Made by a program: the position numbers and the translations under genes
Assembly (NCBI RefSeq): GCF_000336955.1
Contig: NZ_AOLI01000019.1
Location: forward strand, 452,786 to 516,785
Direction: 5' to 3'
DNA from: Haloferax larsenii JCM 13917
Lineage (GTDB): Archaea > Halobacteriota > Halobacteria > Halobacteriales > Haloferacaceae
DNA length: 64,000 nucleotides
Part shown: positions 1-64,000 of the stretch, piece after piece
Numbering within the stretch: the first letter of the stretch is position 1
How the letters are laid out: the number at the start of each line of letters is the position of its first letter
The notes under the pieces: generated by a model
What the model was told of the DNA's origin: nothing
The model's database searches: none
Seen by the model: the letters and a program-made list of their open reading frames with translations, nothing else

Positions 1-87
1 CCCCCGGCCAGTGACTTCGGGGAGCTGTTCGGTGGTATTAGTCTTCTGGCCATCACGCTACGTTCGGACCCTTCGGACGGATGGTAG
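1..87 (+). CDS. C-terminal end of a gene cut by the window edge
   Basis: Frame 1 is open from the first base to a TAG stop at 85-87 and would encode 28 residues (SDFGELFGG then a short hydrophobic stretch and a polar end). Most of the gene lies outside the window, so neither family nor function can be told. The stretch is too short to be sure it is coding; the call rests on the open frame and the acidic, halophile-like composition. Confidence 0.35.
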   Translation, partial: PPASDFGELFGGISLLAITLRSDPSDGW

Positions 88-218
88 AACCGAGAGACGG
101 CCTTAGAGACGGGGTAAGTGTGTGAAAACCGAATCCGGCGTCTCCGAACCACGAAAACGCAGAAATAAGGACATTTAGACGGGTGATAAGCTGCTTTCCT
201 CGTGTAAACAGTCGTGGG

Positions 219-226
219 AATATAAG
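219..226 (+). promoter_or_regulatory. TATA-like box for the lipoprotein gene at 250
   Basis: AATATAAG is centred about 28 bases before the GTG at 250. This is the spacing expected for a leaderless haloarchaeal transcript and is the main reason for choosing that GTG as start. Confidence 0.6.
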
Positions 227-249
227 AGGTCGATCTGACACGTCCAACT

Positions 250-927
250 GTGAGCGAGGAACCAAATCGAACCCGACGAAGAGTACTTCAGTCGATTTGT
301 GGCGTCGGCATCGCTGGTCTCGCTGGCTGTAATTCGACTGGCGCGCTGCATATTCCACCCACAAAGAATGGTGCCGCCGAGGCACTGGAGTCTGTCAAGT
401 TCGCCGAAAATCCCGAAGAGATTCATCCAACACTCGTCGAGGAGACGACGGTCTCTTCAGATGAGATTCTCATCGGATTTCGACTCGAAGACTCGTCGCT
501 TCCGTTTACCACCGAAGTGTATCAGGCACCGGACGACGCCGAGGTCCAAGCCACGAAGACCTACGATACACAGGACCTCTCGAACGTCGACCTCGTTCCA
601 GAGACACCGGAAGCGCTCGACACCGTCGAAACCGACCGAGAGGACATTCACTATGCAACGACCACTGTCGGCGAGCCGCTTCCCGTCACGCTTGTCGCAC
701 GCCACGACGGCGAAACACTGGACTGGAGCGCTTGGTCGCGAACCGGCTACCCGTACGACGGCCACAACGATGACAACCCCGCGGTGAAAGTCGACTGCTA
801 CTGCGGCGGAATGACCTACACGGCCCCTCGTGGTGGGACGTGGGCACGAGTAATTCAGGTGACGCCGACCGAGCGCGTCGACCCCGGTACGACTATCGTG
901 CTCAACTGGACGTCCAGTCGGTTCTGA
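250..927 (+). CDS. Tat-exported lipoprotein of unknown function
   Basis: A 225-residue secreted lipoprotein, probably anchored on the outside of the membrane. The N-terminus carries a twin-arginine-type run (RTRRRVLQ, residues 7-14), a short hydrophobic stretch and a lipobox LAGC with the lipidated Cys at residue 27. The mature part is acidic and beta-rich in appearance; a Cys pair (CYC) lies near residue 182, which could form a disulfide or bind metal. The start is GTG, supported by a TATA box 28 bases upstream. No catalytic motif is recognisable and the neighbours give no hint of function. The export call is firm; the role is unknown. Confidence 0.8.
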   Translation: MSEEPNRTRRRVLQSICGVGIAGLAGCNSTGALHIPPTKNGAAEALESVKFAENPEEIHPTLVEETTVSSDEILIGFRLEDSSLPFTTEVYQAPDDAEVQATKTYDTQDLSNVDLVPETPEALDTVETDREDIHYATTTVGEPLPVTLVARHDGETLDWSAWSRTGYPYDGHNDDNPAVKVDCYCGGMTYTAPRGGTWARVIQVTPTERVDPGTTIVLNWTSSRF

Positions 928-967
928 ACGGCAGTCTAGGTAGTGGTTCGTAGCGATGCGGAGCCAA

Positions 968-1603
968 CTACTCGACGCCCTCGACGAGTCGTTCTAACTG
1001 CTCCGGCGGAACCGCACCCCGAGCAGCGTACCCATCGTACGCGAACGTCGGCACGCCCGTCACCCCGTGGCGCTGCGCCTCGGTGAACTTCTCTCGTACC
1101 TCAGCCCGAAGCGCCTCGTCGTCCAGTGCCGACTCGACTTCGTCGCCATCGACACCGACAGATTCGGCGAGGTCGACGAGCAGTGTTTCGTCGCCGATGT
1201 CCTTGCCGTCCTGCCAGAGCGCCTCGAAAACGGATTCGTCGAAGGCAAGCCACGTCTCGTAGTCGTACTGCTCCTTCAGATAGTACGATACCACTTGGGC
1301 TGGAAGCGAGTCGATATCCATCGAGATGTCGAGCGTCATTTCGACACCGTACTTCTCTTGGAGGCGGCGAACGCCCTCTTTGGCCTGCTCGTAGTACTCG
1401 TCGTCTTTCCCGTCCTCGACTGACGAGTCGATGCTGCCATCCGGGCGTCGCTTGTGGCTTCGCAAGTCGAAGGGGTGCCAGTCGATGTCGAGGTCCTCGT
1501 CTCGGGTCGCTTGATACTGTGAGAGCGACTGGCGACCGAGATAGCAAAACGGACAGACGTAGTCGGAGTAGATGGTGATTCGACCGGCTTCGTCGTTGGT
1601 CAT
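968..1603 (-). CDS. DsbA/FrnE-family thioredoxin-fold oxidoreductase
   Basis: A 211-residue thioredoxin-fold protein of the DsbA/FrnE (2-hydroxychromene-2-carboxylate isomerase) superfamily, which exchanges dithiol/disulfide bonds. The active-site CPFC motif is at residues 17-20 after a beta strand, and a cis-Pro loop (TGVPTF) sits near the C-terminus, as in the family. There is no signal peptide, so it should act in the cytoplasm, perhaps in redox defence as reported for FrnE proteins. Length fits the family. It is transcribed away from the lipoprotein upstream and seems to be a single gene. The substrate is unknown. Confidence 0.85.
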   Translation of the reverse strand: MTNDEAGRITIYSDYVCPFCYLGRQSLSQYQATRDEDLDIDWHPFDLRSHKRRPDGSIDSSVEDGKDDEYYEQAKEGVRRLQEKYGVEMTLDISMDIDSLPAQVVSYYLKEQYDYETWLAFDESVFEALWQDGKDIGDETLLVDLAESVGVDGDEVESALDDEALRAEVREKFTEAQRHGVTGVPTFAYDGYAARGAVPPEQLERLVEGVE

Positions 1604-1689
1604 AGTATTTGTTTTGAACTTGATTACAAAAATGGTTGGATGCGAGAAGCGTCAATGAAATATAGTGAGAACACTCGATTGGCCAGAGT

Positions 1690-1857
1690 TCAGTCCTCCG
1701 GCAGAAATCGCTCGGTTAAGAGGACGACGACACCTATCGAAACGAGCGCAACGACGATGTGTGTCTCTTTGACGAGTGGATAATATATCGAAATAAATGC
1801 CGATACCGCTATCGAGACGACAAACAGCGTTCGGAGTATCCACTTACGTTCAGCCAC
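1690..1857 (-). CDS. Small two-helix membrane protein
   Basis: A 55-residue frame starting with GTG (VAERKWILRTLF) that holds two hydrophobic segments, about residues 8-27 and 34-47, separated by a short polar turn (YPLVKETH), and ends with an acidic tail. No other start codon lies in frame in the 63 bases upstream. AT-rich sequence (TATATGTATAC) about 35-45 bases upstream could serve as promoter. Haloarchaeal genomes hold many such short membrane proteins; no function is known to me. The composition and the two clean helices are the reasons to think it is translated. Confidence 0.6.
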   Translation of the reverse strand: MAERKWILRTLFVVSIAVSAFISIYYPLVKETHIVVALVSIGVVVLLTERFLPED

Positions 1858-1932
1858 GAGACTGTGTTGAAAGACGTATATCCGTGTTTGTGTCCAACCG
1901 TATACATATATCTTTAGGTGCGCTTCGGACTT

Positions 1933-2574
1933 CTATCCGAGATGCGTCTCGAACCAGTCGGCCGCGAGGTCGGCGACTTCCTCCAGCTCGCCGGGGCCTT
2001 CGAACAGGTGGCCCGCGCCCTCGACGACTTCGAGTGATTTCTCGCAGTTGAGTTCGGTGAACGCGTCGCGGTTGAGTTCGAGGACAGTGTCGTCCGCGCC
2101 GCCGACGATGAACAGCGTCGGGGCACCCACTTCGTCGAGGCGTTCTTCCGCGAGGTCGACGCGGCCGCCGCGGGAGACCACCGCACCGGTCTGGTCGTAT
2201 AGTTCAGCGGCTCCGCGGAGGGCTGCTGCGGCTCCCGTACTCGACCCGAAGTAGCCGATATCGAGGTCGGCGGTGTCGTCTCGGTTGCGGAGCCACTCGG
2301 TCGCCGCGAGGAGGCGCTGTGTCAGAAGCGAGATGTCGAAGCGCGTCTCGTAAGTTCGGTCTTCTTCCTCGGTCAAGAGGTCGAAAAGCAGCGTTCCGAG
2401 ACCGCGCTCGCGGATGACGTCCGCGACGAAGTTGTTTCGAGGACTCTTGCGACTGCTGCCGCTTCCGTGCGCGAAGACGACGAGACCTGACGCACCCGGT
2501 GGGACCGCGAGGTCTCCTTCGAGTTCGACGCCGTCGGCGGGTATCGTCACCGGGGTCGGTTTCGTGCCACTCAT
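1933..2574 (-). CDS. Alpha/beta hydrolase, dienelactone-hydrolase type
   Basis: A 213-residue cytoplasmic alpha/beta hydrolase. It has the HGSGSS oxyanion-loop region near residue 37, a nucleophile elbow GSSTG (fits GxSxG) near residue 110, an Asp after a beta strand (VGGADD) and a late His (GAGHLFEG), which together make a Ser-Asp-His triad. The length matches short dienelactone-hydrolase-like proteins. Two in-frame ATGs lie six bases apart (2580 and 2574); the second is chosen, giving MSGTKP. It is divergent from the dehydrogenase operon at 2713. Substrate unknown. Confidence 0.8.
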   Translation of the reverse strand: MSGTKPTPVTIPADGVELEGDLAVPPGASGLVVFAHGSGSSRKSPRNNFVADVIRERGLGTLLFDLLTEEEDRTYETRFDISLLTQRLLAATEWLRNRDDTADLDIGYFGSSTGAAAALRGAAELYDQTGAVVSRGGRVDLAEERLDEVGAPTLFIVGGADDTVLELNRDAFTELNCEKSLEVVEGAGHLFEGPGELEEVADLAADWFETHLG

Positions 2575-2673
2575 ACACATGGATTGTCGCCGTCGGGGTT
2601 AGTAATGCACGCACTCAGTCAGTTTCTGTGTGGATTTCGAAGTTCACGGAGCCTGACGGTCTGTTTTTACATA

Positions 2674-2685
2674 ATTAATGTTAAT
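2674..2685. promoter_or_regulatory. Palindrome in the promoter region of the 2-oxoacid dehydrogenase operon
   Basis: ATTAA-TG-TTAAT is a perfect inverted repeat in an AT-rich stretch 28-39 bases before the operon start. It overlaps where a TATA box should be, so it may be core promoter, a regulator site, or both. Confidence 0.4.
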
Positions 2686-2712
2686 AGATTTTCGAATGTA
2701 CACTGACTGGGT

Positions 2713-3741
2713 ATGGTGAGTGTCAACGAACTTCGAACGATGTACGAGCAGATGGTGACTGCTCGGTACTACGAAGAACAGCTACAGGAAGAGTATCTCG
2801 TCGGCAAGCAACCCGCGTTCGACATCTCGGCGGGGCCGATTCCGGGCGAGTTACACCTCGCTGCCGGCCACGAAGCATCCGGGGCGGGTGTGTGTCTCCA
2901 TCTTCGTGACGACGACACGGTCACAGCGCCGCACCGACCGCACCACGTCGCTATCGCGAAAGGCGTCGACCTGAAGAAGATGACAGCCGAGATTTTCGGC
3001 CGAAAGACGGGGCTGTGCCGCGGGAAAGGCGGTCACATGCACCTGTTCGACCCGGACGTAAACTTCGCGTGTTCGGGCATCATCGCGCAGGGCTGTCCGC
3101 CCGCTGTCGGCGCGGCGATGGCCGCAAAGAAACGAAACACGGACTCGGTCGCCGTCGCGTTCCTCGGTGACGGGGCCATCGACCAGGGTGGATTCCTCGA
3201 ATCGCTCAACCTCGCGAGCGTCCACGACCTGCCGGTCGTGTTCGTCATCGAGGACAACGACTGGGCGATTAGCATGCCCAAAGACCGCGTGACCGACGTC
3301 GAAGACGGCTCTCGGCGCGCGTGGGGCTTCGACCTCCCCGGCGAGCGAGTCGATTCGGACGACGCCGTCGCCGTCGCCGAGGCAGCCGGGAAGGCAATCG
3401 CTCGCGCCCGCGACGGGAACGGCCCGACGCTCCTCGAAGTACAGGTCCACCGCCGGATGGGTCACTTCATGGGCGACGCGGAGGCCTACCGCCCCGAAGC
3501 CGACATCGAGCGGGCGAAACAACTCGATTCCATCGAGCGCATCGCGGACGACCTGCGCTCCCACGGCGTCGAGGACGACGAACTCGACGAGATTCGCGAG
3601 CGCGCACACGAGCGCGTCGACGACGCAATCTCGTGGGCGAAAGAACAGCCGGAGCCGTCTCCAGAAGAGGCGTACGAGAACGTGTTTACCAACCCGCCGG
3701 CGACAGCGGCGACCGACGGCGGCAACGAGGGAGGTGACTGA
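2713..3741 (+). CDS. 2-oxoacid dehydrogenase E1 component, alpha subunit
   Basis: A 342-residue thiamine-diphosphate enzyme subunit that, with the beta subunit encoded next, decarboxylates a 2-oxoacid (or acetoin) and passes the acyl group to a lipoyl arm. The cofactor motif runs from GDG (152-154) to DNDW (181-184). RGKGGHMH (103-110) and the C-terminal RRMGHFMGD resemble acetoin-dehydrogenase/pyruvate-dehydrogenase alpha subunits. The beta-subunit gene follows after two bases, so the two are co-translated. The substrate cannot be told from sequence: pyruvate, branched-chain oxoacids and acetoin are all possible. The operon has no E2 or E3 gene. Confidence 0.9.
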   Translation: MVSVNELRTMYEQMVTARYYEEQLQEEYLVGKQPAFDISAGPIPGELHLAAGHEASGAGVCLHLRDDDTVTAPHRPHHVAIAKGVDLKKMTAEIFGRKTGLCRGKGGHMHLFDPDVNFACSGIIAQGCPPAVGAAMAAKKRNTDSVAVAFLGDGAIDQGGFLESLNLASVHDLPVVFVIEDNDWAISMPKDRVTDVEDGSRRAWGFDLPGERVDSDDAVAVAEAAGKAIARARDGNGPTLLEVQVHRRMGHFMGDAEAYRPEADIERAKQLDSIERIADDLRSHGVEDDELDEIRERAHERVDDAISWAKEQPEPSPEEAYENVFTNPPATAATDGGNEGGD

Positions 3742-3743
3742 GC

Positions 3744-4784
3744 ATGGCGACTGAATCACGAGACGTTACCGAAGCGACCGAGACAGAGCGGGAACTGACG
3801 ATGAGCAGGGCGATGGTCGAAGCCATCGCGTGGGAGATGCGAAACGACGAGGACGTGTTCCTCATGGGCGAGGACGTCGCCGACTACGGCGGTATCTTCT
3901 CCAGTACGACCGGCCTCCTCGACGAGTTCGGTCGGGACCGCGTGATGGACGTTCCCATCAGCGAGACGGCGTATCTCGGCGCGGCCGTCGGCGCGGCACA
4001 GGCCGGAATGCGCCCGATTGCCGAACTCATGTTCGTCGACTTCTTCGGCGTCGCCATGGACCAAATCTACAACAACATGGCGAAGAACACCTACATGAGC
4101 GGGGGGTCATTCTCTGTCCCGATGGTGCTGACCACGGCAGTCGGCGGCACCTACAACGACGCGGGGCAACACTCCCAGACGCTCTACGGAACCTTCGCCC
4201 ACCTGCCGGGGATGAAAGTCGTCGTTCCGAGCACCGCCTACGACGCGAAAGGGCTGATGCACAGCGCCATTCGCGACGACGACCCCGTGGTGTACATGTT
4301 CCACAAGCGTCTGATGGGTCTCGGTTGGATGCCGTCACCGTCCGGCCCGAAGACGGCCGTCCCGAAAGAGGACTACACGATTCCGTTCGGTGAAGCGGAC
4401 ATCAAACGCCCCGGCGACGACGTGACGGTCGTCACGCTCGGCCTGCACGTCCACCGGGCACTCGACGCCGCGAGCAGGCTCGAAGACGACGGCATCGACG
4501 CCGAAGTCGTGGACCTGCGAACCCTCGTCCCGCTCGACACCGACACCATCCTCGACTCGGTGCGCAAGACGGGGAAACTCCTCGTCGTCGACGAGGACTA
4601 CCAGTCGTTCGGCGTGACGGGCGAGATTATCGCGCGGGCCGCAGAAGGCGCGCTCGACGACCTCTCGGCGGTCAAGCGCCTCGCAATCCCGGACGTGCCG
4701 ATTCCCTACGCCCGGCCGTTGGAAGACGAAGTCATCCCCGGCACCGAAGGCATCGCCGAGACAATCCGCGAACTCCACGAATGA
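3744..4784 (+). CDS. 2-oxoacid dehydrogenase E1 component, beta subunit
   Basis: A 346-residue partner of the preceding E1 alpha subunit. It contributes the pyrimidine-binding half of the thiamine-diphosphate site and the C-terminal transketolase-like domain. Recognisable blocks are GEDVADYGGIF near residue 42, the ISETAYLG block, and a C-terminal region with VDEDYQSFG and PYARPLE typical of E1 beta subunits. The full family length is present. The gene sits two bases after the alpha gene, and the lipoyl-protein gene follows 30 bases later, consistent with one transcript. Confidence 0.9.
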   Translation: MATESRDVTEATETERELTMSRAMVEAIAWEMRNDEDVFLMGEDVADYGGIFSSTTGLLDEFGRDRVMDVPISETAYLGAAVGAAQAGMRPIAELMFVDFFGVAMDQIYNNMAKNTYMSGGSFSVPMVLTTAVGGTYNDAGQHSQTLYGTFAHLPGMKVVVPSTAYDAKGLMHSAIRDDDPVVYMFHKRLMGLGWMPSPSGPKTAVPKEDYTIPFGEADIKRPGDDVTVVTLGLHVHRALDAASRLEDDGIDAEVVDLRTLVPLDTDTILDSVRKTGKLLVVDEDYQSFGVTGEIIARAAEGALDDLSAVKRLAIPDVPIPYARPLEDEVIPGTEGIAETIRELHE

Positions 4785-4814
4785 GCCAGCGCGACCGACG
4801 AGTGGGGGCCGCTC

Positions 4815-5075
4815 ATGGCTGAGACGGTCGACGTGGACTCGGCGACGGTCTGGCCCGAAGACGCGGACGACGTCACCGAGGCGTACCTCGCCAACTGGTT
4901 CGTCCGCGAGGGCTCGGCGGTCGACCAGGGGGAGACGCTCTGTGAGATGCAAGTCGAGAAAGTGAGTATCGACGTGACCGCGCCCGTGTCGGGCACCGTC
5001 ACCGAAATCGTCGTCGGCGAAGGTGTTGACTTCGACCGCGGCGACGTGCTCGCTCGGATTCGACCGAGCGCGTGA
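4815..5075 (+). CDS. Free-standing lipoyl-domain protein
   Basis: An 86-residue protein made of a single biotinyl/lipoyl domain. The likely lipoylated lysine is K49 in VEKVSID, in the expected tight turn, followed by the conserved APVSGTV block. In normal complexes this domain is the N-terminal part of E2; here no catalytic acyltransferase part follows. It should carry the acyl or electron load from the E1 pair encoded just upstream. An ATG that overlaps the end of the beta-subunit gene opens only a 13-codon frame, so 4815 is the start. It could also serve glycine cleavage as an H-protein substitute, but the context argues for the E1 pair. Confidence 0.85.
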   Translation: MAETVDVDSATVWPEDADDVTEAYLANWFVREGSAVDQGETLCEMQVEKVSIDVTAPVSGTVTEIVVGEGVDFDRGDVLARIRPSA

Positions 5076-5102
5076 GGGGGAGTCGGGGAGGCCAGCCCTG
5101 AC

Positions 5103-5135
5103 TCGGCGGCACTATTCGATTCGGCGGCACTATTC
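5103..5135. repeat. Short tandem repeat, two 15-bp copies at an 18-bp period
   Basis: TCGGCGGCACTATTC occurs at 5103-5117 and again at 5121-5135, followed by a T-run. It lies between the convergent lipoyl-protein and phosphatase genes and may act in termination or simply be a slippage duplication. Confidence 0.7.
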
Positions 5136-5159
5136 TTTTGCCACGTTGTTGGAGCGTCC

Positions 5160-5861
5160 TCAGACCAGCGCGGGCTGCCGGGGTTCGAGAATCTTCGAGT
5201 CCTTGCGCGACTCGTGAGTCACGTCCACGTCGATGCTGACGAGGTCGTCGGCGTGGAAGTCGTAGGCGGTGAGCGTGCCGCCGTAGACCGCGCCGGTGTC
5301 GAGACCCATCGCGTGCTGGAAGACTGCCGGGTGAGCCATGACGGTGTGGCCGAAGAAGACGCGCTCGGGGCCGTCGTAGTGTTCGAACCAGAACGGGCCG
5401 TCGTAGCTGTCGCCGGGGTTCATCGCCCGCGTGTTCTGCAACTTGTCTATGTCGTGTTCCTCCAGCGGGACCTCGGGGTGGACGCCGCCGTGGACGACGA
5501 GCGTGTCTTCCCACGAAATTGCGACCGGCAGTGACTCTATCCAGTCGAGGTCTTCGTCGGTGAGCGCGTCGATTTCCTTCGTTCCGCGGATGAGTTTCTC
5601 TTCGTTGTTCCCGCGGACGGTGAGGAAGTTGTCGCGCTCGCGAACGTAGTCGACGACGCCCTTGCTGTCGGGACCTTTCCGAACGAGGTCGCCGACGAAG
5701 ACGACGAGGTCGTCGTCGGAGGGGTCGAGGCGGTCGACGAGGCGTTCAAGCGCGGGCAGGCACCCGTGAACGTCGCCGACGACGTACACGTCGTCCCAGT
5801 CGTCGATATCGACTCGAAGGTGCTGCTCGGCGACGTCGGGATGGAAGGAAAGTGCGCTCAT
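5160..5861 (-). CDS. PPP-family metallophosphoesterase (Ser/Thr phosphatase type)
   Basis: A 233-residue calcineurin-like phosphoesterase that uses two metal ions to hydrolyse phosphoesters. The three signature blocks are complete: GDVHG (29-33), GDLVRKG (57-63) and GNNE (84-87), with later His ligands in VVHGGVHPE and FFGHT. This arrangement fits short PPP-type protein phosphatases and also diadenosine-tetraphosphatase (ApaH-like) enzymes; sequence alone does not decide. It is convergent with the lipoyl-protein gene and divergent from methionine aminopeptidase. Confidence 0.85.
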   Translation of the reverse strand: MSALSFHPDVAEQHLRVDIDDWDDVYVVGDVHGCLPALERLVDRLDPSDDDLVVFVGDLVRKGPDSKGVVDYVRERDNFLTVRGNNEEKLIRGTKEIDALTDEDLDWIESLPVAISWEDTLVVHGGVHPEVPLEEHDIDKLQNTRAMNPGDSYDGPFWFEHYDGPERVFFGHTVMAHPAVFQHAMGLDTGAVYGGTLTAYDFHADDLVSIDVDVTHESRKDSKILEPRQPALV

Positions 5862-6008
5862 GTCGGTCTGTCTTCCGATACGGATGCTCTGTGGTTAAGA
5901 AAGGCTTGCTAGTTGTGGAAATTTGAGCTATATAGTCATGCGTCACTGTGTGACACCCACTGATTTCGTCCCGCAATCGCTTTCCCACGGCGTCCCGAAG
6001 TCGCGGGC

Positions 6009-6899
6009 ATGAGTATCGGACCCCTCGACGACGAGACGGTCGAAAAGTATCAGGAAGCGGGGGAGGTACTCCGCACGGTGATGGACGAGTCGGCCGAGAT
6101 GGTCGAACCCGGGGTCACCCACCTCGAAGTCGCGGAGTACGCCGAAGGGCGCATCCGCGAACTCGCAGACGGCTGTGCGTTCCCCGCCAACATCAGCGTC
6201 AACGAAGAGGCGTCGCACGCGAGCCCCGGCCGGGACGACGACACCGTCTTCGGCGAGGACATGGTCTGTCTCGACCTCGGCGTCCACATCGACGGCTACA
6301 TCGCCGACGCGGCAGTGACCATCGACCTCTCCGGAAACCCGGAAATCCCCGAGGCAGCCGAAGAGGCGCTCGACGCCGCCCTCGACATGGTCGAAGCTGG
6401 CGCAGACACGGCCCACATCGGTGCCGAAATCGAGGACGTCATCCGCGGCTACGGCTACACGCCGGTTCTCAACCTCTCCGGACACGGTGTCGAGCGATGG
6501 GACGCCCACACCGACCCGACCATCCCGAACCGCGGCGCAGAACGCGGCACGGAACTCGAAGTCGGCGACGTTATCGCAATCGAGCCGTTCGCCACCGACG
6601 GTTCCGGCAAAGTCACCGAAGGCTCGAAAAACGAGATTTACAGCCTCGTCAACGACCGTTCGGTCCGCGACCGAATGTCGCGCAAACTCCTCGACGAAGT
6701 TCGCGAGGACTACAAACTGCTGCCCTTCGCGGCCCGCTGGTTCGACGGCGGCCGCTCCGAGATGGCGATTCGCCGTCTCGAACAGCAGGGCGTCTTCCGC
6801 GGCTACCCCGTCCTGAAGGAAGAAGACGGCGCGCTGGTCGGGCAGGCCGAACACACCGTCATCGTCACCGAAGACGGCTACGAGAACATCACCAAATAA
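6009..6899 (+). CDS. map: Methionine aminopeptidase, type II
   Basis: A 296-residue cytoplasmic metalloprotease that removes the initiator methionine from new proteins. The dinuclear metal ligands are visible: D89 (CLDLG), D100 (YIADAA), H159 (LSGHGVERW), E192 (AIEPF) and a late Glu in QAEHTV. The insert between the His and the first Glu marks the archaeal/eukaryal type II class. The length is normal. An inverted repeat GTCAC-TGT-GTGAC lies at 5942-5954 in the upstream intergenic region. A T-rich terminator follows at 6921-6940. Confidence 0.95.
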   Translation: MSIGPLDDETVEKYQEAGEVLRTVMDESAEMVEPGVTHLEVAEYAEGRIRELADGCAFPANISVNEEASHASPGRDDDTVFGEDMVCLDLGVHIDGYIADAAVTIDLSGNPEIPEAAEEALDAALDMVEAGADTAHIGAEIEDVIRGYGYTPVLNLSGHGVERWDAHTDPTIPNRGAERGTELEVGDVIAIEPFATDGSGKVTEGSKNEIYSLVNDRSVRDRMSRKLLDEVREDYKLLPFAARWFDGGRSEMAIRRLEQQGVFRGYPVLKEEDGALVGQAEHTVIVTEDGYENITK

Positions 6900-6920
6900 C
6901 GAATCCTCCCTCCGTTCGGT

Positions 6921-6940
6921 TATTTTTCCGTCCGTTTTTC
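6921..6940 (+). terminator. map: T-rich terminator after map
   Basis: Two T-runs separated by CCGTCCG begin about 20 bases after the map stop codon. Oligo-T tracts on the coding strand are the usual archaeal transcription stop signal. Confidence 0.5.
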
Positions 6941-7049
6941 TCGCCACGCCTACGCAGATTGATGGCACGCACTGCAGTCCAGAGTTCACCGAAATATATT
7001 CGGGAATATACATAGGAAAATTTACAATTTGTGGCAGTCACGCTCACCC

Positions 7050-7664
7050 ATGAATGTCAGTGAAGTGACCCTCAACATCGGTGAAAACAGCTACACAGGA
7101 GAGATGGTTGTCCCCGACGAAACCAGCGACCGAGGAATCTTGGTGATTCCGGGGGCGAGTCACGGACCGTTCGGCGACGTATTCGACCGCCTCACCGAGG
7201 CCGGGGCGAACGACGGCCACGTGGTTGCCCGGTTCGAGACGTGGACGAATCCAGACGACCTCTCGGAGAAGACTGAAGCGGACTTCGAGGCCGAAATCCG
7301 CGCTGGCGTCGAGTTCCTTCGGTCGCAGGGCTGTTCGACAATTTCGATTGTCGCAAAGAGTTTCGGCGGACGGCTCGCGCTCACCCATCTCCCGGAAGCA
7401 GTTGACCGGCTCGTATTGTGGGCACCCGCAATCCTGTTCGGAGCGCAGAGCGATACCCCGTCGATTACAGCCGACGAGCTGGCGGATATCGAACTCCCAG
7501 TTCGGATTTTACAGGGCGACGAAGACGACGTTGTAGATATCGAAAACGCGGTCGCACTCTCCGAGAACCTGCCAAACGGAGAAGTAGTCGAACTACCGGG
7601 AGAGGACCATTCGTTCCTGCATTCGGAAGCGGACATCATCGAAGCGACGATGTCGTTCTTGTAA
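7050..7664 (+). CDS. Alpha/beta hydrolase
   Basis: A 204-residue alpha/beta hydrolase with a nucleophile elbow AKSFGG (Ser in a slightly relaxed GxSxG setting), an Asp in LQGDEDD and a His in GEDHSFLH, which gives a complete Ser-Asp-His triad. It resembles the dienelactone-hydrolase/KANL3-Tex30 group of small hydrolases. An upstream in-frame TTG at 7029 would add seven residues; the ATG at 7050 is preferred. It is a single gene between map and the opposite-strand YCII gene. Substrate unknown. Confidence 0.75.
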   Translation: MNVSEVTLNIGENSYTGEMVVPDETSDRGILVIPGASHGPFGDVFDRLTEAGANDGHVVARFETWTNPDDLSEKTEADFEAEIRAGVEFLRSQGCSTISIVAKSFGGRLALTHLPEAVDRLVLWAPAILFGAQSDTPSITADELADIELPVRILQGDEDDVVDIENAVALSENLPNGEVVELPGEDHSFLHSEADIIEATMSFL

Positions 7665-7689
7665 CCGGAGTGTTGTGGGAGGGGACGAC

Positions 7690-7998
7690 CTAGGCGTCGC
7701 CGAGAAGGAAGTTATTCTCCGCGGTGGCTTCCTCGACTTCGACGACCTCGCGGTCTCGGTAGTAATTAGCGACCGCGAAGGGGTCGCGCTCGACGATTTC
7801 GCGGGCGTCTTCTATCGAGTCGCAGGCCAGTATCAACAGCGCGGTGCCGTCGGAACACGGCCCGCAGAACCGCAGGATACCACGGTCGTCGAGGTCGCGG
7901 AGGTGTTCGACGTGGCTCACGAGGAGGTCTTCGTCGAGTACCTGCCCCTGCTTTTCTGCGAGGCGCACGACGAACTGCTTCGAATCCGTCTCAGACAT
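7690..7998 (-). CDS. YCII-like domain protein
   Basis: A 102-residue protein with the layout of the YCII family, a small ferredoxin-like fold found alone or in pairs. It shows an N-terminal strand-helix (KQFVVRLAEKQG), the motif of a hypothetical active site with acidic residues (DPFAVANYYRD) and a C-terminal strand rich in Val/Glu. The frame is open far upstream, but halophile-like composition and the family start at MSETDS (ATG, 7998). Function in archaea is unknown; related proteins have been proposed as small enzymes or sensor domains. Confidence 0.7.
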   Translation of the reverse strand: MSETDSKQFVVRLAEKQGQVLDEDLLVSHVEHLRDLDDRGILRFCGPCSDGTALLILACDSIEDAREIVERDPFAVANYYRDREVVEVEEATAENNFLLGDA

Positions 7999-8136
7999 GT
8001 TCTCGTTCGATTCGCGAGACGGGCGAAATACCTTCTTATCCGCTGGCACGTCCGTCGATTTGGGTGCCGTCCGCGACAGTCGAACCACTCGATGGGGACC
8101 GAAACCGCTTGCATCCCCCCGTCCCTTCACCCCCTC

Positions 8137-8697
8137 ATGGACCAACTGTTCGCACCGTGGCGCATCGAGTGGGTGACGCGTGACGGCGACCAAGACGCCG
8201 AAGCTGCGGACGAGGACCACTGTCCCTTCTGTGCACTCCCCGAGCGCGACGACGACGCCGAGAGCAAAATCGTCGCCCGCTCGGAACACTCGTTCGTTCT
8301 CCTCAACAACTACCCCTACGCACCCGGTCACGTGATGGTCATCCCGTACCACCACACCGGCGACTTCGCGGACCTCTCCGACGAACAACTCCTCGACCAC
8401 GCCCGACTCAAGTCCCGCACGCTCGCCGCGCTCGACGCGGCGTTCGACCCCCACGGATTCAACACTGGCGAGAACCTCGGCGGGTCCGCGGCGGGCGGGT
8501 CTATCGACGACCACCTCCACACCCACGTCGTCCCGCGCTGGAACGGCGACACCAACTTCATGCCGGTCATCTCGGACACGAAGGTGCTCGTGCAGGCGCT
8601 AGACGACTCCTACGACCAACTCCACGACGCCTTCGCCGACCTCGACGAGGCGGTCGTCGGCGACGACGACGAAGCTGTCTTCCTTAATTTAGATTGA
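8137..8697 (+). CDS. HIT-family nucleotide hydrolase/transferase
   Basis: A 186-residue histidine-triad protein. The signature HLHTHVV, read as HxHxH, lies near residue 128 and carries the nucleophile His that forms a nucleotidyl intermediate. An N-terminal CPFC pair (DHCPFCALPE, about residue 30) suggests a bound zinc, as in many HIT proteins of the Ap4A-phosphorylase/galactose-1-phosphate-uridylyltransferase clan. The open frame extends upstream, but MDQLFAPWRIEW is the typical family beginning. Likely substrates are AMP-amides, Ap4A or ADP-type compounds; which one is not known. Confidence 0.85.
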   Translation: MDQLFAPWRIEWVTRDGDQDAEAADEDHCPFCALPERDDDAESKIVARSEHSFVLLNNYPYAPGHVMVIPYHHTGDFADLSDEQLLDHARLKSRTLAALDAAFDPHGFNTGENLGGSAAGGSIDDHLHTHVVPRWNGDTNFMPVISDTKVLVQALDDSYDQLHDAFADLDEAVVGDDDEAVFLNLD

Positions 8698-8749
8698 GTC
8701 TAAAACTCTCGTGAAGCGCGTCTAAAAGGCCTCAATAGCCCGAAGCTGA

Positions 8750-8755
8750 TTTTAA
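8750..8755 (+). promoter_or_regulatory. TATA-like box for the CDF transporter gene
   Basis: TTTTAA is centred 27 bases before the ATG at 8779, which fits a leaderless transcript and supports that start. Confidence 0.55.
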
Positions 8756-8778
8756 CCCCCCGTTCGAAAGCCACGGTA

Positions 8779-9717
8779 ATGGAGCGGAAACGGGCCATCC
8801 GTCGGGTCGGTGTCGTCGTCCTCGTGGCGAACCTGCTGCTCGTCCTCGGAAAGGGGGCAGTGTGGTGGTCGACGGGGAGCTTGGCGGTCGGGTCCGAGGC
8901 GGTGAACAGCCTTGCAGACACCGTCTACAGTACGATTATCCTCGCCGGGCTGTATCTCACGACGAAGCCGCCGGACTTCGAACACCCGCACGGCCACGAG
9001 CGAATCGAACCGTTCGTCTCGCTTTTCGTCGCCGTGGGCGTCTTCGCGGCGGGGGGCGCGATTCTCTGGCAGAGTACGACGAGCATCCTCAACGACACCT
9101 ACGGCGGCTCCGCAGGGACACTCGGAGTCTTGGTCCTCGTCGCCGCCGCGGTGTTCAAATACGGTCTCTATCGCTACTGTGACCGTGTCGGCCGCGAACG
9201 GAACTCGCCGGCCCTCGTCGCCGCCGGCCTCGACAACCGAAACGACATCCTCACCGCCGCCGCCGCGCTCGTCGGCGTGCTCGGCAGTCAGGCGGGCTAT
9301 CCCGTCCTCGACCCGCTCGCCGCGATGGTCGTCTCTCTCGGTGTCATCTACACGGGATTCGAAATCGTCCGCGACAACGTGAACTACCTCGTCGGTGCCG
9401 CGCCGCCGGAGTACCTCCGCGCGCTCATCGTGCAGACGGCGCTCTCACACCCTGATGTCTACGGGGCACACGACGTCGTCGCCCACTACGTCGGCCCGGA
9501 AATCGACGTCAGCCTCCACATCGAAGTCGAGGGCGATATGACGCTCGCCGAGGCTCACGACATCGAGTCGTGGGTCGTCGGTGCGATTCAAGAAATCGAC
9601 GAGGTCGACGACGTGTTCGTCCACGTCGACCCAAGAGAACTCGGCGAGTGGAAAGAAGACGACACTGACACGGAGCGCTTTACTGCATTCTCCCCGGACG
9701 GCGGCGACAAGCGGTAG
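8779..9717 (+). CDS. Cation diffusion facilitator (CDF) transporter
   Basis: A 312-residue membrane transporter that exports divalent metal ions (Zn, Mn, Fe or Co) in exchange for protons. The first helix follows MERKRAIRRVG; an expected metal site is in the second helix pair (NSLADTVYS), the loop FEHPHGHERIEPF after helix 2-3 is the CDF hallmark, and the second Asp set is LDNRNDILTAAAAL (about residue 155). The cytoplasmic C-terminal domain has HDVVAHYVG and HIEVEGDMTLAEAHDIE, typical of the dimerising CDF tail. Length is normal. The metal cannot be assigned by eye. Confidence 0.9.
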   Translation: MERKRAIRRVGVVVLVANLLLVLGKGAVWWSTGSLAVGSEAVNSLADTVYSTIILAGLYLTTKPPDFEHPHGHERIEPFVSLFVAVGVFAAGGAILWQSTTSILNDTYGGSAGTLGVLVLVAAAVFKYGLYRYCDRVGRERNSPALVAAGLDNRNDILTAAAALVGVLGSQAGYPVLDPLAAMVVSLGVIYTGFEIVRDNVNYLVGAAPPEYLRALIVQTALSHPDVYGAHDVVAHYVGPEIDVSLHIEVEGDMTLAEAHDIESWVVGAIQEIDEVDDVFVHVDPRELGEWKEDDTDTERFTAFSPDGGDKR

Positions 9718-9750
9718 CTCGTTCGGCCCTCGTCTCGCCACCGACGACGG

Positions 9751-10341
9751 TCAGATGGCCTGACTGAGTTCGAGTCTGAGCGTCCCGAGATATGGCACGT
9801 GGAACTGCGCTTTCGACTGTACCCACTGCGGGCGAACAGGTGGTGCGATATCCGTCGCCTGGTCGTAGTATTCGTTGTTGTCGCCGCGTGTGATGTACCC
9901 CGCGTGCGGCGCGGGACAGTTCGATAACTCGCGACAGGAGTCGGCACCCTCGACGTACGAGCGGTTCGCGTCGTCGTACCAGTTTTCACCTTTCTCGACG
10001 AAGAAGACGGCTCGGTGAATAATCGGGGACTCTTCTCTCGTCGGTTGCGAGAAGATAATCACGTCTCCCGCCTCTCCGATTCGACCGTATCCATTGCTCT
10101 CGTTGGCCGTGACGACTCCATGTTCGTCTGCCGCAGGTCCGGCGTATCGCCCCTCTTCGGAGACGATGACGAGGTCCCCGCGTTCGAGATGTGGTTCCAT
10201 GCTCGGACTTTCTATCGCGACCATCGGTGGCCAGACACCGGTGACGGCAAAGAGGAGGAACGCGACGAGAGCGACTGCAGCGAGCGTCTGGAAGACGTCC
10301 CCGGCGAAGATGCGCCAGAGTGACGGGCTGTCGGAGGACAC
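9751..10341 (-). CDS. Signal peptidase I, archaeal Sec11 type
   Basis: A 196-residue membrane protease that cuts Sec signal peptides on the outer side of the membrane. One N-terminal helix (about residues 14-35) is followed by the catalytic Ser in ESPSMEPHL, then the His in IIHRAVFF, and the acidic block ITRGDNNEYYDQ. The archaeal/eukaryal class uses His where bacterial enzymes use Lys. A Cys pair (DSCRELSNC) sits in a loop. It is convergent with the CDF gene and divergent from the GNAT gene. Haloferax is known to have more than one such peptidase, so the gene number is left open. Confidence 0.9.
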   Translation of the reverse strand: MSSDSPSLWRIFAGDVFQTLAAVALVAFLLFAVTGVWPPMVAIESPSMEPHLERGDLVIVSEEGRYAGPAADEHGVVTANESNGYGRIGEAGDVIIFSQPTREESPIIHRAVFFVEKGENWYDDANRSYVEGADSCRELSNCPAPHAGYITRGDNNEYYDQATDIAPPVRPQWVQSKAQFHVPYLGTLRLELSQAI

Positions 10342-10424
10342 AGCGAATAGACGGGGACAAATGACAATAGTTTGTTGATTTTAGGGACAGAACGGTTACG
10401 ACCGACTGTTGTGTCAGTACCCGT

Positions 10425-10889
10425 GTGGCTCTCTCGTACGATATCGTCGCCGAATTTCCCGACCCCGAAACGTACGTCGCCCTCCGCGATGCCGCCGATA
10501 TGGCACCTCGGTCGCTGGACGCAGCGAAGCGTGGCCTCCCGAACACGACGTTCGGTGTGAGCGTCGTCGCTGGGGGAAAAGAAACACCGTCAGCGGTCGG
10601 GGACAGAGATGTTGTCGGCATGGGCCGACTCGTCGGCGACGGCGGCACAGTCTATCAGGTCGTCGACGTGGCGGTTCACCCCGACCATCAGGGGCAGGGA
10701 CTCGGGACTCGCATCATGGACGCCCTCGTCGATTATCTCGACCGGGAGGCTCCGCCGTCTGCCTTCGTCAATCTCCTCGCCGACGTAGACGGGTTTTACG
10801 ACCGGTGGGGGTTCGAACCGACCGCCCCGGCCTCGAAAGGGATGTTCCTCCGAGTCGGTGGTGATGGCGTGTCCGGCCGCGACGAGTAA
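10425..10889 (+). CDS. GNAT-family N-acetyltransferase
   Basis: A 154-residue acetyltransferase of the GNAT fold. Motif A, which binds acetyl-CoA, is VHPDHQGQGLGTRIM (about residues 86-100, with the QGxG core). A late Tyr in DVDGFYDRWGFEP is in the place of the usual general acid. The gene probably begins with GTG (VALSYDIV), since no ATG lies nearby in frame. Proteins of this type in haloarchaea often resemble the ElaA/small-molecule acetylators. The acceptor is unknown. Confidence 0.85.
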   Translation: MALSYDIVAEFPDPETYVALRDAADMAPRSLDAAKRGLPNTTFGVSVVAGGKETPSAVGDRDVVGMGRLVGDGGTVYQVVDVAVHPDHQGQGLGTRIMDALVDYLDREAPPSAFVNLLADVDGFYDRWGFEPTAPASKGMFLRVGGDGVSGRDE

Positions 10890-10984
10890 CGGACTGCACC
10901 CACTACGACGAGTAATCGAGTGCTGTCGCAACGTCCATCCACTCACCCACGCTGTTTTCAAACCCCTCGTGACACCGAGCGAAG

Positions 10985-10991
10985 ATTTATG
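10985..10991 (+). promoter_or_regulatory. TATA-like box for the methyltransferase gene
   Basis: ATTTATG is centred 27 bases before the ATG at 11015, indicating a leaderless transcript. Confidence 0.5.
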
Positions 10992-11014
10992 CCCGAATCA
11001 GACGCAAAACGTCT

Positions 11015-11764
11015 ATGGATTCGGATGGCGTCGCTGGGTTCTACGACACGTGGGCCACCGTGTACGATGCGGAGCAGACGCCGACTGACGACGTCCAGTA
11101 CTATCTCGACCGCGCCCGCGACGTCGACGGGCGGGTGTTAGAGGTCGGCTGTGGGACCGGTCGCATCTATCTCGAACTCCTGCGGAAAGGCATCGAGGCG
11201 TCCGGTATCGACCTCTCGTCGGGGATGCTCGACCGACTCAAGACGAAAGCGTACGCCGAGGGACTCGACCCCGACGTCCGTCGTGCGGACATGCGTGAGT
11301 TCACCGTCGAAGACCCCTACGACCTCGTTATCGTCCCGTTTCGGGCGTTCCTCCACAATCTGACCATCGACGACCAACTGGCTGCACTCCAGTCGCTTCT
11401 CGCCGCCACTGCCGACGACGGAGAGTTGGTGGTGAACTTCTACGCCCACGACTGCGAGTTCATCGTCGAGAACTACGGCATCGAAGAGACCGAGCAGGTC
11501 GAAATCGGCGACGAGAGCTATCGAGTGCTCCACCGCGCCGACTTCGTGGACGAAGTCGAGGGCATCGTCAAAGGCGAGAAAGTCCTGTTCGACCAGCACG
11601 ACGATGTGGTCGTCTCAGAGACCTACCGCGTCGCGTCGATTACGAAACGCGAGTTCGAACTCCTGTTGCGACTCGTCGGCGCGTCGTCGTGGCGACTCAC
11701 GAACCTCGACGGCGAGCCGGTCCAATCGGTCGAAGACGAGCTCGTCTGGTCGATAACGCCCTAA
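11015..11764 (+). CDS. Class I SAM-dependent methyltransferase
   Basis: A 249-residue methyltransferase with the Rossmann-type SAM-binding fold. Motif I is LEVGCGTGR (about residues 36-44); motif II-like DLSSGML follows; the post-motif YDLVIVPFRAF is at the usual distance. The C-terminal half holds a beta-rich region common in small-molecule methyltransferases. The substrate cannot be inferred: related proteins act on lipids, quinones, glycine or metabolites. It is convergent with the tRNA methylthiotransferase gene, separated by 12 bases. Confidence 0.85.
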   Translation: MDSDGVAGFYDTWATVYDAEQTPTDDVQYYLDRARDVDGRVLEVGCGTGRIYLELLRKGIEASGIDLSSGMLDRLKTKAYAEGLDPDVRRADMREFTVEDPYDLVIVPFRAFLHNLTIDDQLAALQSLLAATADDGELVVNFYAHDCEFIVENYGIEETEQVEIGDESYRVLHRADFVDEVEGIVKGEKVLFDQHDDVVVSETYRVASITKREFELLLRLVGASSWRLTNLDGEPVQSVEDELVWSITP

Positions 11765-11776
11765 GAGAGTCGCGGC

Positions 11777-13057
11777 TCAGGCGGCTTTCGGCTCGGCGCG
11801 CTTCTCGACGGGTTCGCCGAAGGCGTACACCGTCTGGTGTGCAGTGACCTCGACGCGAGTGAAGTCGCCGGGTTCGAGCCCGTGTTCGGAGGCGTTCTGG
11901 ACGATAATCTGGCGGTACGCCGCGTCGCGGCACTTCACGGAGTCGCCGGTCCCCTCTTGGACGACGAGCACCTCCTGTTCGGTGCCGACCATCTCTTCGT
12001 AGGCCTCGGCGACGATGTCCATCTTCGCTTCGGACATCTCCTTGGAGCGCTCCTTCTTGATGGTCCCGCCGAGTCCCTTCAGGTCTGCCGCGTCGGTTCC
12101 GGGGCGCTTCGAGAAGCGCGTGACGTTGACCTTCTCCGGGCGAATCTCGCGGAGCAGGGCCATCGACCGCTCGTGGTCCTCGTCGGTCTCGGTCGGATAG
12201 CCGACGATGAAGTCCGTCGAGAGCGTCCAGTAGTCGAGCGTCTCGTCGAACGTCTCGACGATATCGCGGAACTTGTCCACGCGGTGCTGTCGGCGCATGT
12301 GTTCGAGCACTTCGTCCGAGCCAGATTGAACGGGCGCGTGGATGAAGTTGTAGAGCTTGTCGTGCTTCGCGAACACGTCGGCGAGTTCCTGGCGGATACC
12401 GTGGACGCCGCCGGGGTTGGCCATGCCGACGCGGACGCGGAAGTCGCCCTCGATTTCCGAGCAGATGCGGTCGAGCAGTTCGGGGAGCTTTCGGTCGCCT
12501 TTGTCCCAGCCGTAGACGCCGGTGTCTTGGCCGGTGATTCTGAGTTCCTTCGCCCCGGCGTGGACGAGCGCGCGGGCTTTCTCGACGTTCTCTTGGACCG
12601 ACGGCGAGTCCACGCGGCCGGTCGCGAACTTCGTGATGCAGTACGAGCAGTTCGACATGCACCCACGGGCGATGGGGAGAATACCGACGATGCCGTCTAA
12701 GACAGGCTCGACACCGGGGCCGGGCGTCGGGCACTCGCCGTTGGTGACGGCGGTCGGCACGTCGTCCCAGTGGAGAATCTGGGCGTCGACGCCCTCGTCG
12801 CGGAAGTCGTCGCCCTGTGCGAGCGCCATACAGCCGGTGACGATGAGGTCGGCGGTCTCCTGTTCGAGTTCTTTGGCCCGACGGAGCATGTTCCGCTCCG
12901 TCTTCTCCACGACCGTACAGGTGTTCATGATGGCGACGTCGGCTTCCTCGGGACCATCGACGCGGTAGTGACCGGCGTCGCGGAGCGCTGACTCGATGGC
13001 GCGGCTCTCGCCGCGGTTCGAGGTACAGCCGTACGTCTCGATGTGGTATCGGGCCAT
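11777..13057 (-). CDS. tRNA t6A37 methylthiotransferase (MtaB/CDKAL1 type)
   Basis: A 426-residue radical-SAM enzyme that adds a methylthio group to t6A at position 37 of ANN-decoding tRNAs. The N-terminal UPF0004 domain has cluster cysteines C11, C47 and C76. The radical-SAM cluster motif is CMSNCSYC, with C133, C137 and C140. A C-terminal TRAM domain for RNA binding covers about residues 360-415. The full frame allows five extra residues, but MARYHIETYGC is the family start. Archaeal members group with the eukaryotic CDKAL1 type. It is expected to act in the cytoplasm on tRNA. Confidence 0.92.
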   Translation of the reverse strand: MARYHIETYGCTSNRGESRAIESALRDAGHYRVDGPEEADVAIMNTCTVVEKTERNMLRRAKELEQETADLIVTGCMALAQGDDFRDEGVDAQILHWDDVPTAVTNGECPTPGPGVEPVLDGIVGILPIARGCMSNCSYCITKFATGRVDSPSVQENVEKARALVHAGAKELRITGQDTGVYGWDKGDRKLPELLDRICSEIEGDFRVRVGMANPGGVHGIRQELADVFAKHDKLYNFIHAPVQSGSDEVLEHMRRQHRVDKFRDIVETFDETLDYWTLSTDFIVGYPTETDEDHERSMALLREIRPEKVNVTRFSKRPGTDAADLKGLGGTIKKERSKEMSEAKMDIVAEAYEEMVGTEQEVLVVQEGTGDSVKCRDAAYRQIIVQNASEHGLEPGDFTRVEVTAHQTVYAFGEPVEKRAEPKAA

Positions 13058-13155
13058 TCGGTTATCCCACATATTGGGTCCGCGGGCAAAAGAGACGCGG
13101 TCTCAGCCGGTACTGCCCACAAGAACCTTGACAGATTATATTGAACAACCAGCAT

Positions 13156-14412
13156 ATGTCTCCCCGGTCGTCGTCTGACTCTCCGCGTTCGACTCGGCGG
13201 CAGTTCCTCTCTGGGACTGCCGGGACGACTCTCGCGGCGCTGTCGACAGTCGGTACTGCTGGCTGTCTCGGCGACGACTCACCAGCCACTGACGACTTCC
13301 CCGAAGGCGTCCAATTCGACACCGACTGGCCGACCTACGCCCACGACGACGCCAACACCGCCTTCCTTCGTGAGGGGGAAGCCGTCTCGGACCCCATCGT
13401 CGAGTACGAAGCCGACTTCGGGATGCCACTGGCCGAACCCGCAGCAATCGGAGCGCAGGCTTACACGACTAACGACCCACTCCAAATCGTCGATGTCGCC
13501 GGTGGTGAAGTCGTTGCGGAGACCCTGGGCGACAGTTGGGTGACTCCGGCCGTCCTCGATGGGAGTCTCTATACGCCCACTCAAACGGTCCAGCGCCCCA
13601 CTGAGATGCTGGTCTACGATGCCGACAGTGGCAGCGAGGTTCGAAGTATCGAACTTCCCGATTCCCCTACCACAGCCCCCGCCTTCTCCAACCAGCGCCG
13701 GACGATGTTCGTCGGCCTCACGGACGAACGCATCTGCGCAGTCGACCTCGATTCCGGCGAAGTGAGGTGGACTCGCGACCTCTTCGGTGCGGTTCGTAAC
13801 CCGCTCGCGGTCAACCTCGGCCTCGTCTTCGTCGTCACGGAAGGACAGCGACTCTACTGCCTCGGGACTGACGGCAGCGGCTACTGGCAGGTGTCGCTCA
13901 AAACAGCCAACCCCGTCGCACCCGTCGTCGGCGACGAACGCGTCTACGTCGCCGGGTGGGACCGCATCGCCGCGCTGGAGAAGCGAAACGGCAGCGTCGT
14001 CTGGGAGGACGACCACGGCGTCCACGAACGACTGGCCTTCGACGGCGAGCGATTGTACTGCTCGAAAGGAGACCTTCGCGCGCTCGACACAGCCACCGGC
14101 GAAGAGCAGTGGTCCTATTCGCCAGCCAACTCGGCCCCGACTGTCGCCGGTGACACCGTCTACGTCGGCACCGACGAAGGCGAGTTGGTCGCACTGAATC
14201 GCGGTGGGACCGCCCCGCTCGAAGGCCGAGAGCGTTGGGCTGTCCCGCTCGGCGACTACGTCGGCCACTCGCTCGCTGCCACCGACAAGCGCGTGTTCTG
14301 CCCCGTGACTCGCGAGGATGGCCTGATGAGTCTGACCGTCGTCGCCGACGAGTCGATTGCTGGCCCCAACGTATCGGGGACGACGGCGGCAGCAGGTGGT
14401 GGTGACGCGTGA
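13156..14412 (+). CDS. Tat lipoprotein with PQQ-like beta-propeller
   Basis: A 418-residue exported lipoprotein. The N-terminus has STRRQFLSG (twin-arginine motif near residue 14), a hydrophobic run and a lipobox TAGC followed by LGDD. The mature part has repeated blades of the PQQ/BamB type, seen as ..VYDADSGSEV.., ..AVDLDSGEVRWTRD.., ..ALEKRNGSVVWEDD.. and ..ALDTATGEEQWSY... Such propellers serve as scaffolds or, with PQQ, as dehydrogenases; no PQQ-site residues can be confirmed here. The ATG at 13156 is preferred to a TTG 15 bases upstream. The next gene overlaps its end by four bases and encodes a similar protein. Confidence 0.85.
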   Translation: MSPRSSSDSPRSTRRQFLSGTAGTTLAALSTVGTAGCLGDDSPATDDFPEGVQFDTDWPTYAHDDANTAFLREGEAVSDPIVEYEADFGMPLAEPAAIGAQAYTTNDPLQIVDVAGGEVVAETLGDSWVTPAVLDGSLYTPTQTVQRPTEMLVYDADSGSEVRSIELPDSPTTAPAFSNQRRTMFVGLTDERICAVDLDSGEVRWTRDLFGAVRNPLAVNLGLVFVVTEGQRLYCLGTDGSGYWQVSLKTANPVAPVVGDERVYVAGWDRIAALEKRNGSVVWEDDHGVHERLAFDGERLYCSKGDLRALDTATGEEQWSYSPANSAPTVAGDTVYVGTDEGELVALNRGGTAPLEGRERWAVPLGDYVGHSLAATDKRVFCPVTREDGLMSLTVVADESIAGPNVSGTTAAAGGGDA

Positions 14413-15620
14413 AACTGACGCGGCGCGACGTACTGAAATCGGCAGGGGCAGGCTCCGCAATCGGGATTGCAAGTCTCGCCGGATGCCTCGGCAACGATAC
14501 CGGCTCGACTGGCGAGGGTCGCTCTGACTGGCCGCAGCCGCACTTCTCCCCCCAAGGAACGAGTTACAACCCCCGCGCGACCGGTCCCGAGTCGAAGCCA
14601 AACGAGGCGTGGGGCGTCGAAGTCGGCGGACTGGCTCTTGGTCGCCCCGTCGTCTTCGAAGACACCGTCTACTACGCGACGGGCGAGCGACTGCGGGCGT
14701 TCGCCATCGAGGACGGTACCGAACGGTGGTCGGTCGAAGTCGAACCCAAAAGCGGCTTCAGGTCGTCGGTGACGGTCGATTCGAACCACGTGTACGTCGG
14801 GAAGACAGGGACAAGAACAGGTGTTCTCGCGTTCACTCACGACGGCGAGGAGGCGTGGCACGCGCCGACCGAATCGAGTGTCCGCGCGCCAATCGTCGCA
14901 CCGGAGCAGAACCCTGACTACGTCTACGCTGCCGATACCGACGGCTACGTCTTCCGAATCCGAACCGACGACGGGACCGTCGAGTGGCGGACGACGGTGT
15001 TCGGCCCCGTCAGGGCGCTGGCCACCCAGTTCGACAAGCCCGTCGTCGGAACCGAAGGGGGCGAAGTCGTCGTGTTCCTGGACAACGGGGCCGGACACGA
15101 ACCAACCGGACTGTGGCGGACGAAGGTTCCCGGCGGGATACAGGCGCTCGCGACCGCCAACGACGATGTCTTCGTCGGGATGTTCGGCGGCGGCGTCGCC
15201 CGTCTCCGTGGCAGCCTGCGAGCCGGAAAAACCGACTGGCACCGCCCGGACTCGTCGCCGCACCGCTCTCTCGTCGTCGGTCCCGACCGTGTCTTTTCGA
15301 CCGACGGCAGTGGCATCCACGCCTACGACGAACGAGAAGGGACGCGGTTGTGGGAGTCCAATGGCGACTTCTTCGCGCCGCCATCAGGTGCCGGAAACAC
15401 CGTCTTCGCGTCCGATACGAGCGAGGATGGTGGTGTCGTCGCCTACGACCGCTCGGGTGGCATTGGCGTCGGCGACGTTCGATTCGGAAATCGGCGCTGG
15501 ACGTACTCACTCACAGGCGGCGCGGTGACGGGGCCGACTCCGGCCCACGACTCGGTGTTCGTCGTCGAGTCGGGCGGCGAGAGTGGTTCCGCGAGGCTGG
15601 TCGCGTTGCGAGCCGAGTGA
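14409..15620 (+). CDS. Second Tat lipoprotein with PQQ-like beta-propeller
   Basis: A 403-residue exported lipoprotein starting with GTG that overlaps the stop of the previous gene (GTGA), so the two are translationally coupled. TRRDVLKSAG (residues 4-13) is the twin-arginine signal and LAGC the lipobox, with the Cys near residue 27. Blades carry phrases such as AFAIEDGTERWSVE and RTDDGTVEWRTT. Together with its neighbour it probably forms a pair of surface propellers, perhaps one assembly. No enzyme residues were recognised. The pair looks like an old duplication since the blade spacing matches but the sequence has diverged. Confidence 0.85.
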   Translation: MKLTRRDVLKSAGAGSAIGIASLAGCLGNDTGSTGEGRSDWPQPHFSPQGTSYNPRATGPESKPNEAWGVEVGGLALGRPVVFEDTVYYATGERLRAFAIEDGTERWSVEVEPKSGFRSSVTVDSNHVYVGKTGTRTGVLAFTHDGEEAWHAPTESSVRAPIVAPEQNPDYVYAADTDGYVFRIRTDDGTVEWRTTVFGPVRALATQFDKPVVGTEGGEVVVFLDNGAGHEPTGLWRTKVPGGIQALATANDDVFVGMFGGGVARLRGSLRAGKTDWHRPDSSPHRSLVVGPDRVFSTDGSGIHAYDEREGTRLWESNGDFFAPPSGAGNTVFASDTSEDGGVVAYDRSGGIGVGDVRFGNRRWTYSLTGGAVTGPTPAHDSVFVVESGGESGSARLVALRAE

Positions 15621-15642
15621 GAAGGAACCCGACGAGAGAAAA

Positions 15643-16281
15643 CTACGTTTCGGGTGCACCGGAGACGATTTCGACGCCGGAAGAGGCACCGATACGCTCT
15701 GCACCGGCTTCGAACATCGCCAGCGCCTCTTCGTACGAGCCGACGCCACCGGATGCTTTGACGGGCAGGTACTCGGCCATGAGTTCGACGTCTTCGACCG
15801 TGGCACCGCCATCGGCGAAGCCAGTCGAGGTCTTGACGAACGCGGCGTCTGCCTCGGCGGCCGCCTCGCAGGCCCGGTGCTTCTCGTCGTCAGTGAGAAG
15901 CGCCGTCTCGATGATGACCTTCACCGGGATGGGAACGGCGGCGACGACTTCCGAGATGTCTTCGGTGACGGCCTCGTCGTCACCGGCCTTGAGGCGACCG
16001 ACGTTGATGACCATGTCCAGTTCGTCGGCACCGGCCTGCCACGCGTCGACTGCCTCTTCGCGCTTGGCGACAGTCGTGTTCTGACCGTGCGGGAAGCCGA
16101 CGACCGTCGCGAGGAGCACGTCGGGCGCGTACTCGCTGGCTTCGGCGACGTAGCACGACGGAATACAGGCGTTCATCCCCCACTCGTCGGCGTCGTCGAG
16201 GATGGATTTCACGTCGGCCAGCGTCGTCTCGGGTCCGAGTACCGTGTGGTCGATTCGGGCGGCGAGGTCGTCTCGGTTCAT
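15643..16281 (-). CDS. deoC: Deoxyribose-phosphate aldolase
   Basis: A 212-residue class I aldolase that splits 2-deoxyribose-5-phosphate into glyceraldehyde-3-phosphate and acetaldehyde, feeding DNA sugar into glycolysis. The start [17 protein letters not shown] is typical. The Schiff-base Lys is in [10 protein letters not shown], and the second Lys in [11 protein letters not shown]. Length is normal. Downstream on the other strand lies the lipoprotein pair; a PfkB kinase and a nucleoside phosphorylase are within 4 kb, which suggests shared use in nucleoside catabolism. Confidence 0.93.
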
Positions 16282-16347
16282 ACCCCGAGGTGGCGACGGG
16301 GACCTAAAGAACGTAAGGCTTTCACGCCGCCCCGTCGGGCTTCTTGC

Positions 16348-17160
16348 ATGGCCATCCTCCCCGAAGGATTCGCGCTGCCCCCACTGCCGTACCTCGCCGT
16401 CCTCGTCGCGGGACTCGTCGGTGTGGGTGTCGGACTCGTTCGAACCCGGCCACCGGTCTCGGAGGGCCATATCCTCGCCCTCGTTCCGTGGATGGTGTCC
16501 GGGTCTGCGCTACACGTCTTCTACGTCCTCGACTTTCTTCCCCCGGCGCTCCGCCCCCTCGCCGGGACGCCCGCCGTCTACGCGACGGTGGCTGTGCTCG
16601 CGGGCGCGACGTGGCTCGGTCTCCACGTCGGCGACGTTGACACACCGCGGAATCTTGCGGTGCCGGGCCTCGCCCTCGCGGGCCTGCTCGTCGGGTTCGC
16701 GCTCTTCGTCGGCCTCGCTGGCGGGACGCTCGCCCCGCTGTGGCCCGGTATCGCGCTCGTCCTCTCGCTTCTCGTCGGTCCGGTCGCGTGGGTCGCCGTC
16801 ACCCGCATCGCCCCGGAGGCGGCCGATGCGGGACGATTAGGCGCGCTCACCATCTTCGGCCACGCGCTCGACGCCATCTCGACTGCCGTCGGTATCGACG
16901 TGCTCGGGTTCGGCGAGCGGACGCCGCTCTCGAAGGTCATTCTCGAAGCCGCTGCCGCGCTCCCGACCGCCGAGGTTATCGGCGTCGGCTGGTTGTTCGT
17001 CCTCGTCAAACTCGTCGTCGCCGGATTCGTCGTGACGCTCCTCGCAGACTACGTCCGTGAGGAACCGACCGAGGGGGCGCTGCTCTTGGGTCTCGTCGCG
17101 GCCGTCGGTCTCGGGCCGGGCGTCCACAATCTGCTGCTGTTCGCCGTCTCGGGCGTCTGA
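16348..17160 (+). CDS. DUF63-family membrane protein
   Basis: A 270-residue integral membrane protein with about seven to eight hydrophobic helices. The phrase [15 protein letters not shown] near residue 50 and [21 protein letters not shown] near residue 171 are what I recognise of the archaeal DUF63 family; the conserved HxxD pattern in a helix hints at a catalytic or metal site within the membrane. Function of the family is not known to me. The frame is open upstream, but the ATG at 16348 begins the first helix at the right distance. It is divergent from deoC. Confidence 0.8.
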
Positions 17161-17301
17161 CCGGTCGGGTGACCGAAACTCATCTGCGGGCGTGGCCGAC
17201 CCAGCCGGCGACTAACTCGAACCGCACAAACTGTCTGATTTTTCAGAAGAATGGGATATCCGGGAGAGTTATCTAATCGGCGGACCGAGTCTTGGGGACG
17301 T

Positions 17302-18192
17302 ATGTCCCGAGTTATCTGCGCCGGTCACGTCAACTGGGACGTCACACTCCGGGTCGATTCTCTCCCCGACCCCGACGGCGAGGCGACCGTCGAGTCCCGC
17401 GTCGGCGCGGGCGGCGGTAGCGCCGCCAACGTGGCCAGCGGTCTCGTCGGATTGGATGTCCCCGCGACACTCCTCGGAAGCGTCGGCGACGACGAACACG
17501 GCCACGCGGCTATCGCGGAACTCGCCTCGAAAGGGGTTGATTGCCGACATGTCGTCAGCACTGACGACGGCCCGACGACGGTCAAGTACGTCGTCGTCGA
17601 CGCGAAAGGCGAAGTGTTCGTCCTCGGCTCTCCGGGCGTGAACGAAGTGTTCGAGGCGTCAGCCCTCCCGAAATCTGCCCTCGCCGAGGCCGACCATCTC
17701 CACCTTACGAGCCAAGCACCGGCGACAGCCGCCGAACTCGCCCGTCGAGCCTCCGCCGTCGGAACGACAGTCAGCTTCGACCCCGGCCGGAGAATCGGCG
17801 ACCGCGGCTACACCGAGGCGCTTCGGCAGGTCGATTTCGTCTTTCTCAACGACCGCGAGGCGGCGACGGCACTGGGTGACTCTGGAAACGGTGGGTCCGT
17901 CGGCGACGCCCTCGACAACGCGACGCTCGTCCTCAAACACGGGCCGAAGGGCGCAGAAGTTCGGGACGGCGACGACACACACGTCCATCCGGGCTACCCG
18001 GTCGACGCCATCGACACGACCGGTGCGGGAGACGCGTTCGCGGCCGGGTTCATCGCGTCTCGAATCGACGGCGAGACGTACGAGCGCGCCTTGGCTATCG
18101 CCAACGCCTGCGGTGCGCTCACGGCCGCCGAACCGGGGGCGCGGACACAGCTATCGTGGCGGCGACTCGACGATTTGGTCGAGGCGATTTGA
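17302..18192 (+). CDS. PfkB/ribokinase-family sugar kinase
   Basis: A 296-residue kinase of the ribokinase fold. The N-terminal substrate block is GAGGGSAANVASGL (about residues 36-49); the C-terminal signature DTTGAGDAFAAGF (about 248-260) carries the catalytic Asp and anion hole. An in-frame start further up at 17251 would add 17 poorly conserved residues; MSRVICAGHVNWDV is the family start. In haloarchaea and Thermococcales, PfkB kinases phosphorylate ribose-1-phosphate or nucleosides during nucleoside breakdown. The nearby nucleoside phosphorylase and deoC favour such a role here, but ribokinase or another sugar kinase is possible. Confidence 0.85.
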   Translation: MSRVICAGHVNWDVTLRVDSLPDPDGEATVESRVGAGGGSAANVASGLVGLDVPATLLGSVGDDEHGHAAIAELASKGVDCRHVVSTDDGPTTVKYVVVDAKGEVFVLGSPGVNEVFEASALPKSALAEADHLHLTSQAPATAAELARRASAVGTTVSFDPGRRIGDRGYTEALRQVDFVFLNDREAATALGDSGNGGSVGDALDNATLVLKHGPKGAEVRDGDDTHVHPGYPVDAIDTTGAGDAFAAGFIASRIDGETYERALAIANACGALTAAEPGARTQLSWRRLDDLVEAI

Positions 18193-18252
18193 GTCTCTAC
18201 TGTAACGCATGGTGTAAACCACGCAACTGGTCGCAGTCGACGACCCAATCAA

Positions 18253-18258
18253 TTTTAT
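18253..18258 (+). promoter_or_regulatory. TATA-like box for the membrane protein gene at 18283
   Basis: TTTTAT is centred 27 bases before the ATG at 18283, consistent with a leaderless transcript and with the chosen start. Confidence 0.5.
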
Positions 18259-18282
18259 CCCTCCCTTGCATCGCTCGGGACG

Positions 18283-18807
18283 ATGTTACAGCACGTGTTG
18301 TCCGTGGTTGCCGCCGTCGGTGCGGCCACGGGTATCGGCCCCCTCTCCGGGCGGCTGCTACTCGGGGCGTTCGCCGGACTCGCGGCGGCAGTCGTGATGG
18401 ACATCCCGATGTGGCGACAAGAGGAGGGTTACACGCCCGCGTACGTCGCCGCGTCTGTGCTCCGGCGGGCCAGTCCGAACGAGGTTTCGTTCATCGACGC
18501 GAACGTCGTCCACCACGTCGCCGGCGCGTTGGCCGGCGTCCTCTACGCGCTCGTCCACCTCGCCGTCGACGTTGTCGTTCCCGACGTGCCCATCTTCGGG
18601 CTCGACATCTTCCCGCACGTCGTCGCCGTCGTCGTCGTCGTGCCCAGTATCTACGCGCTGTTTTCGTACTTCGTCCTCCCGCGGGCCGGGCGAGCAATCT
18701 ACGAAGAACGGGCGACCGCCGTCCGCGGGCAGTGGCTCCGCTCGGCGCTCGTCTTCGGAGTGACGCTGCTCGTTCTCGGACCCGCACTGTTCGCTGGCAT
18801 TCAGTGA
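18283..18807 (+). CDS. Multi-helix membrane protein of unknown function
   Basis: A 174-residue protein with four likely membrane helices, at about residues 3-14/24-40, 78-97, 105-127 and 152-172. A conserved-looking polar loop (DIPMWRQEEGYTP) follows the first pair, and FIDANVVHHVAGALAG starts the third; the two His could lie in the membrane. I do not recognise the family. It is transcribed from its own promoter and is convergent with the next gene. Confidence 0.7.
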   Translation: MLQHVLSVVAAVGAATGIGPLSGRLLLGAFAGLAAAVVMDIPMWRQEEGYTPAYVAASVLRRASPNEVSFIDANVVHHVAGALAGVLYALVHLAVDVVVPDVPIFGLDIFPHVVAVVVVVPSIYALFSYFVLPRAGRAIYEERATAVRGQWLRSALVFGVTLLVLGPALFAGIQ

Positions 18808-18861
18808 ACGGCGTTCGTGGGTGCTAGTGCGTCGAATACACTTCCCCAGCCCACACATCAG

Positions 18862-18902
18862 CCCGACTAATCCAGCGTATCGTCGACCCGACTAATCCAG
18901 CG
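18862..18902. repeat. 16-bp direct repeat overlapping the 3' end of a membrane protein gene
   Basis: CCCGACTAATCCAGCG occurs at 18862-18877 and 18887-18902, separated by nine bases. On the minus strand the second copy in reading order supplies the TAG stop of the gene at 18867. Removing one copy and the spacer (25 bases) would let the frame run on for eight or nine more codons. Confidence 0.8.
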
Positions 18903-19316
18903 CTGGGCGACAGTGGCAACCACCCACCCCGACGTGTTGGAGACGACGTCACCGACCGTATCCTCCCATCCACCGGCCATGAGGACGAAGTGCGGTGTCG
19001 CCGCTTCGAGTACCTCCCAAGCGATGCCGATACTGAAGAGGAACACCAGCGCCGCGACAGGGCTGACCCCGATACGATACAACCACACCACGAGCGCGGC
19101 GCTACAGGCGGCGTGCATGGCGATGTCCCACCACCAGATTGACTCGTACAACGGGAGGAGCCCCAGACTCACGACAGCGAGCGTGGCAAACGTGAGAACC
19201 CGTGGGTTCGTGGCTGCGGTACCGGCCCAAAAACGCCACGTCTCGGTCGGTGCGTCGTGCGTGGTGGACGAGGAGGTCGTAAACAGGTGCGAGCCCGGCC
19301 GAGTTGCCATTGCCAA
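18867..19316 (-). CDS. VanZ/DUF2238-like membrane protein
   Basis: A 149-residue protein with three to four helices. The middle block GIAWEVLEAATP followed by WEDTVGDVVSNTSGW resembles the acidic E...D.GD...N..G pattern of small VanZ/DUF2238-type membrane proteins. Two ATGs are six bases apart at the start. The C-terminus ends in RVDDTLD because of a 16-bp direct repeat that brings a stop into frame, so the native tail may differ in relatives. Function unknown. Confidence 0.65.
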   Translation of the reverse strand: MAMATRPGSHLFTTSSSTTHDAPTETWRFWAGTAATNPRVLTFATLAVVSLGLLPLYESIWWWDIAMHAACSAALVVWLYRIGVSPVAALVFLFSIGIAWEVLEAATPHFVLMAGGWEDTVGDVVSNTSGWVVATVAQRWISRVDDTLD

Positions 19317-19531
19317 GAGAGACGGGAGTAAATCGGTTAGTTACTCATCAATGACATTCCAGTTAGGCCGCCAAAAAGCGGGAAGATACACATTAACGTC
19401 CATATTCAAAAGAATGTTCAAAATTCCAGATTGTTTTGTGAAGCGGTCACAACGGCCACGGCCACGCTCTCATCGAGCGGTCGAATCCGGCGAACCGCGT
19501 CGTTTTTCACCACGACGTGAGACGTTCGGAT

Positions 19532-20260
19532 ATGGCGAAACAGCCTCATCTCCTCGTCGAAGAAGGCGACGTGAACGACATCGCACTCATCCCCGGCGAC
19601 CCCGGTCGCGTCGACCGCATCGCCAAGCAGTGTGAGAACGTCGAGGAGGTCGCACAGAACCGAGAGTACAAGGTCGTCAACGCGGAGTACGAGGGCGTCC
19701 CGCTGACCATCTCCTCGACCGGTATCGGCTGCCCGTCGGCCGCAATCGCTATCGAGGAACTGTCGCGCGTCGGCGTCGAGACGTTCATCCGCGTCGGCAC
19801 CATCGGCGCGCTGCAGGAAGACATCGAAATCGGCGACATGATTGTCGCGACCGGTGCCGCCAAGGAAGAAGGCACCTCCAAACGCTACGAATCTGAAGTC
19901 TACCCGGCCGTCCCCGATTACGACGTCCTCTCGTCTCTCGTCGACGCCGCAGAGGCCAACGACGAAGACGTCCACGTCGGCCCCATCGTCTCCGACGACG
20001 CGTTCTACAACGAGTCCGACGAATATGTCCACGACTGGAACGACGCTGGCCTGCTGGCTATCGAGATGGAGGCGGCGACGGTGTTCTCGCTCGCACGCCG
20101 CAAGGGCCTCCGCGCCGGTGCAATCTGTACGGTCGACGGCAACCTCGTCGCCGGAACTCAGAAGGGTGCCGACTCCGACGACGAACTCCCGGAGAAGGCC
20201 AAGAACAACGTCGAACGCGCTATCTCCATCACTCTCGACGCCGTCACCGAACTCGCGTAA
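19532..20260 (+). CDS. udp: Nucleoside phosphorylase, uridine-phosphorylase type
   Basis: A 242-residue enzyme of the PNP/UDP family that splits a nucleoside with phosphate into the free base and ribose-1-phosphate. GDPGRVDRIA (about residues 23-32) is the phosphate-binding start, GIGCPSAAIAIEE the next block, and AIEMEAATVFSLA the ribose/base-site Glu motif. The start follows a T-rich promoter (GTTTTTCAC, 27 bases upstream). The ribose-1-phosphate would be the natural substrate of the PfkB kinase upstream. Specificity (uridine or others) is inferred from overall resemblance only. Confidence 0.85.
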   Translation: MAKQPHLLVEEGDVNDIALIPGDPGRVDRIAKQCENVEEVAQNREYKVVNAEYEGVPLTISSTGIGCPSAAIAIEELSRVGVETFIRVGTIGALQEDIEIGDMIVATGAAKEEGTSKRYESEVYPAVPDYDVLSSLVDAAEANDEDVHVGPIVSDDAFYNESDEYVHDWNDAGLLAIEMEAATVFSLARRKGLRAGAICTVDGNLVAGTQKGADSDDELPEKAKNNVERAISITLDAVTELA

Positions 20261-20269
20261 GGCACTCGC

Positions 20270-21724
20270 ATGCGCCTCCGTCGTTTCGCGGCCAGGTTGG
20301 CCGTACGCACCCGGACGCTCTGGGGACGGATTCGGCGCAGAGAGCGGCGCGAGATGGTCGCGTTCCGACGCTGGATAGAAAACACGAGTAATCTGCTGCA
20401 TCTCACCGTCCTGCTTCTCATTCCGGTTCTCATCGGGGCGGTGACGTTCGTCTCCAACGCCATCGACGCACTCTCGTTCCTCCTGTTTCCGCCGCTCGCG
20501 TCAGGGACGTACACGCTGTTTTCGGACCCGGAAGGACGCTACGCCTCGCCGTATCGATTCATCCTCGCACTCACGGTGGGTGCCCTCTGCGGCCTCGTCG
20601 CCTACGGCTTCACGGCGTGGGTGCACGGCCCGACCGACGTGGCAATCGTCCATCCCTCGTCGGCAGCGCTGGCTATCTTTCTGGCTGGCGGGGCGACGTG
20701 GGCACTCGACGTGGAAGCCCCGTCCGCGTTTTCGACGGCGCTCTTGACGCTCGTCACTGGCGACGTAGAACCCGTCGAATACGTCGTGAGCATCTTCGCC
20801 GCGAGTCTCGTCATCGCCGGGGTGTTCACGCTCTGGCGCGAGGAGTTCTACGAGCGCCGCGCCGAATATCTCTACGAGACGGTTCGCGGCGACGACCACG
20901 TTCTCGTCCCGATGCGGGGCGACGACGAGATGGCGACGCGAACCGCGTTCTTCGCCGCCCGCCTCGCTGCCGCGCACGCCGCCGGAAAAGTCGTCCTCCT
21001 CGACGTCTTGCCGCCTGACGAAGTGGTCGATAGCGAGGCTGAAAACGCACCCTCCGACTCGACACTGAACCTCCCCGTCTCGGAGACGACCGGAAATCCG
21101 GCAGCCGACGCGGCGGTCGAACGTCTCGAATCCACCGCCCATCAGCTTCGAACCCACGTTGGCATCCCGGTCGAAGTCGTCGTCGCCAGCGGGGACTCTC
21201 TCCCGGCGACCACGGAGGCGGCCGCGAACACCAACTCCGACCTCATCGTGACGCCGTACGAGGAAGACCGCGGCTTCCTCTCGGACTACGTTCGCGGGCT
21301 GTTCGGCGGCGAGTACGACACCGTCTCGTTTCGGTCAGTCGGGACCGAGTACTGCTGGCGTCGCGTCCTCGTGCTCGTGGCTCGGCCCGGAGATTCCGCA
21401 CACGCGATGATAGACTTCGCCAGCCGACTCGCTGGCGAAACCGGCAGCGTGAGCGTGACGACCTGCATCTCGACGGAGGTCGAACGCCGACCGGCAGAGA
21501 CGAAGCTCGCGAACCTCGTCGAGACGGTCGATGGAAACGTCGAGACACGAGTGTCGAAATCCGATGTGACGGCGTTTATCGACGCCAACGCGGCGAGCTA
21601 CGACCTCGTCGTCCTCGGGTCGAGTGGCGACCGGTCGGCAGCGTCGCGATTCATCTCGCCGCCGACGTTCGAACGAATCAGAGAAATCGACTGCGACGTG
21701 GCTGTCTTCGACCGCGGGCTGTGA
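20270..21724 (+). CDS. HPP-family membrane protein fused to two UspA domains
   Basis: A 484-residue fusion. The N-terminal half has four to five helices (about residues 43-200) with the block SFLLFPPLASGTYTLF and later HPSSAALAIFL, which I read as the HPP membrane family; the C-terminal half has two universal-stress-protein domains, about 205-335 (start HVLVPMRG, then SDLIVTPYEE) and 360-484 (start RRVLVLVARPG, then YDLVVLGSSGDRS). The last block resembles the nucleotide-binding G-x2-G-x9-GS pattern in part. HPP proteins have been tied to nitrite transport in plants and cyanobacteria; the role here is unknown. It follows the phosphorylase gene by nine bases, so they may be co-transcribed. Confidence 0.75.
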   Translation: MRLRRFAARLAVRTRTLWGRIRRRERREMVAFRRWIENTSNLLHLTVLLLIPVLIGAVTFVSNAIDALSFLLFPPLASGTYTLFSDPEGRYASPYRFILALTVGALCGLVAYGFTAWVHGPTDVAIVHPSSAALAIFLAGGATWALDVEAPSAFSTALLTLVTGDVEPVEYVVSIFAASLVIAGVFTLWREEFYERRAEYLYETVRGDDHVLVPMRGDDEMATRTAFFAARLAAAHAAGKVVLLDVLPPDEVVDSEAENAPSDSTLNLPVSETTGNPAADAAVERLESTAHQLRTHVGIPVEVVVASGDSLPATTEAAANTNSDLIVTPYEEDRGFLSDYVRGLFGGEYDTVSFRSVGTEYCWRRVLVLVARPGDSAHAMIDFASRLAGETGSVSVTTCISTEVERRPAETKLANLVETVDGNVETRVSKSDVTAFIDANAASYDLVVLGSSGDRSAASRFISPPTFERIREIDCDVAVFDRGL

Positions 21725-21808
21725 GTTGCGGTTCGCTGCAGGCTGTGAGTCGCGGTCGGCTAAACGACGTGACTCGCGGTCAGCTGAATGACGTGAGTCG
21801 CAGTCGGC
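21721..21808. repeat. Tandem 24-bp repeat, nearly four copies
   Basis: Units begin at 21721, 21745, 21769 and 21793, each starting GTGAGTYGCGGTC or close to it; the last unit matches for only 16 bases. Read through the stop codon of the preceding gene, each unit would encode eight residues (such as VSRGRLND). The array fills the gap between two convergent genes and overlaps the stop of the HPP-UspA gene. Confidence 0.85.
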
Positions 21809-21817
21809 CGTGTGGAG

Positions 21818-23059
21818 CTAGTCGCTGCTGTTGCTCTCGGCCTCACCATCGCTACCGTCCACACCGTCATCGCTCTCCGCTGGCGGAGCGTCCGGCTCTT
21901 CGTCGAGAAGCCGGTCTTCGATAGACTCCAGTCCGCCGCCACCGATGGCGGACTCGGCGAGGAAGTGGCCGCCGAGCGCGGCGGGGCTGATGACCGTATT
22001 CGCCCCGGCACGCCGCAGTTTTCGTTCGTTCTCGCGCTGGCTCGCCGAGGCGACGATGTGCACGTCGGGGTTGAGTTGCCGCGCGGTGAGGATGGCGAGT
22101 GCGTCTTCGGCGTCGTTGCTGGTGGCGACGACGACAGACCGCGCCGTGTCGACGCGGCCGCGTTCGAGTGATTCTTCGTCGCTCGGGTCGGCGGTGAGCA
22201 CGTCGTAGCCGCGTTCCGTGAGGCGCTGGGCGCGCTCCGCGTTGGGCGTGATGATGAGCACGTCTGCCCGCCCGTCGAGTTCTTCGAGTATCGGTTCGGT
22301 CAGTTCCCCGTGGCCGAGGACGAGGACGTGATTCTCCAGAATGTCGAGTTGTGATTCGGTCATGCGTCCGAGTGCTTTGGTGAGTCGTGCTTCGATTGCG
22401 GGCGTGAGCAGGACACCGAGCGCCACCGCGAAACTCGCGACGGTCACGAGCAGCGCCGACATCCCGAACAGTTTGGCGACGGGCGTCCGCGGCGTGATGT
22501 CGCCGTACCCGACGGTGCTTCCGGTGACGAGCGCGAAGTAGAACGCGTCGAACAGCGTCTCGACGCCGTTGAAATCTTCTCTGAGCGCGTACGCGCCGGC
22601 GGTCGCGTAGGTCTGTGCGCCGGCGATGGCGAGGAGTGCCGAGAGTTGCGTCACCGTCAGGTCGAGGTCGCGGTCGAACGCCCGACGATTGAACAAGAGG
22701 AGTCCGAGGCCGACGACCGAGAGGCTGACGAGGAGCGTGAGCGCGACGAGTGGCTCGATTCGGTCGGGCGACTGGACGAGTCCCTGCGCGGCGGACACCG
22801 GGAGCAAAATTATCGTCGTGTACCACGCGGCGCGAAGGCGGCGACGGAGACCGAAGGCGCTCGCGAGGAGCAGAAAGCCGGTCAAGGTACCGGTGAACCC
22901 GGCAGCGGTCCGAATCGTGTCCGGAATGTACGGACCGAGCAGACCACCGGTCGCTGGCAGGCTGATGTTGACCAACCCGGTCACGGCCGAGAGGACGGCG
23001 ACGACGAACACCACGGCTATCGTCGTCCGAGCACCGAACCAGTCGCGTACCGACACCAT
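21818..23059 (-). CDS. Potassium channel protein with TrkA-N (RCK) domain
   Basis: A 413-residue membrane protein. About six hydrophobic helices occupy residues 12-31, 50-70, 79-92, 103-122, 138-158 and 198-218, and the pore loop holds the potassium filter TVGYGD (182-187). The cytoplasmic part starts with HVLVLGHGELTE (244-255), a TrkA-N nucleotide fold whose usual GxGxxG is changed to GHGELT. A Rossmann acidic position and later AxSN phrases (VVATSNDAEDAL) follow. The tail is a short acidic, Ser-rich stretch. Start MVSVRDWFG is chosen because upstream codons are not conserved-like. It is divergent from the two RCK_C proteins at 23169, suggesting shared potassium control. Confidence 0.85.
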   Translation of the reverse strand: MVSVRDWFGARTTIAVVFVVAVLSAVTGLVNISLPATGGLLGPYIPDTIRTAAGFTGTLTGFLLLASAFGLRRRLRAAWYTTIILLPVSAAQGLVQSPDRIEPLVALTLLVSLSVVGLGLLLFNRRAFDRDLDLTVTQLSALLAIAGAQTYATAGAYALREDFNGVETLFDAFYFALVTGSTVGYGDITPRTPVAKLFGMSALLVTVASFAVALGVLLTPAIEARLTKALGRMTESQLDILENHVLVLGHGELTEPILEELDGRADVLIITPNAERAQRLTERGYDVLTADPSDEESLERGRVDTARSVVVATSNDAEDALAILTARQLNPDVHIVASASQRENERKLRRAGANTVISPAALGGHFLAESAIGGGGLESIEDRLLDEEPDAPPAESDDGVDGSDGEAESNSSD

Positions 23060-23168
23060 GTCTCCCGAAACTGTGGCCCAATCGTAGATAAGGAATTGGG
23101 TATTTCCCGGTCGATGGCGGCGGTGTCCCCCCGGCACGCATTTATTTCGCCGGCGACTTGACTGGGCT

Positions 23169-24380
23169 ATGGCTTCACTCCCCGTCGAAGTCGTCTACGG
23201 ACTCTACTTCGGCATCTTGACGGGTCTCGTCCCCGCCGCCGTCGCTTGGCTCTTGGGCTTCGGATTTCGGTATCTCACCGGCGTGACGGTTCCCGGACTC
23301 GCCGTCGTCGTCCTCGGCGTCGCCATCGCCGGAGCGAGCGGGGGCCTCATGGCCCTCGCCGACCCGACGATTACGCAGTCTGACAATCAGGTTCGGCTCA
23401 CGGTCGCGCTCCTGGTCGTGTTGATGGCGTCGCTGTACGCCCACAACCGCGGCGACGCCTTCGCCAACGAGATTCCACGGAAGGTGTCGCTTCGGAAGTT
23501 GACCGAGCGAACGCTCTCGACCGACGTGGTCGAACTCGTCGGCGGACGCGGACAGGTCAGTATCTCCGTCTCTGGGGACGTCGCTGACGTAGAAGGCTAC
23601 CCGCCGGTGCCACACGACATTCGGGCGGCCATCCGCGACGGGGAGTGGACGTTTCCGGCCGACATCCCGCTCATCGAACTCGAATCTCGGTTCGCCGACC
23701 GCCTCCAGACCGAATTCGACCTCGCGGCGGTCGAGGTGACGCTCGACGAGCGCGCTCGGGCGACTGTCGCCGCTGCCGCACCCTTTGGCGGGCTCTCGAA
23801 GCGCCTCCCACCCGGAAAACGCGCCGTTTCCATCGACGCGCTGGTCCCGACTGGCCTCGCGGTGGGCGACGAAGTCTCGGTCGTCGCTGGCAACGAGACG
23901 GTCCCCGCGACGGTCGTCGGCATCGACAACCCGGTCGAGGCACCCATCGTCGAGAGCGACGAGGACGACGAGTCGGACGCGACGAAACCAGCGCCGCGCG
24001 CTCCCACGGCTGCGGGTGGTGACGGAAGCGTGACGCTCGCCGTCTCTCGGCAAGCCGTCGATACGCTCGTCGGAACGACCCCCGACCGACTCGTCGTGGT
24101 CTCGCGCGGTGTCCGGCGAGAGTTCGAACTCGTGTCGTTGCTTCGGCGCGCAGGCAAGCGATTCTCTCGGCTCTCGGTCGGCGCGGATGCGCCTCTCGAT
24201 GGGGTGACACTCAGTGATGCTGCCGTCCGCGACACCTACAACGTCGCCGTCCTCGCCGTTCGCCACGGTGGGGCGTGGACGATGGCTCCGCGCGGCGACC
24301 AACTGGTGAGCGCGGGGGATACGGTGTTCGCTGTCGGCGCTCGCTCTGACCTCACCGCGTTCGAGGAGGCGGTCGCATGA
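23169..24380 (+). CDS. Membrane protein with C-terminal RCK_C (TrkA-C) domain, first of a pair
   Basis: A 403-residue protein with three N-terminal helices (about residues 5-31, 37-60 and 73-90), a middle soluble region with VEGYPPVPHDIRAAIRDG, and a C-terminal domain (about 315-403) ending with AVRHGGAWTMAPRGDQLVSAGDTVFAVG, the typical RCK_C pattern. There is no pore loop and no TrkA-N domain, so it is not a channel by itself. It overlaps the next gene, a diverged copy, by four bases (ATGA) and faces a potassium channel gene. RCK_C domains bind small ligands, including cyclic di-AMP in bacteria; a sensor or auxiliary subunit role is an inference. Confidence 0.75.
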   Translation: MASLPVEVVYGLYFGILTGLVPAAVAWLLGFGFRYLTGVTVPGLAVVVLGVAIAGASGGLMALADPTITQSDNQVRLTVALLVVLMASLYAHNRGDAFANEIPRKVSLRKLTERTLSTDVVELVGGRGQVSISVSGDVADVEGYPPVPHDIRAAIRDGEWTFPADIPLIELESRFADRLQTEFDLAAVEVTLDERARATVAAAAPFGGLSKRLPPGKRAVSIDALVPTGLAVGDEVSVVAGNETVPATVVGIDNPVEAPIVESDEDDESDATKPAPRAPTAAGGDGSVTLAVSRQAVDTLVGTTPDRLVVVSRGVRREFELVSLLRRAGKRFSRLSVGADAPLDGVTLSDAAVRDTYNVAVLAVRHGGAWTMAPRGDQLVSAGDTVFAVGARSDLTAFEEAVA

Positions 24381-25780
24381 GCGAACTGTTCCTGTTCGTC
24401 GGGCAGGTCTCGATTCCGTCCGCTGGCGACCCGCTCGTGCGGTCGGCCCTCCGGTTCGTCGGCCTCGTCGTGGGTGCGTTCGTCGCCTCCAGCGTCGCCG
24501 CCATCCTCTATCGGTGGTACACCCGCGAGGTCATCCCGCGCTCGCTCGCGGTGCTCTTCGGAGCGGCGCTCGTCGCGCTCTATCTCAACACTATCGGCCT
24601 GTTCGGAGAGTTCGCCGCCGGAACCAACCCGGCCGTCTTCGAACCGGAGACGGTGCTGTACAACGGCGGCGCGCTGGCCGGTGGTGCGCTCGTCTCCCCG
24701 GTCGGCCGCATCGTCGGCGACAGAATCGCCACGGACGTGTTCGCCGTGGCCGGGGCGAAGGAACTCGACGCCGACGTGAGCCGGTTGGTTCGAACGGTCG
24801 GCCGCGTGACGACCGTCACGCTCCCCGAAGATATCGACGACATCGAGGCGTACGACCCCGTCCCCGAGACGGTCAAAGCGCAACTGCGCGAGAAGACGCT
24901 CTTGTTCCCGCGTCGGCTCTCGGTCCCCGAACTCCGGGACCGACTCGTCAGCCGAATCAAAGACGACCACGGCGTTGGCCACGTGGACGTGGAAATCGCA
25001 GACGACGGGACAGTCTCGTACCTCGCGCTCGGCAGTCGAGCCGCTGGACTCGGGCCGACACTCGGTCCCGGAACCGTCGCGATTGCAATCCGTGGCGACC
25101 CCGGTCCAGGTGCGGCCGCTGGCGACCCAGTTCAAGTGTGGGCAGTCCCCGATTCGGACGACGACGAAGCGGTGACTGAGGCGGAGAGTGCCACCGACGG
25201 CGCTGGTGAGTCACCTGCTGTGTCCGCCTCGGCCGACTCGGAGACTGCCGATGCCGAACCTGCAGGACCGAATCGCGTCGCGTTCGGCGAACTCCGCGGT
25301 GTTACAGACGGTGTTTCGACGGTCGCGCTCGACGAGGTCGACGCCGAACGGCTCTCTGGGGCCGACTCGTACCACCTCGTCACGCTCCCAGCGAGTCCCC
25401 ACGTCGACCGTGAGTTCGCGTCGCTGCTTCGGACCGCAGACGAGACGATGGCCGTCGTCACGGTCGGCGAGGGCTCGGAACTCGATGGCGGGACGGTCGC
25501 CGATGTCGAGACGACCGTCGTCGCGATTCGCACCCCGAACAGACCGGTCGAGGCTATCCCTGCCCGCGGCCGCGAGGTCGCGCCCGGCGAGATGCTGTAC
25601 GTCGTGGGCAGACCGGAACTCCTGCGACAGGTCGAACGACAGGCAACCGAGGGGACGGAGACAGACGGTGGAGGCGACGAGGGTACGGAGACTGATGGGG
25701 GAGATGACGGAGATACCAGTGACACGTCGGACGAGTCGGCAGCAAGGGACGACACAGACCCGTCGGCGCAACCCTCATGA
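24377..25780 (+). CDS. Membrane protein with C-terminal RCK_C domain, second of a pair
   Basis: A 467-residue paralogue of the preceding protein. Hydrophobic segments at about residues 14-45, 53-76 and a third near 92-112 are followed by the phrase IEAYDPVPETVKAQLREK, which matches IRAAIRDG in the partner, a Pro/Gly-rich section, and an RCK_C-type domain ending PARGREVAPGEMLYVVGRPELL. The last 50 residues are an acidic, low-complexity tail (Glu, Asp, Gly, Thr). The coupling with the first copy suggests a heteromer in a fixed ratio. Its last bases come 23 bases before the SAMP1 start, so SAMP1 may share the transcript. Confidence 0.75.
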   Translation: MSELFLFVGQVSIPSAGDPLVRSALRFVGLVVGAFVASSVAAILYRWYTREVIPRSLAVLFGAALVALYLNTIGLFGEFAAGTNPAVFEPETVLYNGGALAGGALVSPVGRIVGDRIATDVFAVAGAKELDADVSRLVRTVGRVTTVTLPEDIDDIEAYDPVPETVKAQLREKTLLFPRRLSVPELRDRLVSRIKDDHGVGHVDVEIADDGTVSYLALGSRAAGLGPTLGPGTVAIAIRGDPGPGAAAGDPVQVWAVPDSDDDEAVTEAESATDGAGESPAVSASADSETADAEPAGPNRVAFGELRGVTDGVSTVALDEVDAERLSGADSYHLVTLPASPHVDREFASLLRTADETMAVVTVGEGSELDGGTVADVETTVVAIRTPNRPVEAIPARGREVAPGEMLYVVGRPELLRQVERQATEGTETDGGGDEGTETDGGDDGDTSDTSDESAARDDTDPSAQPS

Positions 25781-25803
25781 GCCCCGAGCGTGGAGACGGG
25801 GGT

Positions 25804-26067
25804 ATGGAGTGGAAGTTATTCGCCGACCTCGCGGAGGTCGCCGGGTCCCGAACGGTCGAAGTCGAGGTCGAACGCGACGCGACCGTCGGCGACGCCCTCG
25901 ACGCGCTCGTCGGGAGCCACCCGCCGCTCGAATCCCGCGTGTTCGCCGACGACGGCGGGCTCTACGAGCACATCAACGTCCTTCGAAACGGCGAGCCCGC
26001 GGCGCTCGACGCGGCAGTCGAAGTCGGTGACGAACTCGCCCTCTTCCCGCCGGTCAGCGGTGGCTAG
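25804..26067 (+). CDS. samp1: Small archaeal modifier protein 1 (ubiquitin-like, MoaD-type)
   Basis: An 87-residue beta-grasp protein ending in the diglycine SGG that is adenylated by the E1-like enzyme UbaA and then joined to target lysines. In Haloferax it also serves as the MoaD-type sulfur carrier for molybdopterin. The start MEWKLFADLAEVAGSRTV and the end ALFPPVSGG match my memory of Haloferax volcanii SAMP1 with few changes. An ATG at 25777 overlapping the previous stop would add nine residues absent from that protein, so 25804 is used. The link to its upstream neighbours is positional only. Confidence 0.93.
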   Translation: MEWKLFADLAEVAGSRTVEVEVERDATVGDALDALVGSHPPLESRVFADDGGLYEHINVLRNGEPAALDAAVEVGDELALFPPVSGG

Positions 26068-26076
26068 TCGCGGGCT

Positions 26077-27150
26077 TCAGGTCATCGCGTCAGACCGAAG
26101 GTTCGGGTTCTCACGGACGAACTGAACCAGTTGGTCGGCGTAGGACTCGAACGCTGGCGGGGCGATACCGGACCCCGCCAAGTGTGCTCGGGCGTTCGCG
26201 CCGACGTACTGCGTCGGGTGCGTGAAGTACGCGAGCGTCTCCGGTTCGATACCGACGAGCGATTCGAGTGTGTCCCACCGTTCGAGTGCGGACTGCGCGA
26301 CGCGACGGGGGAGTGGGAGCGCGAGACCGGCCCTGTCCGCCGCGTCGAGGAGCGCCGACACGAACTGGCGAATCGTCGGTGGATTCGGGTCGCACAACTG
26401 GTAGGTGGTGTTCTCGGCGCGGTCGAGTCGAGAGAGGTAGTCGATAGCCTCGACGACGTAGTCGCGCGGGACGACGTTCAACTCGGCCGCGTCCGGGTCG
26501 CCGAGTCGCGGGACGACCGCGATGGACGGTTGTCGAAGGAGCCAGCGAACGAGGTAGTACGGCCCGTCGTACTTCTGGGTCTCGCCGGTTCTGCTGTCGC
26601 CGACGACGATTGCCGGTCGGTACACCGTCGCGGGAACCGCGTCCATTCGCTCGCGGACCAGCACTTCCGCGCGGAACTTCGTCTCCTCGTAGTGGTTGTT
26701 GAACGTCTGTCCGACGTCGAGGTCGGACTCGGTGAAGACGCCGTCGTACCGACCGCTGACGTAACAGGTGCTGACGTAGTGCAGTCTGTCGACGCTGGCT
26801 GACTCGGCGAAGTCGAGGACGTGGCGCGTTCCGTCGACGTTGACCGCTTGTCCGACTTCGGGACTGACGCCGAGGTCGTAGACTGCAGCGAGGTGGTACA
26901 CCGTCGTGGTCCGTGCTTCGAGCGCCGAGTACGTCTCGGCGTCGAGGCCGAGTTCCGGGTCGGTGATGTCGCCTTCGACGAGCGTGAGGGACTCGCACCA
27001 ACCCGGTCCGAAAATGTCCGTCGCCCGCGACACAGCACGGTCGTAGTACCGCGGTTGCACGAGACAGACGACTTCGTCGGTTCGGTCGCCGAGTCGGCCG
27101 ACCAGCGCGCTCCCGAGGAATCCCGGGAAGCCAGTGAGGAAGACGCTCAC
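26077..27150 (-). CDS. Extended short-chain dehydrogenase/reductase (thioester-reductase-like)
   Basis: A 357-residue NAD(P)-dependent enzyme with an N-terminal Rossmann motif TGFPGFLG (a GxxGxxG variant) and a catalytic Tyr-Lys pair in HYEETK, about 150 residues later. The pattern (STCYVSGRY before the YxxxK) fits the NAD-binding-4/thioester reductase branch, which reduces fatty-acyl or peptidyl thioesters, as well as UDP-sugar epimerases. The GTG start overlaps the stop of the aldehyde dehydrogenase gene by four bases, so the two are co-translated. Converting an acyl group to an aldehyde, or an aldehyde to an acid, by the pair is a reasonable but unproven idea. Confidence 0.75.
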   Translation of the reverse strand: MSVFLTGFPGFLGSALVGRLGDRTDEVVCLVQPRYYDRAVSRATDIFGPGWCESLTLVEGDITDPELGLDAETYSALEARTTTVYHLAAVYDLGVSPEVGQAVNVDGTRHVLDFAESASVDRLHYVSTCYVSGRYDGVFTESDLDVGQTFNNHYEETKFRAEVLVRERMDAVPATVYRPAIVVGDSRTGETQKYDGPYYLVRWLLRQPSIAVVPRLGDPDAAELNVVPRDYVVEAIDYLSRLDRAENTTYQLCDPNPPTIRQFVSALLDAADRAGLALPLPRRVAQSALERWDTLESLVGIEPETLAYFTHPTQYVGANARAHLAGSGIAPPAFESYADQLVQFVRENPNLRSDAMT

Positions 27151-28712
27151 GGCCCCAACTCCGAGACGCGTTTCCAGAGTCGAGCGCCGACTGTCGCGGC
27201 CTCCGCCCAGAGTCGCTTTCCGCGCTTGGGCGGCGAGAGCGACACGACTCGCTGGGTCGCGACTGTCTGTGACTCCGTGTACTTTCGCATGCCACGCCGG
27301 CCGTGACGGCGACCGATTCCCGAGTCTTTCATTCCGCCCATCGGGGCGTCGAACGACCCCCACGCCGCGATATAGGCGTCGTTGACGTTGACGGTCCCGG
27401 CTTCCAGTCGCGTCGCGACTTGCTCGCCTCTGTCTTTGTTCTCCGTCCAGACGCTCGCGTTCAACCCGTAGGCCGAGTCGTTCGTTCGCTCGATTGCTTC
27501 CGAGACGCTCTCGACTTCGTACAGCGAAACGACCGGGCCGAACGTCTCCTCGTCGGCGAGTGTCATCTCGGGCGTCACGTCGGTGAGAACCGTCGGTTCG
27601 TAGAAGTATGGCCCGAGGTCGGGTCGAGCGCGCCCGCCCGTGAGAACTGTCGCACCCTGCTCGACCGCGTCTTCGACGTGGGCTTCGACCTTCGCGAGCA
27701 ACTCACCGTCGAGCAATGAGCCCACGTCGTGGTCGTAATCGTAGCCCGCGTCGAGCGCGAGCGCGCGTGTCTCGCGGAGGAAGGCGTCGCGGAAGTCGTC
27801 GGCGACGGACTCGTGGACGTAGATTCGCTCGATGGAGATACAGAGCTGTCCGGCGTTAGCGAAACAGCCTTTGACAGCGCCGCGAGCCGCTTTTTCCACG
27901 TCAGCGTCGTCGAGGACGAGAAGCGCGTTCTTTCCGCCGAGTTCGAGCGAACACTCCGTGAGGTGACGGCCCGCCGCCTCGGCGACGATGCGACCGACTT
28001 CGGTGCTGCCGGTGAAACTCACGTGGTCGACCGCCTCGACGAGCGGGTCGCCGAGTGTCGGTCCCTCGCCGGTGACGACTTGCAGGACGCCTTCCGGAAG
28101 ACCGCACTCGTGGAGGAGTTCGAGCCCCCACAGCGGCGTAAACGGCGTTCCCTCGTCTGGCTTGATGACGACGCTGTTTCCGGCGAGCAGCGCGGGAATC
28201 GCTTCGGAGAGAGACAGCGACAGCGGGTAGTTCCACGGTGAGATGATGCCGACGACGCCGACGGGGTGGTGGTGTTCGACGGTCTTGGTCAAGAGCGGAA
28301 TCGCACCGCCGCGACGGGTGGGAGTGAGCACCTGCTCGGCGTGGTTTCCGTAATACCGTGCAGCGCTCGCGGCGTCGAGAACTTCTTCGAGCGCGTCCAC
28401 GCGAGCCTTTCCAGTTTCGGTCTGGATGATGTCGAGAATCGACTCGCGGCGGTCGAGCAGTGCGTCGTGGAACCGGCGAATCACGGCGACGCGGTCTTCG
28501 ACCGGCCACGACGCCCACTCGTCTGCGGCCGCTCGGGCGTCTTCGACGGCAGTTCGAGCGTCGTCGGGCGTCGCTATGGGGACGTCGCCGACGACGCTGT
28601 CGTCGTACGGTGCGCGAACTGGGAGCGAATCGCGGTTAGCTGGGGGTGCAGCGAGACCTGCGAGCGCGTCGAACCGCTCGCGGGCGACCGGGGAGGAAGG
28701 GGCGTCGGCCAT
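27147..28712 (-). CDS. NAD(P)-dependent aldehyde dehydrogenase
   Basis: A 521-residue aldehyde dehydrogenase that oxidises an aldehyde to the acid. The catalytic Cys is in NAGQLCISIERIYV, the general base Glu in LELGGKNALL, and the cofactor loop is in FTGSTEVGR. The start MADAPSSPVA is chosen over a GTG two codons upstream. The C-terminal extension after the normal family end (RLWAEAATVGARLWKRVSELGP) is about 25 residues. It resembles succinate-semialdehyde/betaine-aldehyde type enzymes. The reductase gene follows with a four-base overlap. Confidence 0.88.
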   Translation of the reverse strand: MADAPSSPVARERFDALAGLAAPPANRDSLPVRAPYDDSVVGDVPIATPDDARTAVEDARAAADEWASWPVEDRVAVIRRFHDALLDRRESILDIIQTETGKARVDALEEVLDAASAARYYGNHAEQVLTPTRRGGAIPLLTKTVEHHHPVGVVGIISPWNYPLSLSLSEAIPALLAGNSVVIKPDEGTPFTPLWGLELLHECGLPEGVLQVVTGEGPTLGDPLVEAVDHVSFTGSTEVGRIVAEAAGRHLTECSLELGGKNALLVLDDADVEKAARGAVKGCFANAGQLCISIERIYVHESVADDFRDAFLRETRALALDAGYDYDHDVGSLLDGELLAKVEAHVEDAVEQGATVLTGGRARPDLGPYFYEPTVLTDVTPEMTLADEETFGPVVSLYEVESVSEAIERTNDSAYGLNASVWTENKDRGEQVATRLEAGTVNVNDAYIAAWGSFDAPMGGMKDSGIGRRHGRRGMRKYTESQTVATQRVVSLSPPKRGKRLWAEAATVGARLWKRVSELGP

Positions 28713-28788
28713 ACACACCCCATTGGGCGCGAGGCTACTAACCAGCGTGGGACGAAACAGAGAACGGAGAGCTGATTTCGGGGCCTTA

Positions 28789-29631
28789 CTAGTCGGGCCG
28801 CGGCAGTGCGGTAAAGAGAGTCTGGACGATAGAGAACGGGTCGTAGACGGACTGGTGGCACTGGCAGTAGACGCCGTCTTCTGCGTTGAACTTGGCGGCG
28901 TCGGCAGCCTGCTTGTAGCCAGGGACACAGCAGAAGTGCGTACACTTGTTGAGCCATGCGATGACACCCTGGTCCGTCGAAGCGGCGAGCCAGTCGTTGT
29001 CCTGGGCCGCCTCTTCGATGCGCTCAGAGCGGAGGATCTGAATCGGCATCGTGTCTTCGGCGTCCTGCGAGCGCCACGTTCCGGTGGCGGGCTTCCCGAG
29101 GCCGTCTCGTCCGATACCGTTGCCCCACTCTTTGTAGTCGCCGAAGTCTTCGATGTTCAGCTTGTCGCCGGCGCTGTAGGCGTCCTTCTGCCAATCGTAG
29201 CCGCCGGAGTCGGCGCGGAAGTAGTTGTCAGACTCGTAGTCCGGTGCGAGACCGCCGTAGGACTGCACACCGCAGTACTGGAACCACGCCGAGGAGTAGG
29301 TGACGCCGGACCCTTTGTAGTCGTCAGTCTCGGCGATTTTGATGTCGATACCGTTCTGTGTAACCGTCTTGACTTCCGGCCAGACACCCTTGATGAACCC
29401 ATCGCTGTCGATTTCGATAGGAATCTGGGGCATCCCGCGCGGTGCCGGTCCTGCGGTGTTCTCGATGGCGTACGCCTGCGTCGGACCGCCACCCGCACCT
29501 GGGGAGGTAGTGGCGGAATTGATGGCGGCCGCACCAGTCGTTCCCACGCCCGCGAGCGCCGCTCCCCCAACGACGCCTTTGACGAACCGACGGCGACCCG
29601 AGTCGTCGGGGTACTTGTCGCTATCGCTCAT
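28789..29631 (-). CDS. Tat-exported Rieske iron-sulfur protein
   Basis: A 280-residue Rieske protein. The twin-arginine start GRRRFVKGVVGG (residues 12-23) leads into a short hydrophobic anchor. Cluster ligands are C230 and H232 in CTHFCC and C256 and H259 in CQCH, with C235 and C258 well placed for the stabilising disulfide. This fits the Rieske subunit of a bc1/b6f-type complex, which takes electrons from quinol, but no cytochrome b gene lies in the window. A large insert (about residues 60-225) precedes the cluster domain, longer than in bacterial Rieske proteins. It is divergent from ppc. Confidence 0.88.
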   Translation of the reverse strand: MSDSDKYPDDSGRRRFVKGVVGGAALAGVGTTGAAAINSATTSPGAGGGPTQAYAIENTAGPAPRGMPQIPIEIDSDGFIKGVWPEVKTVTQNGIDIKIAETDDYKGSGVTYSSAWFQYCGVQSYGGLAPDYESDNYFRADSGGYDWQKDAYSAGDKLNIEDFGDYKEWGNGIGRDGLGKPATGTWRSQDAEDTMPIQILRSERIEEAAQDNDWLAASTDQGVIAWLNKCTHFCCVPGYKQAADAAKFNAEDGVYCQCHQSVYDPFSIVQTLFTALPRPD

Positions 29632-29822
29632 ATCAGGAACTTCGCCCCGTCCAGTAAAAGCGTGACGAATCCCCCGTGTGAGTGGGACGCACGAAACCGC
29701 CGTCCTCAATACTTTGGGCCACTAAATACTATGATTCTCGGTTTTTGGTGGAATCCACCAGTCGTTTACTAACGTTTGTTTGGATGGGCATTTCGGGCAA
29801 TTTTTCGGCGCTACGCCTGCCC

Positions 29823-29830
29823 TTTTACAA
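29823..29830 (+). promoter_or_regulatory. ppc: TATA-like box for ppc
   Basis: TTTTACAA is centred 29 bases before the ATG at 29856, suggesting a leaderless ppc transcript. Confidence 0.5.
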
Positions 29831-29837
29831 TGTGGTA

Positions 29838-29855
29838 CTCGTATTTGAGTACGAG
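29838..29855. promoter_or_regulatory. ppc: Inverted repeat between the ppc TATA box and start codon
   Basis: CTCGTA-TTTGAG-TACGAG is a perfect 6-bp inverted repeat with a 6-bp spacer that ends on the base before the ATG. It covers the expected transcription start and could be an operator. Confidence 0.45.
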
Positions 29856-32549
29856 ATGCAACTGCACACCAGAGACGTCAGACAGGACGTTCGCGAGCTG
29901 GGGGCGCTGCTCGGGGACGTTCTGGAAGCCCAAACCTCCACGGCGTCGTTCGAGACGGTAGAAGAACTTCGACAGTCCGCCATCGCCTATCGAAAAGGCG
30001 AGGCGGGGTCACGCGAAGCACTCTACGACGTCGTCGCCGACCTCGACCCGGAGACCGAAAGCGTCGTCGCCCGCGCCTTTACGACCTACTTCGAACTCAT
30101 CAACCTCGCTGAGGAGCGCGAGCGCGTCCGTGTCATCAGAGAAGCCTCGCAGGAAGGAACGCTCGAAGACGGCATCTTAGATACACTCGACGCCCTCCGC
30201 GACGAAGATGTCGACGAGGACCTCCTCGGGCGCGTGCTCGAAGACGTGCTCATCGAGCCGACGTTCACCGCACACCCGACCGAGGCACGTCGCAAGACGG
30301 TGAAAGCAAAGCTTCGCTCCATCGCCAACCGACTGGAAGGCATCGACGAACGACGCCTCACGGACCTCGAACACGACCAAGAGTGGCGACACATCATCGC
30401 CGAAGTAACGAGTCTCTGGCAGACCTCGCAGGTCCGCAATCGCCGCCCCGAGCCGACCGACGAGGCGCGGAACGTCCAGTGGTATCTGGAGAACATCCTG
30501 TTCGACGTGGTCGGCGAAGTGTACGAGGAACTCGAAGAGGAGTTCCACGACGAGTACCCCGACCTCGACGTCCCGAAGCTCTTCGAGTTCCGGTCGTGGG
30601 CCGGGTCCGACCGCGACGGCAACCCCTTCGTCACGCCCGAAGTGACAGAAGAGACGCTCGAACGGCAGCGAAGCGTCGTCTTAGAGAAATACAGTGACGC
30701 CCTGAAACGACTCTCTGGTGTGCTCAGTCAGGACGCCACACGAATCGACCTCGGTCCCGAACTGGAGCGGTCGCTGAAAGCCGACCGCGAACTGCTCCCG
30801 GTCGTCGCCGACGAAGTCGACGAACGGTACCCCGACGAGCCGTACCGCCAGAAGCTGAAGTTGATGCGCGAGCGCCTGCGCCGCATCGAGGACGTTCGCC
30901 CGAACGGCTACCGCGAGCCGCAGGAACTGATGGACGACCTCGCGGTCATCGACGCCAGCCTCCGCGGAACCGGAGCCGAACAGGTCGCGGACGTGTACGT
31001 CGAACCCCTGATGCGACAGGTCGATACGTTCGGCTTCACGCTCGCCAGCCTCGACCTTCGCGACCACCAGGAGAACCACACCGAGGCGGTCCACGAGGCA
31101 CTGGCTCACGAGGGAATCGACTATCAGAGTCGTCCCGAAGAAGAGCGCGTCGAACTCCTCACCGACGCGATGCTCCAAGAAGAGCCCATCGTCGACCTCG
31201 ACGAACCGGGCGACGTATCCGAGACGGCACAGCGCGTCCTCCGCCGCTTCCGGAAACTCGGCGAGTGGCAGCGCGAGTACGGCGTCAGCGCCATCGACAC
31301 CTACTGTATCTCGATGACCGAAGAGCCGTCGCACGTGCTCGAAGTCCTCTTCCTCGCGGACCAAGCGGGCGTCGTCTCCCTGCCGGACCACTGCGGTCTC
31401 GACGTGGTTCCCCTCCTCGAAACCGAATCGGCGCTGAACGGCGCGCGGCGCATCATGGGAACGCTGTTCGAAAACGAGGCCTACGGGAAGGCGCTGGCCG
31501 CCCGGAACAACGTCCAGGAGATTATGCTCGGGTACTCCGACTCGAACAAGGAAAACGGCTTCCTCGCGGCCAACTGGGACCTCTACAAGAACCAGCGCCG
31601 CCTCGCCGACATCTGCGACGACTTCGACGTCACGATGCGGTTGTTCCACGGTCGCGGCGGGTCCATCTCGCGCGGCGGCGGCCCGATGAACGAGGCCATG
31701 CTGGCGCTCCCGAACGAGACCATCACCGGCCAAATCAAGTTCACCGAGCAGGGCGAGGCTATCGCCGAGAAGTACGCCAACCCGCGAATCGCCGAGCGCA
31801 ACCTCGAACAGATGCTCAACGCGCAGATTCGGGCGCGCCTGAACGCGATTCGCCAACCCGAAGAGCACGTCCCGGAAGAGTGGGTCGACGCCATGGACAC
31901 GATGGCCACGACCGCCCGCGCGGAGTACCGTGACCTCCTCGAATCCGAGGGCTTCGTCTCCTACTTCGAGCAGGCGACGCCCATCACCGTCATCGAGGAA
32001 CTCAACCTCGGGTCGCGCCCGGCCTCGCGGTCGGACGAACGCAGTGTCGAAGACCTCCGCGCCATCCCGTGGGTGTTCTCGTGGACGCAGTCGCGGTGTA
32101 TCCTCCCCGGGTGGTACTCGCTTGCCGCGGGTGTCGAAGCCTATCTCGACGACGGCGGCGACCTCGACACCCTCCGCGAGATGTACGACGAGTGGCCGTT
32201 CTTCCGAAGCACGCTCGACAACGCCGCGATGGCTATCGCCCGCACCGACCTCGAAATCGCGTCGGACTACGCGGACCTCGCCGACGAAGAGCTTCGAGAG
32301 ACGTTCTTCCCGCGTCTCCAAGCCGAGTACGAGTCCGCAGAGGGACTCATGCTCGATATCATCGGCCGCGACGGACTGCTGAAGCGGGAGTGGCTCGAAG
32401 ACAGCCTTCGGCGTCGCAACCCCTACGTCGACCCGCTGAACCTCTTGCAGACGCACCTGCTCGCGCAGAACCATCGCACCGACGAAGAAGAACGAACCCT
32501 GCGGCTCACCGTCAAAGGCATCGCCGCCGGGATGAAGAACACCGGCTGA
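29856..32549 (+). CDS. ppc: Phosphoenolpyruvate carboxylase
   Basis: An 897-residue enzyme that adds bicarbonate to phosphoenolpyruvate to give oxaloacetate, refilling the citric-acid cycle. The catalytic His is H140 in FTAHPTE; other blocks are GSDRDGNP, MLGYSDSNKENGF and FHGRGGSISRGGGP (the mobile loop and active-site Arg/Gly). Length is that of bacterial-type enzymes, not the short archaeal form, so the gene probably came from bacteria long ago. The frame is open 58 codons upstream, but MQLHTRDVRQ is the family start and fits the promoter. Confidence 0.95.
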   Translation: MQLHTRDVRQDVRELGALLGDVLEAQTSTASFETVEELRQSAIAYRKGEAGSREALYDVVADLDPETESVVARAFTTYFELINLAEERERVRVIREASQEGTLEDGILDTLDALRDEDVDEDLLGRVLEDVLIEPTFTAHPTEARRKTVKAKLRSIANRLEGIDERRLTDLEHDQEWRHIIAEVTSLWQTSQVRNRRPEPTDEARNVQWYLENILFDVVGEVYEELEEEFHDEYPDLDVPKLFEFRSWAGSDRDGNPFVTPEVTEETLERQRSVVLEKYSDALKRLSGVLSQDATRIDLGPELERSLKADRELLPVVADEVDERYPDEPYRQKLKLMRERLRRIEDVRPNGYREPQELMDDLAVIDASLRGTGAEQVADVYVEPLMRQVDTFGFTLASLDLRDHQENHTEAVHEALAHEGIDYQSRPEEERVELLTDAMLQEEPIVDLDEPGDVSETAQRVLRRFRKLGEWQREYGVSAIDTYCISMTEEPSHVLEVLFLADQAGVVSLPDHCGLDVVPLLETESALNGARRIMGTLFENEAYGKALAARNNVQEIMLGYSDSNKENGFLAANWDLYKNQRRLADICDDFDVTMRLFHGRGGSISRGGGPMNEAMLALPNETITGQIKFTEQGEAIAEKYANPRIAERNLEQMLNAQIRARLNAIRQPEEHVPEEWVDAMDTMATTARAEYRDLLESEGFVSYFEQATPITVIEELNLGSRPASRSDERSVEDLRAIPWVFSWTQSRCILPGWYSLAAGVEAYLDDGGDLDTLREMYDEWPFFRSTLDNAAMAIARTDLEIASDYADLADEELRETFFPRLQAEYESAEGLMLDIIGRDGLLKREWLEDSLRRRNPYVDPLNLLQTHLLAQNHRTDEEERTLRLTVKGIAAGMKNTG

Positions 32550-32698
32550 GCGACACCCAGATTCGGCGAGGCGAGCCTCTCGGGACGCAGGGACCGAGAC
32601 ACGCGAGGCTGACTTCAGCAGTCACTCACGGGCCGCGGTGCGGTCCCGGCCACCCACCGGAATCGCCACCTCACTTGCCAGCTTTCAACCGCGTCAGG

Positions 32699-32866
32699 TC
32701 AGGCGCGCCGGAGGTCGTACGGATTCGAACAGACAGGGCACGTTTCGCGCGTGAGGCGATACTCTGGTTTGACGCCCTGTCTGACTCCATCGAAATCGGC
32801 GTCACCCTCGTAACTCGGTTCGACGTGCTGTCCACAGTGCGGACAGGCCACCACCACTGTCGCCAT
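32699..32866 (-). CDS. Zinc-finger micro-protein
   Basis: A 55-residue protein with two zinc-ribbon half-sites: ACPHCGQH near residue 8 and TCPVCSNP near residue 43, i.e. CPxC and CPxC about 32 residues apart. The rest is acidic. Haloferax genomes encode many such one-domain zinc micro-proteins, several with effects on growth or stress, but this one cannot be assigned. ATG at 32866 is the only start that gives an N-terminus right before the first knuckle. Confidence 0.75.
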   Translation of the reverse strand: MATVVVACPHCGQHVEPSYEGDADFDGVRQGVKPEYRLTRETCPVCSNPYDLRRA

Positions 32867-32981
32867 ACGAGACCCTACGAGAGTATCTCTCATATACGTT
32901 AACCCGGATTGCGAAAGGCTCGCATAAGGGGGTGAACGATTCGCCCAGCCCCCCACATTCTGAAAGAATCTCGCCTGAGCG

Positions 32982-33782
32982 TTAGCTCTGATTCCACGGC
33001 GCTTCGTCGAAGTCGACGATGCGGTGGTGTTCGTCGAGCGCGTCGATAGCAGCGATATCGTCGGCGGAGAGTTCGATATCGAGCGCGGCGAGGTTGTCAC
33101 GGATGTGTTCGGGCGAGGCGGCCTTCGGAATCGGGGTGGCACCCTTCTCGACGAGCCACGCCAGCGACACCTGCGCGGGCGAGGCCTCGTGCTTCTCGGC
33201 GATGTCGACGAGCGTGTCGTTGTCGGCGACTTCGTTGCGCGCGATTGGCGAGTACGCGACCAGATGGTGGCCGTCTTCCTCGGCCATCCCGAGCAGTTCC
33301 TCCTGCTGAAGCAGCGGGTGCATCTCGACCTGATGGGCGAAAAGCGGCGTTTCGAGTCGGTCCAGTGCCTCTTCGAGTTGGTCGGGTCGGAAGTTACTGA
33401 GGCCGACGTTGGCGACGATGCCCTCCTCGACGAGTTCGTCGAGCGCCGCGAGCGTCTCGTCGGGGTCGTAGGAGTCCAGCGGCCAGTGGACGTACAAGAG
33501 GTCGATAGTCTCGACGCCGAGCTTCTCGGCCGATTCGCGGGCCGTCTTCAGCACGTCGTCGAAGCCGAGGTTGTCGGTGTCCAGTTTCGTCGCCACGAAG
33601 ATATCGTCGATATCGACGTCAGATTCCGCGAGGGCCTCGCCGACGAACTCCTCGTTGTCGTACATCTGGGCCGTGTCGATGTGGCGATAGCCCACGTCGA
33701 GGGCCGTCGTGACGGCCTCGATGCACTCGTCTCTGTCTTCGAGTTTGTACGTCCCGAAGCCGAGTTGCGGGAATTCCTTCAT
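32982..33782 (-). CDS. Aldo/keto reductase
   Basis: A 266-residue NAD(P)H-dependent oxidoreductase of the TIM-barrel AKR family. The tetrad is visible: Asp in RHIDTAQMYD with the Tyr four residues on, Lys in ATKLDTDN, and His in LLYVHWPLD. The SNF block (GLSNFRPDQ) and a cofactor loop (PIPKAASPEHIRDN) follow. Length is typical of AKR5-like 2,5-diketo-D-gluconate reductases, but the substrate is not determined. It stands alone between the micro-protein and a gene-free stretch. Confidence 0.88.
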   Translation of the reverse strand: MKEFPQLGFGTYKLEDRDECIEAVTTALDVGYRHIDTAQMYDNEEFVGEALAESDVDIDDIFVATKLDTDNLGFDDVLKTARESAEKLGVETIDLLYVHWPLDSYDPDETLAALDELVEEGIVANVGLSNFRPDQLEEALDRLETPLFAHQVEMHPLLQQEELLGMAEEDGHHLVAYSPIARNEVADNDTLVDIAEKHEASPAQVSLAWLVEKGATPIPKAASPEHIRDNLAALDIELSADDIAAIDALDEHHRIVDFDEAPWNQS

Positions 33783-34255
33783 ACGCGAGTACACTCGATG
33801 GGACGCTTCAAAGCCTGCGATTGCGGAACAGGTCTCCGCCGCTCTGCTGGAATCCACGCAGCGTCGCTGGCGACGAACTTAGGAGGGAGAGGCTGGCGGT
33901 TCGTCGCTGAGTGGGGAGGACGTGTCAACCCACCAAAACCACTAAGTGAGAGTTCGTAGATTGTGCGCCTGAACCGTTCTATGACCTGCTGGCGTGCGAT
34001 TCGCTCAGTGTACGACCCGCTCACGCGCACTGCCGCGTGAGGGACCCGATAGCCGCAGCACTCGGGTTCGCGCCGCTACGTTCTGTAGCCGAAGTACACT
34101 GACCGAACACACACGTCAATGCAGATATTCGCTGAGCCACCGGCGGAGAGCCGGGGCTCGTTCGATAGTCGTTCGCCTTCCAAACACCAGCCGTCTCGCT
34201 CGCACTCGTGCAGGCCGAGTGACCACCTCGCGCCGACTGCCGAAGGTGGTCGCCG
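33783..34255. other. Gene-free stretch with one hairpin
   Basis: About 470 bases without a convincing frame on either strand. The main structure is an 8-bp hairpin CTCACGCG-CACTGC-CGCGTGAG at 34020-34041. The region before the MFS gene holds its promoter, but no clear TATA box was found. Confidence 0.5.
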
Positions 34256-35602
34256 ATGACTGGGGCCGAGATAGCCGAAACAGCCGGTTCTCCCACTGGC
34301 CACTCGTCGCTGTGGCGGAACCGTGATTTCCGGCGGTTCTTCGCCGGACAGTTCGTGACGAACGCCGGAGACAGCCTCTACACCGTCGCCGTGCTGTGGC
34401 TCGTCTTCGACCTCAGCGGCTCGACCGTCCTCACGGGCATCGCAAATTCGATACTCCTCCTCCCGTGGCTCTTGCAGATATTCGCCGGGCCAATCGTCGA
34501 CCGACTCCCGTTCAGGCTCGTCCTCGTCGGCTCGCAGGTCGCTCAGGGTGTCGTCGTCCTCGTGCTCCCACTGGCCGCGGTGGCGGGGCATCTGAGCGTC
34601 GAACTTCTGCTCGCTGTCGTCCCCGTGTTGATGCTCGCCGCACTGCTGATGACGCCGATGGAGGCCGCTCTCGTCCCGCGTCTCGTGAGCGACGAGCGGT
34701 TATCCAAAGCGAACTCCGCCCTCGCAACCGTCACGCTCGGGCTGGACATGGTGTTCGATGCACTCGGCGGCGCGTTCATCGCCGTCTTCGGTGCGACGGC
34801 GCTGTTCCTGTTCGACTCGGTCACGTTCGCTCTCGCGGGCCTGCTGTTCGCCGGGATTTCGCTGTCGAACACGAGTGGCCCCAGCGACTCCGAGCAGGCC
34901 ACTGACTCGACGACGACGGAGTCCGACGAGACGGATGGCGACTCGATATTCGAGTCGTACGTCTCAGACCTCCGCGTGGGTGTCTCGACGCTCCGCGGGA
35001 CCGTCTTCGTCGAGTTCATGCTCACGACGGCGGTGGCCAACCTCGCAACCGGCGTGACGCTCGCAATCCTTCCGGCGTTCGGCGACAGCCTCGGCGGGCC
35101 TGCCGTCTACGGCCTGTTGCTCGGTGCGCTCGGTATCGGTCGGCTCCTCGGGTCGCTCGTCGCTCCCCGCCTCGAACACGTGTCGTACGGCCGACTGCTA
35201 TTCGTCGGCAACGCGGTCGGTGCCTGCTGCTGGTTTGTCTCCGTCTACGTGCCGACGGCAGCACTTACGGTCGTCCTATTCGGCCTCGCGTGGGTTCCGA
35301 TTGGTATCTCCGGGGTGCTCTCGTCGACCCTGAACCAGACCGTGTTCCCGAACGACCTCCTCGGGCGTCTGTCCACTATCAAGGGCACTGCATCCGGCGC
35401 GACGCTCCCGCTCGGGTCGCTTATCGGCGGTGTCGTCGCGGAAGGACTCGGCACCACCACGACCATGGCAGTCGCCGCGTTCGGCTTCGGGTTTACGGGA
35501 TTGTACCTTCTCGCGCGTCCGCGACTCCGACGGCTTCCCGCAGTCGCCGACGCCACTCCCGAGGCATTCGGGGTGACAGTGTCGGCTGAGAACGAAGAGT
35601 AA
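34256..35602 (+). CDS. MFS-family exporter
   Basis: A 448-residue major-facilitator transporter with about 10-12 helices. The N-terminal NRDFRRFFAGQFVTNAGDSLYTVAV and the loop near residue 90 resemble the EntS/macrolide-efflux (MFS_3) group, which export siderophores, drugs or metabolites using the proton gradient. A long acidic loop, about residues 205-230 (SDSEQATDSTTTESDETDGDS), joins the two halves. The substrate is unknown. Confidence 0.85.
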   Translation: MTGAEIAETAGSPTGHSSLWRNRDFRRFFAGQFVTNAGDSLYTVAVLWLVFDLSGSTVLTGIANSILLLPWLLQIFAGPIVDRLPFRLVLVGSQVAQGVVVLVLPLAAVAGHLSVELLLAVVPVLMLAALLMTPMEAALVPRLVSDERLSKANSALATVTLGLDMVFDALGGAFIAVFGATALFLFDSVTFALAGLLFAGISLSNTSGPSDSEQATDSTTTESDETDGDSIFESYVSDLRVGVSTLRGTVFVEFMLTTAVANLATGVTLAILPAFGDSLGGPAVYGLLLGALGIGRLLGSLVAPRLEHVSYGRLLFVGNAVGACCWFVSVYVPTAALTVVLFGLAWVPIGISGVLSSTLNQTVFPNDLLGRLSTIKGTASGATLPLGSLIGGVVAEGLGTTTTMAVAAFGFGFTGLYLLARPRLRRLPAVADATPEAFGVTVSAENEE

Positions 35603-35671
35603 CGCTCTCGCCTCGCCCTTCGCCGCCGATTCGGGGACACATACAACACATCCCCTCGTGAATGCACCAGC

Positions 35672-36229
35672 ATGCCCTCCGAGAAAGAAAAGATGCTCGC
35701 GGGTGAGTTGTACGACGCGAGCGACCCGGAGCTCGTCGCGGAGCGAAAGCGCGCGCGCCGCCTCACCCGCCTGTTCAACGACACCGACGAAACCGAGACG
35801 GAGCGCCGCGAGGAACTCGTCCGCGACCTCTTTGGTGCGGTCAGCGAATCGTTCGAAATCGAACCCCCGTTCCGGTGTGACTACGGGTACAACATCCGCG
35901 TCGGCGAGAACTTCTTCGCCAACTTCGACTGCGTCTTTCTCGACGTGTGTCCCATCACCATCGGCGACAACTGCCAAATCGCACCGGGCGTCCACATCTA
36001 CACCGCGACCCACCCACTCGACGCGGCCGAGCGCATCAAGGGCCCCGAGTCGGGCGACCCGGTGACGATTGGAGACAACGCGTGGCTCGGCGGGCGCGCG
36101 GTCATCAACCCCGGCGTCACCATCGGCGACGACGTGGTGGTCGCTTCCGGAGCCGTCGTGACGGAAGACGTGCCGGACTCGGTGGTTGTCGGTGGGAATC
36201 CGGCCCGCGTCGTCAAAGAACTGGAGTAA
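35672..36229 (+). CDS. Maltose O-acetyltransferase-like hexapeptide enzyme
   Basis: A 185-residue acetyltransferase with a left-handed beta-helix. An N-terminal helical part ([20 protein letters not shown], the maltose-acetyltransferase cap) precedes hexapeptide repeats ([13 protein letters not shown] and [15 protein letters not shown]). The His of [10 protein letters not shown] is in the position of the catalytic base. It would acetylate a sugar hydroxyl with acetyl-CoA; galactoside/nodL-type or maltose-type acceptors cannot be told apart. Length is normal. Confidence 0.88.
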
Positions 36230-36312
36230 CTGACTGGGTGTTCGCCGTCTGCGGATTCTTCAGTTTTCGGGCATGTGCGGGCGTCTGGCACACAGTGTTG
36301 GCTCCGAAATCG

Positions 36313-36320
36313 TTTTGAAG
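36313..36320 (+). promoter_or_regulatory. pyrG: TATA-like box for the pyrG operon
   Basis: TTTTGAAG lies about 25 bases before the pyrG ATG. It is weaker than the others listed, but placed for a leaderless transcript. Confidence 0.35.
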
Positions 36321-36340
36321 TACGCTCGCACACGGTCAGT

Positions 36341-37990
36341 ATGCCGACGGACGAATACGACCCCGATATGGGGCGCAAGTTCATTTTCGTAACCGGGGGT
36401 GTCATGTCCGGCCTCGGGAAGGGTATCACGGCCGCCAGCACAGGCCGACTCCTGAAGAACGCCGGGTTCGACGTCACCGCGGTCAAAATCGACCCGTATC
36501 TGAACGTCGACGCGGGGACCATGAACCCCTACGAGCACGGCGAAGTGTACGTGCTGAAAGACGGCGCGGAAGTCGACCTCGACCTCGGGAACTACGAACG
36601 GTTCCTGGGCATCGACATGACCGCCGACCACAACATCACGACGGGCAAGACCTACCAGCACGTCATCCAGAAGGAGCGCGCTGGCGACTACCTCGGGAAG
36701 ACGGTCCAGATTATCCCGCACGTCACAGAAGACATCAAGCGCCGCATCCGCGAGGCGGCCGAGGGGACCGACGTGTGTATCGTCGAAGTCGGTGGCACGG
36801 TGGGCGACATCGAGTCGATGCCGTTCCTCGAAGCCCTCCGCCAGTTCGCCTCCGAGGAGGAAGACGGCGACGTGCTCTTTACCCACGTCACGCTCGTCCC
36901 CTACTCGAAGAACGGCGAGCAGAAGACCAAGCCCACACAGCACTCCGTCAAGGAACTCCGGAGTATCGGTCTCCAGCCCGACATCCTCGTCGGGCGCGCG
37001 GACGACAAACTCGAACCGGAGACGAAGACCAAGATTGCGCAGTTCTGTGACGTGCCGGACGCCGCCGTCTTCTCGAACCCCGACGTTCCGGACATCTACC
37101 ACGTCCCCCTGATGGTCGAAGAAGAAGGGCTCGACGAGTACGTGATGGAACGCCTCGAAATCGACGACGAGGCGCTCCCGAAGGCCGACCGCGACAACCG
37201 CTGGCGCGAACTCGTCACGGCCGAGCGCACCGGTTCCGTCGACATCGCGCTCGTCGGCAAGTACGCGCTCGAAGACGCCTACATGTCCATCCACGAGGCG
37301 CTCAAGCACGCCGGTATCGAGTGCGGCGTCGACGTGAACATCCTGTGGGTCGACGCCGACGAGATGCACGACAAGCACGAAGAGCGCCTGAAGGGCGCAG
37401 ACGGCGTCGTCGTTCCCGGCGGATTCGGCTCCCGCGGGACGGACGGCAAAATCGAGGCCATCCGCTACGCCCGTGAGAACGACGTTCCGTTCCTCGGTCT
37501 CTGTCTCGGCTTCCAGATGGCCGTCGTCGAGCAAGCGCGCAACGTCCTCGGCTACGAAGACGCGCACTCGACCGAACTCGACGAAGACACGTCGTACCCG
37601 GTTATCGACCTGCTCCCCGAGCAGTACGAAGTCGACGAGATGGGCGGCACGATGCGTCTCGGTGCCCACGAGACGGACATCGACCAAGGCACCCTCGCAG
37701 AAGTGGTCTACGGCGGCACGTCCTGTACGGAGCGCCACCGCCACCGCTACGAGGTGAACCCCGAACTCATCGACGAACTCGAATCCGAAGACCTGCGGTT
37801 CTCCGGCCGCGCAGAGAACCGCATGGAGATTCTGGAACTGGACGACCACCCGTTCTTCTTCGGGACGCAGTTCCACCCCGAATTCCGTTCCCGACCCGAC
37901 CGCGCGAGCCCGCCGTTCCTCGGCTTCCTCCGTGGCGTCCTCGGCGAACTCGACGCGCGTGAACTCGACAACGAAGAGGTGACAGCATAA
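36341..37990 (+). CDS. pyrG: CTP synthase
   Basis: A 549-residue enzyme that makes CTP from UTP, ATP and glutamine. The synthetase domain begins with [17 protein letters not shown] (P-loop); the glutaminase domain (about residues 300-549) has the Cys nucleophile in LGLCLGFQ and the His-Glu pair in FHPEFRSRP. Full length. The stop and the next start share one base (TAATG), so it is coupled to guaAb. The open frame upstream of the ATG adds 22 non-conserved residues and was not used. Confidence 0.95.
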
Positions 37991-38907
37991 TGGTAAACGT
38001 AGACGAATTCATCGAAGACGCAACAGCATCGATTCGCGACCAAATCGGCGACGAACACGCCATCATCGCCCTCTCGGGCGGTGTGGACTCCTCCGTCGCA
38101 GCGACCCTCGCGTACGAGGCCGTCGGCGAGCAGCTCACCCCTGTCTACGTCGACACCGGCCTGATGCGCAAAGGCGAGACCGAACAGATTGCGGACACCT
38201 TCTCCTTCATGGAGAGCCTCCGCGTCGTCGACGCCGAAGAGCGGTTCTTCGACGCCCTCGAAGGCGTCGTCGACCCCGAGGAAAAGCGCAAGGTCATCGG
38301 CGAGCAGTTCATCCGCGAGTTCGAGCGCGAGGCGAAAGAGACCGACGCGCAGTACCTCGTCCAAGGGACTATCTACCCCGACCGCATCGAGTCCGAAGGC
38401 AACATCAAGTCCCACCACAACGTCGGCGGCCTGCCGGACGTCGTCGACTTCGAGGGTATCGTCGAACCCGTCCGTGACCTCTACAAGGACGAAGTTCGCG
38501 AAGTCGCTCGCGCCCTCGGTCTCGAATCCATCATCGCAGAGCGTATGCCCTTCCCGGGCCCGGGCCTCGCGGTCCGCGTCCTCGGCGAAGTGACGCCCGA
38601 AAAGGTCGACGTCGCCCGCGACGCGTGTCACATCGTCGAAGACGAGACGGAAAAGCACGACCCGTGGCAGGCGTTCGCCGCCGTCATCGGCAAGGGGACC
38701 GGTGTCAAGGGTGACAACCGCGTCCACGGCTGGATTGTCTCGGTTCGCTCCGTGGAGTCGCGCGACGGCATGACCGCCCGCGCACAGGAACTCCCGTGGG
38801 ACACCCTCCAGCGCATCCAATCGCGTATCACCGGCACGAACGAAAACGTCGCCCGCGTCGTCTACGACGTGACCCACAAACCACCCGCGACCATCGAATA
38901 CGAATGA
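37990..38907 (+). CDS. guaAb: GMP synthase, ATP-pyrophosphatase subunit
   Basis: A 305-residue subunit that activates XMP with ATP and, with ammonia from a separate glutaminase subunit, makes GMP. The P-loop-like [10 protein letters not shown] is at about residues 30-39, and the C-terminal dimerisation domain ends with the usual KPPATIEYE. Archaea split GMP synthase; the GuaAa glutaminase is not in this window. Coupling with pyrG by overlapping start/stop puts two glutamine-dependent nucleotide syntheses in one transcript. Confidence 0.94.
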
Positions 38908-39224
38908 CGACTGCACTCGTCGCCGGAACCGACCCGGAAGGGCTCGGCGAAGCGCTCGAATCGGAAGGCGCAACCATCGTCCGTATCACCGGCATTGCCT
39001 CGGCAGAATCGCTCGGCGAGGCCGGTATCGAGGAGGCTGACCTCCTCGTCCTCACCGACATGGACGACGCGACGGCCATCTCGGTGGCCAAGGAACTGAA
39101 CCCCGACGTTCGCGTCGTGACCTACTCGCGAGACTCGCTCCCCGAGTTCGCGAAGGGACAGGCCGACCTCGCGGTCGACCCCGACCTCCTCGCGGCCGAC
39201 GTGGTCGCCGAAGAACTGCTCTGA
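38904..39224 (+). CDS. Small Rossmann-like protein coupled to guaAb
   Basis: A 106-residue acidic protein, start ATG overlapping the guaAb stop by four bases. The pattern of strand-helix repeats ([21 protein letters not shown], then [14 protein letters not shown], then [15 protein letters not shown]) resembles a small Rossmann-like or receiver-like fold, with an Asp in [10 protein letters not shown] recall a DUF7126-type family of haloarchaea with such proteins but cannot confirm the name. It may adjust nucleotide synthesis or be a sensor; no direct evidence. Confidence 0.7.
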
Positions 39225-39711
39225 ACGCTGCCCGTCGGTCACGCTGACCGAGCTTTGCGGTTCGTATTTTTCGCTACGTACCGACGCACGGCTACTCAGT
39301 GAGTCGCGACGCGCGTGTCTCGTGTCGCGTTCGGTGGCGCACCAGTGTCGCGTTCGGGTGGCGCGTCAGCATTGCATCCGGGTGATCCACCCGACCAGAA
39401 CACAGTCGGCGAAATCGACAGCCGTCGTCGCCTGTTTTTCAGCCAAACTCGGCGAAAACCGGGCCCAACCGTCCGTAATTTTCGTCGAACGACCGCAACC
39501 CGGTACAGCGATTTCCACCCTTCAATACCGACCGGGCCACAGCCGAGGATGCGGAATCGCGCCGGACGCCGCCTGCACCTCGCCCGGTCTGTAGGCACGG
39601 CGCGTGAAGAGATTCGGCCAGCGTGTGGCCGCTTCATGAGCACTTCGGTCACCTGCCCGGGTGACCTTCACAGTACAGTTCGACAGACACACCGATAGCA
39701 CACATGACACG
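39225..39711. other. Gene-free stretch with short direct repeats
   Basis: About 490 bases. The open frames here have non-halophile composition (Arg/Ser/Pro-rich), so I see no gene. Two near-identical copies of GTGTCGCGTTCGGTGGCGC lie at 39322-39340 and 39345-39364 (one extra G in the second), and a T-run at 39266-39271 probably ends the pyrG operon. Confidence 0.5.
39266..39271 (+). terminator. T-run terminator after the pyrG operon
   Basis: A T6 run follows 42 bases after the stop at 39224, in a suitable place to end the pyrG-guaAb transcript. Confidence 0.4.
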
Positions 39712-40290
39712 ATGACACTCAACCGACGAACATTCGTCACGAGCGCCGTTGGAATCGCCGCTGCAAGTACCGCCGGTCTCGCCGGCTGCATGGGTACCGC
39801 GTCCGCGACGACCGGAACGCTCTCGACGCGCGTGAGCGACAACCCCGGCGACATCTCGGACTTCGAATCCTGCTTCGTCACCATCTCGACGATTCGCGTA
39901 CAGCCGACAGATGGCGACGAGAAGTCCATGGACGCGGGCGATACCGAAGTCGACTTAGTCGAACTACAGGGCGATGCCTCCGCGCTCGTCGACGACTTCG
40001 AAGTCGAGACGGGGACCTACGAGTATCTTCAGGTCGACGTCGGCGAAACCGACGCCACCCTCACCGATGGCTCCGAGGCGACTGTCGAAGTCCCCGGCTC
40101 CGCCCCGCTGAAATTCGACACGTCGTTCGAGATACGCGCCGACCAGACGACGACCTTCACGGCGGATTTCACGCCTGTGAAAGCCGGGAACTCCGGAAAA
40201 TACGTCCTTCAGCCCGTCGCTGACGAGGTGACGGTCGTCTACGAGTCCGACGAGACGACCACGGCCACGAACACGACGACGAGCGAATAG
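39712..40290 (+). CDS. DUF4382-type exported lipoprotein
   Basis: A 192-residue lipoprotein. NRRTFVTSA (residues 4-12) is a twin-arginine signal; LAGC with Cys near residue 25 is the lipobox. The mature domain (residues 35-170) has the DUF4382 layout: an N-terminal TLSTRVSDNP, then FESCFVTISTIRVQ with VDLVELQG and YEYLQVDVGE. A Thr/Ser-rich tail follows. Relatives in other archaea are surface beta-sandwich proteins of unknown role. The ATG at 39712 places the signal right; upstream frame residues are not needed. Confidence 0.75.
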   Translation: MTLNRRTFVTSAVGIAAASTAGLAGCMGTASATTGTLSTRVSDNPGDISDFESCFVTISTIRVQPTDGDEKSMDAGDTEVDLVELQGDASALVDDFEVETGTYEYLQVDVGETDATLTDGSEATVEVPGSAPLKFDTSFEIRADQTTTFTADFTPVKAGNSGKYVLQPVADEVTVVYESDETTTATNTTTSE

Positions 40291-40513
40291 ACTTCATCTC
40301 ACTCTCGCTCGTCAACACCGACCCACTCTCTCACGACTCTCTCACAGGTCTCCGATGACGTGGTCTCCCTTCGGCCCTCCTCTTAGTACCCGCCTAGTTC
40401 CCGTCTGTTCCCCGTCTATCGAACTCCCTAATCGACAGACAGCGTCGGGTAATGGCGGCCCGCGTTGCCATGGTCGCAACTCCCTTTATCAGTGGACCCT
40501 GACAGACGGGTAC

Positions 40514-41476
40514 ATGGCACGGGTCTCGGTCGGTGCACGAATCCACTTCGGCTTCCTCAACTTGAGCCTCGCGCGCGACCGCCTCTACGGCGGGTTGGGC
40601 GTGGCACTCGACGAGCCACGGGTAGTCGTCTCCGCCGAACCCGCCGCAGAAGTCCGGTGTCGCCACCCCGTCGCAACCGAATACGTCCAGCGGGCCGCAG
40701 ACCTCCTCGACATCGGCGGCGTCGACGTGGTAATCGAGCGGTCGCTTCCCCGACACACAGGTCTCGGAAGCGGGACGCAACTCGCGCTCGCAGTCCTCCG
40801 GGCGGTCGCCGAGGCGACGAACACTGACGCCGACGTTCGGAAGCTCGCACCCGAGATGGGGCGCGGCGGGCGCTCCGGTGTCGGCGTGGCGACGTTCGAA
40901 GCGGGCGGTGCCGTCATCGACGCGGGCCACCCGACAGCGCGCTTTACTACCGACAGACCCGACGACGGCGAGTGGACCGTCCCGCCGGTGGTCGCCCGGC
41001 ACTCGGTTCCTGACGACTGGCGCTTCCTGCTGGTCACGCCGGACGTCGACCCCGGAAGAAACGGCGCGGCGGAGGAGGCGAGCATGCGCACGGTCGTCGA
41101 GCGCGCCGACCCGACGACGAGCGACCGAATCGCCGGTATCGTCACCAGACGGCTTCTTCCTGCGCTCGCAGAGGGGTCGGCAGAACGCTTCGGCGACGCG
41201 GTCGAGTCGCTCGGCCGACTCAACGGTACGTGGTACGCCGACGAACAGGGTGGCGTCTACCGGCCGCCGGTCGGCGCTATCGTCTCCTCGCTCGACGAGT
41301 CGCCGGCGGTGTTCGGTGCCGGACAGTCCTCGTGGGGACCGTCGGTGTACGGCGTGACCGACGCCGAGCACGCCGACGAGGCGGTGGCGGCAGGACGGGC
41401 CGCGCTCGACGACGCCGGCGTCGCGGGAAGCGTCTCGCTCTGCCGTGGCCGGAACCGCGGCGCGCGAGTCGAGTGA
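40514..41476 (+). CDS. GHMP-family protein, beta-RFAP-synthase-like
   Basis: A 320-residue protein with the N-terminal ribosomal-S5-like fold and the GHMP phosphate loop LPRHTGLGSGTQLALA (about residues 77-92). The whole layout matches beta-ribofuranosylaminobenzene-5'-phosphate synthase (start of the methanopterin pathway in methanogens), including FGFLNLS at residue 12 and a GRGGRSGVG-containing loop. Haloarchaea are not known to make methanopterin, so the true reaction is open; a related pterin or ribosyl step is one idea. A weak TATA box (CCTTTATC) lies 30 bases upstream. Confidence 0.75.
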   Translation: MARVSVGARIHFGFLNLSLARDRLYGGLGVALDEPRVVVSAEPAAEVRCRHPVATEYVQRAADLLDIGGVDVVIERSLPRHTGLGSGTQLALAVLRAVAEATNTDADVRKLAPEMGRGGRSGVGVATFEAGGAVIDAGHPTARFTTDRPDDGEWTVPPVVARHSVPDDWRFLLVTPDVDPGRNGAAEEASMRTVVERADPTTSDRIAGIVTRRLLPALAEGSAERFGDAVESLGRLNGTWYADEQGGVYRPPVGAIVSSLDESPAVFGAGQSSWGPSVYGVTDAEHADEAVAAGRAALDDAGVAGSVSLCRGRNRGARVE

Positions 41477-41551
41477 GGGGGCGACACTGCGCTCGAAGGC
41501 GGCGTCGACCGCCCCGAAACGACTAACCGACCTGACCGAGTCGGTGGCGAC

Positions 41552-42388
41552 ATGGAGTACATCCCCTTCGGGGTCCCCCGACTCGACGGCATCATCGGCG
41601 GGGGCGCACCGCCGGGAAACGTCGTCCTCCTCGCGGGTGAGTCCGGTGCCGGCGCACGTGAGTTCCTCTACACGAGCGTCACGATGAACGGTCTCGCACA
41701 CGCCGACGAAGAGCTATTCGACCTTCACTACGGCACCCTCGACGAGTCGGCCAGCCCGCCGCCGGAGATTCACTACGTCTCGTTCACTTCCGGTGGGTCG
41801 TATCTCCACCGCGAGATGGGGTATACGATGGACGACGAAATCGTCGACGCCGCCACCGAACACATCGAGTTCCACGACCTCTCGTCTGAGTACTTCCAAC
41901 TCAGCGCGATTCCCCGCGAGTGGTACCTCGGGCAGACGACGACGCTCGACGACCTCGGAAGCCGTCACAACCGCGAATCCGTGTTGAACGCGCTCGGAAC
42001 GACACTGAGCGAACACGCACCCGGGAACCTCGTCGTCATCGACTCCGTAACCGACCTTCTCGCTGGTATCTCCGACGAGATGACGTGGTCCGACATCGCG
42101 ATGGTGATGAAGGGTCTCGCGACGGCCTCCCACCGGTGGGGTGGCCTCATTCTCGTTCTCGTGAGCACCGAGGCGCTGACAGACACACAACTCGGCCTCC
42201 TCAAGGGCGCGGCCGACGGGACGCTCCAGTTCTCGTGGGAGTCCGGGGGGTCGAAACGAGCGCGGACGATGGTCGTCCAGGAGTTCAGAGGCGTCCTCTC
42301 GCAGCTCGAAAGCGAGAACATCGTCCAGTTCGAGACCGAGATAAACGAAAGCGGGCTCGACGTGAGCGACGTCAGAAAGATTCGCTGA
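41552..42388 (+). CDS. KaiC/RecA-like protein with degenerate Walker A motif
   Basis: A 278-residue protein of the KaiC/RadA superfamily. The place of the P-loop reads GESGAGAR (29-36): Gly pairs are kept, but the Lys and Ser/Thr of GK(S/T) are Ala and Arg, so ATP hydrolysis is doubtful. A Walker-B-like strand (LVVIDSVTDLL) follows in the second half. Haloarchaea have several such HTR-like KaiC proteins connected with taxis or signalling. The next gene, 100 bases on, and the two after it (up to transcription factor S) have the same direction. Confidence 0.75.
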   Translation: MEYIPFGVPRLDGIIGGGAPPGNVVLLAGESGAGAREFLYTSVTMNGLAHADEELFDLHYGTLDESASPPPEIHYVSFTSGGSYLHREMGYTMDDEIVDAATEHIEFHDLSSEYFQLSAIPREWYLGQTTTLDDLGSRHNRESVLNALGTTLSEHAPGNLVVIDSVTDLLAGISDEMTWSDIAMVMKGLATASHRWGGLILVLVSTEALTDTQLGLLKGAADGTLQFSWESGGSKRARTMVVQEFRGVLSQLESENIVQFETEINESGLDVSDVRKIR

Positions 42389-42490
42389 GAGACCGGCGAT
42401 TTCGGCTCGAAACACTGTCGTGTCATCCAATTCTCACGCAACGTAGCGCGGAGCCAGTTCTTAAGGTGGAGCAGCCGAATTGCTACCAGC

Positions 42491-43426
42491 ATGGCAGGGG
42501 ACGACGGAGGTTCGCTCCCGGAAGACCTCCGCGACTGGGTCGACGAACGCGCCGAAGCAGAGGGCGTCGACCGGTCGACGATACTCACACGGGCACTCAG
42601 CGTCTACCGACTTGCTGTCACCGACTCGGGCGAGTCCGTCGACGCCTTGGAGTCACTTCCAGAGCGACTCGACGACCTCGAAGGGCAACTCGATAGTCTC
42701 GGAGACGACGTCGATACCCTCGAAGACGACGTTGGGGGCCTCGAAGACGACGTCGACGAGAAGATAGACGACGTGCGGATGCGCGTCGTGCAGGTCAAAC
42801 GCGAGACCGACGGGAAAGCGCCGAGAGACCACGACCACCCCGACCTTCAGGTCGGTATCGACCGCGCCACCGCAGGTGTCGAGGCCGTTCGCGACCGTCT
42901 CGACGAACTGGACGACCGCGTCGACACCGGCTTCGACAACTTCGAAGACGTGCTCTCGTATCTCGACGAGACGACCGCCGACCTCGATGGAAAGCTTCGG
43001 TCGGTCGTCCAGGCGCTGTTGAACGTTCGCGCCCGAACTTCGGACATCCAGGCTGCGGAACTCGAACGAAAGGCACTCGCCGACTTGCTCCGCGTCGCCA
43101 ACGACGCGAACGAGCGCAAAGCGAAGTGCGAGGCGTGTCGCGAGACGGTCCATCTGGACTTACTCACCGAGCCGCGGTGCCCCGCGTGTCAATCCCCGTT
43201 CCAGGAATTATCGGCATCGCGTGGCTTCTTCGGGTCTGCAACGCTCCACACCGGAACCCCGCCCGAACTCGAAGCGGCGGAGACCGACGGCGAGGAGACG
43301 ACAGGCGGCGTGGAGGATATCCTCGACGAAGCGACTGAGACAGACGCAGATGTCGAGCAACCGGGCCCCGTAGAGGACACAGGCAACACCGAGGTAACCG
43401 CCAGCGGCGAACACAGCGATGACTGA
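42491..43426 (+). CDS. Coiled-coil protein with ribbon-helix-helix-like start and zinc ribbon
   Basis: A 311-residue acidic protein. Residues 9-43 (PEDLRDWVDERAEAEGVDRSTILTRAL... in two helices) resemble a ribbon-helix-helix DNA-binding unit. Residues 52-100 are a coiled coil with repeated DDLE-type heptads, and a second helical block covers 125-205. A zinc site is formed by C213, C216, C230 and C233. The last 70 residues are acidic and disordered-looking. The gene overlaps the next by eight bases. The combination suggests a DNA- or protein-binding adaptor, but I know no named family. Confidence 0.7.
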   Translation: MAGDDGGSLPEDLRDWVDERAEAEGVDRSTILTRALSVYRLAVTDSGESVDALESLPERLDDLEGQLDSLGDDVDTLEDDVGGLEDDVDEKIDDVRMRVVQVKRETDGKAPRDHDHPDLQVGIDRATAGVEAVRDRLDELDDRVDTGFDNFEDVLSYLDETTADLDGKLRSVVQALLNVRARTSDIQAAELERKALADLLRVANDANERKAKCEACRETVHLDLLTEPRCPACQSPFQELSASRGFFGSATLHTGTPPELEAAETDGEETTGGVEDILDEATETDADVEQPGPVEDTGNTEVTASGEHSDD

Positions 43427-43970
43427 TTCCGACGACGCCCACGAGTCCAGTGACGACGGGGGCGATACGACCGAGACGGTAGACGACTTCCTCGGAGGCG
43501 ACGCCCGACAGGGACACGACGCCGACCACGAAACCGCCTCCGAAGACGGCGCAGACGTCGTTTCCGACGGCGACAGTGACCGCTCTGAGCCGCTTTCGGA
43601 TATCGCGAGTCGAGTCGCCGAACGCCGCGCCCAAGCGAGCGTCAGAGACGACAGCGAAGACGAGTTGTTCGAATCCATGAGCGTCGGCGACCTCGACGAC
43701 GAGGACGTGTGGACCTCGTTGGTCGATGGCGACGACGACGAGGAGGTCGCTGTCGGTGTCGGCGTCGGTGCCTCCGCAGAACCGGTCGACGACCACGGCG
43801 ACGTGTCCGACCCCGAGCACGTCATCCCGAAAAACGAGTTCTGCCAGCGCTGTGAGTACTTCTCCGACCCGCCGGAACTCGCGTGTACCCACGAAGGGAC
43901 GACAATCGTCGAGATGCCCGACAGCGACCACTTCTGCGTGCGAAACTGTCCGATGGTCGACGACGAGTGA
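43419..43970 (+). CDS. Acidic protein with a C-terminal cysteine cluster
   Basis: A 183-residue protein that starts inside the previous gene (eight-base overlap). The first 130 residues are Asp/Glu/Ser-rich and probably disordered. The C-terminus carries five cysteines, C142, C145, C156, C173 and C177 in CQRCEYF, ACTHEG and CVRNC, a likely zinc or iron-sulfur site. I cannot name a family. Coupled expression with the coiled-coil zinc protein suggests that they act together. Confidence 0.65.
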   Translation: MTDSDDAHESSDDGGDTTETVDDFLGGDARQGHDADHETASEDGADVVSDGDSDRSEPLSDIASRVAERRAQASVRDDSEDELFESMSVGDLDDEDVWTSLVDGDDDEEVAVGVGVGASAEPVDDHGDVSDPEHVIPKNEFCQRCEYFSDPPELACTHEGTTIVEMPDSDHFCVRNCPMVDDE

Positions 43971-44001
43971 GACGGCGCGCGTCGACTACGGAAGTGACAG
44001 A

Positions 44002-44008
44002 TTCTTAG
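44002..44008 (+). promoter_or_regulatory. tfs: TATA-like box for transcription factor S
   Basis: TTCTTAG is centred 27 bases before the ATG at 44032 and suggests a leaderless transcript separate from the genes upstream. Confidence 0.45.
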
Positions 44009-44031
44009 TGTCGCAACCGGCTAGTTTTGGT

Positions 44032-44361
44032 ATGCAGTTTTGCGACGAGTGCGGTTCGATGATGGTCTCACAGGACGGCACGATGGCGTGTACGAACGAC
44101 GAGTGCGAGGGGACCGCCGACCGGGACGAGGACCTCGCAGAACAGTTCGTCTCGACCGAGGTGCAGTCCGGCGACGAACTCATCGAGACCGAAGAGGGCG
44201 CGGACTTCGAGGGCAAACCCACTGCGAAGGACGTCGTCTGCGACGAGTGTGGCCACACCGAAGCGTGGTACACCATCAAGCAGACGGCGTCCGCGGACGA
44301 ACCGCCGACGCGGTTTTTCAAGTGCCAAGAATGCGGATACAGATGGCGGGAGTACAACTGA
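44032..44361 (+). CDS. tfs: Transcription factor S (TFIIS/RPA12 homologue)
   Basis: A 109-residue two-zinc-ribbon protein. The N-terminal ribbon has C4, C7, C20 and C25; the C-terminal ribbon has C70, C73, C98 and C101. The acidic hairpin tip SADEPP (D89, E90) needed for stimulating RNA cleavage by stalled RNA polymerase is kept, so it should be an active rescue factor and not an inhibitor. Length is normal. Cytoplasmic, acts on the polymerase secondary channel. Confidence 0.92.
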   Translation: MQFCDECGSMMVSQDGTMACTNDECEGTADRDEDLAEQFVSTEVQSGDELIETEEGADFEGKPTAKDVVCDECGHTEAWYTIKQTASADEPPTRFFKCQECGYRWREYN

Positions 44362-44506
44362 CGCGAGTACGCGCCCCCGACGTTTCGACGTGAGCAAATG
44401 AGACGAGCCTCGTCAGGAGCAACCTAGCCCGAGCTATTATTGTCGTTGCGCTGTCCGTATAGACTAGTGCAAACAGTTCCAGCCACGAGTCGTTCGAGAG
44501 CGTCCC

Positions 44507-44813
44507 ATGTCGGGTGTGATGAACATCCCCGGCATGGGCGTCCCTGAGCAGGGAACGCGGTCGAAGCTGGCTGGACGCCGCATGTAAAAAGCTTCCCAAA
44601 CTCCGGGTCGTATTCGCGCTTTTCTGGCTCTCTACCCGGTATCCTCTCGTTTGGGTATACCTCCCCGTCGCGTATTCGACCGCAGAGTGGCTGGTGCCCC
44701 TGCTGGTGCCCGCATTCGGCTGGGTTGGCGGCGTCCTCACGAAGGCACTCGAAATCGCAATCGCCACGATACTCGTCGAGGTGGTGTGGCACCGACGGCG
44801 AGAAGAGACGTGA
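44507..44813 (+). pseudogene. Small membrane protein gene with apparent frameshift
   Basis: An ATG at 44507 opens a frame (MSGVMNIPGMGVPEQG...) that meets TAA at 44585, beside an A-run TGTAAAAAG. The frame one base later continues without a start codon from there to TGA at 44813 and encodes a typical membrane stretch (two hydrophobic segments around WLSTRYPLVWVYLP and LTKALEIAIATILV, ending HRRREET). Read together the two frames would give about 100 residues. Either the gene is broken, or a base was lost in the A-run during sequencing, or only a short GTG-started piece is made. Confidence 0.45.
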
Positions 44814-44937
44814 GCAGCGTAGCGACCCCATCTTATGCCATCGTACCATTCCCTGTGTTCGAGAGTCATCGCGCACGCCACGTTGCTGCGTAACTTAGTT
44901 CACCAAGAGAGCAACTGCACTCTCACCCTGGGCATCC

Positions 44938-45210
44938 ATGACACCACCACCTGACCCCCCTAAACCGGACCTTGAGGTTCGGTGGATAGACGAAACGGAC
45001 TCACTGACAGAGGCACTGGTCACTGTGGCGACCGAACTCGGCGTCGACCCGACGCAAGAATCCACGCGCCTGCAAGACGTACTGGACGTGGACTCACTGC
45101 ACGCACTCGTCGGTGACACCAGAGCGACGACAGTCAAGATTTCGTTCGACATCTGGGGGATTCAGTTCACCGTCACGCCTCTCACCGTCGCTGCGACGAG
45201 TGACACCTAA
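44938..45210 (+). CDS. HalOD1-domain protein
   Basis: A 90-residue protein consisting of the haloarchaeal output domain 1: residues 22-90 have the pattern ALVTVATELGVDP...RLQDVLDVDSLHALV...ATTVKISFDIWGIQFTVTP. The domain is found as the output part of haloarchaeal response regulators or alone, with unknown ligand. A Pro-rich start precedes it. No receiver domain is encoded next to it. Confidence 0.8.
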   Translation: MTPPPDPPKPDLEVRWIDETDSLTEALVTVATELGVDPTQESTRLQDVLDVDSLHALVGDTRATTVKISFDIWGIQFTVTPLTVAATSDT

Positions 45211-45343
45211 TCGGGGCCATCTGCTACCCCGTTTGCAGGTCGTCTGCCGAGAGCGCGCCAACCACATCGCGGTCGAATTCGTCCGCGTCGGCAGAGACGA
45301 CACCACCACGGCGTTTTTGTCAGCAGGAGACGATATTTGGCGT

Positions 45344-45748
45344 ATGTCCCTCCAGCACCGACTTCGGGAGTGGTTCCGTCCGTGGTACGCGCTCGTCTTC
45401 GCGGTCTTCGTGGCCGGGACCGCATGGTCCCTCCGCGGGCAGCCACTCGGACTGTCGTCGATTCTCATCGCCGTCACGGGCGGGTTGCTCGGCGCTGTCG
45501 TCTTCCAGTTCACCGTCGGTAGCGTGTGGGCGTACATCGTCGAGTACGCTAACGCGGGGGGAAGGTGGACCGACGGGCCGTTTCTCGCCCCGTTCACAAT
45601 CGGCATCGCGACTGGTGCCGTGACGTACGTCTACGACGCGTCGGTCGGCGCAGCAGCGTGGGCAGCGTTCTGGTCGTTTGCCGTCTCGGCCGCCGCACTC
45701 GCGGTTATCGCGCAGTTCTACGCTGGGTATCGTGAGTCGTCAGCCTGA
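45344..45748 (+). CDS. Membrane protein, about four helices
   Basis: A 134-residue protein with hydrophobic segments at about residues 14-30, 36-60, 78-93 and 99-127 and a basic N-terminus (MSLQHRLREWFRPWY). The frame is open upstream but non-hydrophobic; the ATG at 45344 fits best. No conserved motif is recognised. It may be an orphan haloarchaeal family. Confidence 0.65.
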   Translation: MSLQHRLREWFRPWYALVFAVFVAGTAWSLRGQPLGLSSILIAVTGGLLGAVVFQFTVGSVWAYIVEYANAGGRWTDGPFLAPFTIGIATGAVTYVYDASVGAAAWAAFWSFAVSAAALAVIAQFYAGYRESSA

Positions 45749-45777
45749 CCCATTTCAAGCGGTCGCCGAACCGGTTC

Positions 45778-46392
45778 TCACGACTCGTCCGGCCGAAGCG
45801 CCGGGACGAGGAAGTCGGCGACTGCCTCTGCGACTTTCTCCGTCTGTCCGACGAAGAAGTGGTCGGCGGCGAGTTCGACGACCGATTGGTGATACTCGCG
45901 TGCGCAGTCCACGATGGGCGTCGCGTCCACGATAGTGTCTCGCGTGCCGTAGATGATTTGCACCGGGACGTGAATCTGGTCGAACACCGCGACCACGTCG
46001 AGGTCGGATTCGAGACGTGGCGCGGGGGCCAGTGCCGAGACGGCGTCTACGTCCGCACCCTCGGCGGTCGAAAGAAGCGCCATCGCCCCGCCGAAGCTGA
46101 ATCCGAAGAGCCCGACGCGGTCGTAGCGCTCGCGTGCCCACTCGACGGCGTGGCGAGTGTCGGCTTGTTCCCCGTATCCGTGGTCCCACTCGCCGTAATC
46201 GAACCGCAGGCAGTCGATGCCGTGCTCGGAGAGCGCGTCGCTGACGGCCGTGAGACGTGCGTCGCTTCGGTTGCCACTGTGTTGCGGATGCGGGGGGCAC
46301 GCGACGGCGATTGCGTCTGCCGCGGTGTCGCCCGCGCGGTCGAGTGTCGCCCGAACGTCTCTGCCGCCGGGGACGAGGAGTGGGTCGCTCAT
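45778..46392 (-). CDS. Alpha/beta hydrolase
   Basis: A 204-residue hydrolase with the nucleophile elbow GFSFGGAMA (GxSxGG), an acidic residue in YGTRDTIVD and the late His in AADHFFVG. An N-terminal PHPQHSGNR region matches a group of short alpha/beta hydrolases resembling the dienelactone hydrolases and the E. coli YtfL-neighbour type; a precise substrate is unknown. It is divergent from the PspA gene. Confidence 0.78.
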   Translation of the reverse strand: MSDPLLVPGGRDVRATLDRAGDTAADAIAVACPPHPQHSGNRSDARLTAVSDALSEHGIDCLRFDYGEWDHGYGEQADTRHAVEWARERYDRVGLFGFSFGGAMALLSTAEGADVDAVSALAPAPRLESDLDVVAVFDQIHVPVQIIYGTRDTIVDATPIVDCAREYHQSVVELAADHFFVGQTEKVAEAVADFLVPALRPDES

Positions 46393-46415
46393 GAGGACAT
46401 CTTGCTCTGGTGAGG

Positions 46416-46422
46416 TTTTAAG
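46416..46422 (+). promoter_or_regulatory. TATA-like box for the PspA/IM30 gene
   Basis: TTTTAAG is centred 28 bases before the ATG at 46447, supporting that start over a GTG six bases upstream. Confidence 0.55.
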
Positions 46423-46446
46423 CCGAGCGTCACTAAGATAGTGGGT

Positions 46447-47262
46447 ATGGGAATCCTCTCTCGCACGTCGTACGTCATTCGGTCGAAGATAAACGCCCTC
46501 CTCAACCGTGCGGAGGACCCGACCGAGACGCTCGACTACTCGTACGAGAAGATGCGTGACGAACTCCAGCAGGTCAAACAGGGTATCGCCGACCTGACGA
46601 CGCAGAAAAAACGGCTGGAGATTCAGAAGCGCCGCCTCGAAGAGAACGTCGAAAAGCACAACGAGCAGGCCCGCGAGGCCGTCCAACAGGACCGCGAAGA
46701 CCTGGCGCGGAAGGCCCTCGAAAAGAAGCAGGCCAAGATGAACCAAATCGAGGAACTCGACGCGCAGATTGCGGGCCTGCAGGACACACAGGACAACCTC
46801 GTCGAGAAGAAAAACGACCTGCAGAACCGCATCGAAGAGTTCCGCACGAAGAAGGAGACGATGAAGGCCCGCTACGAGGCCGCCGAAGCGTCGAGTCGCG
46901 TCTCCGAGGCCATGTCCGGCGTCGGCGACGAGATGGCCGACGTGGGTCGCGCGCTCGAACGCGCCGAAGAGCAGACCGACGAGATGGAAGCGCGGTCGGC
47001 CGCGATGGACGAACTCATGGATTCGGGCGCGTTCGAAGACCAGCTTTCGGACAAAGATGCCATCGAGCGCGAACTCGAAGCGGGTCGGTCGAACGCGGAA
47101 GTCGACACCGAATTAGAGACGCTGAAAGCCGAGATGGGCAAGTCGTCCGCTCCGGCAGAGGAGTCCGAGGCGGACGCCGACGTCGACCTCGACGAGAGCG
47201 TCGCAAACGAGGAAGTCGAAGCCGAACTGGAGGAACTCAAGAACGACGACGATTCGTCGTAA
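46447..47262 (+). CDS. PspA/IM30-family coiled-coil protein
   Basis: A 271-residue protein of the PspA/Vipp1 (IM30) family, which binds stressed membranes and forms ESCRT-III-like rods. The start MGILSRTSYVIRSKINALLNRAEDPTE is the N-terminal amphipathic helix and the phrase DPTETLDYSYEKMRDE is the family hallmark. Two long coiled coils follow (about 30-130 and 135-185), then an acidic tail of about 60 residues typical of halophilic members. It probably maintains membrane integrity; regulation by a partner is not visible. Confidence 0.9.
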   Translation: MGILSRTSYVIRSKINALLNRAEDPTETLDYSYEKMRDELQQVKQGIADLTTQKKRLEIQKRRLEENVEKHNEQAREAVQQDREDLARKALEKKQAKMNQIEELDAQIAGLQDTQDNLVEKKNDLQNRIEEFRTKKETMKARYEAAEASSRVSEAMSGVGDEMADVGRALERAEEQTDEMEARSAAMDELMDSGAFEDQLSDKDAIERELEAGRSNAEVDTELETLKAEMGKSSAPAEESEADADVDLDESVANEEVEAELEELKNDDDSS

Positions 47263-47345
47263 CTCGACTGGCCGCACACGCTGAGAGAGCCGTTTTTCCG
47301 ACCGACCGCCACTATTCCTTTCTGCCTGCCCGGAGACCGTAGCGT

Positions 47346-48431
47346 ATGTCGAACAGCGACGGGTCGTCGTCCGGCGAGCCGGGCGACAAAATGCGTGAAC
47401 GCGGCACGACGAGTCGGGCGAAACTCGGCGTCTACCTTCGGACCGACCGCCGAGTCGTCGCCGCGACTCCGCTCGTCGTCATCTTCGTCGCTATCGTCGC
47501 TATCGGCGTTCTTGCCCCGACGCCACTTCGAGACGCCGTCGCCTCCTCGGACCCAGTCGAGACGCTCGCACAGGGGCTTTTGACCGCTATCGTCACGGGC
47601 GTCACGCTGGTCGTCAGCATCAACCAACTCGTGTTGTCGCGCGAACTCGGCCCGCTCGGCGACCAGCGCGAGCGGATGGAAGGGTCGATGCGGTTCCGTG
47701 ACGACGTCGCTGACCTTCTCGACGTCCCTGTCTCCCCGCCCGAACCCTCGGCGTTCATGCGGGCGTTAGCCGAGAGTATCGCGGCGCGAGCGCGAGCAGT
47801 CGACGAAACGGTCTCACCTGACGGCGACGGAGACGCCGACACCGATAGACAGCCCTCGACAGACGACGTGAGCGCACGCGTCCACGAGTTCGCGACAGAA
47901 GTGGCGGAGAACGCCGACGACGTTGCTGCCCGACTCGACGGCAAGCAGTTCGGGACGTTCGAGGTGTTGTCGGCGGCGCTGGACCTCAACTACTCGTGGA
48001 AAGTTTACCAGGCGACGCGGCTGCGACGAGCCTCTGAGGACCTCTCGTCGGAGACGGAGGCGGCGCTTGACGACCTCGAAGACGCACTCGAACTGTTCGG
48101 ACCGGCACGCGAACACGTCAAGACGCTCTACTTCCGGTGGGAACTCGTCGACCTCTCGCGGGCGATGTTCTACGCGGCGGTGCCCGCGCTCGTGGCGAGT
48201 ATCGCAGCGATATTGTTTCTCGACAATCCCGGCAGCGTCGCGGGTGCGACGTTCGGCATCTCGAACCTGCTTCTCGTGGTCGCGTTCGTCACCGCCGTCT
48301 CGTTGTCGCCGTTTACCGTCCTCGCGGCGTACGTGCTCCGTATCGCCACGGTCGCCAAGCGAACCCTCTCTATCGGCCCGTTCGTGTTGCGGTCGGAGAC
48401 GCGAGACGAAAACCTCGACTGGGAATCCTGA
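47346..48431 (+). CDS. Membrane protein with four helices and a long cytoplasmic domain
   Basis: A 361-residue protein. Two helices near residues 41-58 and 75-95, a soluble section of about 180 residues, then two helices near 270-292 and 300-325, suggest that the middle part lies in the cytoplasm. The middle is acidic and helical (AFMRALAESIAARARA, EVLSALDLNYSW). I do not recognise the family. It is convergent with dgcA, six bases away. Confidence 0.7.
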   Translation: MSNSDGSSSGEPGDKMRERGTTSRAKLGVYLRTDRRVVAATPLVVIFVAIVAIGVLAPTPLRDAVASSDPVETLAQGLLTAIVTGVTLVVSINQLVLSRELGPLGDQRERMEGSMRFRDDVADLLDVPVSPPEPSAFMRALAESIAARARAVDETVSPDGDGDADTDRQPSTDDVSARVHEFATEVAENADDVAARLDGKQFGTFEVLSAALDLNYSWKVYQATRLRRASEDLSSETEAALDDLEDALELFGPAREHVKTLYFRWELVDLSRAMFYAAVPALVASIAAILFLDNPGSVAGATFGISNLLLVVAFVTAVSLSPFTVLAAYVLRIATVAKRTLSIGPFVLRSETRDENLDWES

Positions 48432-48437
48432 CGCCGG

Positions 48438-49475
48438 TTACAGGAGTTGTGCGCCGGTTCCAGAGCGGTCGAGCGAGTCGAGGTCGATTGCACCGTGCGG
48501 CATCGGCACGCCCTCGTAGGGGTCGTCGGCGAGAAGGAGCGACCCGTCGAGGTCGGCGTAGTCGAGAAGCGGCGCGAGGTGACAGCCAGCGGCGATAGCG
48601 GCGTTCGTCTCAATCATGCATCCGAGCATGACTTCGAGACCGTGAGCGCGCGCGGTGTGAATCATGCGCTTCGCCTCGGTGAGACCGCCGCACTTCATCA
48701 GTTTCAGGTTCGCGATGTCGACGCAGTCGGCAATCTTCGGGATGTCGTCGACGGTGACGCAGGACTCGTCGGCGGCGATGGGGAGTGCGGCGTTCTCGTA
48801 GACGAACTTCAGGCCCTCGTGGTCCTCTGCCGGGACCGGTTGCTCGATAAACTCGACGCCGTAGTCGGCGAGGAACTCGGACATCTCGACCGCTTCGCGG
48901 GGCGTCCACGCCTCGTTGGCATCGACTCGGATGGTCACGCCGGGTGCCTCGTCACGGACGGCTTCGACGATGGCTTTGTCGCGGTCGGTGCCGAGTTTGA
49001 CTTTGAGGACGTCGTACCCAGACTCGTAGGCGTCTGTCGTCTTCTCGCGCATCGTCTGGAGGTCGTCGAGACCGATGGTGAACGACGACGACGGCGTGCG
49101 GTCGGGGTCGAGACCCCACATCCGGTACAGTGGGATACCGAGGCGCTTGGCCGCGAGGTCGTGCAGCGCGATGCTGACGGCGGTTCGCGCCGCGGGGTTG
49201 TGGCGGACCGTCTCTTTCATCCGGCGTTCGATGCGGTCGATAGCGTGGGGGTCGCCGACCTCTTCGACGACCGCGAGGAGGTCCGGAAGCACCGCTTCGA
49301 CGGTGTCTGCGGTCTCGCCGTAGTGAGACGACGGGGCGGCCGCGCCGACGCCCGTCATGCCGCCTTCGTCCTCGATTCTGACGACGACGTTCTCGGCTTC
49401 GGTCTGAGTCCCGCGGGAGATGCCGAACGGGTCGGCGAGCGACATCGAGATTCGCTCGAACTCGGTCGAGAGCAT
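48438..49475 (-). CDS. dgcA: N-acetyl-D-glutamate racemase-like enolase-superfamily enzyme
   Basis: A 345-residue enolase-superfamily enzyme, closest in layout to dipeptide epimerases. The two catalytic lysines are in LKVKLG and LKLMKCGG, metal ligands in RVDANEAW, EQPVPAEDHE and ADESC. The gene abuts, with zero gap, the DUF1611-type gene upstream. That pair was described as DgcN/DgcA for D-glutamate use (N-acetylation, then racemisation of N-acetyl-D-Glu to N-acetyl-L-Glu), reported from marine bacteria and haloarchaea. L-Ala-D/L-Glu epimerase is the main alternative, but the partner gene favours dgcA. Confidence 0.8.
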   Translation of the reverse strand: MLSTEFERISMSLADPFGISRGTQTEAENVVVRIEDEGGMTGVGAAAPSSHYGETADTVEAVLPDLLAVVEEVGDPHAIDRIERRMKETVRHNPAARTAVSIALHDLAAKRLGIPLYRMWGLDPDRTPSSSFTIGLDDLQTMREKTTDAYESGYDVLKVKLGTDRDKAIVEAVRDEAPGVTIRVDANEAWTPREAVEMSEFLADYGVEFIEQPVPAEDHEGLKFVYENAALPIAADESCVTVDDIPKIADCVDIANLKLMKCGGLTEAKRMIHTARAHGLEVMLGCMIETNAAIAAGCHLAPLLDYADLDGSLLLADDPYEGVPMPHGAIDLDSLDRSGTGAQLL

Positions 49476-50501
49476 TCAGAACACCTCGTCGATAAACGCC
49501 CCCGTGTCGAACCGAACCGGGTCGACGGCGGGCGCGCCGAGTTCGTCTGCGAACGCTTCGACTGCGGCAGCGGCCTCGTCGTCGTCGTCGATTTTCGAGG
49601 TGTTGAGCGCGCCACCGACGACGTCGGTCTCGTGGACCGGGGCTGCGAGGTTCTCGTAGAGCGAGACGTACTCCGAGAGTTCGGGGAGCGCGAAGTCCTC
49701 GTAGCCGTGAATCGCGTCACGGGAGGACTCGTGACAGAGAATCAGTTTGTCGGCCATCGCGCCGTGGAGAATACCGCAGGTGACCGCGGAGTACGCGGGG
49801 TGTGTGATGCTGCCCTGTCCCTCGACGAAGAGCACGTCGTACTCGTCGCCCTTTTCGAGAATCATCTCCTCGACCGACCCGGCGGTGAAGTCGCTGACGA
49901 CGCGGTCGACCGGGTTGCCCCAGCCAGCAATCATGATGCCGGTCTGGCCGGTCGGGATGAACCCCGCGTCGATACCCCGCTCGCGGGCGGCCTCGACGAG
50001 TTCGAGCGTCGCGGTCATCTTGCCGACCGAGCAGTCGGTGCCGACGGTGAGGACGACTTCGGCGTCGACGTCGGCAGCGGTGCCCTGTGCGACCCCGATG
50101 TCGTCGTGGGGCTTGCGCACGTCGTTGATGTCACAGCCGTACTCGTCAGCGAGGGCGGCGAACTCCTCGTCGTCGTTGAGGAAGTAGTGGAGTCCCGCGA
50201 TGATGTCACAGCCGTGTTCGAGTGCGGTGCGAACGTCGTCGCGCCACGTCTCGTCGAAGCCGCCGCCGATGGGGGCGATGCCGACGAGGAGCGCGTCTGC
50301 GTCGGGCGCGTCGGCCATCGAGGAGACGATGGGTACGTCGGGGAGGTCGCGGCGGTGGTCGCTCGCGGACGTCCCGGGGTTGTCGCGGTCGAGGACGGCG
50401 ACCACGTCGTAATCGGCGTACTTCAGCACGCCGGTGGCTGTCTTCGCGCGGTCCGGGAACTTCTCGTGTGCGAGGACGACGACTCGCTGTGGGTCGCTCA
50501 T
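49476..50501 (-). CDS. dgcN: D-glutamate N-acetyltransferase, DUF1611 family
   Basis: A 341-residue protein of the DUF1611 family, which has a P-loop-like motif VGTDCSVGKMTATLEL near residue 155 and a later FVEGQGSITHP block. DgcN proteins of this family were shown to acetylate D-glutamate as the first step of a D-Glu catabolic route. Here it directly precedes dgcA. The start MSDPQRVVVLAHEKFPDRAKTA is used because 13 extra upstream residues look unrelated. The nearby regulator DgcR of bacteria is not recognised. Confidence 0.8.
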   Translation of the reverse strand: MSDPQRVVVLAHEKFPDRAKTATGVLKYADYDVVAVLDRDNPGTSASDHRRDLPDVPIVSSMADAPDADALLVGIAPIGGGFDETWRDDVRTALEHGCDIIAGLHYFLNDDEEFAALADEYGCDINDVRKPHDDIGVAQGTAADVDAEVVLTVGTDCSVGKMTATLELVEAARERGIDAGFIPTGQTGIMIAGWGNPVDRVVSDFTAGSVEEMILEKGDEYDVLFVEGQGSITHPAYSAVTCGILHGAMADKLILCHESSRDAIHGYEDFALPELSEYVSLYENLAAPVHETDVVGGALNTSKIDDDDEAAAAVEAFADELGAPAVDPVRFDTGAFIDEVF

Positions 50502-50582
50502 ACTGAATGCCACGGCGTGGCAACCTAAAAGGACGACCACTTCGGAAAGAATGGAGAGCGGGTCGGGGGGTTCGAGCCGAAC

Positions 50583-51494
50583 TCAGAGGCGATACAGTCG
50601 CGTCATCCAGAACTCTCGTGAGGCCGTTCGAAGCGCCGCTTCGGGGTCGCCCGTGGCGTCGACTGTGGCCGTCTGCGACGCTCGCTCGCGGAACTCGCCG
50701 AGGACTGCCCGCTCACCGAGGACGACGAGGTCGCTCGCACCTTCGGCGTCGCCCGCGACGTACTCGTCCAGCGTCTCGTGGCACTCGTCGAGGTGGTCGT
50801 CGATTTGTCCCTCGCGGATGCGCTCGAAGCGCGACTGCGAGAACCCGCCCTTCGAGTGGGCGGATTTCACGTCGCTTTCGAATCCTGTCTCGTAGACCAG
50901 CTCGCCGTCGTCGTAGCGGCCGAGAGCGAAGAGGTCTGCCCGGACGAGCGCGACCACAGTCTCGGCGGTCGGCGCGAACCACGTTTCGTCGAGCGAGAAG
51001 CTTTCGCCCCAGTCGTCGAAGGCGTCGGGGAGACGCGGCGGGGAGAGCGCGACGCTCACGAGACCGGCATCGTCGGTGAGCGCGAGACACGGTGCGGCCC
51101 GGCGGACGAGCGGGGCGCGCTCGTCGAAGGCGTCTTCGACCGCGGCTGGGAGCGACCGGTCGTCGGGAACGACGGCCGTGAGTGCGCCTTCTGCCCCGGT
51201 CGAAACAGAGTCCAGTCGGTGGAGAATCTCGTGGAGGCGGTCCCCGCGGAGGTCTTCCGTGCCGCGGTAGTCGAGGGCGTCGTCGTCGCCGGAGAGGCGC
51301 TCGACGCGGTCTTCTAACTCTTCGATGCGGTCTTCGAGTCGGTTGACCTCGGCTTCGGCCTCTTGTCTCGCCCGGACTGCTTCTTTTCGGCGGTCTGACT
51401 CACCGGAGAGCCGACCCTCCAGCGCGTCACGCTCGTCTTCTAACTCGGCGATTCGCGCTTTGAGTTCGGCTCGCCCCAACAACTCGTCCAGCAT
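50583..51494 (-). CDS. Vms1-like release-factor-family protein (VLRF1 type)
   Basis: A 303-residue protein. The first 70 residues form a coiled coil (AELEDERDALEGRLSGESD...). The rest resembles the Vms1/Ankzf1 and archaeal RF1 fold: VALVRADLFALGRYDDGELV, then SAHSKGGFSQSRFERIREG, where the motif GGFSQ (216-220, Q220) corresponds to the catalytic Gln loop of release-factor-like hydrolases. In yeast Vms1 the equivalent region frees stalled peptides from tRNA on split 60S subunits. A peptidyl-tRNA hydrolase role in ribosome rescue is likely by homology; it is not tested here. Confidence 0.75.
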   Translation of the reverse strand: MLDELLGRAELKARIAELEDERDALEGRLSGESDRRKEAVRARQEAEAEVNRLEDRIEELEDRVERLSGDDDALDYRGTEDLRGDRLHEILHRLDSVSTGAEGALTAVVPDDRSLPAAVEDAFDERAPLVRRAAPCLALTDDAGLVSVALSPPRLPDAFDDWGESFSLDETWFAPTAETVVALVRADLFALGRYDDGELVYETGFESDVKSAHSKGGFSQSRFERIREGQIDDHLDECHETLDEYVAGDAEGASDLVVLGERAVLGEFRERASQTATVDATGDPEAALRTASREFWMTRLYRL

Positions 51495-51560
51495 ACGCGG
51501 AAGCGTGCGGGCCGACCACTTGAGGTTTCGGTCGTCCGGCGAAAATCGTGGGGTGTGGTA

Positions 51561-51929
51561 TCAGGCAGAGAGGTCCTGGCGTGTCGAGACCGAGTTGATG
51601 TCGTAGCCCGCGTAGCGAAGGAGTTCTTCCGCCCGGTTCGCGTCGGCGAGGAGAACCGGCCTGTCGTCCGGGAGTGCCGCCGAATCGACGGTCTGACGTG
51701 GGAGGGCGAGTGTCCCCGCGGGAACACCGTCGTCGGCCACGACGGGGAAGTGTGTACTGTCGAGCTTCATCACGAGCGGATGGTCGATTCGCTCGACCCC
51801 GCGACCCGTGGTGTAGACGTGCTCGTTCAGTCGCTCGTGGTCTGTCCGCTGTATCGCAGCCTCAGCTCCGTCGTACGGCTCGACGTACAGTCGGCCGAGG
51901 TAGTATCCGCTGGAGAATCGTTCGAACAT
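51561..51929 (-). CDS. DUF5802-family protein
   Basis: A 122-residue soluble protein starting MFERFSSGYYLGRLYVEP, with a beta-rich centre (HPLVMKLDSTHFPV) and a C-terminal helix (NRAEELLRYAGYDI). I recognise it as the haloarchaeal DUF5802 family of unknown role. It is a single gene with its own 5' region, and its composition is typical of the window. Confidence 0.75.
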   Translation of the reverse strand: MFERFSSGYYLGRLYVEPYDGAEAAIQRTDHERLNEHVYTTGRGVERIDHPLVMKLDSTHFPVVADDGVPAGTLALPRQTVDSAALPDDRPVLLADANRAEELLRYAGYDINSVSTRQDLSA

Positions 51930-52060
51930 CTGTGCAAGTGAATCTCAACCACGGTGGTAGATAAGCCTTGTCGATACTTTTTATATCGAAGCGCAAACTC
52001 AGCGATTCCAACTGCGTTTCGTCGGGCGGCAAACGGCCGTGTCAAAAGAGGGTCGGAGAC

Positions 52061-52402
52061 TTACGAATCGCCGCGAGTCGCCGCCGTCATCGACCAGACG
52101 GCGACGAGGCCGAGCAGGAGCGCGGGTAGCATCGGCAGCGCCAGCATGGCGGCGATGTACGGGAGGCCTGCCATCGCCGGAAGCGACGGGACGAGGTACA
52201 CTGCACCCGGAATCACGAGGAAACAGAGGCCGACGACGCCGACGAGAATCCATCCACGGCGTCCGAAGCCCTCCGGCTCAGGTTCGTTGGCTCCGACAGT
52301 GATGTCGCGGTCGGAGCCCCCGGTTCCGGCGGTATCGCCGGTGTCGGACTCACCCGGTCGGTGGACGTAGGTATCGTCCCGAGTCGTGGTGTCAGAGCTC
52401 AC
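52061..52402 (-). CDS. Two-helix membrane protein with acidic N-terminus
   Basis: A 113-residue protein, probably from the GTG at 52402 (VSSDTTTRDDTY). The first 55 residues are acidic and Thr/Gly-rich; two helices follow at about 56-76 and 80-105. The gene begins within the last bases of the dehydrogenase gene upstream (11-bp overlap), so the two may be one transcript. No family is recognised. Confidence 0.6.
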   Translation of the reverse strand: MSSDTTTRDDTYVHRPGESDTGDTAGTGGSDRDITVGANEPEPEGFGRRGWILVGVVGLCFLVIPGAVYLVPSLPAMAGLPYIAAMLALPMLPALLLGLVAVWSMTAATRGDS

Positions 52403-53432
52403 TATCTGGGATAACGACCACCTTACCAAAGCCCTGTCGCTCTTCGAGGAGTTCGTGCGCACGTTCGATTTCGCTCATCGGCAGCGTCTCTCTGATGCGC
52501 GGTTCGAAGGTGCCGTCCCAGACGAGGTCGAGGGCTTCGTCGGCCTCTCCGGGCGTCGCCATCGTCGAGCCGATGACCGACAGTTGGTTCCAGAAGATGT
52601 AGTTGAGACCCGCACCCGGGTCGGGGCCGGTGGTCGCGCCGCAGGTGACGACCCGTCCGCCCTTGGTGAGGCTCTTGAGCGACTGCTTGTACGTCTCTTC
52701 GCCGATGTGGTCGACGACCATGTCCACGCCGCGGCCGTCGGTCATCTCGTAGATTTTCCGCGAGAAGTCTTCGTCTTCGTAGTTGATGACGTGGTCTGCG
52801 CCGCAGTCGCGGGCGTACTCCAGTTTCTCTTCGGTCGAGGCCGTCGCGTACACCTCGGCACCCGCGTAGTCGGCGATTTGGACAGCCGCGTGGCCGACAC
52901 CGCCGGACGCACCGAGGACGAGCACGCTCTCACCGGGGCGGAGTTCGCCGCGGTGGATGAGCATCCGCCACGCCGTCTGGAAGACGAGCGACGCCGACCC
53001 CGCGACTTCCCACGGAACATCCTCGGGGACGGGAACGAGGTTCTCCTCGGGGACTGCTGCGTACTCCGCGTGGACGCCGCGCATGTGCTCGCCGATGAGC
53101 CGATAGTCGGGTGCGAGCGTCGGGTCGCCCTTCCGGGAGAATTCGTCGCCGCCGTCTGAAACACCCGCGAGGAGTGCGACGTGGTCGCCTTCTTCGAATC
53201 GCGTCACGCGCTCGCCAACCTCGGTCACGACACCGGCCATGTCGCTGCCGGGGATGTGCGGCATCTCCAGTTCGACGCCCGGGAGACCGCGTCGCGTCCA
53301 GACGTCCAGATGGTTGAGTGACGCTGCTTTCACGTCGACGAGGACTTCTTCGGGACCGGCTTCTGGGTCGGGGAAGTCGCCGTATTCGAGGACGTCTCGG
53401 TCGCCGTGTTCGCTAAATTGGACCGCTTTCAT
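52392..53432 (-). CDS. Medium-chain dehydrogenase, zinc/quinone-oxidoreductase type
   Basis: A 346-residue NADP-dependent medium-chain dehydrogenase/reductase. The start MKAVQFSEHGDRDVLE, the PHIPGSDMAG block and the Rossmann motif VLGASGGVGHAAVQIA mark the quinone-oxidoreductase branch. No zinc-binding Cys quartet of alcohol dehydrogenases is seen. Substrates may be quinones or enones. A TATA box on the minus strand (53457-53464) supports the start at 53432. Confidence 0.88.
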   Translation of the reverse strand: MKAVQFSEHGDRDVLEYGDFPDPEAGPEEVLVDVKAASLNHLDVWTRRGLPGVELEMPHIPGSDMAGVVTEVGERVTRFEEGDHVALLAGVSDGGDEFSRKGDPTLAPDYRLIGEHMRGVHAEYAAVPEENLVPVPEDVPWEVAGSASLVFQTAWRMLIHRGELRPGESVLVLGASGGVGHAAVQIADYAGAEVYATASTEEKLEYARDCGADHVINYEDEDFSRKIYEMTDGRGVDMVVDHIGEETYKQSLKSLTKGGRVVTCGATTGPDPGAGLNYIFWNQLSVIGSTMATPGEADEALDLVWDGTFEPRIRETLPMSEIERAHELLEERQGFGKVVVIPDSEL

Positions 53433-53456
53433 CTCGGTCCGACCGACGAAGGGAAG

Positions 53457-53464
53457 AAATAAAA
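53457..53464 (-). promoter_or_regulatory. TATA-like box for the medium-chain dehydrogenase
   Basis: TTTTATTT (minus strand) is centred 28 bases before the ATG at 53432, which suggests a leaderless transcript. Confidence 0.5.
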
Positions 53465-53574
53465 GTCTAAGTTCACGCCGATTGTCTTTCTTCTTGTTCG
53501 ACAATCGTCGTTCTCTAGTGTTCCTCCAATTATACTCTCCGTTCGACGACTCGCCCCCAATATTTCGCTATGTG

Positions 53575-53740
53575 ACATCCTCGCCCGCCCTAAAGGGCGG
53601 GGCTTCCTACAAGGGAAGCCTCGTCGTCGGAGGTTTCAGAACTGAAGTCTCCGAGCGTCGTCTGTCGGGATTGCCGACTCTGCTCGCAGTGTCCTGTGGT
53701 GCTGTCACAAGCACTCCCATCCTGTGGCGAGTCATCGGTG
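53575..53740 (-). ncRNA. Candidate omega (right-end) RNA of the TnpB element
   Basis: In IS200/IS605 TnpB systems the guide RNA comes from the 3' end of tnpB and the right-end hairpin. Here the hairpin overlaps the tnpB stop, matching that layout; the guide would be the flanking sequence beyond about 53575. The 5' limit is guessed and no transcript was seen. Confidence 0.35.
53584..53601. repeat. Right-end hairpin of the IS1341-type element
   Basis: CCCGCCC-TAAA-GGGCGGG is a perfect 7-bp stem with a 4-base loop. On the minus strand it includes the last codons and stop of tnpB. Confidence 0.85.
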
Positions 53741-54867
53741 TACGGTTTCAACGCGCACCTCTCTCCCCACGGGTTGACGCGACGTGCGATGTTCACACTC
53801 GCGTTAATGTCTGCTTGGTACTCCGTCACCCAACACTCGTCGTTCGTACAGCGGAACATGGCTTGAGAACTACGAGAACCGATGTGTCCACACTCATGGC
53901 ACGTCTGACTCGTGTACGCAGGATTCACGAATCGGACACAGATGCCCGCGTCACGGGCCTTGTCCTCGATTCGACCAGTGAGTCGTGCGAACGCCCAGTT
54001 GTGGAGACGGCGGTTCATCCACTTGCCGTAGTCCAGATGTTCACGGATGTACGACAGGTCTTCGAGAACGATAACGGGGTTCTCGAACTGTTGAGCGTAC
54101 TCGACAGCTTCACGAGACGCCTTCTCGACAATATCCGTGAGGGCGTTTTGGTAGTGGTCGAATCGTTCTTGAATACGCCACTCGGCGTCTCGCTCTTGGA
54201 GACGACGGAGCGTCGTGAACATCTCCTTGCGGAGGTGTCGGGCACGACTGCCGTCATAGATGTACGGTTGGGTTGGAGTACCGTCCCGAAGGGCACAGCC
54301 CGTCAGGAGTTTGGATTCGCCAATATCGAAGCCGATGTACATCGGCTCGTCCGGTTCAGTTGGCTCCGCGACCTCGTACTCGACAGTGACGTGAAGCACC
54401 CAGTTGGTGCGGTGTTCTTGGAGTCGAAACTCGCCGACTGTCACGTCGCCGTCGAGGAGGTCGCCCCACAACTCTCGCTGTGCGGGATTGATACGGAGCG
54501 GAATCCAGAAGGCGTTGCCACGTCCTGCCTGTGGGACGCGCCAGCAGAACTCGTGTCGTCGCTCGTCGGAATGGTCGAGACGCCAGCCACGGTTCGTGAA
54601 CCGAACGGGATGGTCGTCTTTCAACTCCGAAGCGTTGTACGTGTCCCGCAGTTTCGGGACATAGTTCTTGAGAGCATCTTTCGCGTAGGACGTGAGCGTG
54701 TACGGCGTCACAACATCATTGACCGCTGTCTGTGTCGTCGCACCACTCTCGAACGATTCGGAAAGGGCGCGACGGTAGGTAGCCACAGTTCGTTGAAGCC
54801 GACGCTCTTTGTGCGCCGTTGGGGGCGCGAGCGTGGCCTGCAACGTCTTGGTGGCAGTAGCGGTCAC
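53590..54867 (-). CDS. tnpB: TnpB RNA-guided nuclease of an IS1341-type element
   Basis: A 425-residue TnpB protein, the ancestor-type relative of Cas12, which cuts DNA guided by right-end RNA. The RuvC residues are all present: D181 (GFDIGES), E269 (VLEDLS) and D353 (QADINAS). The zinc finger has C323, C326, C340 and C345. The N-terminus (QATLAPPTAHKERRL) is the OrfB/HTH part. Full length with no frameshift, so it is probably active. A long His/Asp-poor acidic tail of about 50 residues follows the last RuvC Asp. No TnpA gene lies beside it. Confidence 0.92.
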   Translation of the reverse strand: MTATATKTLQATLAPPTAHKERRLQRTVATYRRALSESFESGATTQTAVNDVVTPYTLTSYAKDALKNYVPKLRDTYNASELKDDHPVRFTNRGWRLDHSDERRHEFCWRVPQAGRGNAFWIPLRINPAQRELWGDLLDGDVTVGEFRLQEHRTNWVLHVTVEYEVAEPTEPDEPMYIGFDIGESKLLTGCALRDGTPTQPYIYDGSRARHLRKEMFTTLRRLQERDAEWRIQERFDHYQNALTDIVEKASREAVEYAQQFENPVIVLEDLSYIREHLDYGKWMNRRLHNWAFARLTGRIEDKARDAGICVRFVNPAYTSQTCHECGHIGSRSSQAMFRCTNDECWVTEYQADINASVNIARRVNPWGERCALKPYTDDSPQDGSACDSTTGHCEQSRQSRQTTLGDFSSETSDDEASLVGSPAL

Positions 54868-54925
54868 AGTAGAACACTCGAAATCATGAAAGTTAAAACT
54901 AACGAATCACTAAGTTGTAGCATAG

Positions 54926-55060
54926 ATGCCGAACCTGAACATCGAAGTGAGCGACGAAGAATACGAGAAACTGAGCGAAGTAAAGGAAGCACACGGCCTG
55001 ACATGGCGAGGACTCGTCATTCAGGGTGCGAAAGCACTAGACACCGAAGGGCCACTGTAG
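54926..55060 (+). CDS. 44-residue ribbon-helix-helix-like protein in the IS element
   Basis: An ATG at 54926 opens 44 codons: MPNLNIEVSDEEYEKLSEVK followed by a helix ending in the acidic tail EGPL. The strand-helix-helix pattern (PNLNIEVSD, EEYEKLSEV, TWRGLVIQGAKAL) resembles CopG/Arc-type DNA-binding proteins, such as antitoxins. It is divergent from tnpB with about 58 bases between the starts and lies inside the element's left end. It may control tnpB transcription or RNA processing. I do not know it as a described component. Confidence 0.65.
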   Translation: MPNLNIEVSDEEYEKLSEVKEAHGLTWRGLVIQGAKALDTEGPL

Positions 55061-55092
55061 GTCAAGGGGTACTGTGTACGAACGCGATTCCT

Positions 55093-55112
55093 CCCCGTCC
55101 TAAACGACGGGG
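55093..55112. repeat. Left-end hairpin of the IS1341-type element
   Basis: CCCCGTC-CTAAAC-GACGGGG is a perfect 7-bp stem with a 6-base loop. It ends 18 bases before the start of the regulator gene and shares flanking GAGGA/AGGAA bases with the right-end hairpin. Confidence 0.85.
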
Positions 55113-55130
55113 TTTCCTCGCTACCGCAAG

Positions 55131-55940
55131 ATGACGGGACACCCCAACGGAAACTCGCTTTCTCAGTTGCTCGTGCGCCGTGAGACGTTCATCAGAGCGC
55201 TCGCGGCCCAGCCTCGTGACAAACGCACCCTGGCTGCCGACCTCGACACCTCTCGGTCGACGGTCGACCGCGTCGTCCGCGAATGCGTAAACGCGGGTAT
55301 CGTCGAGCAGGACGGTGGTATCTACGAACTGACCCTCACGGGACAGTGTGCGCTGGCGGTGTTCGACCGGTTCGAACGAGCCACTCGGGGCGTCGAGGAC
55401 GCACACGACCTGCTCGCGATGCTCCCGGCCGACGCACCCCTCGACCCGGTGTTTCTGAGCGGTGCGGACGTGTACACCTCGACCCCCGAACTGCCGGACA
55501 GCGTCCTGCAGCGACTCTTCGAGAGCATCGAGAACGCCGGCCATCTCTGTGGTGTCGCTCCGGTCGCGCTCGCCGGGCAACTCCGCCCGTACTACGAGGC
55601 AGCGACCGCCGGGGGAACCACGGTCGAGATGGTAATCGACACCGAACTGTTCGACCGACTGCTCGCGACACCGGACTCGCGAGCGGTCATCGCCGAGCAA
55701 CTGGAAAACGACGCGGTGGACATCTATCGGACACCCGTTCCGTTTGGATTCGGACTCTGGGTGACAGAACGCGATGCAGGTATCGTCGTCTACACCGACA
55801 CGGGTGTCGGCGGTATCGCTCGCAACGACCACGACGGAGCGCTCGCGTGGGCGACAGACCTCTTCGAGTCGCTCCGTGCGGACGCGACCGAGGTGACGCT
55901 CTCGTCGCTCGGGGAACTCACGCCCGACGACGCAGAGTGA
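55131..55940 (+). CDS. Winged-helix regulator, FilR1/DUF1724-like
   Basis: A 269-residue regulator. The N-terminal winged helix-turn-helix covers about residues 14-75 (FIRALAAQPRDKRTLAADLDTSRSTVDRVVRECVNAGIV). The C-terminal domain resembles the DUF1724 domain of methanogen FilR1-type regulators (GAGHLCGVAPVAL.., VEMVIDTELFDRL..). Target and ligand are unknown. The insertion element ends about 15 bases before its ATG, so its native upstream promoter has probably been replaced or moved away. Confidence 0.78.
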   Translation: MTGHPNGNSLSQLLVRRETFIRALAAQPRDKRTLAADLDTSRSTVDRVVRECVNAGIVEQDGGIYELTLTGQCALAVFDRFERATRGVEDAHDLLAMLPADAPLDPVFLSGADVYTSTPELPDSVLQRLFESIENAGHLCGVAPVALAGQLRPYYEAATAGGTTVEMVIDTELFDRLLATPDSRAVIAEQLENDAVDIYRTPVPFGFGLWVTERDAGIVVYTDTGVGGIARNDHDGALAWATDLFESLRADATEVTLSSLGELTPDDAE

Positions 55941-55989
55941 CCGACGAGTCGCAGGCGAGTACATGTCGGAGACGAGTGGACGTTGGCTC

Positions 55990-55995
55990 TTTTAC
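55990..55995 (+). promoter_or_regulatory. moaB: TATA-like box for the His-rich MoaB gene
   Basis: TTTTAC is centred 27 bases before the GTG at 56019, which makes that GTG the likely start of the gene. Confidence 0.45.
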
Positions 55996-56018
55996 ACACG
56001 CAAGCGAAGGTCAGCATC

Positions 56019-56666
56019 GTGAGCGACCACCACCACAGCGACGAACACAGCCATGACCACCACGGTCACAGCGACGGCAACCACCACGGCGACGGCGACT
56101 ACCACGACCACAGCGACGGCCACAATCACGACGACCACCACGACCATAGCAACAGCCACCACCACGACCATCACCACCACGACATCGAAGAACTCGCAGT
56201 CGCCGTTCTCACCATCTCCTCGACGCGAACCGTCGACGAGGACCCGGCGGGCGACGCCATCGAGTCGGCGCTTCACGACGCCGGCCACACTATCGCTGTT
56301 CGGCGCGTCGTCGACGACGACTACGACGAGATTCAGGGCGTCGTCGCTCGGATGGCCGACCGCGGCGACGTGGACGTGACCATCACAACTGGCGGGACGG
56401 GCGTCACACCCGACGACGAGACGGTCGAAGCCGTCCAGCAACTGTTCGGAAAGACACTTCCGGGGTTCGGCGAACTGTTCCGCCGACTCTCCTACGACGA
56501 GATTGGAACGCGCGTCGTCGGCACGCGAGCGACTGCTGGCACCGTCGACGACATGCCGACGTTCTGCCTGCCGGGCAGCGAGAACGCCGCTCGACTCGGG
56601 GCCGAAGAGATACTCGTCCCCGAGATGCCGCACCTCACTGGACTCGCTCGACGCGACACCGAGTAG
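56019..56666 (+). CDS. moaB: MoaB molybdopterin protein with long His-rich N-terminus
   Basis: A 215-residue protein. Residues 1-54 hold 24 His with Asp, Ser and Gly between (for example HHHDHHHHD). From about 57 on it is a normal MoaB/MogA domain: TISSTR, the phosphate loop [11 protein letters not shown] and [11 protein letters not shown], which adenylate molybdopterin before metal insertion. The His run looks like a metal store or chaperone segment, such as those of nickel proteins, and may hand over metal or buffer it. GTG at 56019 fits a TATA box; a TTG at 55983 is possible. SAMP1, the sulfur carrier of the same pathway, lies 30 kb away. Confidence 0.85.
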
Positions 56667-56728
56667 CGTTCACCCGAACCTGTTCGCGTTTCCCGCGACC
56701 AGACTGCAACGTCTGCCCAGTCGCTGCC

Positions 56729-56735
56729 ATTTAAG
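56729..56735 (+). promoter_or_regulatory. ilvD: TATA-like box for ilvD
   Basis: ATTTAAG is centred 28 bases before the ATG at 56760, consistent with a leaderless ilvD transcript. Confidence 0.6.
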
Positions 56736-56759
56736 TTTGCTCGACGGGTCCGCTCAGGT

Positions 56760-58511
56760 ATGAGCCAACAGCCTGCACGCGAGGAGGACGACGACACGTT
56801 CTCCAGCGGCAAGGACCCGAACCTCCGAAGTTCGGAGGTCACAGAGGGGCCGGACAAAGCCCCCCACCGCGCGATGTTCCGAGCGATGGGGTTCGACGAC
56901 GAAGACCTCGGTTCGCCGATGGTCGGCGTCGCCAACCCTGCGGCGGACATCACCCCCTGTAACGTCCATCTCGACGACGTCGCCGACGCCGCCATCGAGG
57001 GTGTCGACGAGGCCGGTGGGATGCCCATCGAATTCGGCACCATCACCATCTCCGACGCCATCTCGATGGGGACAGAGGGGATGAAAGCCTCGCTCATCTC
57101 CCGCGAGATAATCGCCGACTCCGTCGAACTCGTCTCCTTCGGCGAGCGCATGGACGCCCTCGTCACCGTCGCCGGGTGCGACAAGAACCTCCCCGGAATG
57201 ATGATGGCCTCCATCCGAACCGACCTCCCGTCTGTCTTCCTCTACGGTGGGTCTATCATGCCCGGCCAGCACGAGGGGCGCGAAGTGACGGTCCAGAACG
57301 TCTTCGAGGGCGTCGGCACTTACGCGGAAGGCGACATGAGCGCCGACGAACTCGACGACCTCGAACGGAACGCCTGTCCCGGCGCTGGGTCGTGCGGTGG
57401 GATGTTCACCGCCAACACGATGGCCTCCATCTCCGAGGCGCTCGGCATGGCCCCGCTCGGCTCTGCCTCCGCGCCCGCCGAGTCCGAAGCGCGCTACGAG
57501 GTCGCCCGCCGCGCTGGCGAGGCCGTCCTCCAGTGCGTCGAAAACGACCTCCGCCCCTCCGACGTCCTCTCGAAGAAGTCCTTCGAGAACGCCATCGCGC
57601 TGCAGGTCGCTATCGGTGGCTCGACCAACGCGGTCCTGCACCTCCTCGCGCTCGCCGCCGAGGCCGGCGTCGACCTCGACATCGAGGAGTTCAACACGAT
57701 TTCCGACCGCACGCCGAAGATTGCCAACCTCCAACCCGGTGGCACTCGCGTCATGAACGACCTGCACGAAGTCGGCGGCGTTCCGGTCGTCATCCGCCGC
57801 CTTCTCGAAGCAGACCTCTTCCACGGCGACGCGATGACCGTCACGGGTCGCACCATCGAGGAGGAACTCGCCCAACTCGACCTGCCCGACGACGAGGCCA
57901 TCGACGAGGACTTCCTCTACACCGTCGACGAGCCGTATCAGGACGAAGGGGCCATCAAGATTCTCACCGGCAACCTCGCACCCGACGGCGCGGTCCTCAA
58001 GGTCACCGGGGACGACAAATTCCACCACACAGGCCCGGCACGCATCTTCGAGAACGAAGAAGACGCCATGCGCTACGTGCAGGAGGGACACATCGAATCG
58101 GGCGACGTTATCGCCATCCGCAACGAGGGTCCCCGCGGCGGCCCCGGCATGCGCGAGATGCTCGGCGTCACCGCCGCCGTCGTCGGACAGGGTCACGAAG
58201 ACGACGTGGCGCTGCTCACCGACGGGCGGTTCTCCGGCGCGACCCGCGGTCCGATGGTCGGCCACGTCGCACCCGAGGCGGTCGAAGGCGGTCCTATCGC
58301 GCTCCTCGAAGACGGCGACGAAGTGACCGTGGACATCCCGAACCGCGAACTCTCGGTCGACCTCTCGGACGAGGAGTTCGCGGCCCGAAAGGAAGACTGG
58401 GAACCGAAGCAGCCTGCCTACACCTCCGGCGTGCTGGCGAAGTACGCGCGTGACTTCGGTTCTGCGGCGAACGGTGCCGTGACGAACCCGGCCGTCAAGC
58501 GCGACGAGTAA
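56760..58511 (+). CDS. ilvD: Dihydroxy-acid dehydratase
   Basis: A 583-residue iron-sulfur enzyme that turns 2,3-dihydroxy-acids into 2-oxoacids in valine, leucine and isoleucine synthesis. Cluster cysteines are in [10 protein letters not shown] and [16 protein letters not shown] (IlvD/Edd signature). The length is normal for IlvD. It could in principle act on sugar acids, since IlvD and Edd share the fold, but a short N-terminus and overall length favour IlvD. Other branched-chain genes are not in the window. Confidence 0.93.
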
Positions 58512-58544
58512 GCGACTGTTCGCTGAAACGCTCCGACTCTGTTT

Positions 58545-59504
58545 TCAGACCACGCGATTCTCCAGGTCGTCGTCACCCTCGTCTAACTTCGAGAGGTTCG
58601 CGGCGATGATGTCGGACATTCGCTCCCAGTACTTCGGCGTGTGTCCCGCGTTGTGGGGCGTGATGAGGACGTTGTCGAACTGCCAGAGGTCGTGGTCCGA
58701 CGGGAGCGGTTCGGGGTCGGTCACGTCGAGCGCGGCACCCCGGATGCCGTTGCTCCGAATCGCGTCCAGCAGGGCGTCGGTATCGACGACCGGCCCGCGG
58801 CCGATGTTCACGAGGACGGTCTCGGGGGCCATCGATTTGAACGCGTTCGCGTCGATGAGGCCGCGCGTCGTCTCCGTCAGAGGGCACGCGATGACGACGT
58901 AGTCGGAGCGAGCGTAGGCGTCGTGGAGACCCTGCACGTCGTCGAAGCCGACGACTTCGTCGGTCGGGCCGCCTTTCTCCGGGGAGTAGCGGACGCCGAT
59001 AGTCTCGACGCCGAACGGTTCGAGACGGTTGACGACGGTGCGTCCGATTGCGCCCAGTCCGACGATGGTGACTGTCGACCCTTGAAGCTCGAACGTCGGA
59101 TACGACTGCCAGACGCCGTCTCGCTTCTGGGTCTCGGCGACGTGGAACCGCCGAGTGAAATAGAGGATGCTCCCGAGGACCTGCTCGGCGATATTGGGGC
59201 CGTGGACACCCGACGCGTTCGTCACGGCGACGTCGTGGTCGGCGAGTGCCTCGATAGGGAGGTGGCCAGTTCCGGCGAAGACGCACGCGAAGAGGTCGAG
59301 ATTCTCGGCGTCTTCGAGGACCGATTCGTCGATGGAGAAGCCAGTCGCGACCTGGACGCGAGAGAGGAGGTCACGTTCCTCTTCGGGCGTTCGTGCGAGG
59401 GCGACCTCTCGGTCGGGGAGTCGCTCGCGCAGCGTCTCGGCGTACTCCTCGGCGGACAGTCCGTGAATCTTCTGGCGAAGGACGGCGATGTCTGGGTCGC
59501 GCAT
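58545..59504 (-). CDS. D-2-hydroxyacid dehydrogenase
   Basis: A 319-residue NAD(P)H-dependent reductase of 2-oxoacids to D-2-hydroxyacids. The Rossmann motif is GLGAIG (about 169-174) with Arg after the next strand (VRYSPE), which hints at NADP. The active-site Arg, Glu and His are in NIGRGPVVD, DPEPLPSD and TPHNAGH. It resembles the well-studied Haloferax mediterranei enzyme in layout. It is convergent with ilvD, 33 bases away, which may reflect common 2-oxoacid metabolism. Confidence 0.88.
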   Translation of the reverse strand: MRDPDIAVLRQKIHGLSAEEYAETLRERLPDREVALARTPEEERDLLSRVQVATGFSIDESVLEDAENLDLFACVFAGTGHLPIEALADHDVAVTNASGVHGPNIAEQVLGSILYFTRRFHVAETQKRDGVWQSYPTFELQGSTVTIVGLGAIGRTVVNRLEPFGVETIGVRYSPEKGGPTDEVVGFDDVQGLHDAYARSDYVVIACPLTETTRGLIDANAFKSMAPETVLVNIGRGPVVDTDALLDAIRSNGIRGAALDVTDPEPLPSDHDLWQFDNVLITPHNAGHTPKYWERMSDIIAANLSKLDEGDDDLENRVV

Positions 59505-59564
59505 GGACGATGATTCTCGGAGATGGTGATGAATCTGTTCGATTCGGACAAGTCGACGCGAGAA

Positions 59565-59795
59565 TCAGCCGAGTTGACTGCGAGTGCTTCGGCGGCGTTT
59601 CGAAATCGTTCGTGTGACGGCGACGGCGTCTACGGTCGGGTCGACCACGTACCGAGACCCATCTTCGCCGAGTTTCCATGCGACTGGTGCATATCCCTGG
59701 GGAGCAGGGCCCCCGTCTACGAAGACGAGGTCGCCCCTTTCATCTCGAAAGACCACGGGCGTACGGTCACATCTTGCCTCGTCTCCGCTCATCAT
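59565..59795 (-). CDS. Small hypothetical protein
   Basis: A 76-residue frame, MMSGDEARCDRTPVVFRDER and so on, with a beta-rich middle (LVFVDGG, YAPVAWKLG) and a basic tail. The acidic start and ordered turns look coding, but the Arg-rich tail is unusual for this genome, and no family is recognised. It occupies the gap between the D-2-hydroxyacid dehydrogenase and the flavoprotein gene. Confidence 0.45.
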   Translation of the reverse strand: MMSGDEARCDRTPVVFRDERGDLVFVDGGPAPQGYAPVAWKLGEDGSRYVVDPTVDAVAVTRTISKRRRSTRSQLG

Positions 59796-59925
59796 CTGTG
59801 AACTCCAATGACAGGAGTGATAAATCTCCGTCCCTAGTTATCAGAGTCGGTATCTAGGAATTGCCGAAGGCTAACTCCCCCCACGACCGACAGCCGGCGA
59901 GGCCCCACCGAGTCGGTTCAAGGGG

Positions 59926-59932
59926 TTTAATA
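59926..59932 (+). promoter_or_regulatory. TATA-like box for the geranylgeranyl-reductase-type gene
   Basis: TTTAATA is centred 28 bases before the ATG at 59957 and supports that start over upstream in-frame codons. Confidence 0.6.
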
Positions 59933-59956
59933 CACGAGGCCAAGACCTGTAGCGGT

Positions 59957-61348
59957 ATGGAACGCGTAGACGTCGCTATCGTCGGTGGCGGCCCGGCTGG
60001 AACCTCGGCGGCACACGCCGCCGCATCAGCCGGTGCTTCTGCCGTAGTCCTGGAGAAGGGCGTCCCCCGCGCCGACCGACAGGGTCTCGGCCCGGATTCG
60101 ACGGATGCGGCCGGGATTCTCGACTACTGGGTGGACATCATGGACATCCACCCCGACGAGATGCCGGACGACGTCGTCCTCGACATTCTCGACCGAGCCG
60201 AGTTCATCGGCCCGAACGAGACCGTGACGCTTCGAAGTACCGGCATCGACTCGTCGTACGACGAGTTCGGATACACCTTCCACCGCGCGAAGTTCGACGA
60301 CTGGATGCGAAGCCGCGCCGAAGAGGCGGGTGCCGAGTATCGCCTGAAAGCCTCCGTCCGCGACGTGGAAACCGACCTCGACGCGACTGGCGGCGAGGAC
60401 GACCCGCGACACGTCGTCCGACTGGCCAACGGCGAAAACGTTGGTGCGGACTTCCTCATCCTCGCCGACGGACCCCAGCGGACGGTCACGAACAAGGTGC
60501 TCAACGACTTCCTCCCGTTCGACATCACAGAGCGCCTCGCCTCGCCGAAGGTGAACCACATCGCCTACCAGGAACACCGGGAGTTCCCGCCCGAGTTGTT
60601 CGAGGAAGTCGATGGAGGCATCAAGTTCTGGTGGGGCTACATGCCCGGACACACGGCGTATCCGTGGGTCTTCCCGAACGACAACAACGTCTGCCGCGTC
60701 GGGCTGACGATGCCCATCGGACTCGACATCGACGAGGTGGACGACCGCGAGGACTACACACTCCTTCGCGAGGACGACGAGAAAATCCCGCAAGGGCGCG
60801 AGTACGTTCGCCGACTCCTCGAACAGGAGTACGGCGACGAGTACGACGTCGACGAGGACTTCCCGCTCGTCGAAGACCGCGGGAAGAACAAGGGGACCGA
60901 GACCTACTCCATCTCCTCGACCCGCCCCATCGACTCGCCGACGAAAGCCGGTATCGCCGTCACCGGCGGTGCGATGGGTTCGACCTCCGCCTTCCACGAG
61001 GGCGGCGACCACGTTGCGGTCAGAACCGGTGCTATCGCGGGCGAACTCGCCGCCGAAGGCGACCTGAGTGAGTACAACACTCGCTGGAAAGACGCTATCG
61101 GCGACGAGATTCTCCGGAACGTCGCGATGGCCGACATCGTCCACGACTACGGACCGAGCGACTGGGACCGGACGTTCAAGGCCGCCCGGAAGCTTCTCGA
61201 CTCTGATAAGGGGTACAAGGCGTTCGACCGAGCGAAGCTTACCGCCGGGTTCAGTGCCGCAAAGCTCGCGACGAAGTACAAACGGACGAAGGTCAAGTTC
61301 CGGAACGGCAAGTACGTCCAGTTGACGGAATCTGAGTACACGCTGTAG
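59957..61348 (+). CDS. Geranylgeranyl-reductase-family flavoprotein
   Basis: A 463-residue FAD enzyme. The dinucleotide motif VGGGPAGTSAAHAAASAG (residues 9-26) starts the protein; the second flavin motif VTGGAMGSTSAFHEGGDH is near residue 335. Members of this family saturate the isoprenoid chains of archaeal lipids (digeranylgeranylglycerophospholipid reductase) or respiratory quinones. The specific lipid cannot be read from sequence, and halophiles have several paralogues. Cytoplasmic face of the membrane. Confidence 0.82.
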   Translation: MERVDVAIVGGGPAGTSAAHAAASAGASAVVLEKGVPRADRQGLGPDSTDAAGILDYWVDIMDIHPDEMPDDVVLDILDRAEFIGPNETVTLRSTGIDSSYDEFGYTFHRAKFDDWMRSRAEEAGAEYRLKASVRDVETDLDATGGEDDPRHVVRLANGENVGADFLILADGPQRTVTNKVLNDFLPFDITERLASPKVNHIAYQEHREFPPELFEEVDGGIKFWWGYMPGHTAYPWVFPNDNNVCRVGLTMPIGLDIDEVDDREDYTLLREDDEKIPQGREYVRRLLEQEYGDEYDVDEDFPLVEDRGKNKGTETYSISSTRPIDSPTKAGIAVTGGAMGSTSAFHEGGDHVAVRTGAIAGELAAEGDLSEYNTRWKDAIGDEILRNVAMADIVHDYGPSDWDRTFKAARKLLDSDKGYKAFDRAKLTAGFSAAKLATKYKRTKVKFRNGKYVQLTESEYTL

Positions 61349-61390
61349 GCGACAGAAGTTTTATTTCAGATTCAGATAATTTGACGTACG

Positions 61391-61810
61391 ATGAGAGCAC
61401 CGCCGTCACGCCGCCGCCTCCTTCGTATCGGTCTCGCAGTCGCGAGTGCCGGCGTGGTGGCATCGCTCGCGGGGTGTTCGTCCTTTCGCGGGTGTTCGAA
61501 CGACGAGATATTCCTGCGCGCGGAGTTGGTCGGGAATGCACCGCCGAACGCCACCGTCGTGAGCGCAGAAGACCCACGAATCGCGGAGAGTCCGTGGATT
61601 AAGCAGGTCGTCGAAGGGGCCGCCAGCGGGCACCCCCGCGAGTCGAGTATCTCCGACTGTCTCACCGACTACGAGTCGCTTCGAAACAATCTCGAACGAC
61701 TGCCCGAAGCCGGCGGGCCGAACGACCGCCTGTACTACGTTCGAATCGATGGACAGGTCGTCCGCGTCCGCGCCGTCTTCTTCGAGGGCGACGAGCGGGT
61801 TCGGTCGTAA
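61391..61810 (+). CDS. Tat-type small lipoprotein
   Basis: A 139-residue exported protein. The start RRRLLRIGLAVASAG (residues 7-21) resembles a twin-arginine signal, and LAGC with Cys near residue 29 is the lipobox; two more Cys (CSSFRGC) follow. The mature part has an RVRAVFFEGDE strand and a Glu-rich pattern. A T-rich promoter (GTTTTATTT) is 28 bases upstream. No function is recognised. Confidence 0.7.
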   Translation: MRAPPSRRRLLRIGLAVASAGVVASLAGCSSFRGCSNDEIFLRAELVGNAPPNATVVSAEDPRIAESPWIKQVVEGAASGHPRESSISDCLTDYESLRNNLERLPEAGGPNDRLYYVRIDGQVVRVRAVFFEGDERVRS

Positions 61811-62149
61811 CTCGTTTTACCCCTGCCGAACTAGAGCGGGTGCGTACCACAAGTCCCCGTCCGAGTGGTCCCACTTCGGGAGCGATGACAGAACGGCGAA
61901 CCCAGGTACGCGACATCAAACGCAGCGTGTACGCTGCTCTACTGACCGGCAAACGCCGGTGTACTTCGGAACGTCCGCGCCCGAAAGACGGACCGCCTGG
62001 CACGAGGGTTTCCCGGTTGACGCGGCACGCCGCCTCGGGATGATACCGGCCGTTAGTGTTCTGGGCGACATCTCACACACCGAAGAGTGAAATCTCGATG
62101 TGAGCACACACTGTTTTGTCTGTTTCCGTACTACCATACGTGTCCCAAA
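61811..62149. other. Stretch with no convincing gene; two overlapping open frames
   Basis: About 340 bases. One frame begins MTERRTQVRDIKRSVYAALL at 61885, and a second frame, one base off, runs up to a TGA at 62090 (ending AVSVLGDISHTEE). The two could be halves of one frame-shifted small gene; the Arg-rich composition makes this doubtful. The promoter of the potassium channel gene must lie in the last part. Confidence 0.35.
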
Positions 62150-63835
62150 ATGACCTCACTCCCCGAGTCGATTCGGCGGTTCGGCCCGAGCCGTCGAATC
62201 CGACACGTCATCTATTACATCATCGGGCTCGTGTCACTCGTGGTCTTCTACGCGGTGGCGTACAACTACGCGCTGGCGCGGCTCGAAGGCGTCGACCAGT
62301 CGATTTTCGCCTCGTTCGAGTTCGTCATCCAGACGATGACCACCACGGGATACGGTCAGGACTCGGATATCTGGAGCCACCCGCTGATGTTCCTGTTCGT
62401 CGCCTCGATTCAGATATCCGGTATCGCAATCGGATTTTTCACCCTCCGTCTCATCATCATTCCGCTGTTTACGAGCGCTCAGGTCAACCTCGACGACCGA
62501 CTCAGCCCGAAGTCCGACCACGTCATCATCTGTGAGTACCGCCGAGACTCCGCGATTCTGCTGGACGAACTCAAGCAACTTGGCATCGATTACGTGCTTA
62601 TTTCGTCTTCACGGGAAGACGCCGAGTCGCTCTCGAACCGCGGCTACGCCGCTATTCACGGCTCTCCGCAGTCGGCAGCCACGTTCGAACGGGCTAGCAT
62701 CCGCACCGCGCGAGCGGTGATTACCGACGCCGGCAACGCGAACGTCAATACGATACTCACCGTGCGGACGCTCCGTTCAGACATCGACGTCATCGCGCTG
62801 ACCGACGACAGCGACATGGAAGGGGTACTGCGCACCGTCGGCGCGGACACCGTGTTGTCTCCGCACGCGGTCTTGGGACACCGCCTCGCAGAGAAGGCTG
62901 TCGCCTCGTTCAGTTCTGAGTTGCGAGACACCATCGAAATCGGCGGGACGACGAAGTTGATGGAACTCCCCGTGTCCGAGTCGAGCGAACTGGTCGGTCG
63001 CAAAATCCGGGACACGAAGGTCAGGGAGCGAACCGGGGCCACCATCGTCGGTGCCTGGTTCGACGGCGAGTTGCAGTTGCCACCCAGCCCGGACGCCGTC
63101 GTCAGTCCAAATACCGTCCTTCTGGTGTCTGGTGAGGAGGCTGCGCTCGAAGAGCTAAACGAGTTCACTCGGCCACCCCGGTCGTTCACCGAACACGAGC
63201 GCTTCGTTCTCGTCGGGTTGGGCGAAGTCGGACAGGCCGCCAAGTCGGTCATTCAGGAGGCTGGTGGTGAAGTCGTGGGAATCGACCTCGAAGAGCGAGA
63301 CGGGGTCGACGTCGTCGGCGATGGCGGGTCCCGAGAGGCCTTGCTCGAAGCAGGTGTCGAGACCGCGGGAGCCATCGTCGTCGGCGTCCCTGACGACTCG
63401 GTTGCGCTCTTGACGACCGCGATGGCGCAGTCTCTCTCCCTCGAGATAGAGATACTCGTCCGTGTGGGGGACGCAGAGACGACACAGAAGGCGTTTACCG
63501 CCGGTGCAGATTACGTCCTGTCGGTCCCGAGGGTGAGCGCGAGGATGGTCGCAAAAGAGCTTCGGGGCGAAGACATCCTCGCCCCGGCGAGCCAGATTCG
63601 CCTCGTCCGAGTACCAGCCGCTGAGTTCGCCGGGAAGACACTCGCAAACTCCCGTATTTACGAGCAGACTGGCTGTCGCGTCATCGCTATTCAAGACGCC
63701 GACGGACAGACTGTAGATATCGACCCACAGCGGCGATTCACCGGCGACGAACGGCTTACGATCGTCGGACGCGACGAAGCTGTACAGAAGTTCCTCAAGC
63801 GGTTCGACGTCTCTCCGACTGACCTCGCTAGCTGA
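62150..63835 (+). CDS. Potassium channel protein with two RCK modules
   Basis: A 561-residue channel or channel-like protein. Two helices (about residues 20-42 and 80-107) flank a pore loop with TTTGYGQ (64-70), where most channels have TxGYGD. The first cytoplasmic Rossmann-like region starts HVIICEYRRD (124-133) and lacks the GxGxxG loop; a TrkA-C domain follows. The second Rossmann region VLVGLGEVGQ (about 356) is normal, with its own TrkA-C domain at the end. So one RCK module is degenerate and the other intact, as in two-RCK channels. MTSLPESI is the likely start. Confidence 0.85.
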   Translation: MTSLPESIRRFGPSRRIRHVIYYIIGLVSLVVFYAVAYNYALARLEGVDQSIFASFEFVIQTMTTTGYGQDSDIWSHPLMFLFVASIQISGIAIGFFTLRLIIIPLFTSAQVNLDDRLSPKSDHVIICEYRRDSAILLDELKQLGIDYVLISSSREDAESLSNRGYAAIHGSPQSAATFERASIRTARAVITDAGNANVNTILTVRTLRSDIDVIALTDDSDMEGVLRTVGADTVLSPHAVLGHRLAEKAVASFSSELRDTIEIGGTTKLMELPVSESSELVGRKIRDTKVRERTGATIVGAWFDGELQLPPSPDAVVSPNTVLLVSGEEAALEELNEFTRPPRSFTEHERFVLVGLGEVGQAAKSVIQEAGGEVVGIDLEERDGVDVVGDGGSREALLEAGVETAGAIVVGVPDDSVALLTTAMAQSLSLEIEILVRVGDAETTQKAFTAGADYVLSVPRVSARMVAKELRGEDILAPASQIRLVRVPAAEFAGKTLANSRIYEQTGCRVIAIQDADGQTVDIDPQRRFTGDERLTIVGRDEAVQKFLKRFDVSPTDLAS

Positions 63836-63982
63836 GTCGCCGTAGTCGACAGGGTGAGTTATCACCCTCGGTGGCGGTCGCGTTTCGGGCGATAGTCTCC
63901 GTGAGAGGCCGCGAGAGTCGCGTACGCAGCCAGGTACCGTCTTCCCTGCTTATTTCAGTCCACAGTGCAATATCCCACCCAA

Positions 63983-64000
63983 ATGAGTACGCCGAGCCAG
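63983..64000 (+). CDS. Possible start of the next gene, cut by the window edge
   Basis: ATG at 63983 opens MSTPSQ up to the edge. Six codons are too few to judge, but the sequence and strand fit the previous gene layout. Confidence 0.3.

Follow-up and report, generated by a model that had tools for sequence, protein, structure and literature searches.

Gene arrangement at the locus

The 64-kb Haloferax window (the whole stretch of DNA that was analysed) contains a potassium channel gene facing away from two overlapping genes for membrane proteins, here called A and B, which are followed by the gene for SAMP1 (Table 1). The initial annotation had described a TVGYGD/TrkA-N channel divergent from such a pair with SAMP1 behind it, and the whole arrangement is present. 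It also recurs across Halobacteria, and is therefore not due to chance. Among named relatives of A, the nearest is from Haloferax elongans, at 96% in the best-matching segment. SAMP1 scores 120.2 bits against NF041918 (cut-off 60), with a match that begins at residue 10 and a C-terminal GG. Given a SAMP1 start at 25804, B and SAMP1 are probably separated by a gap of about 23 bases rather than overlapping. A second channel-like protein of 582 aa, with the motif TTTGYGQ, is encoded at 62087-63835 (+) of the window; it is a complete double-RCK protein, in which RCK_N and RCK_C stretches each occur twice.

Table 1. Features of the channel, A-B and SAMP1 region (window positions)
Feature	Position	Strand	Basis or remark
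Upstream neighbour: HPP-like membrane part and two Usp domains	20270-21724	+	Between udp and the channel
K+ channel, MthK/Kch-like, RCK_N without RCK_C	21818-23137	-	Pfam Ion_trans_2, TrkA_N
RCK_N (TrkA_N) of the channel	21983-22327	-	
Selectivity filter TVGYGD of the channel	22499-22516	-	
Probable start codon (ATG) of the channel	23057-23059	-	ORF open to 23137
Channel/A intergenic region, about 109 bases, probable promoter region	23060-23168		Inferred from gene starts
Gene A, 403 aa; predicted three-helix membrane part, then middle domain and RCK_C	23169-24380	+	
Membrane part of A, residues ~4-101, three helices	23178-23471	+	Predicted model and hydrophobic stretches
Middle soluble domain of A, homologous to that of B	23520-24149	+	Profile-profile comparison
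RCK_C domain of A	24150-24377	+	TrkA_C profile, fold match
ATGA overlap, A stop/B start	24377-24380	+	Read directly
Gene B, 467 aa, paralogue of A	24377-25780	+	
Divergent RCK_C domain of B	25439-25660	+	First helix shorter by about six residues
SAMP1, ubiquitin-like small modifier, C-terminal VSGG	25804-26067	+	NF041918; ORF open from 25777, true start probably 25804

A protein of H. volcanii, HVO_2617, was noted in 2018 as a three-pass membrane protein of 403 aa with a C-terminal TrkA domain, and was placed in the conserved haloarchaeal composite gene family 1329, possibly concerned with potassium uptake (PMC5992828). It is very likely of the same family as A, judging by its description, and it lies two gene numbers from SAMP1, which is HVO_2619 (PMC4500146). 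The passage on it in the 2018 paper describes no B partner, channel link, pilus-type paralogues or split with RCK_N. The B partner, the channel link, a KhtT/KhtU context and pilus-type paralogues are likewise absent from the literature searched, in which no paper on HVO_2616 or HVO_2618 was found.

Domains and predicted folds of the channel, A and B

The channel matches the Pfam families Ion_trans_2 (6.8e-14) and TrkA_N (1.8e-29), and the NCBIfam Kch family PRK10537 at 2.9e-55, below the cut-off for that family. It has a K+ filter together with an RCK_N domain, as in channels of the MthK type, and TVGYGD is invariant in 95/95 aligned channel sequences. Its likeness to MthK extends over MthK residues 14-259 (E 2e-29), and the alignment ends at residue 259. 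In contrast to MthK, which has RCK_C in the same chain, the haloarchaeal channel has none: a Pfam search gave no TrkA_C match in the channel chain, and the residues that follow RCK_N in its orthologues number 28-36 (medians). A further difference is an extra N-terminal hydrophobic region in the haloarchaeal protein. Channels of the E. coli Kch type are likewise without RCK_C, and thus the missing half need not come in trans.

A and B are paralogous to each other (BLASTP 7e-21) and had been annotated as ending in RCK_C-like domains and as having no pore or TrkA-N part. The latter point stands, as neither TrkA_N nor any pore family was matched in A or B by Pfam at E values up to 1. The former holds fully for A, which scores 46.5 bits (3.5e-12) against TrkA_C (PF02080), over the curated cut-off of 27, and whose relatives match in 16/16 cases. 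B taken alone remains under that cut-off (16.2 bits), although 14/15 of its relatives match (best 5.9e-8) and its modelled tail has the expected fold. By predicted fold, B is RCK_C-like; by sequence, it is divergent.

AlphaFold models of A and B, built from 16 and 15 relatives respectively, are of modest confidence (mean pLDDT 72 for A and 74 for B; pTM about 0.3; pLDDT mostly 50-72 in the membrane part of A), and yet their RCK_C regions are confidently predicted. Each model has three hydrophobic helices at its N-terminus, and the charges around these point to a cytoplasmic soluble part. In VIA-align comparisons, residues 328-403 of the A model superimpose on 2bko (Z 14.3, 76 residues, 1.3 Å), with similar scores for the RCK_C of A against KhtT (Z 14.1) and the RCK_C of BusR (Z 13.5), and residues 340-428 of the B model superimpose on MthK (Z 11.6, 87 residues, 2.6 Å). 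The best sequence-profile match of A is the RCK_C of S. aureus KtrA with c-di-AMP (4xtt, 3.6e-9), and the best PDB sequence match of B is TM1088A/TM1088B.

A and B share a homologous middle domain (profile-profile probability 99.1), which has no firm known relative. RcpC/CpaB (PF16976) was considered as a candidate and rejected: it is matched over the cut-off in 0/59 genomes, the A genes match RcpC positions 2-105 weakly (best 2.2e-4), and the B sequence profile prefers the SMUBP-2 barrel (1.1e-4). The B model aligns to 9gzr with a Z of 7.9, which falls in the range described as common, and 9gzr does not appear among the matches listed for A. The domain is therefore described here only as a soluble middle domain.

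KhtT, the c-di-AMP-binding RCK_C subunit of the KhtTU K+/H+ antiporter, has RCK_C without RCK_N, as do A and B, but it is small and soluble, whereas A and B, each predicted to have three membrane helices, also carry a middle domain and form a paralogous pair. Similarly, RCK_C is common to A and to KtrA, KtrC and TrkA; however, KtrA and TrkA have RCK_N in the same protein, and A and B, predicted to be membrane-anchored, do not. The two-subunit TrkA ring TM1088A/TM1088B of Thermotoga is a two-subunit RCK assembly that the tails of A and B match structurally, but its subunits are soluble, and in the haloarchaeal locus the RCK_N half belongs to the channel. Additionally, the tail of A aligns to MthK residues 256-334 (E about 2e-6), although here the halves are split over two proteins, one of which would be anchored in the membrane on its own.

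Gene pairing and genomic contexts

A-like proteins were found in 93/117 and B homologues in 96/116 sampled genomes of the order; both counts include paralogues, and that for A also a small number of weak matches, probably to RCK_C alone. Among the matches listed when the whole phylum was searched with a profile of A, full-length A-type proteins occur in Halobacteria only, and relatives outside Halobacteria are of RCK_C length only. B follows A directly in 80/80 named loci, with an ATGA overlap in 68 and abutting genes in 12, and the coupling of the two genes proposed initially is thus invariable.

The channel is upstream and divergent in 75/80 loci and SAMP1 is downstream in 71/80; the other neighbours are udp (44), the HPP-Usp gene (38) and the gene beyond SAMP1 (5). 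The HPP-like membrane protein with two Usp domains is therefore conserved in about half of the loci. Among the 95 genomes with B, the best channel match is adjacent and divergent in 85 and tandem in two, and the suggested link between pair and channel is accordingly conserved, with adjacency in 87/95. In these two genomes (G012 and G039) the channel, A and B are co-directional, with a gap of about 25-45 bases between channel and A, and the adjacency of channel and pair has therefore survived a change of orientation.

SAMP1 was considered as a functional partner and rejected, since it adjoins both the channel alone and A-B alone, which argues against a specific tie. The pair lies with SAMP1 but away from the channel in four sampled genomes, and six loci that lack A-B or have it elsewhere (L160, L168, L171, L172, L186 and L187) keep SAMP1 beside the channel. 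The position of SAMP1 looks like a matter of shared neighbourhood, not a sign of joint function. At L160, L168, L171 and L172, A-B is absent and the channel faces SAMP1 directly, so that the pair was either cleanly lost or never gained there.

Two genomes from a single genus (G023 and G054) have an intact A-B pair whose neighbours, a TrkA_C-only protein and a Na_H_Exchanger protein, resemble KhtT/KhtU, with a double TrkA protein nearby in one genome and an MscS channel in the other. This context is a second link of the pair to cation/K+ transport, independent of the channel. The KhtT/KhtU-like pair was located beside A-B at 2326-7838 of L196 and 12484-16096 of L197; one of these loci also has MscS and an amino acid permease-Usp fusion, and the other a double TrkA protein.

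A second, paralogous A-B pair is present in about 15 sampled genomes (L141-L154, L156), mostly in pilus/MinD-type clusters or parts of them. The cluster genes include those for a T2SSE ATPase, DUF7310, DUF7311, DUF7283, HerA-like and MinD/ParA-like ATPases and, by reading, a membrane protein resembling a pilus assembly core, and these clusters look like an uncharacterised pilus-associated membrane module. The RCK_C of the pilus-type A appears, again by reading, to have decayed. Two AAA ATPases of the CDC48 type, 743 and about 840 aa long, flank the pilus-type pair at three of the loci (L144, L150 and L153). In a tree rooted at the midpoint, in which the channel-type A clade has low support (0.052), A-type and B-type branches are separate (0.946) and pilus-type A and pilus-type B are each monophyletic (0.952 and 0.963). 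This pattern indicates that the pair was duplicated as a unit, which is the strongest evidence for a joint function of A and B.

Candidate ligand and proposed role in potassium flux

Taken together, the observations make A-B a probable heteromer of membrane-anchored RCK_C proteins that regulates K+ or cation flux. In the preferred reading, to which a probability of about 0.4 is given, A and B would assemble as a heteromeric membrane complex with their RCK_C domains on the cytoplasmic face; the RCK_C of A would bind a small ligand, with that of B as a non-canonical partner; and the complex would modulate potassium flux, mostly through the divergent channel that has RCK_N and no RCK_C. Haloarchaea hold molar potassium and produce c-di-AMP. 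The initial annotation had proposed that the pair may be a sensor or auxiliary complex for potassium flux or osmotic response, and this is partly supported by the RCK_C content, the pairing and the links to both channel and antiporter, but not in the form of an obligate channel subunit, as 20/116 genomes keep the channel and have no A-B.

The leading candidate for the ligand is c-di-AMP. When the pocket of A was compared with the c-di-AMP pocket of BusR (PMC8517857) and with KtrA, by a mapping that assumes the ungapped A-BusR alignment from the fold match, the hydrophobic residues 348, 353, 359 and 361 and R354 were kept in 79/81 cases, the proline position was Gly376 in 80/81, and the polar rim for ribose and phosphate was not conserved. 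The pocket is only partly conserved, and c-di-AMP is a plausible ligand of the RCK_C of A. It is an unlikely ligand of B, in which about six residues of the helix lining the pocket are missing. The same genome encodes a diadenylate cyclase domain, and H. volcanii makes c-di-AMP (PMC6741144). No RCK/TrkA receptor is named in the H. volcanii second-messenger literature found.

Since the channel corresponds to MthK 14-259 and the tail of A to MthK 256-334, the pair carries the half that the channel lacks, and these complementary halves are suggestive of a split MthK. A more specific version of the preferred reading is that A-B supplies RCK_C in trans and gates the RCK_N channel in response to c-di-AMP, as a split gating ring; this seems decidedly unlikely in full. 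An obligate split RCK was considered and rejected, because branch lengths over all lineages show no relaxation of RCK_N where A-B is absent (RCK_N/pore rate ratio 0.541 without A-B vs 0.569 with it). Within one family, the ratio is 1.16 without A-B vs 0.96 with it on few, non-independent branches, and the median pairwise ratio is 2.12 vs 1.52, again from few non-independent data. An obligate channel subunit is thus disfavoured, and gating of the neighbouring channel with c-di-AMP as the signal is a good hypothesis, though there is evidence against its strict version.

The persistence of the pair away from the channel, including beside the KhtT/KhtU-like antiporter, and of the channel without the pair would also fit a general membrane platform for osmotic or second-messenger sensing, directed at several cation transporters or at other targets and not at the neighbouring channel in particular. 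This is possible but rather unlikely, given that 87/95 genomes keep the pair beside the channel. That same neighbourhood might instead be incidental if the core role of the family were to provide type IV pilus-like machines and MinD/ParA-type ATPases with a membrane platform, of which the RCK_C pair would be a derived, ligand-responsive form. Such an origin would account for the roughly 14 paralogous pairs in T2SSE/MinD-type clusters, which have no intact RCK_C in A, and for the weak similarity of the middle domain to RcpC of the Tad pilus. It is nevertheless improbable: RcpC is never matched over the curated cut-off and the middle domain of B is closer to SMUBP-2 by sequence, there are no pilus genes beside the channel-type pair in the loci examined, and the channel-type A keeps an intact RCK_C.

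Conserved gene order might also reflect no functional linkage at all, with udp, HPP-Usp, the channel, A-B and SAMP1 forming an ancestral block that breaks up slowly. The retention of udp and HPP-Usp in about half of the loci, and the channel beside SAMP1 where A-B is absent or elsewhere, are as such a block would predict. However, the adjacency of channel and pair outlasts the other neighbours and survives the shift to an operon-like order in G012 and G039, which makes this explanation unlikely.

Overall, the haloarchaea-specific RCK_C pair beside a channel that has no RCK_C, with modulation of potassium flux as its preferred role, is a concrete candidate in a genetically tractable organism, where HVO_2617 and its neighbours would represent it. 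If A-B does form a split gating ring with the channel that responds to c-di-AMP, it would be the first haloarchaeal c-di-AMP effector in the literature searched, and it would mean that an RCK gating domain can be divided, with one half in a channel and the other in a separate membrane complex.

Follow-up and report, generated by a model that had tools for sequence, protein, structure and literature searches.

The window analysed here is a stretch of 64,000 nucleotides from Haloferax larsenii JCM 13917. As the first-pass annotation had stated, it holds four consecutive genes on the plus strand: gene A (41552..42388, 278 aa), gene B (42491..43426, 311 aa), gene C (43419..43970, 183 aa) and the gene for transcription factor S (TFS; 44032..44361, 109 aa). 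B and C overlap by 8 nt. The upstream border of the cassette is a beta-RFAP-synthase-family gene on the same strand (40355..41476; TIGR00144, 167 bits), and the cassette lies between this gene and TFS. The same border gene was found upstream of A in 96 of 120 haloarchaeal A loci, which form a partly overlapping set because some genomes were fetched twice. A BRE/TATA-like element, CGAAACG(A/C)CTAACC, precedes A (41515..41528, plus strand) and is conserved by eye among upstream sequences. A TATA-like TTCTTAAG precedes B (42458..42465, plus strand) and is also kept, by eye, upstream of B in relatives. The conservation of such boxes before both genes suggests that A and B have separate transcription starts.

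The product of gene A passes the cut-off of the Pfam KaiC family PF06745 (35.9 bits against 26.6). Its AlphaFold model (mean pLDDT 83.5) matches KaiC structures with a Z-score of about 22 and an rmsd of 2.5-3.0 over 207-219 aligned residues in the top rows. A thus shares with KaiC and the archaeal KaiC-like ATPases the whole fold, the single RecA-type domain, the Walker B strand and a C-terminal RG motif. However, it differs from them at the ATP site. The P-loop reads GESGAGAREF (41636..41665, plus strand), with alanine at the lysine and arginine at the Ser/Thr position of the KaiC consensus GxxGxGK[ST], and the Walker A pattern GxxxxGK[ST] is not matched. The catalytic Glu-Glu pair after strand 2 is gone, and residues of FTS, FTR or FTK type are found there. 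The Walker B aspartate is present in the strand LVVIDS (42029..42046, plus strand), D164 being invariant in alignment A1.

The broken P-loop reported from the window alone is real and is kept in relatives. Indeed, 110 of the 120 haloarchaeal loci fit the regular expression G[ED]xGAGxx[EA]F, and none of these 110 readable copies contains the lysine; the remaining ten comprise a few variants that the expression does not cover, broken copies (L078, L079) and frames that the script did not read. The lysine was also absent from all 19 A homologues read from other classes of the phylum. Judged from these sequences, A is a lineage-wide pseudo-ATPase, in which the loss of the P-loop is fixed and not a one-off event. 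Identity between A proteins is about 60-70% across genera of the family, and the H. elongans gene is 99% identical to that of the window. Since A is far better conserved than B or C, the dead site looks as if it were under selection to stay unchanged.

In most genomes A is a free-standing, single-copy gene. It is annotated elsewhere as 'HTR-like protein', and a plasmid search returned one A record (Natrinema). The four H. volcanii KaiC homologues CirA-D were considered as possible counterparts and ruled out, as all four have an intact Walker A motif and the Glu pair in the account available to us (PMC3941300, in part). The inactivated KaiC domains ('iKaiC') of archaeal signal proteins resemble A in having a KaiC fold thought to be inactive and in their signalling context. 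In the portion of PMC5847659 at hand, however, they occur with HalOD1, receiver or PAS domains, whereas A is free-standing and paired with a specific active KaiC. The best NCBIfam match of A is ArlH, which covers part of the protein at 41.7 bits, below the equivalog cut-off of 215. ArlH (FlaH) of the archaellum is likewise a KaiC-fold regulator beside a T2SSE-type motor. It binds ATP without hydrolysing it, and in the ATP-bound state it is thought to stimulate ArlI, the ATPase of the motor (PMC8978795, in part), whereas A lacks the P-loop. By analogy, ArlH is the closest working analogue of A.

Gene B encodes a protein with a ribbon-helix-helix (RHH)-like start (42491..42640, plus strand), a coiled coil and a zinc site of the form C-x2-C...C-x2-C (C213, C216, C230 and C233; 43127..43189, plus strand). 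The zinc site is invariant in all 26 members of alignment A2. In Pfam and NCBIfam, B gave coiled-coil or zinc-ribbon noise alone. The RHH-like start, which the first-pass annotation had proposed, is no more than plausible: when the N-terminal profile was compared with the PDB, the antitoxins MazE6 (E=0.016) and VapB26 (E=0.098), which we take to be RHH proteins, ranked first but weakly, and no RHH family appeared among the 25 Pfam families listed for the 26 members. B is modular, the RHH-like start being missing in some relatives (L062, L071). Conversely, B is reduced to this start in a group of Natrialbaceae (L215, L216), with an 82-residue gene in Natrinema. The plasmid search returned no B record.

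Gene C encodes an acidic protein without a family match in Pfam or NCBIfam. Its AlphaFold2 (AF2) model is mostly disordered, with two short helices, and is too poor for a fold search. The C-terminal metal site, C-x2-C-x10-C-x-H-x18-C (43842..43949, plus strand), is the conserved part: C142, C145, C156, H158 and C177 are invariant (alignments A3 and A5). The window copy does contain the five cysteines originally noted, but the fifth (C173, in 'FCVRNCP') is arginine in most relatives. Against the PDB, C gave only a brief local alignment to ribosomal eL42, at one zinc knuckle (E=0.0056), which was not used. C was also compared with the TFE-beta iron-sulphur protein. In Haloferax this is HVO_1090, and haloarchaeal TFE-beta candidates lack all four cysteines (PMC5861453, in part). 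C has four conserved cysteines and no TFE family match, and this identity was rejected.

The order of the genes was then compared among the A loci. B and C directly follow A in 98 of the 120 (97 in plain order and the broken copy L078), and TFS lies within 4.5 kb downstream in 80. None of B, C or TFS was found downstream of A in 20 loci, B alone in one (at a contig end) and TFS alone in one. Of the 77 loci whose C was identified through its motif, 65 have the start of C between 41 nt before and 22 nt past the end of B, and the commonest arrangement is a 4- or 8-nt overlap, with start codons chosen by script. In 15 loci with A located elsewhere, B and C are still together, and TFS is the next gene on the same strand in 13 of them. 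One further genome has A divergent to B-C-TFS (L174).

The identity of TFS was confirmed by TIGR01384, with 74 bits against an equivalog cut-off of 64.75. Its C-terminal ribbon carries the acidic DE pair, in SADEPPTRFFKC. Each of the 36 genomes tested contains TFS, including the 22 among them that lack A-B-C. In several genomes without the cassette TFS directly follows the beta-RFAP-synthase-family gene (L200, L203, L210, L211, L225), and in one a truncated B is left between the two (L201, L220). As TFS stays when A-B-C is lost, it is a neighbour of the module rather than a member. The polymerase-associated assembly including TFS that had been proposed from the window is correspondingly weak. 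Transcription may nevertheless be the output, given that B and C keep their place next to TFS in genomes whose A has relocated.

Profiles of A, B and C were run on one set of 292 Halobacteria genomes of at least 90% completeness. The raw matches (240 genomes for A, 239 for B and 235 for C) included two weak A matches (G088, G217) and eight weak B matches (E 2.5e-5 to 9.7e-4), which were dropped before counting. All three genes were present in 229 genomes and none in 51, leaving 12 mixed cases: A only in four, B only in two, C only in one, and A with C but without B in five. Three of these five were read; B is reduced to its start in two (L215, L216), and the third carries a degenerate stretch (L217). 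A, B and C also co-occur in genomes in which A and B-C are unlinked; the Fisher p-values are blind to phylogeny. As most losses of A-B-C start from the linked state, the correlation between these three genes is partly due to block deletion; that between A and the partner K described below is not. With A, B and C co-inherited and their order kept, free variation of the neighbours is ruled out. Thus, neighbourhood conservation is borne out and the 'signalling unit' suggested in the first-pass annotation gains support.

A fourth gene, K, was noticed while the ArlH model was being tested over 36 matched genomes, where it was first seen in A-B-C genomes only. Among these genomes, K was present in all 13 A-B-C-positive ones and in one of the 23 A-B-C-negative ones (G033, in which C is cut by the contig end). 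ArlH served as a control and showed no association, exceeding its cut-off in 7 of 13 positive and 10 of 23 negative genomes. A link of A-B-C to the archaellum was rejected on this ground. K has a single intact KaiC domain with the P-loop GSAGTGKT, the Glu pair and an acidic N-terminal tail. It scores above the TIGR03880 (KaiC_arch_3) cut-off of 249.45, with 311 bits in the window's genome and 296 bits in L231.

When counted solely at E<=1e-60, K was found in 234 of the 292 genomes. A and K were both present in 233 and both absent in 53, with six discordant cases: A without K in G104, G170, G180, G183 and G251, and K without A in G033. In the window's genome, K (G000:C19:196746-197450) is about 300 kb from A (at 494337), and linkage therefore cannot account for the match between them. 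The six A/K-discordant genomes and the retention of TFS without A-B-C are points that run against a module.

The changes were also placed on a tree of two genes (PyrG and GuaAb) from 60 genomes, chosen to include most of the A-less genomes then listed; PyrG was missing for three genomes. Two states were set by hand. G033 was scored as A-present, as its C sits at a contig end past which A and B would fall; G183 was scored as A-absent, its match (E=1e-32) being taken as a paralogue. A changed 16 times by Fitch parsimony or 17 times under a loss-only model, numbers that serve as an upper guide because the tree rests on two genes. Every A-less genome in this tree is also K-less, and K shows two further losses, in G104 and G170.

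The published qPCR primers for H. volcanii cirB (PMC3941300, in part) were matched to the K genes of Haloferax. The forward primer is exact in seven of ten K loci and the reverse primer has one mismatch in nine of ten. On the strength of these matches, we take K as the CirB orthologue. CirB, a TIGR03880 protein, likewise has a single intact KaiC domain, and the part of PMC3941300 at hand does not mention a pseudo-KaiC partner.

Beyond Halobacteria, A was matched at E<=1e-8 in 81 genomes belonging to the phylum's other classes, and 19 of these, mostly the best-scoring, were read. In all 19, the gene right after A belongs to the K family. In 17 of the 19, the T2SSE and T2SSF genes of a type IV pilus motor lie divergently upstream of A. 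A and K are also adjacent in two haloarchaeal genomes that lack B and C, G042 and G044 (L059, L061), which indicates that B and C are dispensable; A and K lie apart in the remaining haloarchaeal A loci that were read. In a KaiC tree, all A proteins from every source formed one clade with support of 1.0. The K clade had support of 0.49, which tells little in a tree with a single outgroup domain. Given this adjacency and the single A clade, A and K are an old, linked pair, and the joining of A with B and C seems to have arisen within haloarchaea. In evolutionary terms A and K form one unit, to which haloarchaea added B and C.

An A-K pair of this kind may have been seen before. In Methanomicrobia, the KaiC families arCOG01172 and arCOG01173 may share a transcript with a VirB11/TadC operon (Makarova et al. 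2016, PMC4858521, in part), a setting like that of A and K outside the class. These two families are likely to be A and K, although the match is presumed, and the available part of that account mentions neither a broken P-loop nor a haloarchaeal counterpart.

Altogether, a functional link between A, K, B and C is very likely. We also think it probable, with less assurance, that A and K make up an ancient KaiC-family module of two proteins, with K as the catalytic and A as the non-catalytic partner, and that this module was split in haloarchaea and joined to two lineage-specific zinc adaptors, B and C. A and K would assemble into mixed or stacked RecA-type rings. K would bind ATP, hydrolyse it or auto-phosphorylate, and A would act as a scaffold or adaptor, as KaiC-fold ArlH does for a motor. 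For a physical A-K complex, co-occurrence and adjacency tip the balance only slightly in favour. B, with its DNA-binding-like start, coiled coil and zinc site, and C, with its acidic docking helices and metal site, would be haloarchaeal adaptors recruited by A that relay the state of K to an output. Candidate outputs are the type IV pilus motor (the ancestral neighbour), a shape or motility switch, and transcription; the data do not choose among them, and any one taken singly is rather unlikely at best.

The pilus neighbours outside the class would also fit a role in which A controls a type IV pilus motor in the way that ArlH acts on the motor of the archaellum, and does so in haloarchaea too, with K as an ATP-dependent partner and B and C as accessories. 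The partial resemblance of A to ArlH and the earlier connection of KaiC families with pilus operons (PMC4858521, in part) point the same way. However, the haloarchaeal loci at hand contain no pilus gene near A or K, and we consider this role unlikely. The position of the cassette raises another possibility, namely that A-B-C is a transcription module acting with TFS at RNA polymerase: B would bind DNA, C together with B would touch the polymerase or TFS, A would be a scaffold, and K would be correlated for other reasons. The RHH-like start of B, the 80 loci with TFS closely downstream of A and the persistence of B-C beside TFS in 13 of the 15 loci with A located elsewhere are all compatible with it. 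It is nevertheless distinctly improbable, as TFS persists in every one of the 22 tested genomes that lack A-B-C, K and not TFS follows A outside the class, and the RHH assignment is itself weakly supported.

It could also be argued that the correlations are mostly phylogenetic, a few lineages having dropped many functionally unrelated regulators together, A, B, C and K among them. Losses do cluster in the Natrialbaceae-like family f7 and in f5 and f14, and several of the genomes concerned have few KaiC genes of any kind. Yet the tree holds about 16-17 separate changes, with A and K concordant bar the two extra K losses, ArlH does not track the pattern, and the A-K adjacency outside the class is independent evidence. 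We regard such an artefact as very improbable. The non-catalytic partnership of A with K can be extended to a more speculative scheme, a two-subunit KaiC machine of Halobacteriota with K/CirB as ATPase or kinase and A as obligatory dead subunit. This machine would have originated next to a type IV pilus motor. In haloarchaea, two new zinc adaptors, B and C beside TFS, would have re-wired A into a switch of gene expression or cell state. Such a KaiC-based signalling pathway would be new as such, but the scheme as a whole is tentative and somewhat doubtful.

A role as signalling hubs has been proposed for the KaiC-like proteins of archaea, and to our knowledge few of them have known partners. 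The co-inheritance of A with B, C and CirB suggests an undescribed archaeal signalling module. Our literature search found no description of the A-B-C cluster or of the A-K pairing, which does not prove that there is none. The early impression that no described system comes to mind was mostly right, but it missed the unlinked K/CirB and the KaiC families beside pilus operons of Methanomicrobia already in print (PMC4858521, in part). Comparative genomics here names a partner for CirB, the pseudo-ATPase A, with two unannotated zinc-site proteins as likely adaptors. CirB itself has been tied to light/dark rhythms (PMC3941300, in part) and to quorum-sensing conditioned medium (PMC12240190, in part). 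In the available parts of these reports, its loss leaves the other cir genes without a rhythm in light/dark cycles (PMC3941300), and its abundance rises with quorum-sensing medium in the wild type and not in a ddfA deletion (PMC12240190). As orthologues are present in genetically tractable Haloferax species, what archaeal KaiC proteins communicate with can now be tested directly.

The gene encoding A, the KaiC-fold protein that lacks the P-loop lysine, is preceded in the window by a gene for a beta-RFAP-synthase-family protein (40355-41476; TIGR00144, 167 bits). This upstream gene was found in the same place in 96 of the 120 A loci, some genomes being counted twice. The A-B-C cassette is not intact everywhere. 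In G151 (L201 / L220), the zinc-site protein B is truncated inside its coiled coil and sits between the beta-RFAP-synthase-family gene and that of transcription factor S (TFS): this is a cassette in the course of decay. The cluster of G031 (L078) is disrupted, with a fragmented A and the motif of C, the second zinc-site protein, occurring twice downstream.

Shortly past TFS, a small HalOD1 protein is encoded (44938-45210; PF18545, 33.7 bits, exceeding the cut-off), which the DdfA model matched only below threshold (17.4 bits, cut-off 70). A PspA/IM30 gene (46441-47262) is followed by a gene whose product gave a sub-threshold DUF2721 match (47346-48431), a pair retained downstream of TFS in several relatives. 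Two more TFS-like genes are carried by the window's own genome (G000:C9:153304 and G000:C17:224440), one above and the other below the family cut-off.

Distant A-like paralogues (about 28% identity) were detected in L068 (G053) and L064 (G049). Their P-loops are differently degenerate (GASDAGGDAF and GGIGTGYREF, respectively), thus indicating, from sequence, that dead KaiC lineages exist besides A.

Finally, haloarchaeal K/CirB, the intact KaiC-family ATPase, bears an acidic N-terminal tail in which a DWFERAL or similar motif recurs, together with a DF..A motif (L228-L238, L245, L246). Both could possibly be docking motifs.
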